Positions 1 through 33,177 of a stretch of DNA of 33,177 bases are shown here, piece after piece. The stretch spans positions 1-33,177 of the forward strand of contig MFKE01000019.1 in NCBI GenBank assembly GCA_001779455.1. Reading direction: 5' to 3'. The DNA comes from Candidatus Gottesmanbacteria bacterium RIFOXYB1_FULL_47_11. Lineage in GTDB: Bacteria; Patescibacteriota; Microgenomatia; UBA10105; UBA927. The notes under the pieces are model-generated. The model saw only the letters and a list, made by a program, of their open reading frames with translations. It made no database searches and was not told the origin of the DNA. The position numbers and the translations under genes are program-made. Position 1 is the first letter of the stretch. The number at the start of each line of letters is the position of its first letter.

Positions 1-2
1 CG

Positions 3-779
3 TCGGGCAAGGATCCGGACGATGCCGCGCGCGAAAACCCTGTTGCCCTCAAGCAGGCGATCAAAGACGCCGTCCCCATTTATGATTACTTCATCTCATC
101 CGCACTCAAGCGTTTTGATGTTGCGTCCGCCTTCGGCAAAAAAAAGATAAGCGCGGAACTCCTGCCGGTTTTGGCAAAAATAGAAAATCCCATTGTTCAG
201 GGGCATTATATAAAAAAGCTTGGCCATGCAATCGATACTACGGAGGACAATGTGCGGGAAGCGATGAAAAAAGAACAATCGCGCAGTGTCTACAATTCAC
301 CCAAACCGCAGGGAGAGGAAAAGCAGGATGTGGCACAAACCCGGCATGACAAACTGGAGATCTATGTACTGGCGCTTCTGTTGCAGGGGAAAACCGCTGA
401 TCTTTTTGAAGAATTTACCGGGAATATTGCCTTGGAATATGTGGCAAACTCCGCAGTCAAAAAAATATTGGAACACTTACAGCTCTTTTTGAAGAAGAAT
501 TCGGCGTTTATGATCAAGGATTTTGCCGAAAGTCTGCCGCCGGAGCTCATCCCGACGGTAGATGAGGCATTTTTGTGGGACATAGGGGATTTTCTGGAAA
601 ACGAAGAGTCATTTGCCGAAGAATGGATAGAAGGGCTCAGGAGTCTTGAGCGGGAGATTGTGAAACGCCGGATTCATGAGATTACTGCCTGTATGGAGGT
701 CGGCGGAGACTCTTCGGGCGATGACAAGGCGCTCAAAGAGCTTACTGACCGCCTAAAAGCACTGGAAAAAGCCGCGTAA
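3..779 (+). CDS. dnaG: DNA primase DnaG, C-terminal part (5' truncated by window edge)
   Basis: Frame is open from the window start: ...SGKDPDDAARENPVALKQAIKDAVPIYDYFISSALKRFD... continuing into the 202 aa ORF; GKDPDD is a DnaG-like motif and the gene sits directly upstream of rpoD. Confidence 0.85.
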   Translation, partial: SGKDPDDAARENPVALKQAIKDAVPIYDYFISSALKRFDVASAFGKKKISAELLPVLAKIENPIVQGHYIKKLGHAIDTTEDNVREAMKKEQSRSVYNSPKPQGEEKQDVAQTRHDKLEIYVLALLLQGKTADLFEEFTGNIALEYVANSAVKKILEHLQLFLKKNSAFMIKDFAESLPPELIPTVDEAFLWDIGDFLENEESFAEEWIEGLRSLEREIVKRRIHEITACMEVGGDSSGDDKALKELTDRLKALEKAA

Positions 780-783
780 ATCT

Positions 784-792
784 GGTATACTC
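784..792 (+). promoter_or_regulatory. Putative extended -10 element (TGGTATACT) for rpoD
   Basis: TGG-TATACT about 66 nt upstream of the rpoD ATG in the dnaG-rpoD gap. Confidence 0.4.
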
Positions 793-857
793 CTATCAAT
801 AGCAAGCGTCATCATTTGTTCTCCGCCGCAGGCGTAGGACAAAGATCAACGGAAACT

Positions 858-1949
858 ATGGCTACAAAACCAAAAACCCTCGCTACCGTATCGGATCTCA
901 TTAAAGAAGGAAAAGAAAACGGATTCGTTACACAGGAAGATATCCTATTTCTCATCCCCAAACCCGAAGAACACATCAAAGAGCTCGATGAGCTTTATGG
1001 AAAGCTTATCCATGCCGGCATCGATGTATTTGAAACGACCAGTCAGGACATAGAGAAAGAAGCAAGTAAATCCATTCAGGATCTGGAAAAAGAGATAGAA
1101 GCGCTCGTCCGCGCCAGCGCCGAAGGGGTCTCGGATCCCGTGCGCATGTATCTCAAGGAAATCGGCCGTATTCCACTCCTGACCTTCGCCGATGAAATAT
1201 CCCTGGCCAAGCGGTATGAGAAGGGCGACCGTAGAGCCAAGAAAAAGCTGATTGAGTCTAACCTCCGTCTCGTCGTTTCCATCGCTAAAAAGTACATCGG
1301 CCGCGGGATGTCGCTTCTCGACCTCATCCAGGAAGGGAATCAGGGTCTTATCCGTGCTGTGGAGAAATATGATTGGCGCAAGGGCTACAAGTTTAGTACG
1401 TACGCCACATGGTGGATCCGTCAGGCCATTACCCGCGCGATTGCCGATCAGGCACGCACCATCCGCATTCCCGTCCACATGGTAGAGACGATTAACCGGT
1501 TTGTTCGTGCCTCCCGTCGTCTTATGCAGGACTTGGGCCGCGAACCGACCCCGGAGGAAATTGCTAAAGTGATGGAGGTGGATGTTGTCAAAGTCCGCGA
1601 GATTATGAAAGTTTCGCAGGAGCCGACAAGTCTTGAGACTCCGGTCGGGGATGAGGAAGACTCGCATCTGGGTGACTTTATTTCTGATCCCGGCCCCACA
1701 CCGTACGAACAAACATCACGGCAGCTTCTCAAAGAACACATGGAAGAAGTCTTAACCACGCTTTCTGACCGCGAGAAGAAAGTGCTTATCCTCCGCTTCG
1801 GGCTGGAGGATGGGAGACCAAGGACGCTTGAGGAGGTCGGCGCACAGTTTGGCGTCACCCGCGAACGCATCCGGCAGATTGAAGCCAAGGCCCTACGGAA
1901 ACTACGACACCCATCCCGATCTAAAAAACTCAAAGATTACCTGGAATAA
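858..1949 (+). CDS. rpoD: RNA polymerase primary sigma factor (sigma-70/RpoD)
   Basis: [68 protein letters not shown], and C-terminal [30 protein letters not shown]. Start at ATG 858 (MATKPKT...) preferred over the track start at 816. Confidence 0.97.
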
Positions 1950-2267
1950 TTATTTGCCTGCTTTTTTTGGGAAGATAGCACCTTTTGGTTTTTCGATTAT
2001 ATCCCCCACAGAACATTCGCCATAAAACTGGCTTGAAACGGCAATATTCCGCTCTTTTCCGTCTTCCATTTTAACCTTGAGAGAATAAAAATGTTCGATT
2101 TTTTTACTGTCTTCAAAGCTACCACGTTTAGAGTTATGAGATTTATCGATAACTTTCCCCTTCCACCCCTCAGCTTTTCCTTTCATGAATATTTTTGCGA
2201 TAAACACGGCAGCCAGGATGATGGGCACAAGGAAAATAAGCATAATTCCAAAAACACAACCTTTCAT
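1950..2267 (-). CDS. Small membrane-anchored hypothetical protein (N-terminal TM plus small beta-rich domain)
   Basis: 105 aa, N-terminal TM; motif WKGKVIDK...YSLKVKMEDGKERNIAV...CSVGDIIEKPKGAIFPKK resembles the protein at 5114-5470. Confidence 0.6.
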   Translation of the reverse strand: MKGCVFGIMLIFLVPIILAAVFIAKIFMKGKAEGWKGKVIDKSHNSKRGSFEDSKKIEHFYSLKVKMEDGKERNIAVSSQFYGECSVGDIIEKPKGAIFPKKAGK

Positions 2268-2321
2268 AGTAATCCCCCTTTAGTGATAGTGTAGCAGAAA
2301 AGAGGGGAATAGAGCTACAAT

Positions 2322-3479
2322 ATGTTGGTGGTAAACAAAATTCTCGTTTTTATCCTCTTCTGTGTTGCCGGGGCGTTAAGCGTTATTCTGTTTATGTATA
2401 TTCTTGGCTCGTCTCCGGTCCGGTTTGATAACCCCGTGCTTACAAGTGTAGGGATCAAGAAACCGGAAATCGTCGGATTTTTACCGTACTGGCTGATAAC
2501 CAAGGCAGACAAGGATTACGGAAAATATATTACGACACTTACCTATTTCGGGCTGACTGTAGGCCCCGATGGTCATATTCAAAAATTAACTAATCCTCAG
2601 GAGGAGGAACCCGGATGGACGACGTTGAAGAAAAATATGTTCGAGCGGTATAACGCCAAACAGTCGCTTCTCGTTATAAGCGGGGATGACGATGCAATCA
2701 GTGAAATGATGAATGATCCGGTAACAAGCGCAAACAACCTCGTTTCCGATGTTACACCTGTTATGAAACAGTACGGATTTACGGATTTAAATATCGACAT
2801 CGAAACATTTATGGAGGCCTCAGAAAGCGCGAGAGCGAGCTTTACGACATTCGTTCGGACGGTGAAAGGCGGGATAAGGGGAACCGTAACGATCGACCTC
2901 ATTCCCATTGCCCTGGTCAAACCCAAACTGTATGACGCAAGAGCGCTCGGGGAGATTGTCGACCGCGTGGTTCTCATGACCTACGACTATCATTATTCCG
3001 GCTCATTCACCGCGGGCGCAGTGGCGCCCATTGGCGGAGCCGGTAAAACGCTGGAGTTTGACGTGGAGACGGCGGTTGTCGAGGCGCTTAAAGTGATTCC
3101 CGCCGGTAAACTGCTCCTTGGCATTCCTTTGTACGGATATCAATGGGAGACAATCGGGAGCGCGCCGGAATCAGCGACCATTCCCGGCGGATCGGCAACG
3201 GCAAGCACGAGAAGGATTGCGGACATCCTTTCCGGTTGTGCTACGTGTTCTGCAGTTTTAGACCCGGTATCACGGGAGCCGTATCTTATCTATCCCGAGG
3301 GTGATTACTTTAATCAGATTTACTATGAAAACGAAGCGTCGATGAAAGAAAAAATTGCCCTTGCCCAAAAATATCGTCTCGGGGGTGTCGCTCTGTGGGC
3401 CTTGGGGTATGAAGACGGTACCATTTTAAATCCCTTATCTTCCTACAAAAACACGCTTGACCTATCTGGCCTTTATTAA
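2322..3479 (+). CDS. GH18-family glycoside hydrolase (chitinase/YaaH-like), secreted or membrane anchored
   Basis: N-terminal TM/signal; EIVGFLPYWL, DLNIDIE (NxDxE form of the GH18 catalytic motif), LMTYDYHYSGS, LLGIPLYGYQW. Confidence 0.85.
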   Translation: MLVVNKILVFILFCVAGALSVILFMYILGSSPVRFDNPVLTSVGIKKPEIVGFLPYWLITKADKDYGKYITTLTYFGLTVGPDGHIQKLTNPQEEEPGWTTLKKNMFERYNAKQSLLVISGDDDAISEMMNDPVTSANNLVSDVTPVMKQYGFTDLNIDIETFMEASESARASFTTFVRTVKGGIRGTVTIDLIPIALVKPKLYDARALGEIVDRVVLMTYDYHYSGSFTAGAVAPIGGAGKTLEFDVETAVVEALKVIPAGKLLLGIPLYGYQWETIGSAPESATIPGGSATASTRRIADILSGCATCSAVLDPVSREPYLIYPEGDYFNQIYYENEASMKEKIALAQKYRLGGVALWALGYEDGTILNPLSSYKNTLDLSGLY

Positions 3480-4115
3480 AGTAACTTCGCGGGCTTCATC
3501 GTCAATATTTGCCCGCTGACCGGTGGTGAGTGTATACACCTGCGTATTGTTATCAGTATCAACAACCGCAAGTTTTACAGATCCCGATTTGACGTCTACG
3601 GACATATCAGCATCGATAATGGTGAGGACAACATCTCCCGGTTCCATGGACACAAGCGCGTGGAGAGCGCGGATAGAGACAGGCCTGGTCGCCATATATT
3701 CGATTTTCCCGTTTTTCTGCTGGAGGAGGAAATTTTCCGGAAACATGTTGGCAAATACAAGTTCAGCCGTCGGACCCAGATTTGCCCTTACAATCCCTGC
3801 CACTTCAGCTGTTGCAGATGAGTTTGCGTTGGTTGCGATAGATTCGCCCAAAAGAATCTCTGCGCCCATTGATGCTTCTCTGTATTCCGTCTCATCGTGG
3901 GAAAATTTTTGAGCATGCCCGCTGATCACGGTTAGCATTCCGGATAGCGCCTCAGACGGCGGCCTGAGGGCCAGCGTGGGCTCTGGCGCAGGCTGGCTTG
4001 TAATCGGCGACGCAATCTCTTTTGTGCCCGCTTGCTGTATCCGGATAAATTGAAACCCAAACACTCCGCCAAATCCGATAAGAAAAGCGAATAGTGGAAG
4101 AAATAAGTTTTTCAC
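3462..4115 (-). CDS. FecR-domain-like membrane-anchored protein (GTG start)
   Basis: N-terminal TM; ...GAEILLGESIATNANSSATAEVAGIVRANLGPTAELVF... and DMSVDVKSGSVKLAVVDTDNNTQVYTLTTGQRANI resemble FecR beta-repeats. 3' end overlaps the GH18 gene by 18 bp. Confidence 0.6.
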   Translation of the reverse strand: MKNLFLPLFAFLIGFGGVFGFQFIRIQQAGTKEIASPITSQPAPEPTLALRPPSEALSGMLTVISGHAQKFSHDETEYREASMGAEILLGESIATNANSSATAEVAGIVRANLGPTAELVFANMFPENFLLQQKNGKIEYMATRPVSIRALHALVSMEPGDVVLTIIDADMSVDVKSGSVKLAVVDTDNNTQVYTLTTGQRANIDDEAREVTLIKAR

Positions 4116-4154
4116 GATGGCTTATTATAGCACCCGAAACACTATGGAATCTGA

Positions 4155-4160
4155 TATAAT
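4155..4160 (+). promoter_or_regulatory. Putative -10 (TATAAT) of the tRNA-Asn gene
   Basis: ctgaTATAATaccc about 20 nt upstream of the tRNA 5' end. Confidence 0.45.
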
Positions 4161-4178
4161 ACCCATGTTCTTTTCCAT

Positions 4179-4432
4179 TCCCCTGTAGCTCAACGGTAGA
4201 GCGGCTTCCTGTTAAATAGGCAGCTTTCCGTAGTAATACGGATTGAAAAATCGGGCTAATTCGGTGAACTCCCAACGGGACAACGCCGAGCTAAACAAAA
4301 TGTGTAGAGACTATATACCCGATCCCGCAATCATTTATTTTTAATGAAGCGGGAATGACATAGTCCAAGCCTTTTGGTAACAAGAGGGTTCTTGTAAGAA
4401 GAAGGTTGCAGGTTCGAATCCTGCCGGGGGAG
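4179..4432 (+). tRNA. tRNA-Asn(GUU), interrupted by an intron (exons 4179-4212 and 4395-4432); CCA not encoded
   Basis: Acceptor TCCCCTG/CGGGGGA, D arm GCTC-AACGGTA-GAGC, joined anticodon arm GCTTC-CTGTTAA-GAAGA, T arm GCAGG-TTCGAAT-CCTGC, discriminator G. The 27-43 pair is a G-A mismatch. Confidence 0.9.
4213..4394 (+). other. Group I intron, ORF-less, 182 nt, inserted between anticodon nt 35 and 36
   Basis: 5' exon ends in U (CUGU) pairing with IGS GCAG (4220-4223) with a terminal U.G; P2 TCCGTA-GTAA-TACGGA (4227-4242); P3 ATCGGG/CCCGAT (4250-4255/4318-4323); P4 TCGG/CCGA; P5 TCCC/GGGA; P7 GACTAT/ATAGTC (4309-4314/4360-4365); P8 TCCCGC/GCGGGA; terminal hairpin CAAGA/TCTTG ending at omega-G 4394. 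Confidence 0.88.
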
Positions 4433-4460
4433 CAGAATTTATATTTGGTATAATACACTC

Positions 4461-4805
4461 ATGATCATCACAAAATCAGAGCCTTTTACAATAACTGAAA
4501 TTCAACAGCTTCGTGAGCAATTTGATAGTTATATTAAAACAGTCATTGATGTTGAGAATAGGATATGTTCTGCCGGATGCGACCGACATTTTGAGTCAGA
4601 AAAAATACTCCTTGATCGAGGATCAAAACAGGAGGATATTTGGGGAGGCGGCATCGATTTGGAAACAAAAACGATCGATGGTAATTCATTTATTAATATC
4701 CGTCCGACACAAGGCAATACAAGTAATGAAATTCAAGATTCAGATATTCGGAAATCTTTTGAAGAAATAACGAAGTATTTTTTTGATTCTATATATGGAA
4801 AATAA
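4461..4805 (+). CDS. DUF5674-like protein
   Basis: YIKTVIDVENRICSAGCDRHFESEKILLDRGSKQEDIWGGGIDLETKTIDGNSFINIRPTQGNTSNEIQDSDIR matches my recollection of the DUF5674 pattern (LLxxGSxQxDxWG..., INIRPxQxN). Confidence 0.65.
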   Translation: MIITKSEPFTITEIQQLREQFDSYIKTVIDVENRICSAGCDRHFESEKILLDRGSKQEDIWGGGIDLETKTIDGNSFINIRPTQGNTSNEIQDSDIRKSFEEITKYFFDSIYGK

Positions 4806-5043
4806 AATAGTATTAGCATCACTTGCAATGGATTTAAAGCGTGTTGCACTTGGGCTTCATAGAAAATCAAATTCTATGGCAGACAGATTTTTGCAGGAAG
4901 CAATGCAACGGAAAAAAGAAGTAGACACGAAGAAGCTTTTGCCTTATATGCAACATATTCTTATGAAGTTAAATAGTAATATTGATGCTGAAAATGCCCT
5001 CATGTATAGTACCCGTATTCAAAACTACGTACTCTATAAATAG
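4795..5043 (+). CDS. Small helical hypothetical protein, overlapping the 3' end of the DUF5674-like gene
   Basis: ATG 4795 overlaps the upstream stop (ATGGAAAATAA); MENKIVLASLAMDLKRVALGLHRKSNSMADRFLQEAMQRKKEVD... Confidence 0.6.
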   Translation: MENKIVLASLAMDLKRVALGLHRKSNSMADRFLQEAMQRKKEVDTKKLLPYMQHILMKLNSNIDAENALMYSTRIQNYVLYK

Positions 5044-5113
5044 AAAGTCCGAACATCATCTACCGATTGGAGCAAGTTGTACTAGATTGCGTAGTTTGTA
5101 TTATAATTAGCTC

Positions 5114-5470
5114 ATGCAAAAATATCTTCTCATCTGGGCAGGTGCAAATTTTCTTCTCTACTTATTTGTCGCGGGCATCAAATATCCCAATGCCGCCGAA
5201 AATGTTTTAGGGGTAGCAGTTATTAGCCTTGTTATCATGCTTATACTGCTTGGTAAAACTTGGAGGGGAGAGGTTGTTAAAGTTCAGACTGAAGAAAAAC
5301 ATTACGCTGATGATGATGGTCCCGGTGAAACCGTAAATATCGAATATGCCTATATAAAGTTAAATGACGGAAAAACAAAAAAAATTCAAAATAAAGGTTG
5401 GAAAGTCGGCGACAAAATAGAAAAGAAACGCGGTCAGTTTAAACCCCAGCTTATTTCAAAAAAACAGTAA
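5114..5470 (+). CDS. Small membrane-anchored hypothetical protein, probable paralogue of 1950-2267(-)
   Basis: 118 aa; two N-terminal TMs then WRGEVVKVQ...YAYIKLNDGKTKKIQNKGWKVGDKIEKKRGQFKPQ. Confidence 0.6.
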   Translation: MQKYLLIWAGANFLLYLFVAGIKYPNAAENVLGVAVISLVIMLILLGKTWRGEVVKVQTEEKHYADDDGPGETVNIEYAYIKLNDGKTKKIQNKGWKVGDKIEKKRGQFKPQLISKKQ

Positions 5471-5608
5471 TAAGTTTGAACATCGTTACCGCGCGGAGCA
5501 TTGTAACTTTATTTGGCTTAGGCTTTGATGGATGATTGAGCTGTATGACTTGTAGACTGCTCCGGGACCCCGGGTAACACTATTTTTGTAACGTGGTACT
5601 ATAAACCA

Positions 5609-6361
5609 ATGGACAGTATTCTTCTCCCGCTTCTTCTTTCTTTTCTGGCAGGAATCTGTACCGTGTTTGGCGGTTTGGTGATTATATTAATCAAAAACTT
5701 CAAAAAAAGTTATTTAAGTTTTTTTATGGGTATTTCCGCCGGAGCTATGATCTATATTTCGTTTATAGAGCTTTTGCCGGAGGCCATGAAAGCACTTGGT
5801 TTTCTTAACGCAAATATCGTTTTTTTCCTGGGAATACTATTTATTGGGATCATTGACCGGATTGCCCCTCATCACTACCAAGCATATTGCTCAAAGAACG
5901 TAGTACGGTACGACAAAGTACTATTAACCGGTTATTTGGTCGTCATTGGCATTATCATCCATAATTTTCCGGAGGGGATAGCAGTTTTTATGAGTTCTTT
6001 GGGAAATATTCGTTTTGGAATACTGATCGCTTTTGCTACTGCAATTCATAATATTCCAGAAGGAGTTGCTGTGGCATCGCCGATACTATTTGCCACAAAA
6101 AGCAGACGGAAAGCTTTATATTATTCATTTTTGGCCGGGATTGCTGAGCCAATCGGTGCAATTCTTGCATATACGATACTCCGTCCATTTATAACACCAA
6201 TCTTTTTATCATATATTTTTGCTTTTGTTGCGGGAATAATGGTATATCTTAGTTTTGACGAGCTCCTGCCGTCTTGTTTTGAAAATAATGAGGGTCATAC
6301 GGCAATTGCAGGTATCGTGGCAGGCATGCTCGTTATGATGGCAAGTCTTACCCTCATATAG
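5609..6361 (+). CDS. ZIP-family metal transporter (ZupT-like)
   Basis: HNFPEGIAVF and HNIPEGVAVASP motifs, about 8 TMs, LSFFMGISAGAMIYISFIELLPEA. Confidence 0.9.
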   Translation: MDSILLPLLLSFLAGICTVFGGLVIILIKNFKKSYLSFFMGISAGAMIYISFIELLPEAMKALGFLNANIVFFLGILFIGIIDRIAPHHYQAYCSKNVVRYDKVLLTGYLVVIGIIIHNFPEGIAVFMSSLGNIRFGILIAFATAIHNIPEGVAVASPILFATKSRRKALYYSFLAGIAEPIGAILAYTILRPFITPIFLSYIFAFVAGIMVYLSFDELLPSCFENNEGHTAIAGIVAGMLVMMASLTLI

Positions 6362-6387
6362 CTCCCCGTGCATGTATTCCATATAGC

Positions 6388-6416
6388 TTGACAAGCCAGC
6401 GTTTCGGGTGTATTAT
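6388..6416 (+). promoter_or_regulatory. Consensus promoter TTGACA-N17-TATTAT
   Basis: TTGACA 6388-6393, 17 nt spacer, TATTAT 6411-6416. Confidence 0.75.
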
Positions 6417-6434
6417 GAATACATATTCATAATA
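6411..6434. promoter_or_regulatory. Perfect inverted repeat, putative repressor operator overlapping the -10
   Basis: TATTATGAATA-CA-TATTCATAATA, 11 bp arms with a 2 bp centre. Confidence 0.75.
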
Positions 6435-6458
6435 GATTATGAAAGGAGGTGAATGATT

Positions 6459-6740
6459 ATGCCGGGATTTGATAAAACAGGCCCTCAGGGACAAGGTCCG
6501 ATGACCGGAAGAGGATTCGGTCATTGTGGTAAAGGTCGTGGCGCAGGTCGTGGCGCAGGTCGTGGTATGGGTTTTGGTAGGTGCAGCGGTTATGGTCGGG
6601 GTTTAGGAAAATATTTCGGTTGGAATGACCCGCAAACAAAAGAAGACAAAAAAGAAGATTTAGAGTCATACAAAAAAGCATTGCAAGAAGAAATGGAGGA
6701 CGTGGAAAAGGAGCTTGCGGACGTAAGAAAATCGGAGTAA
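6459..6740 (+). CDS. DUF5320-like small Gly-rich protein
   Basis: MPGFDKTGPQGQGPMTGRGFGHCGKGRGAGRGAGRGMGFGRCSG... followed by a charged coiled coil; strong SD (AAAGGAGGTG) well spaced for ATG 6459. The track start at 6453 is also possible. Confidence 0.8.
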   Translation: MPGFDKTGPQGQGPMTGRGFGHCGKGRGAGRGAGRGMGFGRCSGYGRGLGKYFGWNDPQTKEDKKEDLESYKKALQEEMEDVEKELADVRKSE

Positions 6741-6750
6741 ATATATACGT

Positions 6751-7029
6751 ATGCCGAGACCAAGAATACCCCGCTGTATGCGGTTTAAACCGGATGTTAG
6801 TTATTTTAAACCTCGAGGCATTCCCTTGAGTGAATTGGATGAGGTGGTTTTATTGCCCGATGAATTGGAGGCGCTGAAGCTGTATGAAGTTGATGGATTG
6901 GAACAGAAAAAAGCTGCCGAAAAAATGAAGATTTCCCAGCCTACATTTGCAAGAATTTTGGATAGTGCTAATAAAAAAATTGCTAATGCTATTATCAAGG
7001 GCAAGGCAATTCGCTTAGAAACAAAATAA
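6751..7029 (+). CDS. DUF134/UPF0251 family helix-turn-helix protein
   Basis: MPRPRIPRCMRFKPDVSYFKPRGIPLSELDEVVLLPDELEALKLYEVDGLEQKKAAEKMKISQPTFARILDSANKKIANAI is characteristic of the family. Confidence 0.88.
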   Translation: MPRPRIPRCMRFKPDVSYFKPRGIPLSELDEVVLLPDELEALKLYEVDGLEQKKAAEKMKISQPTFARILDSANKKIANAIIKGKAIRLETK

Positions 7030-7037
7030 CGGTAATA

Positions 7038-8135
7038 ATGAAAAAATATTTTATTGCTTTATTAGTTCTTTGTGCATCTGTTTTTTCGAGTTTATTTTTC
7101 AGCCCGATTGTATTGGCCCAGGAAGAAACACTCGAGGGAGAAGTCGCCCGGATTGTAGAAGAAAAGCAAATTATTCCTGTGGGAGCAAAAGAACTTCAGT
7201 TGTATCAAAAACTTCAAATATTGATTACCAAGGGATCATTGAAAGACAAAACAATAATTATTGAGAACGGTACTATGGCAATGAGCAATGTACAAAAGTA
7301 TGCTGTTGGCGACGAGCTGGTAATACATGCAGGGAAAGATTTTGAGGGTAATGACATGTTTTACATTACCGATTATGTCAGGCGGAGCGCCCTATTCTGG
7401 TTATTTTTCATTTTTGTGATTATGGCAGTAATAATTGGTCGTTGGCAGGGGGCTACGTCTCTGATCGGAATGGCGATCTCTTTTCTGATCATTTTCACCT
7501 TTATTCTTCCTAAGATTTCTGCAGGAAATGATCCCGTTTGGACTTCTATTTTAGGGTCACTGATGATTATTCCCGCTACGTTTCTTTTATCTCATGGTGT
7601 AAATAAAAAGACGGTAATAGCCATTATAGGAACACTCGTTGCTCTTGTTATCACCGGGTTATTGGCTAATGCTTTTGTGGCAGCAGCCAAACTGACAGGA
7701 TTTTCTTCTGAAGAGGCTAGCTTCTTGCAGGCGTATCATCCGGGTCTTATCAACATGAAAGGTTTACTTTTAGCCGGAATTATTATAGGTGTTTTGGGGG
7801 TTTTAGATGACATTACTATTTCTCAATCGGCAATAGTCAAACAGCTCAAAGAAGCTGATCCCGGGCTCGAAGCAGACGATCTGTACAAAAAAGCCATGGC
7901 GGTCGGAAGAGACCATATTGCTTCAATGGTAAATACGTTAATTTTAGTGTATACGGGCGCTGCTCTGCCTCTGCTTCTTATTTTTATCAACAACCCTCAC
8001 CCTTTTTCTGAAATAGTTAATTACGAAATTATCGCTGACGAGATAGTAAGAACATTGGTTGGAAGCATTGGTTTGATAGTAGCCGTGCCAATTACAACGC
8101 TCATTGCGGCGTTTGCCGCTGAAGGGAAAGCTTAA
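7038..8135 (+). CDS. YibE/F family membrane protein
   Basis: N-terminal signal, lumenal beta domain, then WLFFIFVIMAVIIGRWQGATSLIGMAISFLIIFTFILP...GVLGVLDDITISQSAIVKQL typical of YibE/F. Confidence 0.88.
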   Translation: MKKYFIALLVLCASVFSSLFFSPIVLAQEETLEGEVARIVEEKQIIPVGAKELQLYQKLQILITKGSLKDKTIIIENGTMAMSNVQKYAVGDELVIHAGKDFEGNDMFYITDYVRRSALFWLFFIFVIMAVIIGRWQGATSLIGMAISFLIIFTFILPKISAGNDPVWTSILGSLMIIPATFLLSHGVNKKTVIAIIGTLVALVITGLLANAFVAAAKLTGFSSEEASFLQAYHPGLINMKGLLLAGIIIGVLGVLDDITISQSAIVKQLKEADPGLEADDLYKKAMAVGRDHIASMVNTLILVYTGAALPLLLIFINNPHPFSEIVNYEIIADEIVRTLVGSIGLIVAVPITTLIAAFAAEGKA

Positions 8136-8139
8136 TCAT

Positions 8140-8877
8140 ATGGAAGTTCTTCTGTATATCATTATTGCTTCATTTTTAATTAGTGCAGGGGCGCTTATCG
8201 GAGTTTTTACTTTTTCAATGCAGGAGGAAAAACTTGAAAAAATTCTCATTTTCATGGTTTCTCTTTCGGCGGGGGCCTTGATGGGGGGAGCATTTCTTCA
8301 TCTTTTACCCGAAGCTTCTGAAAAACTGGAAGATGCAAGCGTTTATGGTACGGTTTTGTTTTCATTTATCATCTTTTTCTTTGTAGAAAAACTATTACAC
8401 TGGCGTCACTGCCATAAGGGTCGGTGTGCTGTGCATACCTTTGGATACATGAATCTCTTTGGTGATGCGGTGCATAATTTTATTGACGGACTGATTATAT
8501 CAGCAACGTTTATGACGGATATCAGACTGGGTGTGGTTACCACATTTGCCGTAGCACTCCATGAGATTCCTCAGGAGATAGGGGATTTTGGGGTCCTTTT
8601 GTATGCAGGATTTACAAAACAAAAAGCATTAGCGGCTAACTTCATGGTCGCAATAACCGTTATTATTGGCGGCATTGTGGGGTATTTTCTTTCTTTTCAA
8701 ATAGAAAGCTTTCAAGCGTACCTTTTGCCTTTTGCTGCAGGTGGTTTTATTTATATTGCAGCCTCGGATTTGATGCCTGAAATCAGGAAAGAAAAAAATC
8801 TTAACAAATCTTTATTATCCTTTTGTATTTTTTTAGCAGGCATCGCTATAATGTTTTTGGTTAAGACTATTCATTAA
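8140..8877 (+). CDS. ZIP-family metal transporter (second copy)
   Basis: SLSAGALMGGAFLHLLPEA, DAVHNFIDGLIISATF, ALHEIPQEIGDFGVL; start ATG 8140. Confidence 0.9.
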   Translation: MEVLLYIIIASFLISAGALIGVFTFSMQEEKLEKILIFMVSLSAGALMGGAFLHLLPEASEKLEDASVYGTVLFSFIIFFFVEKLLHWRHCHKGRCAVHTFGYMNLFGDAVHNFIDGLIISATFMTDIRLGVVTTFAVALHEIPQEIGDFGVLLYAGFTKQKALAANFMVAITVIIGGIVGYFLSFQIESFQAYLLPFAAGGFIYIAASDLMPEIRKEKNLNKSLLSFCIFLAGIAIMFLVKTIH

Positions 8878-8901
8878 AAAAAATTTAGTATAATTTCCGA
8901 A

Positions 8902-9990
8902 ATGATAAAGACACTATTTACAATATTTATCTCCATTATATATTTTGTGTTTTTGACGACCCCGATTTACGCACAAAATGCAACGGCAAAAATTTATTTT
9001 TTCTATGGGATTGGATGCCCGCATTGCTCTATCGTTGAACAGTATTTTGAAAAGAAGGATCTATACGCCAAATATCCGATTGAAAAGAAAGAAATATATT
9101 TCGACAGAGACAATGCCGTTTTCTTTAACTCCACGCTTGATACCTTAGGTGTGCCGGGGGACGCCCGCGGCGTACCGATGGTTGTTATGGGAGATCAGGT
9201 TATTATCGGAGATAAGCCGATTGTCGACGGATTTATTTCCAAAGCAGATGTGTTTTTACAACGTTATTCCGGTCCACCGAAAGGCGAAAATCCAAAACAA
9301 CCGGATGTACAAAAGTCGAATTTAACCCTGGCGGCTGTTATTGCCGGGGCTCTTGTTGACGCTATAAACCCATGTGAGTTTGCGGTTCTTATCATCCTTA
9401 TGACCACGATTCTCGGAACCGGCAATGCAAAAAAAGCTTTTCGTACGGGGCTTGCCTTTTCTGCTTCCATATTTATTTCATATTTCCTCATGGGACTGGG
9501 TCTTTATAAAGCATTAAGCTTGGGGGCAATGTCGAGTTGGTTTTTTACACTTATCGCATGGATCGCAATTCTTTTGGGGCTGGCGAATCTCAAGGATTAC
9601 TTCTGGTATGGGAAAGGATTTCTCATGGAGGTGCCGCTATCATGGCGCCCACGGCTGAAAGCACTTATTCATTCGGTTACATCTCCCAAAGGCGCGTTTT
9701 TTATAGGGTTCTTAGTCAGTTTATTTCTACTTCCGTGTACCAGCGGGCCGTATATTGTCATTCTGGGCATGCTTGCCAAAAAAGTATTTGATGTTCAGGC
9801 AATAGTGTACCTATTGCTCTACAATTTTATTTTTATATCTCCCATGGTTCTTATATCGTGGGCCGTGTACAATGGGTTCAATCCTGCGAAAGCAGAAGAG
9901 ATTCGTCAAAAACGTCTTCGAACGCTTCATCTGATTGCCGGAGTTGTCATGATTCTTATGGGTATAGTGCTTTTGATGGGCTGGATTTAA
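8902..9990 (+). CDS. Secreted thioredoxin-like domain (GCPHC) fused to CcdA/DsbD-like transmembrane domain
   Basis: Signal peptide; KIYFFYGIGCPHCSIVEQYF; then DAINPCEFAVLIILMTTIL...FLVSLFLLPCTSGPYIVILGML. Confidence 0.85.
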   Translation: MIKTLFTIFISIIYFVFLTTPIYAQNATAKIYFFYGIGCPHCSIVEQYFEKKDLYAKYPIEKKEIYFDRDNAVFFNSTLDTLGVPGDARGVPMVVMGDQVIIGDKPIVDGFISKADVFLQRYSGPPKGENPKQPDVQKSNLTLAAVIAGALVDAINPCEFAVLIILMTTILGTGNAKKAFRTGLAFSASIFISYFLMGLGLYKALSLGAMSSWFFTLIAWIAILLGLANLKDYFWYGKGFLMEVPLSWRPRLKALIHSVTSPKGAFFIGFLVSLFLLPCTSGPYIVILGMLAKKVFDVQAIVYLLLYNFIFISPMVLISWAVYNGFNPAKAEEIRQKRLRTLHLIAGVVMILMGIVLLMGWI

Positions 9991-10068
9991 TACATGATCT
10001 GAAATTGTCCCCGTAAGCGAGCAAAATTATTTGGAGTATGACGTTCGGATTTTTGGTATACTACGCGT

Positions 10069-10815
10069 ATGAAACAATCAGAAGATATTAAAAAAATCAT
10101 TAAAAAATCTTATGGGGATATCGCTCAATCCTCAGGAGGCTGCGGATGCAGTAGTTGCGGATGCGATTCGAATCAGAGCGTCCAGAGACAATCCGGACAA
10201 ATGGGGTATTCACAGGACGAAATGAAACAAGCCCCTTCCGGTTCTAATTTGGGTCTGGGTTGCGGTAATCCCGTTGCTATTGCTTCATTAAAAGAGGGTG
10301 ACGTGGTTGTGGATTTGGGTTCGGGAGCCGGCTTTGATGCTTTTTTGGCCTCTTCCAAAGTCGGGAAAACAGGTAAAGTGATCGGCGTAGATATGACGGA
10401 TGAGATGCTTGAGAAAGCAAGAGAAAATGCCAAAAGGGGTAATTACAGCAATATTGAATTTCGAAAAGGAGATATTGAAGACCTGCCTATTGAAGACGGC
10501 TCAGCTGATGTGATTATCTCCAATTGTGTGATCAATCTTGCCCCCGACAAAAGAAAAGTATTTCAAGAAGCATATCGCGTACTTAAACCGGGCGGAAGGC
10601 TCATGGCATCCGATGTTGTTTTAATACAGCCATTACCGGAAGAATTGAAAAGAGACGAAGAGCTGTTGGTCGGTTGTGTCAGCGGAGCAATCCTGAAACA
10701 GGACTACCTGCGTCTTTTGGAAAAAGCAGGATTTACCCATACGACAATTCACAAAGAAACGCCCGCCTTTTTACCGGATTACGGATTAAGCATTACCTAT
10801 TCAGTAGTAAAGTAG
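10069..10815 (+). CDS. arsM: Arsenite S-adenosylmethionine methyltransferase (ArsM-like)
   Basis: VVDLGSGAGFDAFLASSKVGKTGKVIGVDMTDEMLEKARENA; ISNCVINLAPDKRKVFQEAYRVLKPGGR; LLVGCVSGAI; Cys-rich N-terminus GGCGCSSCGCDS. Confidence 0.85.
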   Translation: MKQSEDIKKIIKKSYGDIAQSSGGCGCSSCGCDSNQSVQRQSGQMGYSQDEMKQAPSGSNLGLGCGNPVAIASLKEGDVVVDLGSGAGFDAFLASSKVGKTGKVIGVDMTDEMLEKARENAKRGNYSNIEFRKGDIEDLPIEDGSADVIISNCVINLAPDKRKVFQEAYRVLKPGGRLMASDVVLIQPLPEELKRDEELLVGCVSGAILKQDYLRLLEKAGFTHTTIHKETPAFLPDYGLSITYSVVK

Positions 10816-10829
10816 AAGGTCCGAACTCT

Positions 10830-11228
10830 ATGTTTATTAAGCTATACATGATTGCGCTGTCGGTCTTTTTTGCCATTGATATGGTGTGGCTTGGGCTAGT
10901 GGCAAAGAATTTTTATTCCAAACAGATCGGATTTTTGATGAAAACAGATGTTAATTGGCTTGCCGCAGTTCTTTTTTATCTTCTTTTTATTGTCGGTGTT
11001 GTCGTATTTGTTATTATGCCGGCGGTCGGACAGAAATCCTGGGTACACGCGCTTGGGTACGGGGCTCTGTTTGGTTTAATTACCTATGCGACATACGATC
11101 TAACAAACCTTGCGACTGTTAAAAATTGGCCACTAGCCGTAACCGTTGTTGATTTGATCTGGGGCATGACACTTGCATCTTCTGTATCTGTCATAACCTA
11201 TTTTATTGCGAACAAACTCAGGCTATGA
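10830..11228 (+). CDS. DUF2177-like membrane protein
   Basis: [37 protein letters not shown]...[39 protein letters not shown]; in-frame ATG 10830 (the track ORF starts upstream inside arsM). Confidence 0.85.
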
Positions 11229-11995
11229 GTTATTACCCGCTTCTTGCACTCGTGCTTTTTGTATACATGAACTGCTGGTTTCTGATTTCTTTGGTTAAAA
11301 AAAGAAATGATGTTGCTGATATTGCCTGGGGTTTAGGATTTATCGTATTATCCTGGTCGGGATTATTGGTATCAGGTTTTTCTTTACGCGCCTTCATGGT
11401 AAATATCCTGGTGACTATTTGGGGAAGCCGGCTTGCATGGCATATCTATACGCGAAATCGGAATAAGAGAGAAGATTATCGGTATCTGGCATGGCGCAAC
11501 GAGTGGGGAAGATGGTTTTATATCCGCTCGTATCTGCAGGTATTCCTATTACAGGGGACATTCTTATTTTTAATTGTACAACCGGTTGTATATATCAATG
11601 CGTTTGGCGCCGCTCCGTTTCAAATTACTGACGTTGTCGGAGTAGCAGTATGGCTCATCGGGTTTTATTTTGAACATACGGGCGATCGTCAGTTAAAACA
11701 GTTTGTTTCAAACCCTTCCAATAAAGGGAAAATAATGGATCAGGGTTTATGGCGGTATTCCAGACACCCGAATTATTTCGGTGAAGTTGCCCAGTGGTGG
11801 GGGCTATTTTTTATAGCTCTATCTGTCCCGGGGGCAATATTTACCATTATCGGTCCGTTAACCATTACCTTTTTGATACTCTTTGTTTCTGGGGTACCTC
11901 TTTTGGAGAAGAAGTACGCCGGGAGAGCAGATTTTGAGGAGTATAAAAAGCGGACGAGTGTTTTTTTCCCTCTGCCTCCGAAGAAAATGCAGTAA
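11225..11995 (+). CDS. DUF1295 / steroid 5-alpha-reductase-like membrane protein
   Basis: [13 protein letters not shown]...[28 protein letters not shown] overlap with the upstream gene. Confidence 0.88.
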
Positions 11996-12001
11996 TAATC
12001 T

Positions 12002-12343
12002 ATGCGCATTTGGGATATTCATCCGAAATATTTGTGCCGGAAACATTTACTTGCTGAGCACAGGGAGCTTCATGGCCTTTGGAATATTTTAACCATACAC
12101 AAGGGGAAGGGAGGATATTCCCGTCATCCGGAAACAATCCGCTGGATCGGAAAAACCCTTGCTCTTTTCAACAGGCACGAGGCGCTTGTAAAGGAATTTA
12201 CCCGCCGGGGATATCAACATCTCACACCGCTAAACAAAAAATATGCCCATGGGGAAAATTATCAACGTGTCTACATCAATACGATTTCGGAACAAAAAAC
12301 AATGTTACAAGACAAACAATGTGACTGTTTATTGCATAGGTAA
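12002..12343 (+). CDS. Pyrimidine dimer DNA glycosylase / endonuclease V-like
   Basis: MRIWDIHPKYLCRKHLLAEHRELHGLWNIL...YSRHPETIRWIGKTLALFNRHEALVKEFTRRGYQHLTPL resembles the T4 DenV (Pyr_excise) family. Confidence 0.75.
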   Translation: MRIWDIHPKYLCRKHLLAEHRELHGLWNILTIHKGKGGYSRHPETIRWIGKTLALFNRHEALVKEFTRRGYQHLTPLNKKYAHGENYQRVYINTISEQKTMLQDKQCDCLLHR

Positions 12344-12362
12344 ATAATAATAAAATGCCTCG

Positions 12363-13304
12363 ATGAAATCTGTAAGAATTTTATTAATCAGCGGGGTTGC
12401 TTTAGTCGGCTTATATCTTCTGCTGAATCAGCTGGTAAAACTAGAAAGAGCCAATTCACATGTTATCAGCCCGCTCACGGACGCGACAGTCACTACTTCT
12501 ACCGTAATTCCGCCTGTTAAAGACAGAAGTCAGGCGAATTCAGAGCGGCTCAAAGATGTTGTAGATGGGGCTCTGGAGGGGGCAACGGGATCATACGGGA
12601 TATATATCAAAAATCTCAAAACCGGAGAATCGTATGTTTCCGGCGAACATAACGTATTTGATTCTGCGAGTTTGTATAAACTGTGGGTTATGGCGGTTGT
12701 CTACCAAAAAATCCAGGACGAGCAGTTTACGGAAGACCAGGTATTGCGTGAAGACGTGTTTGTGCTTAATCAAAAATTCGACATTGACCCGGAACTTGCT
12801 GAAAAAACCGAAGGCGTTATCACATTTTCCGTCCGCGAAGCACTGCGCCAGATGATTACCGTTTCCGATAATTATGCGGCACTCCTCCTTACGGAGAAGA
12901 TAGGATTATCATCTGTTGCAACTTTTTTAAAAGAGAATGACTTGACTGAGTCTGCCGTGGGTACGACAGGCGGCCCCCCGACATCGACACCGTACGACAT
13001 AGAGCGGTTTCTTGAAAAACTGTACCGGGAAGATGTAGCGAACCCGAAATATACGGCGGAGATGATCGATCTGTTAAAAAATCAGAAATTAAACAATGGC
13101 ATCCCCAAATATCTACCCGACGCTTCCAGCGTAGCTAATAAAACAGGGGAAATTGACCGGTTTAAGCATGACGCCGGAATTATATATACAGACAACGGTG
13201 ATTATAGTATCGTCGTGATGTCAGAAAGCGCCTACCCGCCGGGAGCGCAGGAAAGAATAGCGCGGGTTTCAAAAGCCGTCTTTGATTATTTTACCCATAA
13301 ATAG
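12363..13304 (+). CDS. Class A beta-lactamase-fold serine hydrolase, membrane anchored
   Basis: SLYK (SxxK), VSDNYAALLL (SDN), NKTGE (KTG); N-terminal TM. No recognisable omega-loop ExxLN. Confidence 0.85.
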   Translation: MKSVRILLISGVALVGLYLLLNQLVKLERANSHVISPLTDATVTTSTVIPPVKDRSQANSERLKDVVDGALEGATGSYGIYIKNLKTGESYVSGEHNVFDSASLYKLWVMAVVYQKIQDEQFTEDQVLREDVFVLNQKFDIDPELAEKTEGVITFSVREALRQMITVSDNYAALLLTEKIGLSSVATFLKENDLTESAVGTTGGPPTSTPYDIERFLEKLYREDVANPKYTAEMIDLLKNQKLNNGIPKYLPDASSVANKTGEIDRFKHDAGIIYTDNGDYSIVVMSESAYPPGAQERIARVSKAVFDYFTHK

Positions 13305-13376
13305 TAGGCATTACCACCTCGTGAAAGAAAATAGCCCCGTTGTCTGTATTACATGTAGATAGGAGGTGAAACAATT

Positions 13377-13751
13377 ATGAACAAAACATCTATACTTCTT
13401 GGACTGACAGCGCTGGTTATCGCAGGTGCAGTAATTGCTCCTCAGGCAGTTCTTGCCTACAGAGGCGATCCGGCAGTCAAAGGTCCGAACTATACAGAAG
13501 AACGTCATACAGCGATGGAAAAAGCATTTGAGAATAAAGACTATGCTGCATGGCAAAATCTGATGCAAGGTCGAGGTAGAGTGACACAAGTTGTCAACAA
13601 AGACAATTTCGCAAAGTTTGCTCAGGCTCATGAATTAGCCGAGCAGGGAAAAACCGATGAAGCAAATAAAATAAAAGCTGAACTCGGACTTGGTCTGCGC
13701 AATGGAACAGGAATGGGTCAGGGAATGGGATATGGTAGAACAAGCCGTTAA
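13377..13751 (+). CDS. Small secreted protein with Gly/Met-rich C-terminus
   Basis: Signal peptide MNKTSILLGLTALVIAGAVIAPQAVLA; C-terminal NGTGMGQGMGYGRTSR; strong SD AGGAGGTGA. Confidence 0.7.
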   Translation: MNKTSILLGLTALVIAGAVIAPQAVLAYRGDPAVKGPNYTEERHTAMEKAFENKDYAAWQNLMQGRGRVTQVVNKDNFAKFAQAHELAEQGKTDEANKIKAELGLGLRNGTGMGQGMGYGRTSR

Positions 13752-13775
13752 CCATCTTTGTACGAAAGGCTGATA

Positions 13776-13803
13776 CCTCACTTATATGACATGAGTGGGG
13801 TTT
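13776..13803 (+). terminator. Possible intrinsic terminator, weak T tract
   Basis: CCTCACTTAT-ATGAC-ATGAGTGGGG hairpin with GU pairs, followed by TTT. Confidence 0.35.
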
Positions 13804-13838
13804 CGGCATGATAAACAGGTATACTAAAGGCATATATC

Positions 13839-14387
13839 ATGAGAGATCTATCTACATTATCAGACGAAGAAGTTGTTGCTATTGTCCGTACAAAGGACAG
13901 GGACGTCTACGCAGAGATCATTAAGCGGTACCAGACCAAGCTTATGAGATATGCCGGGTATATCATGGGAGATGAACATAAAGGAGCAGATGTAGTACAG
14001 GAAGGATTTATCAAAGCATACGTGAATCTCAATGGGTTTGATACAAAAAAGAAATTCGGGAGCTGGATATACCGTATCGTGCACAATGAAGCAATGAATA
14101 TGCTGGGTAAACACAAAAGACAGGTGCCGATGGATGTCACACTTGAATTTGACAGCGGTATTAATTTGGAGGACGACTTTATTAAAAATGAGCTGGTTAG
14201 CCATGCTCACCACTGTCTTGAACAAATGCCCATACTGTACAAAGAACCGTTATCGCTTTTTTATCTGGAAGAAAAATCGTATGAAGAAATCAGTGATATA
14301 CTACGGATTCCCATCGGTACGGTCGGTACGCGTATCAACCGTGCCCGCGGAATCATGAAAAAACTATGTCAAAAACACATAACATAA
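13839..14387 (+). CDS. ECF-type RNA polymerase sigma factor
   Basis: GADVVQEGFIKAYVNLNGFDTKKKFGSWIYRIVHNEAMN; EKSYEEISDILRIPIGTVGTRINRARGIMKKL. Confidence 0.9.
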   Translation: MRDLSTLSDEEVVAIVRTKDRDVYAEIIKRYQTKLMRYAGYIMGDEHKGADVVQEGFIKAYVNLNGFDTKKKFGSWIYRIVHNEAMNMLGKHKRQVPMDVTLEFDSGINLEDDFIKNELVSHAHHCLEQMPILYKEPLSLFYLEEKSYEEISDILRIPIGTVGTRINRARGIMKKLCQKHIT

Positions 14388-14875
14388 CATCAACCAATTT
14401 CGAAAAAACCATAATGGCGAAAGTGAAATCTAATGAGATTTCGATGAAGCCACGGTGGTATTTTATCATGGGATCGCTGTTGACAATAGCAGGGTTAGTG
14501 GGCTTTAGTATCGGAACCATCTTCCTGACCAACGTCACGCTGTTTTTGATTCGCAGGCACGGACCCATGGGACAGTGGAGATTGCAGCAGCTATTGTCCA
14601 GTTTCCCGTTGTGGATACCGGTTCTTGCAATTTTTGGTATGGCGCTTGGAATATGGATGCTTCGAAAATATGACTTTTCTTACAAGAAAAACTTTTGGCT
14701 TATCATTCTCGGGTTTATCTTTTCCGTCATCCTTGCCGCTTTTGTGATTGACCAACTTGGTTTAAATGACATGTGGTCTCGTCAAGGTCCAATGAGACGT
14801 TTCTATCAGCAGATTGAAGGACAAGCGTTTCCAAGAGGACAAGGACAGGGAAGGGCGTTTGGTGTATACTACTAA
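14366..14875 (+). CDS. Polytopic membrane protein, candidate anti-sigma factor of the adjacent ECF sigma
   Basis: Overlaps the sigma gene by 22 bp; about 33 aa N-terminal cytoplasmic segment (NFEKTIMAKVKSNEISMKPRWYF) then multiple TMs; C-terminal GQAFPRGQGQGRAF. Confidence 0.6.
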   Translation: MSKTHNITSTNFEKTIMAKVKSNEISMKPRWYFIMGSLLTIAGLVGFSIGTIFLTNVTLFLIRRHGPMGQWRLQQLLSSFPLWIPVLAIFGMALGIWMLRKYDFSYKKNFWLIILGFIFSVILAAFVIDQLGLNDMWSRQGPMRRFYQQIEGQAFPRGQGQGRAFGVYY

Positions 14876-14891
14876 TTGGAGGTAAAAATAT

Positions 14892-15548
14892 ATGAAAAAA
14901 GCATCAGTTGTCATGTCGGTTATTACCATACTGGCGTTGCCGGGTATAATTTTTGCTCAGGGTCAAGGCGCACAAGGGCAGGGCACATCTACTCTGCAGG
15001 GATATCAGGTGCAAAACCAAAATCAGGTGATCACACAAAATCAAGGTGAAGACACACAGCTACAGGTAGCTACTCAGGAACAGGAAAGCCTTGGCGACGG
15101 ACAAGGAGAAGGATTACAAATCCGCAACCAAAACGCTATTGAAAATATGAGCACGGTCGCAGCCCAGGTGCAACAGCTGTTACAGGTGAGAACAACCGGT
15201 GGAATCGGGGAACAGGTTCGACAAATCGCTCAGGAACAGAATCAGGCTCAGACACAGATTCAGAATCAATTAAACAAACTCGAATCTAAAGGCAAAATGG
15301 CCAGATTTCTAAGCGGGACTGATTACGGCGCTGTTAAAAATCTGAAAGCACAGCTTGTACAAAATCAGGTAAGAATTGATCAGCTGACGGAGTTGCAGAA
15401 CCAGCTTGTCAATCAGGGAGATATCACGATGGTTCAGGAAACAATCCAGGCCCTGATTGCGGAAAACACATCCTTACAGGAACGGATTACCTCAGAAGAG
15501 GGGACCAAAAGCATGTTCGGGTGGCTGTTCAGATTCTTTGCCAGATAA
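14892..15548 (+). CDS. Secreted Gln-rich coiled-coil protein
   Basis: Signal peptide ending ALPGIIFAQ; very Gln/Asn-rich QGQGAQGQGTSTLQGYQVQNQNQVITQNQGEDTQLQ...; helical heptad-like middle; hydrophobic C-terminus MFGWLFRFFAR. Confidence 0.65.
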   Translation: MKKASVVMSVITILALPGIIFAQGQGAQGQGTSTLQGYQVQNQNQVITQNQGEDTQLQVATQEQESLGDGQGEGLQIRNQNAIENMSTVAAQVQQLLQVRTTGGIGEQVRQIAQEQNQAQTQIQNQLNKLESKGKMARFLSGTDYGAVKNLKAQLVQNQVRIDQLTELQNQLVNQGDITMVQETIQALIAENTSLQERITSEEGTKSMFGWLFRFFAR

Positions 15549-15549
15549 C

Positions 15550-15566
15550 CAAGAAGGTACTTCTTG
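15550..15566. repeat. Inverted repeat abutting the arsR -35
   Basis: CAAGAAG-GTA-CTTCTTG, perfect 7 bp arms, overlaps TTGACA (15564-15569). Confidence 0.55.
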
Positions 15567-15593
15567 ACAATATATTAGCATATGCTAATATAT
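15564..15593 (+). promoter_or_regulatory. arsR promoter with embedded 24 bp perfect palindrome (putative operator)
   Basis: TTGACA at 15564-15569; palindrome ATATATTAGCAT|ATGCTAATATAT at 15570-15593 fills the spacer and the -10. Confidence 0.75.
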
Positions 15594-15597
15594 ATAC

Positions 15598-15864
15598 ATG
15601 TCATGCAATATATATTCCGCGTTAGGGAATGAAGTCCGGGCGAAATTACTTCTTTGTCTTGCCCGAAAACCCAAAAACGTAACAGAGATGATCCATACGT
15701 GCGGCTTAGCTCAATCGGCGGTTTCCCAGCATTTGGCAAAATTAAAATCGGCAAAATTAGTAGAAACGAAAAAAGAAGGCAAAGAGATTTTGTATTCAAT
15801 TAAATATAAAAAAGCAGCGGAAATCAGCCGGTTGCTCCGGTTATTACAAAAGGAGGTTCTATGA
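15598..15864 (+). CDS. ArsR-family HTH transcriptional regulator
   Basis: ALGNEVRAKLLLCLARKPKNVTEMIHTCGLAQSAVSQHLAKLKSAKLVETKKEGKEILYSI. Confidence 0.92.
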   Translation: MSCNIYSALGNEVRAKLLLCLARKPKNVTEMIHTCGLAQSAVSQHLAKLKSAKLVETKKEGKEILYSIKYKKAAEISRLLRLLQKEVL

Positions 15865-16115
15865 ACTATGTAAAAGTTAAAGTGTATGCGACAACGACAT
15901 GCCCGTATTGCACCATGATAGCCGACTGGCTGACGGATAAAAAGGTTGCGTTTGAGAAAATTCTGGTTGATCAGGATCAGAAAGCAGCAATCGATATGGT
16001 CCGGCGGACCGGACAAATGGGTGTGCCGGTGACGGAAATAGTATTGAAAGACGGAAAATCGGAGTTTATCATCGGTTTTAATCAACCGCAACTGGCATAT
16101 CTGTTGGGCGTATAA
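15861..16115 (+). CDS. Glutaredoxin-like protein
   Basis: VYATTTCPYCTMIADWLTDKKVAFEKILVDQD...TGQMGVPVTEI; ATGA overlap with arsR. Confidence 0.9.
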   Translation: MNYVKVKVYATTTCPYCTMIADWLTDKKVAFEKILVDQDQKAAIDMVRRTGQMGVPVTEIVLKDGKSEFIIGFNQPQLAYLLGV

Positions 16116-16170
16116 AATTTATGAAAGAAATATGTCTTGATTACTATATAAATAGTATTATAATTAAATT

Positions 16171-16263
16171 ATGCAAAAACTACGGGGAAACAAAACGGTC
16201 CGTTTGGCCGTAATTATTATTTTGATCCTGGTCGTTTCCTACATGTTGTATTCAATGTGGTAA
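16171..16263 (+). CDS. 30 aa single-TM mini-protein (putative, below the ORF-track cutoff)
   Basis: MQKLRGNKTVRLAVIIILILVVSYMLYSMW*; preceded by TTGATT-N16-TATAAT-N6-ATG and ends 3 nt before the next gene. Confidence 0.5.
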   Translation: MQKLRGNKTVRLAVIIILILVVSYMLYSMW

Positions 16264-16266
16264 TCT

Positions 16267-16710
16267 ATGGCGATCCCGAAATTTAAACCGCTTGCAAATG
16301 CCGGTGAGGGCACGAAAAAAGTTGCCAAACCCATCCTCATGGTAATTATCGCAATTTTGCTGGGGGCCTTTGGGCTGGAGGCAACGAACAATGACTGGGA
16401 TATAGGCAAAATATTGACCGGTACTCCGGTATCTGAAGCCGAAATACTGCGGGATGAAAAGGGAAATCTGAAGCAGGACGCGGCAGGCAATTTTATTACC
16501 AGGATCATGCGTGATAAAGAGGGTAATATCGTAAAAGATAACTCATCCGGAGGAAAATATACGGATGAGTATAACTGCGATGATTTTACGACGCAGCCGG
16601 AGGCGCAGAAATTTTATGACAAGGCAGGCGGAGTGAGTCAGGATACGAACAGACTTGACGGGGATAAAGACGGTATCGCCTGTGAAAGCTTACCACAAGG
16701 CGCGCAATAA
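16267..16710 (+). CDS. Membrane-anchored excalibur-domain protein
   Basis: [42 protein letters not shown]. Confidence 0.85.
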
Positions 16711-16745
16711 CAATCTTTAAAATTTCATCTGTGATTTTTGCCGCC

Positions 16746-17081
16746 TCAGGAGAGGCGTGATACCATTTCATCTTCCAGCGAGTACCATTTCTGGGTTGTA
16801 TTTTCCAGGAAGCGGTAATGGAGTATATAAGCAATAAATAATACGATAAGAGGAGCGGCAATAATCAGAAGTCTCGGGTTTTGTGCAACTATGGTGATAA
16901 ATGACGCTATCGACATGACTAATCCGACAAAGATGGTAACCAGAAGGTGAATAAGCCGCTCGTGCTGAATGCGCGCAATCATGTTCCGGTGATGATCCAA
17001 TATCCTTCCCCAATCAGCGTTTGACTCTTTTTCTAAAAGTATTTTTCGAATAGCATCGTCATGTGTTTTGAACATATACAT
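16746..17081 (-). CDS. Two-TM hypothetical membrane protein
   Basis: 111 aa, central hydrophobic pair flanked by charged helices. Confidence 0.55.
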   Translation of the reverse strand: MYMFKTHDDAIRKILLEKESNADWGRILDHHRNMIARIQHERLIHLLVTIFVGLVMSIASFITIVAQNPRLLIIAAPLIVLFIAYILHYRFLENTTQKWYSLEDEMVSRLS

Positions 17082-17120
17082 ATGATAGCACTAGGAATTC
17101 CTTTCGCAGAAGGCAAGAGG

Positions 17121-18050
17121 TTAGTCACAGAACTGCTGCTTACATTTAGTTATCCAAAGTGTTTGCTGTGCAGGGGGTAAATTAAGGTCCGTTATTATAG
17201 TGTTGCATTGAGCTTCACATGTCTTCGGATTTTTGTTAATTTGATTACAAGCCGTGAGACAATTGGCCAATATTTTTACATTCTCCTGAAATGGGATACA
17301 TGATTGCGCGCACTCGAGTTTCGTTTGCCTTGGTGTATTTGTGGGCGCATTTGGGGTAATCGGAGGCGTAGGAGTGCTTGTTGTAGCTGGCGTGATAGTC
17401 CCCGTGACCTGGGTTACCCCGGTGATCGTCGCATTGTGTTTACCCGCAAGTGCGTTTCCCGTTGTCCCTTTGACTGTGACCGTGGAATCATTCGTAAATC
17501 TGATCATCGAGTCTCCTGCGGTTTTTACTTTGATACGGATGATAGCAACATTTGCCGTGCCATTAAACGGCGCTGTGATTGGAGTTGTTAGGATCGCAGT
17601 TATCTTCCCGTTATCGGTTGACGGCTCCTGTAGTGCATTCTGGAACTTTGGCCCTTTGGTAAATCGTACGATTTCTATGGCATTTTTATTGTATGTCATA
17701 TCCAAGTGTACGGAGGTAACTAATTTGGTGTTTGTATTTACGGATATAGCGATGTTTTTTTCCTGTCCGATTTCTACAGTATTGGTAGAGGGGAGGAGCG
17801 ATAATACCGGTCCGGTATTACTTGCCCTGGAGCGGATGTCCCCCTGTTGGCTGAGCGCGAACATGCTTGCAGCAAGGCCGCCAAGAAGTAAAAATCCCGC
17901 AATAATCATAAGAAGATTTTTGGTTTTTGGCTTGTGTGATGGAGTGTAATCGGGCCCAACAGGCTCCTGTGGAGTAGGCGGAATCCCAGAAGAAACTGGC
18001 GAATCGAGGTCATTTATTTTCGGAACAGTTGAGGCATCTACTTTATCCAT
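17121..18050 (-). CDS. Membrane-anchored cohesin-like domain protein with CX3C-rich C-terminus
   Basis: Pro-rich N-terminus, TM, GPVLSLLPSTNTVEIGQEKNIAISVNTNTKLVTSVHLDMTYNKNAIEIV...NVAIIRIKVKTAGDSMIRF, PT-rich linker, then CAQSC...CLTAC...CEAQC...CKQQFC. Confidence 0.75.
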   Translation of the reverse strand: MDKVDASTVPKINDLDSPVSSGIPPTPQEPVGPDYTPSHKPKTKNLLMIIAGFLLLGGLAASMFALSQQGDIRSRASNTGPVLSLLPSTNTVEIGQEKNIAISVNTNTKLVTSVHLDMTYNKNAIEIVRFTKGPKFQNALQEPSTDNGKITAILTTPITAPFNGTANVAIIRIKVKTAGDSMIRFTNDSTVTVKGTTGNALAGKHNATITGVTQVTGTITPATTSTPTPPITPNAPTNTPRQTKLECAQSCIPFQENVKILANCLTACNQINKNPKTCEAQCNTIITDLNLPPAQQTLWITKCKQQFCD

Positions 18051-18099
18051 GTGTCTATACTATTTGTATATAGTTTTTGTATGTATGTCAAGGCGGGGT

Positions 18100-18290
18100 C
18101 TACACCCCAAAGTTGCCAACCAGCGCATTGTAATCAAACTCATCCACTTTGCCATTTTTTATAATATCTGCCTTGATCCATCCGGGAGAACCGGTTTTCC
18201 CAAAGTCGCCAACCAGCACGTTGTAATCAAACTCATTCACCTGGTTGTCCGGTGTATCTCCTTCGTCCGTCAGATCCGCAATGTTGCCGG
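18100..18290 (-). repeat. Dockerin-like coding repeat, copy 1
   Basis: Highly similar to copies 2 and 3 at nucleotide level (e.g. accagcgcattgtaatcaaactcatccactttgcc). Confidence 0.85.
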
Positions 18291-19212
18291 CGGGAGAAGA
18301 AGTAGGGATAGGGGTAGTGGTAGGAGAGCCAACGGTGAAATATTGGTTAAGGTAAGCCATAATGGCTGTTTGGACAGTGGGTTCTAATAAAACTTGATAG
18401 ATACCGAAATGATCTCGTCCGGGCAGCATGATAAGCCGGGCAGGGATGTTGACTTCTTGAAGCATTTCATACATCCATTCTGATTGAACAGGTAAAGCTG
18501 TGATGTCCGCATCCCCATGTACAAGCAAGAAAGGGCCGTCGTCGCTTGAAATGTGGGTAACAGCAGAAAATTCATTCACATAATTTTGATTTCCTCCCAG
18601 AGAGTAAGAGGTAGGGTTAAAGCTGCCGAGTAAGTTTGGGTCGGTAAAATCATACGCTCCGGAAACAACGATAGTCCCCTGGGGTTTACTTGAGTAGGAT
18701 GGAAGGCCATACGCAGGATTTCTCGTATCATTTCTTGTGCCGACAACGGAAGCCAAGCTAGCACCGGCGGATACGCCGGCGACGATAATACGGTTAGGAT
18801 CAATGCGGTACGTCTCTGCATGTTGTTTCAGCCAGCGGATAACATATTGCGCGTCATCCAGCAGGTCCGGATACTTATGGTCGGGGGCAAGTCGATAGTC
18901 AGCAGAAGCGACATTATACCCGTGTGGGGTGACAAGCTCGCAAAGAGACGGAAATCCATCTTTTCTGGATCCTGCCCGCAGTCCGCCACCGTGAAAAAAT
19001 GCTATCGTTGGGCGTTGCATATTAGAATTATTTTTGGGTAAGCAGATATCAATTTTGAGCTCAAGGTTTTCTATGGTTTTATAGGTTAGGTCGAGTCTGG
19101 TGTTGTAGTTCGTTTCGGCGGCATAGGTTGATCGGGCGGCAATGAGACAAAGTATGACGACCGCATTAATTATCACAATATTTTTTATCTGATACCGATT
19201 TATATTGGACAT
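18100..19212 (-). CDS. Secreted alpha/beta hydrolase (esterase-like) with C-terminal dockerin-like domain
   Basis: FFHGGGLRAGSR, GVSAGAS nucleophile elbow, HGDADITALP, GRDHFG; C-terminus ADLTDEGDTPDNQVNEFDYNVLVGDFGKTGSPGWIKADIIKNGKVDEFDYNALVGNFGV. Confidence 0.85.
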   Translation of the reverse strand: MSNINRYQIKNIVIINAVVILCLIAARSTYAAETNYNTRLDLTYKTIENLELKIDICLPKNNSNMQRPTIAFFHGGGLRAGSRKDGFPSLCELVTPHGYNVASADYRLAPDHKYPDLLDDAQYVIRWLKQHAETYRIDPNRIIVAGVSAGASLASVVGTRNDTRNPAYGLPSYSSKPQGTIVVSGAYDFTDPNLLGSFNPTSYSLGGNQNYVNEFSAVTHISSDDGPFLLVHGDADITALPVQSEWMYEMLQEVNIPARLIMLPGRDHFGIYQVLLEPTVQTAIMAYLNQYFTVGSPTTTPIPTSSPAGNIADLTDEGDTPDNQVNEFDYNVLVGDFGKTGSPGWIKADIIKNGKVDEFDYNALVGNFGV

Positions 19213-19229
19213 AAGAACGTTATTTAGTG

Positions 19230-19425
19230 TTATTTTCCTATCTCTCCTACCAGCGCATTGTAATCAAACTCATCCACTTTGCCGTTTTTAATAATATCTG
19301 CCTTGATCCACCCGGGAGTACCGGTTTTCCCAAAGTCGCCAACCAACACATTATAGTCATACTCATTCACTTGGTTGCCCGGTGTATCTCCTTCGTTTGT
19401 GAGGTCGGCAGGGTTGCCGGTGGGA
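19230..19425 (-). repeat. Dockerin-like coding repeat, copy 2
   Basis: Same block: accagcgcattgtaatcaaactcatccactttgccgtttttaataatatctgccttgatccacccggga. Confidence 0.85.
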
Positions 19426-20618
19426 GGGGGAGACGGGGTGACGGAGACGGAATAATTGGCAAGGATATAGTTATAGATATCTCCTTTTGTACCATCCGGT
19501 TTAATCATCCAAAAGCCATGGCAATCCGCGGGTTTTGTGGGGGGTTTTACTGAACACGCCTGGTCAAATAGGGTCCAAAGGTTTAGTCTGACCACCTTCC
19601 AGTCCATGGCAGCCTTGATTGCAGCTTCAGCGCTCTCAATGTTGACATCAGTGCGGTCTGTCATTTCCGGGTAGCCGATTTCTCCGATCATGACATTTTT
19701 TCCGCCGGGGAAATCCGGGTGATCCGGTGCTTTTTCGGCAATATAATTAAGGGCTTTTATCATGCTTTGCCGTGCCTGATCTGTAGACATAGGACCATAG
19801 GTTTCGTATGCACTGTAGGCAACAATATCGCACTCTGCGTATGGAATCACATCATTGGCAGAAGATGTTTTACCCCGCATTGCCCGGGATAGAACGCGGG
19901 CGATTTCGCAGGTGAGATATACTTTCATTCCACTTTCCGGGACTTCGGTTTTGGCGTCCCGGATTGCGCGGGCATACATATTTAAGAATTCAATTGCGTG
20001 CTCAACGTTACTTTGGGGAACATCAGAGTCATCACAGTCATTACCGGCTTGGCCTAAAGCGCAGCCGCCTTGAACTAACCGGTTATCCAGTTCGTTAACC
20101 GGAGCAATATAGAACGTTTTCCCTGACCCGCGGAATCGTGTCAACAGGTATTTGATGGCGTCTTTGACCTCAGTGTATGTTGAATTTATCTCTGCCTGTG
20201 TGTATGGAGTGGTTTTTATATGAATTGATGATTGCTGTATTGAAGTTTTTTTTACTGCTTCAATATACAGCGTAAAATACTTAATCGGTTTCGTCAGCAC
20301 CGCCTGAAATTGAGGGAGTTGCATCATGCTTTTCATGTCGGATACATTGAGTTTACCGTCTTGGCAGTATTGATCAGCCTGGTGGTAGCATCCCCCGCCC
20401 GTAGAACACAAACTCCCCGGGATCATGATCAGTTCAAGGCCGGCAAAGCCCAGTTCTCTGGTTTTTTGTGCACCATACTGCATAAAATCGCCTTGCGCGG
20501 TACGGTCGGGGTATTCTCCGCATGAGTTTGTTACTCCAAGACGTTCGTCGATGGCAGCAGCATATACTTTGGAGGTTAACAAGGGAATCAATACAAGGAA
20601 GAGAAATATTTTTTTCAT
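19230..20618 (-). CDS. Secreted TIM-barrel glycosidase-like protein with C-terminal dockerin-like domain
   Basis: Signal peptide; FYIAPVNELDNR (NE) and NVMIGEIGYPE (E) are clan GH-A-like; C-terminal dockerin-like tandem motif. Confidence 0.7.
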   Translation of the reverse strand: MKKIFLFLVLIPLLTSKVYAAAIDERLGVTNSCGEYPDRTAQGDFMQYGAQKTRELGFAGLELIMIPGSLCSTGGGCYHQADQYCQDGKLNVSDMKSMMQLPQFQAVLTKPIKYFTLYIEAVKKTSIQQSSIHIKTTPYTQAEINSTYTEVKDAIKYLLTRFRGSGKTFYIAPVNELDNRLVQGGCALGQAGNDCDDSDVPQSNVEHAIEFLNMYARAIRDAKTEVPESGMKVYLTCEIARVLSRAMRGKTSSANDVIPYAECDIVAYSAYETYGPMSTDQARQSMIKALNYIAEKAPDHPDFPGGKNVMIGEIGYPEMTDRTDVNIESAEAAIKAAMDWKVVRLNLWTLFDQACSVKPPTKPADCHGFWMIKPDGTKGDIYNYILANYSVSVTPSPPPTGNPADLTNEGDTPGNQVNEYDYNVLVGDFGKTGTPGWIKADIIKNGKVDEFDYNALVGEIGK

Positions 20619-20635
20619 TATATCTACTCTATCAC

Positions 20636-20830
20636 TTATCTATAAAAATCTCCTACCAGCGCATTATAATCAAACTCATCTACTTTGCCGTTTTTAATAA
20701 TATCCGCCTTGATCCATCCGGGAGCACCGATTTTTCCAAAGTGTTCTGCTAGGACATTGTAATCAAATTCATTCACCTGGTTACCTGGCATATCTCCTTC
20801 ATCTGTCAGATCCGCAATGTTGCCGGTGGA
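20636..20830 (-). repeat. Dockerin-like coding repeat, copy 3
   Basis: Same block: accagcgcattataatcaaactcatctactttgccgtttttaataatatccgccttgatccatccggga. Confidence 0.85.
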
Positions 20831-22072
20831 AGGGGGAGACGGGGATATGGCATAGTTTTCCAGGATATAGTTATAGATGCGGCTGTTTGTGTTATCCGGT
20901 TTCTTCATCCAGAACCCGACACAGTCGGCGCTTGTAGCGGGGAATACCCCGCCTGCAACTTGTCGAGTGCAATTGTCATCGTGTAGTGTCCAAAACTGGA
21001 TGAATGGCACACCCCAGTTAAGTGCCTGATTAACCGCATTGGTAAATAAGGAAAACCGATCACTCGGCTCAATATTTTCCCTGATACCGAATTGACTTAA
21101 AAAGACGTTTTTCCCATTTGGGAAATCTGGATGGTTAGGCGCCTTGGAAGCAATGTAATTGAGCGCGTTGGTCATCAGATTTTGTCGCTCTGTTGTTGAT
21201 TTTAGGAATGTTTCAAATGCGGAATATGCAATCAAATCACAGTGGGTATATGGGATTACTTGGTCGATAGCTCCTTGTATTTTTGGATTACTTAATGACT
21301 TTTGAACAACATGATTGATCTCACATGCGTGGTAAACATGTACGCCTTGCACGGGATTTTCAGCAACCGCGGTATGTATTGCTTCAGAAATAGCGTTGAG
21401 ATACGCTATTGCATTGGCAACCGGGACCGGTTTTCCTTCCAGATTGAAACAGCTAAGTTTTGCTCCCTCAACAACTGGTTTACAATTCATATTTTTCATG
21501 AGTCGATAATCCAGTTCACTGGGGGCAATGAGAATGAATGATTTATTAGTGCCCTTGTATTTTCGTAGTAAGTAGGTGGCAAAGGAATGATAATCTTCCT
21601 TTGTAGCGGCGAGTTCATCTTCCGTGAGGGCATCAAAATCTCCAATTTGTGACTGGTTTGCCGACTTCTGTGGATTGAGGGAATCAGTAAATATGAAAAA
21701 ATTTCGAAATGGTTTGGCAAAAAGAGCGATAAATTCGGGTTCTTTGGCCAAATCTGCTAGTGTGGTGGAGCGGGGTCGTTCACGCGTATCTTCACAATAG
21801 TCTGTGGTTTGGTAGAGTCCGAGTGGATGATGCGGTTTTTTTATGCAGAGATTCTGCATCATCATGACTGTTATGTTGCGAAATCCAAGATTATAGGCGC
21901 GGTTGGCGCCCCAGTTTAAAAAATCATTGTTATCCGTCCTATCGGGATACGCGCCTCCCACATGGGCAACTCCGATTCGCGGATCCAGTTCAGGCGCATT
22001 AGCAGCAGAGGTGGAAGAAGGTGTTCCAAAGAGTGATGCAGTCATTATTACCAGCGCAAATAGCACCCGCAT
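20636..22072 (-). CDS. Paralogue of 19230-20618: secreted TIM-barrel-like protein with dockerin-like domain
   Basis: Shared PDRT..DF..WGA, YSAFETF, APNHPDFPNGKNV, same C-terminal domain. Start at MRVLFALVIMTASLFG (22072) or 22087; the track extension to 22231 overlaps queA. Confidence 0.7.
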   Translation of the reverse strand: MRVLFALVIMTASLFGTPSSTSAANAPELDPRIGVAHVGGAYPDRTDNNDFLNWGANRAYNLGFRNITVMMMQNLCIKKPHHPLGLYQTTDYCEDTRERPRSTTLADLAKEPEFIALFAKPFRNFFIFTDSLNPQKSANQSQIGDFDALTEDELAATKEDYHSFATYLLRKYKGTNKSFILIAPSELDYRLMKNMNCKPVVEGAKLSCFNLEGKPVPVANAIAYLNAISEAIHTAVAENPVQGVHVYHACEINHVVQKSLSNPKIQGAIDQVIPYTHCDLIAYSAFETFLKSTTERQNLMTNALNYIASKAPNHPDFPNGKNVFLSQFGIRENIEPSDRFSLFTNAVNQALNWGVPFIQFWTLHDDNCTRQVAGGVFPATSADCVGFWMKKPDNTNSRIYNYILENYAISPSPPSTGNIADLTDEGDMPGNQVNEFDYNVLAEHFGKIGAPGWIKADIIKNGKVDEFDYNALVGDFYR

Positions 22073-22118
22073 AGATTCATGATACATAAAATGCGTAAAA
22101 ATATCACCCGTTGCGCGT

Positions 22119-23096
22119 CTATGCAAGAAACATCGCGTCGCCGAAAGAGTAGAATCGATACCCATGTTCAATTGCTTCTTTGTATGCGTGCAGAATGAGT
22201 TTGCGATCGGCAAAAGCCGATACCAAGACAATTAATGTTGATTTTGGTAAATGAAAATTGGTGAGCATCCCGTCAACAACGCAAAATTTGTACTCAGGCT
22301 TGATAAATAAATTAATATCTCCCATGTAGGGTTTTCCTCCCGTTCCCTCAAGAGCGCGGACGGTGGTGGTGCCGACGGCAACCACACGTTTTGCACGTTT
22401 AATTGCTTCGGCAGCGTCCGGTTTAATTTCCACCCATTCACTGTGCATCGGGTGAGCTTCAAGTGACGCAGTTTTTATCGGCAGAAATGTACCAAGGCCG
22501 ACATGTAGCGTAATTTCTACAATTTCCACACCCCTGTTTTTTATTGTTTGAAGTAATGCTTTTGTTAAATGAAATCCGGCAGTCGGCGCGGCAACAGACC
22601 CGATTATTTTGGCATAGGCCGTTTGGTAATCGGCGTCTTTCGGGATGGTTTTAATGTATGGGGGAACGGGCACCTCGCCGTATTTGTTTGCAAGAGCAAT
22701 GACATCACCCTGGCCAAACTCAACTACGACCGTGCCGTTATTATGTTTTTCCAAAATTGTAGCGCGAAAATCCTGTGCAAAAACTATTGTTTCGCCCGGG
22801 ATAAGTTTTTTGCCAATGGCTTGCCAGCGGTTGCCGCCGATTGTTCGGACTAAGAATAATTCCTTATTGCCGGATTTTAGCCGTGCATGGAATACTTTTG
22901 TGTTATTGATGACAAGGACATCGCCTTGGTGGAGGTAGTCTGGGAAGTGGGCCACGTATGTATGGGTAATCGTGCCTGTTTTTCGGTCCACAACCATCAG
23001 GCGTGCTGCCTCGCGCGGGACAATCGGCACCTGTGCAATGTGCGAAACAGGGAGATGGTAGTCAAAATCACCGGTGTTGAATGACATAGAATGCAT
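22119..23096 (-). CDS. queA: S-adenosylmethionine:tRNA ribosyltransferase-isomerase
   Basis: DYHLPVSHIAQVPIVPREAARLMVVDR, GDVLVINNTKVFHARL, APTAGFHLTKALL, HPMHSEWVEI, VVDGMLTNFHLPKSTLIVLVSAFA. Start may be Met at 23087. Confidence 0.95.
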   Translation of the reverse strand: MHSMSFNTGDFDYHLPVSHIAQVPIVPREAARLMVVDRKTGTITHTYVAHFPDYLHQGDVLVINNTKVFHARLKSGNKELFLVRTIGGNRWQAIGKKLIPGETIVFAQDFRATILEKHNNGTVVVEFGQGDVIALANKYGEVPVPPYIKTIPKDADYQTAYAKIIGSVAAPTAGFHLTKALLQTIKNRGVEIVEITLHVGLGTFLPIKTASLEAHPMHSEWVEIKPDAAEAIKRAKRVVAVGTTTVRALEGTGGKPYMGDINLFIKPEYKFCVVDGMLTNFHLPKSTLIVLVSAFADRKLILHAYKEAIEHGYRFYSFGDAMFLA

Positions 23097-23107
23097 TGTA
23101 ACAAATT

Positions 23108-23551
23108 ATGTTAGACGTAGGCTTACGTCGTATAATGAGCCTATATATGAGTTTTCCGGAAAAAAGTATTTCTCAAATAGACGAGGATACACTGAATAAA
23201 TATCGCGAAGTAGCAGGGATAATTGTACTTGCGCTGCCGCATGAAGTTCAGTGCAATCAAGTAGTATTATACGGCTCTCGAGCATCGGGTTTTGCCGACG
23301 CAAACTCAGATGTAGATATATTGGTTTTATTAGATGGCGTTCCTGATTCCCACGCAAACATACCTTTTGATCAGGATGAATTTAGGGCAATAACGGATAA
23401 ATTGGAGCAAGCTGGAGTTCCTTTAGGTAAGAGGAGAGGTAAATATGACGTTATTTTCAAAGGGCTTCAATATTTAGATAGTCTCGATTCCGTTTATCTG
23501 GAACATCTCAAAACATGTGGAGTTAGACTTTGGCCCCTGAAGATTCATTGA
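23108..23551 (+). CDS. Nucleotidyltransferase-domain protein (KNTase/MNT-like fold)
   Basis: VVLYGSRASGFADANSDVDILVLL. True start is likely Met 23135 or 23147. Confidence 0.8.
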   Translation: MLDVGLRRIMSLYMSFPEKSISQIDEDTLNKYREVAGIIVLALPHEVQCNQVVLYGSRASGFADANSDVDILVLLDGVPDSHANIPFDQDEFRAITDKLEQAGVPLGKRRGKYDVIFKGLQYLDSLDSVYLEHLKTCGVRLWPLKIH

Positions 23552-23598
23552 TCATCTCATTGGATTTAATGTAGATCGCAGATACAGCCTATATAGTG

Positions 23599-23604
23599 TA
23601 TAAT
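23599..23604 (+). promoter_or_regulatory. Putative -10 (TATAAT) upstream of typA
   Basis: tatagtgTATAATacgagag. Confidence 0.45.
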
Positions 23605-23632
23605 ACGAGAGTAGCTGCCCGAGTATTGAAGC

Positions 23633-23658
23633 ATCCCGACGGAAGCGTCGGGATTTTT
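23633..23658 (+). terminator. Rho-independent terminator-like hairpin in the typA leader
   Basis: ATCCCGACG-GAAG-CGTCGGGAT followed by a T run (TTTTT). Confidence 0.8.
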
Positions 23659-23671
23659 ACTTTTTATTTGT

Positions 23672-25495
23672 ATGGACATACGAAATGTCGCTATTGTTGC
23701 TCATGTTGACCACGGAAAAACAACCCTTGTAGACGGGATGCTCAAGCAGACCCATACGTTCCGCGACAACCAGGCAGAGATGACCCAGACAACAATTCTG
23801 GACAGCAATGCACTCGAGCGCGAGAAAGGGATTACGATTTTGGCCAAAAATACGGCGGTTATGTACCACCAAACCAAAATAAACATCATTGATACTCCGG
23901 GACATGCTGATTTTTCCGGCGAAGTAGAGCGCGTCATCAACATGGCAGACGGAGCACTCCTGGTTATCGATGCGGCAGAGGGGCCGCTCCCTCAGACGCA
24001 GTTTGTCCTGCAAAAAGCGCTTGAGCATAATTTGAAAATTATCGTGGTTATAAATAAGATTGACCGTAAGGATGCCCGGCCGGCAGAAGTCCTTCATGAA
24101 ACCGAAGAACTATTTCTCCATATGGCTCATCATGCGGGACATCTGGATTTTCCGGTTCTCTATGCCATCGGACGCGAAGAGAAAGCATGGGACGAGTACC
24201 CCGCGGATATGACCCAGAAGACAGACCTCAAAGCGCTTTTTGAAGCAATCTTGACGTATATCCCGGCGCCTGAAGTGGTTGCGGATAAACCATTTAAAAT
24301 GCTTGTGTCCACACTTGATTTTGATTCTCACAAGGGGTCATTCGCCATAGGCAAAATTGCCCAAGGGACGGTCCGCCCCGGACAAAAAGTAGTACAGATG
24401 CGGGAAGATAAAAAGCTCGGAGCGTTTACGGTCGCAGAGGTATTTACATCAGTGGGTCTTAAGCGTGTGCCGACGGAGTTAGGGGAGACCGGAGATATCG
24501 TTGCTATAACCGGAATTTCCGATGTAGGGATCGGACAAACCCTGACAGACCCCTCCGATCCCACGGGGTTTCCCGATATAGTTCTTGAAGAGCCGACGCT
24601 TAAAATTCTTGTTGCTCCCAACACGTCACCCATGGCCGGGCGCGAAGGGAAGTTCTCAACAGCCAGACAACTACAGGAGCGTCTTATTAAGGAGAAAAAA
24701 ACAAATATCGGCATCCGTATCACCGAAAATCCCGAAGGGACGGGATTTATCGTTGCAGGCCGCGGAGAACTGCATCTGGCTATTCTTTTTGAAAACCTCC
24801 GGCGCGAAGGGTATGAGTTTCAGGTCGGCAAACCGGAAGTAATTCTCAAAGAAGTGAATGGTGTTTCCGCCGAACCATTTGAAGAAATTACGATAGAGAT
24901 AGGGAGCGAATATGTCGGCGTGATTTCCGAAGAGCTCGGGCGCCGCCGCGCAATCATGCTTGATACACACACCAACCAGCGCGGGATTACCAAAATGGTA
25001 TACAAAGTCTCAAGTAGAAATCTTTTGGGTTTTCGCGGCGACATACTTACCAAAACCCGCGGAAACGGCATATTTGCTACACAAATTATCGGGTATTTTC
25101 CTCTCACTCCGCACATCTCCAAGCTCCGCAACGGTGTCCTGGTTGCCATAGAAAGTGGCAAATCGTCGGGGTATGCCCTGACGACGGTACAGGAGAGGGG
25201 ACGCGCATTCGTCGGACCGGGAGTTCCGGTGTATGAAGGAATGATTATCGGAATCAATAACCGCCAGGATGATATCGACATAAACGTCTGTAAAACAAAG
25301 AAGCTGACGAATATCCATAGTGCAAATGCGGATATCGCCATTCAGCTTGACCCGCCGGTTGTGTTTAGTCTGGAGCAGTGTCTCGATTTCATTGAGGAAG
25401 ATGAACTATTAGAAGTGACACCAAAAAGTTTGCGGCTGCGCAAAAAATATCTCTCCAAAATCGATCGCGTCCGCCACGGGCGAACGTCGAAATAA
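23672..25495 (+). CDS. typA: Translational GTPase TypA/BipA
   Basis: DIRNVAIVAHVDHGKTTLVDGML, NIIDTPGHADFSGEVERVINMADGALLVIDAAEGP, full-length 607 aa with LGFRGDILTKTRGNGIF. Confidence 0.97.
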   Translation: MDIRNVAIVAHVDHGKTTLVDGMLKQTHTFRDNQAEMTQTTILDSNALEREKGITILAKNTAVMYHQTKINIIDTPGHADFSGEVERVINMADGALLVIDAAEGPLPQTQFVLQKALEHNLKIIVVINKIDRKDARPAEVLHETEELFLHMAHHAGHLDFPVLYAIGREEKAWDEYPADMTQKTDLKALFEAILTYIPAPEVVADKPFKMLVSTLDFDSHKGSFAIGKIAQGTVRPGQKVVQMREDKKLGAFTVAEVFTSVGLKRVPTELGETGDIVAITGISDVGIGQTLTDPSDPTGFPDIVLEEPTLKILVAPNTSPMAGREGKFSTARQLQERLIKEKKTNIGIRITENPEGTGFIVAGRGELHLAILFENLRREGYEFQVGKPEVILKEVNGVSAEPFEEITIEIGSEYVGVISEELGRRRAIMLDTHTNQRGITKMVYKVSSRNLLGFRGDILTKTRGNGIFATQIIGYFPLTPHISKLRNGVLVAIESGKSSGYALTTVQERGRAFVGPGVPVYEGMIIGINNRQDDIDINVCKTKKLTNIHSANADIAIQLDPPVVFSLEQCLDFIEEDELLEVTPKSLRLRKKYLSKIDRVRHGRTSK

Positions 25496-25524
25496 ACGCT
25501 CGTAGTGTTGTATGATAGTGGTAT

Positions 25525-27210
25525 ATGGTCCTGTCCGACAAAGAGCTGCAAGCGCTTGTCACCAATAGCGGAATTGCTGATCCGCTTCGGTTATCTACCG
25601 CAATTAACTTCGCTCAGACGGCAAATGTGCCTCTGGATGCCGCACTTGTGGAGAAGGGCGTCCTCACCGATGAGCAGCTCGGAGCGCTCGTATCCTCGTA
25701 TTATCACGTACCGTTTATTGTGTTGTCAAAAATTTCCATCCCCGAAGACGTTTTCCATATTATTCCGGAAAAAATTGCCAAAAAGCAGAAAGCCATCGCA
25801 TTCGCCCGTACCGGTGCCGGTATCAACGTCGCAATTTTGGACCCCACCAATTCCCAGATTATTGAATTGGTTGCCAAAAAAACAGGGCAGCGGGTGAACA
25901 TGTACTATGCAACGGGGCGCGATATCGAAAACACCCTGCAGGTATACAAAAAAGTGTTGCAGAAGACTATCGACATTCTCCTGAAAGAAGACATCAAGAA
26001 AGCAACCACCGCAGTATATGATGATCTGCCGATTGCCAAAATTGTCGATGTCCTTATAGACGCCGCATATCAGGATAAAGCATCCGATATCCACATAGAA
26101 CCCGAGGAACACAACTCTCTTATCCGTTTCCGCATAGACGGCGTCCTCCACGAAGTATTACGGGTACCCAAAGTGCTTCATGACCGTATTATCACCCGTA
26201 TCAAAGTATTATCGGGCCTGCGGACCGATGAGCATATGAGCGCGCAGGATGGGAAAATGCGTATGGCGCTTGAGGAGGAAAATCTGGATATCCGTGTTTC
26301 CATCATCCCGATTGCGGAGGGAGAAAAAGCAGTACTCAGACTTCTGTCCTCAAGAAGCCGCGAGTATACCCTTGCTGATTTGGGTATGGCAGAGAAAGAC
26401 CTTGCGAGAGTAGAGGCAGCATATAACAAATCGTACGGTATGATTCTGTCCACAGGTCCGACCGGGTCAGGTAAAACAACGACGATTTATGCAATACTCA
26501 AGATTCTCAATACGCGGGAAAAAAATATAACGACCATTGAGGACCCGGTTGAATACCGGATCCGCGGCGCCAATCAGGTGCAGGTGAATGCCAAAACAAA
26601 TCTGACATTTGCCAACGGACTCCGTAGCATTCTCCGGCAGGACCCCAATATTATTTTTGTCGGAGAAATCCGCGATTCGGAAACTGCCGGTATTGCCGTG
26701 AACGCTGCTCTTACCGGCCATTTAGTGTTATCGACGCTTCACACCAATGATGCGGCAACAGCAATCCCGCGGCTTACTGATATGAAAGTGGAACCGTTTC
26801 TTGTCGCATCAACAGTCAACATCATAATTGCCCAGCGCCTGGTGCGTAAAATCTGTGACATGTGTAAAACGTCGATGACGGCAACAACGGATGAACTTAA
26901 GAAACATCTGCCGGAGGATGCAATCCGGAAGCATTTTGGAGACAAAGCAGAAATTACCCTTTATAAGGGAAAGGGTTGTAAAATCTGTCATAACACCGGC
27001 TACAGCGGGCGGCTCGGCGTATTTGAGGTGCTGGAAATTACCAAGGATATCCGTAAACTCATTTCCGAGCGGGGGGATTCGGACGTGATTAATCAAAAAG
27101 CAAGGGAAGAGGGAATGACCACCATGCTTGATGACGGGCTGGATAAGGTTCAGCGTGGTATGACGACCATAGACGAAGTCGTACGTGTGACGAAGGTGGA
27201 ATCATTATAG
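25525..27210 (+). CDS. pilB: Type IV pilus assembly/T2SS ATPase PilB/GspE
   Basis: GPTGSGKTTTIYAIL, IEDPVEYRIRGANQVQVN, GLRSILRQDPNIIFVGEIRDSETAGIAVNAALTGHLVLSTLHTNDA, CxxC pairs. Confidence 0.95.
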   Translation: MVLSDKELQALVTNSGIADPLRLSTAINFAQTANVPLDAALVEKGVLTDEQLGALVSSYYHVPFIVLSKISIPEDVFHIIPEKIAKKQKAIAFARTGAGINVAILDPTNSQIIELVAKKTGQRVNMYYATGRDIENTLQVYKKVLQKTIDILLKEDIKKATTAVYDDLPIAKIVDVLIDAAYQDKASDIHIEPEEHNSLIRFRIDGVLHEVLRVPKVLHDRIITRIKVLSGLRTDEHMSAQDGKMRMALEEENLDIRVSIIPIAEGEKAVLRLLSSRSREYTLADLGMAEKDLARVEAAYNKSYGMILSTGPTGSGKTTTIYAILKILNTREKNITTIEDPVEYRIRGANQVQVNAKTNLTFANGLRSILRQDPNIIFVGEIRDSETAGIAVNAALTGHLVLSTLHTNDAATAIPRLTDMKVEPFLVASTVNIIIAQRLVRKICDMCKTSMTATTDELKKHLPEDAIRKHFGDKAEITLYKGKGCKICHNTGYSGRLGVFEVLEITKDIRKLISERGDSDVINQKAREEGMTTMLDDGLDKVQRGMTTIDEVVRVTKVESL

Positions 27211-27222
27211 TCAACAACAGGT

Positions 27223-28275
27223 ATGTCTCAGCAACAGATTGCACTCAGTAATAGCGAAAAAATTGCCCTTATAGGGAGTCTGGCAACCATGCTTTCGGCG
27301 GGGATACCGATTCTTGAAGTGGTTAACTCACTTCTGGAAGATGCCAAAGGAGCACAACTAAAAATATTAGAATCACTGCGGGAGGATTTGATGCAGGGAA
27401 AACACATATATGTGACGCTTTCCAAATTCCCGCGTGTGTTTGATAAGGTTACCGTAAGCGTCGTCAAGGCATCGGAAGAAGCCGGGACACTGGATGTAAC
27501 CCTCAAAGATCTCAAACGCACTATTCAAAAAGATATTGAATTCTCCGACCGGGTCCGGTCTGCCATGATATACCCGCTTTTTATCATGGTGGTATTTGTC
27601 GGGGTGCTCTTAATGATTCTCGTTGTTGTTGTCCCCAAAATATCCCAGGTTTTCTCGCGGCTGACGGTCGAATTACCTCTCCCGACGCGTATCCTCATCT
27701 TCCTTTCCGATCTATTGGTAAAAAATACCGTTGTATTTCTCATCGGTTTGGGCCTTGTTGTGTTAGGATTCATCACATTGTATCGAAGGAAAAAAGGCGC
27801 GTTGATGGATATTGTCTATTCACTGCCGATTATTTCCAAGCTTATTCAGGAAATAGATATCACCCGTTTTTCCCGAAGCTTACACCTTTTGCTTTCGTCA
27901 GGACTTTCAATAACTGCCGCGCTTGAACTGACGAGTGACATGGTTATAAAACGCAAAACGGCAGATATTATCCGCAGATCGCGGGAAATGGTATTTGCCG
28001 GTAAAAAATTATCGGAAGGGTTCCGCGCTTCCAAGGGGTATATACCGTCACTGATGATTAAACTCATGGAGGCGGGGGAAAAAACGGGTACACTTGATAA
28101 ATCCATGCAGGATATTTCCGAATATTATGATTATGAAGTGACCAATACGTTAAAAACCATCACCGCGCTTTTGGAGCCCATCCTTTTGGTTGTTGTAGGA
28201 ATTGCTGTCGGCGGTATGATGCTCGCTATTATCGCGCCGGTCTATGGACTCATCAGTCAGGTCGGGCGGCATTAA
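27223..28275 (+). CDS. pilC: Type II secretion F/PilC inner membrane platform protein
   Basis: LATMLSAGIPILEVV, GTLDVTLKDLKRTIQKD, LLLSSGLSITAALE, MKLMEAGEKTGTLDKSMQDISEYYDYEV-type motifs. Confidence 0.95.
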   Translation: MSQQQIALSNSEKIALIGSLATMLSAGIPILEVVNSLLEDAKGAQLKILESLREDLMQGKHIYVTLSKFPRVFDKVTVSVVKASEEAGTLDVTLKDLKRTIQKDIEFSDRVRSAMIYPLFIMVVFVGVLLMILVVVVPKISQVFSRLTVELPLPTRILIFLSDLLVKNTVVFLIGLGLVVLGFITLYRRKKGALMDIVYSLPIISKLIQEIDITRFSRSLHLLLSSGLSITAALELTSDMVIKRKTADIIRRSREMVFAGKKLSEGFRASKGYIPSLMIKLMEAGEKTGTLDKSMQDISEYYDYEVTNTLKTITALLEPILLVVVGIAVGGMMLAIIAPVYGLISQVGRH

Positions 28276-28276
28276 C

Positions 28277-28771
28277 ATGAACAAAAGCCAGCTTGCCGAC
28301 AGGCAGGGATTTACCATTATTGAAATAATCGTCGTACTTGGCATCCTGGCTACGTTATTGAGTATCGGCTATGTACGGTTTACCGATATTGCACGCCGGG
28401 CACCGCTTTCGGCGACCGTCGAGACGGTGATTGCGGATCTGCGGGGTCAACAAACGAAGGCCATGAGCGGGTATGCCGGTGGCGGGTCTGCAGCCGATGA
28501 CTACGGCGTTTATTTTGATACAAACAGTTACACGCTTTTTAAAGGACCGGTATATTCGGCGCTGGACAGCACAAATGCAAAAACCCTGCTTCCTGACTAT
28601 ATTACATGTAGTTCGGTTCTACCTGATTCCTCAGTAGTGTTTACGAAAGGGGACGGTGAGGTATTAAACTATTCTACAAGCGGGAACACAATCACGCTTA
28701 CCCAGACTCTTTCCGGCGAACAAAAAACGATTACTATCAACCGTTATGGTGCGGTTTTGTCAGTAGAGTGA
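28277..28771 (+). CDS. Prepilin-type N-terminal cleavage/methylation protein
   Basis: RQGFTIIEIIVVLGILATLLSIG; in-frame ATG 28277. Confidence 0.9.
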   Translation: MNKSQLADRQGFTIIEIIVVLGILATLLSIGYVRFTDIARRAPLSATVETVIADLRGQQTKAMSGYAGGGSAADDYGVYFDTNSYTLFKGPVYSALDSTNAKTLLPDYITCSSVLPDSSVVFTKGDGEVLNYSTSGNTITLTQTLSGEQKTITINRYGAVLSVE

Positions 28772-28775
28772 ATGT

Positions 28776-30674
28776 ATGCTGAGACAACGCGGACAACTTC
28801 TTGTTGAACTTTTGGTTGCCCTTGGGGTGTCTGCCATTATGATCCCCGCGCTCACCGCAGGATTCGTGGCGTCGCGGCAGGGAAAAGCCCAACAAGAGCA
28901 GAGACTTGAGGCGGTCATGTTGGCGCAGGAAGCAACGGAGGCGGTGTACCAGGTCCGTCAGGCAGGGTGGAGTTTTGTTGCAGGAATAACCGGAACAGTG
29001 CACCCTGAGATTTCAGGGTCGTCATGGATTCTTGCGCCGGACGCGGAAACTATGGGCGGGTATACGCGGCAAATAGTATTTGCCGATGTCACCCGCGATA
29101 GTGCCGGCGCGATAGCCGCCGTCGGCGTCCGGGATCCCTCAACCAAACACATCACGGTAACTGTGTCCTGGGGCACTCCGATTGCCTCTTCAGTTACATC
29201 TTCGTTTTACATCACCCGGATGGAAAATAACCAATGGACACAAACGACGCAGGCAGATTTTGATGCAGGGGTCGCGACAAACGTTATTACCATCAATATC
29301 CTCGGCGGAGAAGTAACATTGGGAGCGGGGGGAAGAGCGGACTGGTGCAGTCCGAACCTTACCATTGCAGCCGTTGATTTACCCAAAAGCGGCGTTGCCA
29401 ATGCGGTAAGCGCGATAGAGGGGAACGTGTTTGCGGGGACGGGTGACAATGCGTCCGGCGTATCGTACGCGACAGTAACATTTGATAATAACAACCCGCC
29501 TCAAGCGACGGTATCCGGAACATTTGACGGATTTAAAACAAACGGTATATTCGGCGAGACGGGTTTTTCCTATCTGGCAACGGACAATAATTTTAAAGAA
29601 ATAGAGATTATAGATCTGGGGACAAGCCCGTATGTTGAAGCAGGATATTTTGATGCGCCCGGAAACGGGAACGGCAATAGTATTTTTGTTTCGGGATCGG
29701 TCGGATACATGACCAGCGGCTCCCAATTCTATACATTTGACCTGACAAGTAAATCAGGAAGCCGGCCAGTACTGGGGACAACGACCATCGCTGGTACGGG
29801 CGTGAAAATACAGGTAATCGGCGGCTATGCCTATGTTGCAATAAATTCCGTACCGACTCAACTGCAAATTCTTGATGTTTCCAACCCCGCAAGCCCCGTT
29901 ATTGTCGGGAATGCACAGGTAGGTGGACTCGGGGGAAAGGATATATTTGTGGATCCAACAGGCAGTCGTGCATATTTGGCAACTGCTCTGTCCTCATCAG
30001 AGCCCGAACTTTTTATTCTTGATGTGACAAACAAAATTGGGGATCATACTATACCGATAGGATCATATGAGGCAAATGGTATGGACCCGAAGGGAATTAC
30101 AGTTGTTCCGGGTAACCGGGCAATACTTGTGGGGACAGGCGGCGAAGAATATCAGGCAATAAATATTTCGGACGAAACCAGCCCGACTCACTGCGGTGGC
30201 TTACATATCGATAGCGGCGTCAACGGAGTATCCTCGGTGCTTGAGGCAGACGGAGACGCATATTCTTATATCATCACCGGTGATGCTTCAACAGAACTTA
30301 AAATTATAGAAGGAGGTCCGGGGGGAAAATTTGCAAACAATGGAATTTTTGAATCGAGTATTTTGGATGCCTCAACGTCTGCCGTGTTTAACCGGTTTGT
30401 TTCAAGCGCCATTATTCCGGCAAATACGACTGTACAGTATCAGGTAGCGGGGGCAGATCCTGTGGGAGGAAGTTGCGCAAGTGCAGAATATATTTATGTG
30501 GGGCCGGACGCGACTTCTGCGACGAAATTTTCAACAAGTAGTGCCATACCGTTTTCCGAGGGGCCGGGGTACAAAAATCCCGCGCAGTGTTTCCGATATA
30601 AAGTATATTTGTCTTCCCAGGATCCGCTGTTTGCGCCGATATTCACCGATATGACAATAAACTATTCGCCATGA
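28776..30674 (+). CDS. Prepilin-like N-terminus fused to beta-propeller (LVIVD-like) repeats
   Basis: RGQLLVELLVALGVSAIMIPALTAGF; repeats such as EIEIIDLGTSPYVEAGYF, LQILDVSNPASPVIVGNAQV, LFILDVTNKIGDHTIPIGSY. Confidence 0.8.
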   Translation: MLRQRGQLLVELLVALGVSAIMIPALTAGFVASRQGKAQQEQRLEAVMLAQEATEAVYQVRQAGWSFVAGITGTVHPEISGSSWILAPDAETMGGYTRQIVFADVTRDSAGAIAAVGVRDPSTKHITVTVSWGTPIASSVTSSFYITRMENNQWTQTTQADFDAGVATNVITINILGGEVTLGAGGRADWCSPNLTIAAVDLPKSGVANAVSAIEGNVFAGTGDNASGVSYATVTFDNNNPPQATVSGTFDGFKTNGIFGETGFSYLATDNNFKEIEIIDLGTSPYVEAGYFDAPGNGNGNSIFVSGSVGYMTSGSQFYTFDLTSKSGSRPVLGTTTIAGTGVKIQVIGGYAYVAINSVPTQLQILDVSNPASPVIVGNAQVGGLGGKDIFVDPTGSRAYLATALSSSEPELFILDVTNKIGDHTIPIGSYEANGMDPKGITVVPGNRAILVGTGGEEYQAINISDETSPTHCGGLHIDSGVNGVSSVLEADGDAYSYIITGDASTELKIIEGGPGGKFANNGIFESSILDASTSAVFNRFVSSAIIPANTTVQYQVAGADPVGGSCASAEYIYVGPDATSATKFSTSSAIPFSEGPGYKNPAQCFRYKVYLSSQDPLFAPIFTDMTINYSP

Positions 30675-31153
30675 AAAAAAAGGGTTTTACCATTGTTGAA
30701 CTACTCCTGTATATGGGATTATTAACCGTTTTTACGGTGATTATGACACATATGTTTACTTCTATACTTGATGTTCAACTGGAAAGCGTGGCAACAGGAG
30801 CGGTGTCCGAGGACAGCCGATATCTGTACGGCCGGCTCACGTATGATATTAAGCGCGCCGCAAGCATCGTGACGCCGCCTGTTGTCGGCGAAACAACAGA
30901 CTCGTTGACCATAATGATAGGAACTGTGGCCAACACATACAGGATGAGCGGAGACGCCATAGTACTTGTTAATGATGCGGGTGTGAACCGACTGAATGGT
31001 TCGGCCACCCGTATAAGCGGCCTTTCATTTCAACGATTGGGCAAGGCAGAAGGGAAAAATTCCATTCGGATCGCGTTTACGATAGATAGCACAACACAAA
31101 AAGTTTCAGGACCGGAAACCAAGACGGTGACAACAACAGTCGCACTCAGATGA
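30671..31153 (+). CDS. Prepilin-type N-terminal cleavage/methylation protein (PilW/PulJ-like)
   Basis: KKGFTIVELLLYMGLLTVF; ATGA overlap with the upstream gene. Confidence 0.88.
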   Translation: MKKKGFTIVELLLYMGLLTVFTVIMTHMFTSILDVQLESVATGAVSEDSRYLYGRLTYDIKRAASIVTPPVVGETTDSLTIMIGTVANTYRMSGDAIVLVNDAGVNRLNGSATRISGLSFQRLGKAEGKNSIRIAFTIDSTTQKVSGPETKTVTTTVALR

Positions 31154-31539
31154 AGAAGAACATAACCATTTTATCCCATGGTCAGGCACTCGTCGTTTTG
31201 TTGGTGTTCATGGTGGTAGCCATTACCATGACGACTATGGCCGTTGCGCTTCTGGTTATCAACGCAAATGCGGCAAGCCAGGTAGAACAGGGAGATATGG
31301 CAGTTGCCATTGCTCAGTCCGGCGCGGAGAACGCAATTCTGCGTCTTGCACGGAATCCCGGATATACGGGAGAAACCTTGACTGTTGACGGCGGGAGTGC
31401 GACAGTAACAGTAACGGGGACAAATCCGCTGACAGTTACATCTGTCGGTACATATAATGGGTTTGTGCGGGGCGTTGTTGCTTCAGCGTCATTTCTTGAT
31501 ACCGTGCTTACGGTGAATTCTTGGCAGGAGGTGTATTAA
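31150..31539 (+). CDS. PilX/GspK-like pseudopilin
   Basis: SHGQALVVLLVFMVVAITMTTMAVALLVINANAAS; ATGA overlap; no Glu at mature position 5. Confidence 0.7.
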   Translation: MKKNITILSHGQALVVLLVFMVVAITMTTMAVALLVINANAASQVEQGDMAVAIAQSGAENAILRLARNPGYTGETLTVDGGSATVTVTGTNPLTVTSVGTYNGFVRGVVASASFLDTVLTVNSWQEVY

Positions 31540-32214
31540 ATGTTCGGACAGAAATCATCCATCGTTATCGTATTTGTGGACCGTAACAGATTACAGTTCT
31601 ATGGTAATGGGTTGGCGTCTATTTTGACGTTGGATATCCCTCCTATTGTTTGTAAGGATCTGGAAATCATCAATCGTGATGCGCTGTATACACTGGTCAA
31701 TCAGTGGCTAAAACAGAATAATTTGGGGGGAGCCCGTTTATTATTTGTCTTATCACCCATGACATATTTTGATAAAGTCATGACGACATCGGGGGAAAGC
31801 GAACAGGAGACGGAAATACTTATGTTTTATGACAGTGTGCCGTTTGAGGATCTTGCGACGAAGGTGCTTACGATAGCGAACAAAAAAATTGCTTTTGCAG
31901 TGAACCGCGATTATATGGATGCAATTCGCCATGCGTTTACCTTGCAGGGATTTCAGATTATTGCAGTTATCCCGGCGGTTGTTTTGGGATCTCTGGCTAC
32001 CAAACGGTGGCTGGACGCGGAAATGGGATTATATATTTTAAAACATATAGACACGCTGCGTACGCAAACATTGATCGATCGTGAAGATGAAATCAGTCAG
32101 GGGTCGCCTCCCATTACTCCTACGGCACAAAATAATCCGAGGATTATGATGCTCGTCGGCGTTTTTGGTTTATTGTTGTTGGTACTCATTGCGATGGTAT
32201 TTATCCGTCGTTAA
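31540..32214 (+). CDS. Bitopic hypothetical pilus protein, tentatively PilM/GspL-like
   Basis: FGQKSSIVIVFVDRNRLQFY... (beta-rich start), C-terminal TM MMLVGVFGLLLLVLIAMVFIRR, location inside the pilus operon. Confidence 0.45.
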   Translation: MFGQKSSIVIVFVDRNRLQFYGNGLASILTLDIPPIVCKDLEIINRDALYTLVNQWLKQNNLGGARLLFVLSPMTYFDKVMTTSGESEQETEILMFYDSVPFEDLATKVLTIANKKIAFAVNRDYMDAIRHAFTLQGFQIIAVIPAVVLGSLATKRWLDAEMGLYILKHIDTLRTQTLIDREDEISQGSPPITPTAQNNPRIMMLVGVFGLLLLVLIAMVFIRR

Positions 32215-32219
32215 TGCAC

Positions 32220-32248
32220 TTGACAAAGCTTGTGCATCTGGGCTACGG
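32220..32248 (+). promoter_or_regulatory. Putative promoter of the terminal pilin gene (TTGACA ... TACGGT)
   Basis: TTGACA 32220-32225 and a weak -10 10-15 nt before ATG 32258. Confidence 0.4.
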
Positions 32249-32257
32249 TTAGAGTAT

Positions 32258-32737
32258 ATGAAACATTTACTTGCCCGCGAGCGTCGTGGTTTTACGCTCA
32301 TTGAACTGTTAGTCGTCATCGGGATTTTGGCGGTCCTGTTGGCAATTACGCTGATCGCCATAAATCCTGCAAGACAATTCTCGCAGGCAAATGATACAAA
32401 GCGCGCGAGCGACGTCAATGCGATATTAAACGCAATTGACCAGTATGCAGCGGATAATAAAGGCGCACTCCCGGGAACCATCCCGACGACTGCAGCCGTT
32501 ATCGGTTCCGATACGGTCAATGGTCAGGTTGATTTGTGTAGCGCACTTGTGACTCAGTACTTGGCTGCATTGCCCGTTGATCCGCTTACAAATAACGGGA
32601 CGCCGGTGTCAGATTGTGCCCAGGTAGCCGGGTATAATACAAATTACACGGTCGTCAGGAGTACGACAGATAACCGTATTACGGTCAGTGCTCCCGCAAC
32701 GGAGATTCAGGCAGTAGACATTTCCGTGACCCGCTAA
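32258..32737 (+). CDS. Type IV pilin (probable major subunit)
   Basis: RRGFTLIELLVVIGILAVLLAITLIAINPARQFSQANDTKRASDVNAILNAIDQYAADNKGALP. Confidence 0.9.
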   Translation: MKHLLARERRGFTLIELLVVIGILAVLLAITLIAINPARQFSQANDTKRASDVNAILNAIDQYAADNKGALPGTIPTTAAVIGSDTVNGQVDLCSALVTQYLAALPVDPLTNNGTPVSDCAQVAGYNTNYTVVRSTTDNRITVSAPATEIQAVDISVTR

Positions 32738-32764
32738 AAAGAGGAAATAAGAATATAAAACAAG

Positions 32765-32787
32765 AACCCCGCCAAAGCGGGGTTTTT
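32765..32787. terminator. Bidirectional intrinsic terminator between convergent pilin and uppP
   Basis: AACCCCGC-CAAA-GCGGGGTT followed by T run. Confidence 0.85.
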
Positions 32788-32792
32788 GGTGA

Positions 32793-33177
32793 TTATCGAA
32801 GAATAAATATATAAAATATCAAAGCCGCGGCGATTCGGTACCACGCAAAAGGAACGAATGTGTGAGTCTTCACGAAGCCGATAAACCATTTGACTGTGAT
32901 AAGGGCCGTAATGAAAGCGCCGATAAAACCGATTGTGAGGAGTTCATATTGGGTTCCGGTAAAATTTCCGCGGGTTTTTATAAGATCTAAACCGGTTGCC
33001 GCTGCCATGGTAGGAATTGCTAAGAGAAAAGAAAATTCCACTGCTGATTCGCGTTTGATGCCCAAAAGGAGCGCTCCGGCAATAGTTGCTGCCGCACGGG
33101 ATACCCCGGGGATAACGGAAAGAGCCTGCGAACACCCAATGATAAAAGCATCAAGCAGGCTCATGTTCTTCTGTTTT
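32793..33177 (-). CDS. uppP: Undecaprenyl-diphosphatase UppP, partial (N-terminus outside window)
   Basis: DAFIIGCSQALSVIPGVSRAAATIAGALLLGIKRESAVEFSFLLAIPTMAAA; frame open to the window end. Confidence 0.9.
   Translation of the reverse strand, partial: KQKNMSLLDAFIIGCSQALSVIPGVSRAAATIAGALLLGIKRESAVEFSFLLAIPTMAAATGLDLIKTRGNFTGTQYELLTIGFIGAFITALITVKWFIGFVKTHTFVPFAWYRIAAALIFYIFILR

Follow-up and report, generated by a model that had tools for sequence, protein, structure and literature searches.

The window, a stretch of 33,177 nucleotides from Candidatus Gottesmanbacteria bacterium RIFOXYB1_FULL_47_11 (contig MFKE01000019.1), contains a four-gene operon that probably encodes a minimal, non-cellulosomal cohesin–dockerin surface-display system with a single-cohesin receptor and a divergent cohesin–dockerin pair. 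In the proposed mechanism, the products of three genes are secreted: an esterase, a glycosidase of GH-A-like type, and a paralogue of this glycosidase. Each ends in a dockerin-like double F-hand module, through which it would be bound by the product of the fourth gene, a single-cohesin receptor with one N-terminal helix in the cytoplasmic membrane. Each receptor would accommodate a single tagged enzyme at any moment, and the enzymes would thereby stay at the cell surface with no need for a multi-cohesin scaffoldin. The enzymes are thus probably clipped to the surface singly, without a large cellulosome scaffold. Our analysis supports the preliminary description, which had suggested that the four genes could form a small display complex.

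Organization of the operon and the tagged enzymes

The four genes are co-directional on the minus strand, are separated by intergenic gaps of 17, 17, and 49 bp, and have intact reading frames. They encode TIM-barrel protein 2 (20636..22072; 478 residues from the ATG), TIM-barrel protein 1 (19230..20618; 462 residues), an alpha/beta-hydrolase esterase (18100..19212; 370 residues), and the cohesin protein (17121..18050; 309 residues). The first three are secreted proteins with a dockerin-like tail, and the three consecutive secreted proteins with C-terminal tandem motifs are present where the preliminary description had placed them. An NCBIfam search gives no family above its cut-off, and an Rfam search of the window gives no match.

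The esterase belongs to the BD-FAE/Abhydrolase_3 family (Pfam E 2e-33) and has the motifs HGGG, GVSAG, and RDH. The TIM-barrel proteins are paralogues, with catalytic domains 36% identical. Clan GH-A enzymes are TIM barrels with catalytic Glu residues at the ends of strands 4 and 7. TIM-barrel protein 1 has eight strands and retains both candidate catalytic residues (E176, which follows strand 4, and E313, within strand 7), consistent with membership of the clan; its matches in the PDB are mainly GH5, GH10, and GH39 enzymes. In TIM-barrel protein 2, a Gln at strand 7 replaces the presumed nucleophile Glu, which sets it outside the clan pattern. Having lost the presumed nucleophile, this protein may serve in substrate binding alone. 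A scan of genome contigs with the TIM-barrel alignment finds just two relatives, both in Acidobacteriota. Searches of PDB sequences with phmmer give no match for TIM-barrel protein 1 or for the whole cohesin protein, and profiles and folds were needed.

The cohesin protein, a probable receptor

The cohesin protein is composed of a 45-residue N-terminal tail, a TM helix identified by hydropathy (residues 46–64; 17859..17915, minus strand), a cohesin domain (residues 89–197; 17460..17786, minus strand), a Pro/Thr linker, and a Cys-rich C-terminal module (17124..17309, minus strand), which is predicted to be helical and contains the motifs CAQSC, CLTAC, CEAQC, and CKQQFC. The TM helix is followed by a QQxDxR motif, which an alignment shows to be common to both cohesin proteins of the genome. 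The Cys-rich module has a distant match in one other genome (G224).

The domain assignment rests on a profile model, the predicted fold, and Foldseek. In Pfam, PF00963 is the sole credible family for the protein (E 0.013 for the whole protein and 6.8e-4 for the domain alone), with a score of 20.3 bits, under the cut-off of 24.1 bits. A relative from the same family, sharing 35% identity across about 206 residues, clears this cut-off with 36.8 bits, and a cohesin model trained without this genome scores the operon cohesin at 64.1 bits (E 1.5e-18). The PDB matches of a profile of 15 cohesins of the class, including the operon cohesin, are almost exclusively cohesins of solved structure (best E 2.6e-11). 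When the cohesin alone is predicted with AF2 as a single sequence, the model is a beta-sandwich with a core pLDDT of about 70–83. Ranks 1–33 of a Foldseek search of this model against the PDB are all cohesin entries (best E 5e-8), indicating a jelly-roll beta-sandwich of the cohesin type. The top matches include the non-cellulosomal cohesins 2jh2 (C. perfringens) and 2xdh (Archaeoglobus). The cohesin-like domain suggested earlier for the protein with the TM helix is therefore borne out by the profile model, the PDB profile, and the predicted fold, and the alternative of an Ig-like domain of unrelated fold is rejected on the grounds of the only credible Pfam family and the fold matches. A search of viral contigs for relatives of the cohesin found none.

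The dockerin-like tags

Each of the three secreted proteins ends in a pair of dockerin-like repeats of ~60 residues, located at 18103..18285 in the esterase (residues 310–370), 19233..19415 in TIM-barrel protein 1, and 20639..20821 in TIM-barrel protein 2, all on the minus strand. The motif NQVNEFDYNVLVGDFG...ADIIKNGKVDEFDYNALVGNFG forms the C-terminus of the esterase, and the two TIM-barrel proteins have tags of 80–88% identity. The likeness between the esterase and the TIM-barrel proteins is confined to the tag, with a sharp boundary. The three tags are the sole copies within the genome, 51 other genomes of the class carry related tags, and a query of genome contigs with the tag gives no match. 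In comparisons among the three tags, dN/dS is about 0.08–0.23, with synonymous change far exceeding non-synonymous change. By this measure, the tags are conserved as protein under strong purifying selection. The genome-unique copies, the dN/dS, and the related tags in other genomes show that the motif is more than a chance likeness.

A type I dockerin consists of two tandem F-hand repeats and a linker and is usually terminal in its protein. The tags have such tandem F-hand repeats; the repeats NQVNEFDYNVLVGDFG and KNGKVDEFDYNALVGNFG are C-terminal, and the alignment spans the full local dockerin model. The tag scores 13.1 bits against PF00404, below the curated cut-off of 22.9 bits, so that both partners lie under their own Pfam cut-offs. 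A profile of the tags recovers canonical dockerins (e.g., DLNNDGKVDIFDYNILISNFGKTGSPGWIPADINKDGKVDIFDYNILVGEF in genome G054, E 3e-22), and through such intermediate sequences the tags can be identified as homologues of canonical dockerins.

Dockerin Ca ligands are located at loop positions 1, 3, 5, and 12 (PMC8063739). Loop 2 of the tag has D1, Ile3, N5, and D12, and the ligand position 3, occupied by N or D in 111 of the 122 loops compared in relatives, is thus altered; this degenerate loop is identical in kind across all three tags. Loop 1 is a 17-residue form, five residues longer. Both the Ile at position 3 of the second repeat and the loop-1 insertion had been noted in the preliminary description and are confirmed. 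The insertion is present in all three tags, and a same-genus protein has one of equal length; a sequencing artefact is rejected on these grounds. Because the tags depart from the Ca-ligand pattern, we call them dockerin-like rather than canonical dockerins.

Pairing of cohesins and dockerins across the class

Within the class, 160 of 289 genomes contain both PF00404 and PF00963 (Fisher p 5e-10), 34 have a match to PF00404 alone, and 44 to PF00963 alone. In 16 of 22 genomes, a separate cohesin gene lies at most 51 bp from the best tag gene, where about 2–4% would be expected. This survey, which the preliminary description had proposed, argues against a universal sorting tag without a co-occurring cohesin. 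Other loci of the class encode cohesins with an N-terminal TM helix, cohesins with N- and C-terminal TM helices, cohesin–dockerin adaptors, and dockerin-tailed hydrolases; the cargo includes proteases and lectin-like proteins as well as glycosidases. The cohesin proteins seen in these loci mostly have one cohesin each, and a few have two. Judged by these sequences, the putative display system is a class-wide theme with anchors, adaptors, and varied cargo, rather than peculiar to one genome. Half dockerins are also found in the class. In genome G117, a dockerin 3'-end fragment lies immediately upstream of the orthologous cohesin gene. The charges of neighbouring dockerins and cohesins show no correlation across 24 loci (Spearman -0.19, p 0.38), and charge is therefore left out as evidence.

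The genome encodes a second cohesin protein, on contig C6, with a single cohesin (PF00963, 43.1 bits) and TM helices at both N- and C-termini. It adjoins a GH39-like enzyme in an HrcA/cohesin/GH39-like locus that is kept across the family, also in genomes without a dockerin match. Among the relatives examined, its homologues in most genomes of the family adjoin a GH39-like enzyme without a dockerin, indicating that cohesin-like domains can persist without a nearby dockerin. In this lineage, therefore, a cohesin is not automatically a dockerin receptor.

A cellulosome comprises a multi-cohesin primary scaffoldin, dockerin-tagged cellulases and hemicellulases, and a cellulose-binding module. In the genome assembly, which is 88% complete, PF00963 finds the two single-cohesin proteins and no multi-cohesin protein, and the earlier statement that there is no full scaffoldin holds for the assembled part. 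The tagged proteins number just three, with no Pfam cellulase family or CBM among them. With neither a scaffoldin nor a cellulase set found in the assembly, the reading as a full cellulosome is rejected.

Discussion

The anatomy of the operon, the cohesin family and fold, the homology and constraint of the tags, and the pairing of the modules across the class are observed; from them we infer physical binding, its one-to-one stoichiometry and Ca dependence, anchoring and surface retention, and the substrate. The tags could be true dockerins with the contig C6 cohesin as their main receptor, the neighbouring cohesin being secondary or binding another ligand. The higher PF00963 score of the contig C6 cohesin and its two TM helices, the classic anchor layout, are consistent with this, but its locus is conserved even in genomes without a dockerin match, whereas the operon cohesin is co-directional with a tagged gene 49 bp away, as in most tag loci. 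We consider a main receptor on contig C6 unlikely. It is also improbable that the receptor helix is a cleaved signal peptide and that enzyme–cohesin pairs are released as soluble dimers: small cohesins with an N-terminal helix alone are common in the class, and Ala/Ser residues follow the helix, yet the helix begins at residue 46 behind a hydrophilic 45-residue tail, which is atypical for a signal peptide, and is likewise late (47–65) in the same-family orthologue.

Degenerate Ca loops, half dockerins in the class, and the occurrence in the same family of cohesin-like domains that have no dockerin nearby could indicate that the tags are stand-alone EF-hand-like stability or sorting modules, that the cohesin-like protein binds a host or glycan ligand, and that adjacency reflects shared secretion. 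Generic secretion accounts less well than a mating pair for the immediate adjacency of the genes in 16 of 22 genomes, the co-occurrence in genomes, and the dual-module adaptors, making this quite unlikely. That a former display locus is now eroding, with Ca ligands and the paralogue's nucleophile lost, is very unlikely: the Ile at loop position 3, the change of nucleophile to Gln in 20636-22072, and the dockerin remnant in G117 would agree with decay, but loop 2 is degenerate in an identical way in three tags under purifying selection (dN/dS about 0.1), four frames are intact, and active-site motifs are kept in the esterase and one glycosidase.

Beyond the display system itself, we can envisage, as a doubtful extension, a co-diverged pair in which the long first loop and the missing loop-2 Ca ligand go with Ca-independent or one-sided binding, and with it a scaffold-free display of hydrolases, proteases, and a dead glycosidase-like subunit that is general in Microgenomatia.

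If the pair binds, candidate-phylum bacteria with genomes of about 1 Mb would have an inexpensive, modular means of attaching enzymes to their surface, and the presence of cohesins and dockerins in most genomes of the class, despite one, rarely two, cohesins in each of the proteins seen, would be accounted for. The pair would also be a naturally degenerate, possibly metal-altered cohesin–dockerin pair of use in protein engineering. A dockerin-domain protein, SEML1_0315, has been reported to be essential in a cultivated Saccharibacterium (PMC10633639).

Single cohesins and dockerins outside cellulosomes are likewise known as non-cellulosomal modules (Peer et al. 2009, as cited in PMC9012536). 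Here, in contrast, a single operon codes for three tagged proteins together with their presumed anchored receptor; loop 1 of the tags is extended by an insertion, and ligand 3 is missing from loop 2. In ANME archaea, dockerin/cohesin proteins have been suggested to tether functional proteins to the outside of the cell, and scaffoldin-like proteins have up to five cohesins (PMC9012536). The dockerin/cohesin pairs are shared with our system, whereas no scaffoldin-like protein was found in this genome. The anchoring and monovalent adaptor scaffoldins of clostridial cellulosomes (classified in PMC11557425) combine a cohesin with a TM helix and a cohesin with a dockerin, respectively, and both layouts recur in related loci; unlike in clostridial cellulosomes, the search of this genome turned up no primary scaffoldin with several cohesins, and the cargo of the class extends beyond glycosidases. 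Within Microgenomates, the supergroup of the operon, putative cellulosome components have been described in Ca. Shapirobacterales (PMC9123182) and Ca. Roizmanbacterium (Geesink et al. 2020, as cited in PMC9123182). Because these reports already include cohesin- and dockerin-domain genes, the locus is a variant of a known theme. They term the domain matches cellulosomes, whereas the loci here mostly have one cohesin per protein (two in a few), and this genome is better matched by scaffold-free display than by the cellulosome label.

Organization of the four-gene run

Four head-to-tail genes on the minus strand encode, in order, TIM-barrel protein 2 (20636-22072), TIM-barrel protein 1 (19230-20618), an esterase (18100-19212), and a membrane-anchored protein (17121-18050). 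The gaps between them are 17, 17, and 49 bp, typical of a single operon. The first three proteins share a layout of N-terminal hydrophobic signal, catalytic-type domain, short Pro/Thr/Ser linker, and C-terminal tag of ~60 residues. The motif and coordinates quoted for this stretch in the preliminary description are correct.

The window lies on contig C19 of a 927-kb assembly (31 contigs, 88% complete). This genome is without bL9 and uL30, which are absent from 56/59 and 59/59 class genomes, respectively, a pattern that we take to agree with Microgenomates (Microgenomatia, Patescibacteria). Judged from its ORFs only, region 25525-32737 of the same window resembles a type IV pilus or type II secretion cluster, with a GspE/PilB-like ATPase, a PilC-like protein, and several pilin-like proteins.

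The anchored protein is a cohesin

The anchored protein comprises a 45-residue tail, a TM helix (residues 46-64, by hydropathy), the cohesin domain (residues 89-197), a linker, and a Cys-rich module predicted to be helical (17124-17309, minus strand) with four CxxxC/CxxxxC motifs. A related protein in genome G224 (L124 7309-7941), also Cys-rich, has a single N-terminal helix and lacks a cohesin.

By itself, the protein matches PF00963 weakly: the full length scores 16.1 bits and the isolated domain 20.3 bits, both short of the 24.1-bit cut-off. Therefore, a cohesin model was built and iterated from above-cut-off PF00963 matches of other class genomes only, and then run on the window's genome, where it retrieves the protein with 64.1 bits (E 1.5e-18). 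Run against the PDB, a 15-domain profile including the window domain finds solved cohesins almost exclusively, with a best E of 2.6e-11; the exceptions, at E above 0.05, are 7urp and 5nrk/5nrm, whose names are unclear, the latter being a cohesin complex according to the Foldseek listing. The single-sequence AlphaFold2 model is a beta-sandwich with a core pLDDT of about 70-83, and Foldseek ranks 1-33 against the PDB are all cohesin or cohesin-dockerin entries. The cohesin-like domain noted in the preliminary description is borne out. The closest relative outside the genome (G117, same family) shares 35% identity across about 206 residues, has an equally late TM helix, and scores above the Pfam cut-off.

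Divergent tags with dockerin homology

The three tags, the only copies in the genome, are 80-88% identical; upstream of the tag, the esterase is unrelated to both TIM-barrel proteins. A tag alone scores 13.1 bits against PF00404 (cut-off 22.9). The tag profile retrieves clear dockerins in relatives, e.g. in G054 (E 3e-22, canonical loops), and by homology the tags are divergent dockerins.

Both loop irregularities noticed earlier, Ile at residue 3 of the second repeat and an insertion in the first, are present. Of 122 twelve-residue loops of relatives, 111 carry Asn or Asp at position 3; loop 2 of the tags has Ile there and retains D1, N5, and D12. Loop 1 has a 17-residue form, D-L-T-[5 extra]-P-x-N-Q-V-N-E-F-D, with Tyr replacing Phe in one tag. 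Because a same-genus cohesin protein in G244 (DITGEEGIPDGVVDLFD) shares this length and pattern, the insertion seems to be a variant of the lineage, not a sequencing error. Pairwise dN is 0.06-0.12 against dS of 0.36-1.0, substitution rates indicating purifying selection on the degenerate loops.

The tagged enzymes

The esterase belongs to the BD-FAE/alpha-beta hydrolases (Pfam, E 2e-33) and has HGGG, GVSAG, and RDH motifs. The TIM-barrel proteins make up a rare family: apart from each other, they have only two weak matches among the 289 class genomes. The nearest named relatives of both, at 26-27% identity, are in two Acidobacteriota MAGs (L094, L095), which, with the near-absence of the family from the class, suggests horizontal acquisition.

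The model of TIM-barrel protein 1 (pTM 0.68) has eight strands and a low-confidence tail; most of its top PDB hits belong to clan GH-A, including GH5, GH10, and GH39 enzymes. Both E176, the presumed acid/base, and E313, the presumed nucleophile, are there. The presumed-nucleophile position is Glu in this protein and the Acidobacteriota relatives and Gln in TIM-barrel protein 2, suggesting, with catalytic residues assigned from position, that the latter is a non-catalytic binding subunit. It is probably a pseudo-enzyme kept under the dockerin-like tag.

Pairing across the class

A second cohesin of the genome lies on contig C6 (L062, 5059-7439), in a locus conserved across the family (homologous loci L108-L121) with the order HrcA, a ~350-residue cohesin bearing an N- and a C-terminal TM helix, and a ~467-residue secreted GH39-like enzyme that starts with a hydrophobic helix. 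In the window's genome, the contig ends within the enzyme gene; relatives with the complete gene have no dockerin on it, and the locus also occurs in genomes without any dockerin match. A cohesin-like domain in this lineage is not in itself proof of a dockerin partner. Therefore, the window case rests on adjacency and class-wide pairing.

The survey of co-occurrence proposed in the preliminary description finds PF00404 in 194, PF00963 in 204, and both in 160 of 289 class genomes (Fisher p 5e-10). Of the best tag loci in the 22 best-ranked other genomes, one per genome and picked on the tag alone, 16 have a separate cohesin gene within 51 bp (14 on the same strand), against about 2-4% expected by chance; the Fisher and binomial estimates both treat genomes as independent, with shared ancestry uncorrected. 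In the remaining six, cohesin is within the same protein (two), 2.5 kb off (one), or absent from the fetched region (three). In G117, a dockerin 3' remnant (TNGKVDIFDYNQLVANFGK, then stop; L059 8191-8247) lies immediately upstream of the orthologous cohesin gene, and PF00404 has no match genome-wide.

The gene maps show a recurrent kit of N-helix cohesins, N+C-helix cohesins, cohesin+dockerin proteins, and secreted cargo that carries a dockerin at one terminus; two-cohesin proteins are few (e.g. L069 4272-5318, L040). Cargo includes GH39-, GH42-, and GH79-like enzymes, subtilase, M4- and M64-like peptidases, and a laminin-G protein. One 20-kb stretch of G058 (L058 90-19157), a far larger display locus, holds >10 dockerin-tailed secreted genes and two cohesin genes.

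Proposed mechanism and known systems

Parts, families, fold, constraint, and pairing are observed. The secreted enzymes would dock via the C-terminal module onto single membrane-held cohesins, giving a surface coat with one enzyme per receptor; binding, metal use, retention, and substrate are what we infer.

A literature search, with most subscription journals outside its scope, found no description of the scaffold-free operon layout or of this degenerate pair in candidate-phylum bacteria. Non-cellulosomal cohesin-dockerin pairs have been discussed in ANME archaea (PMC9012536), and a Saccharibacterium protein with a dockerin domain is reported to be essential (PMC10633639). Within Microgenomates, cohesin and dockerin genes interpreted as cellulosomes are reported to be expressed in Ca. 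Shapirobacterales and are also noted in Ca. Roizmanbacterium (PMC9123182).
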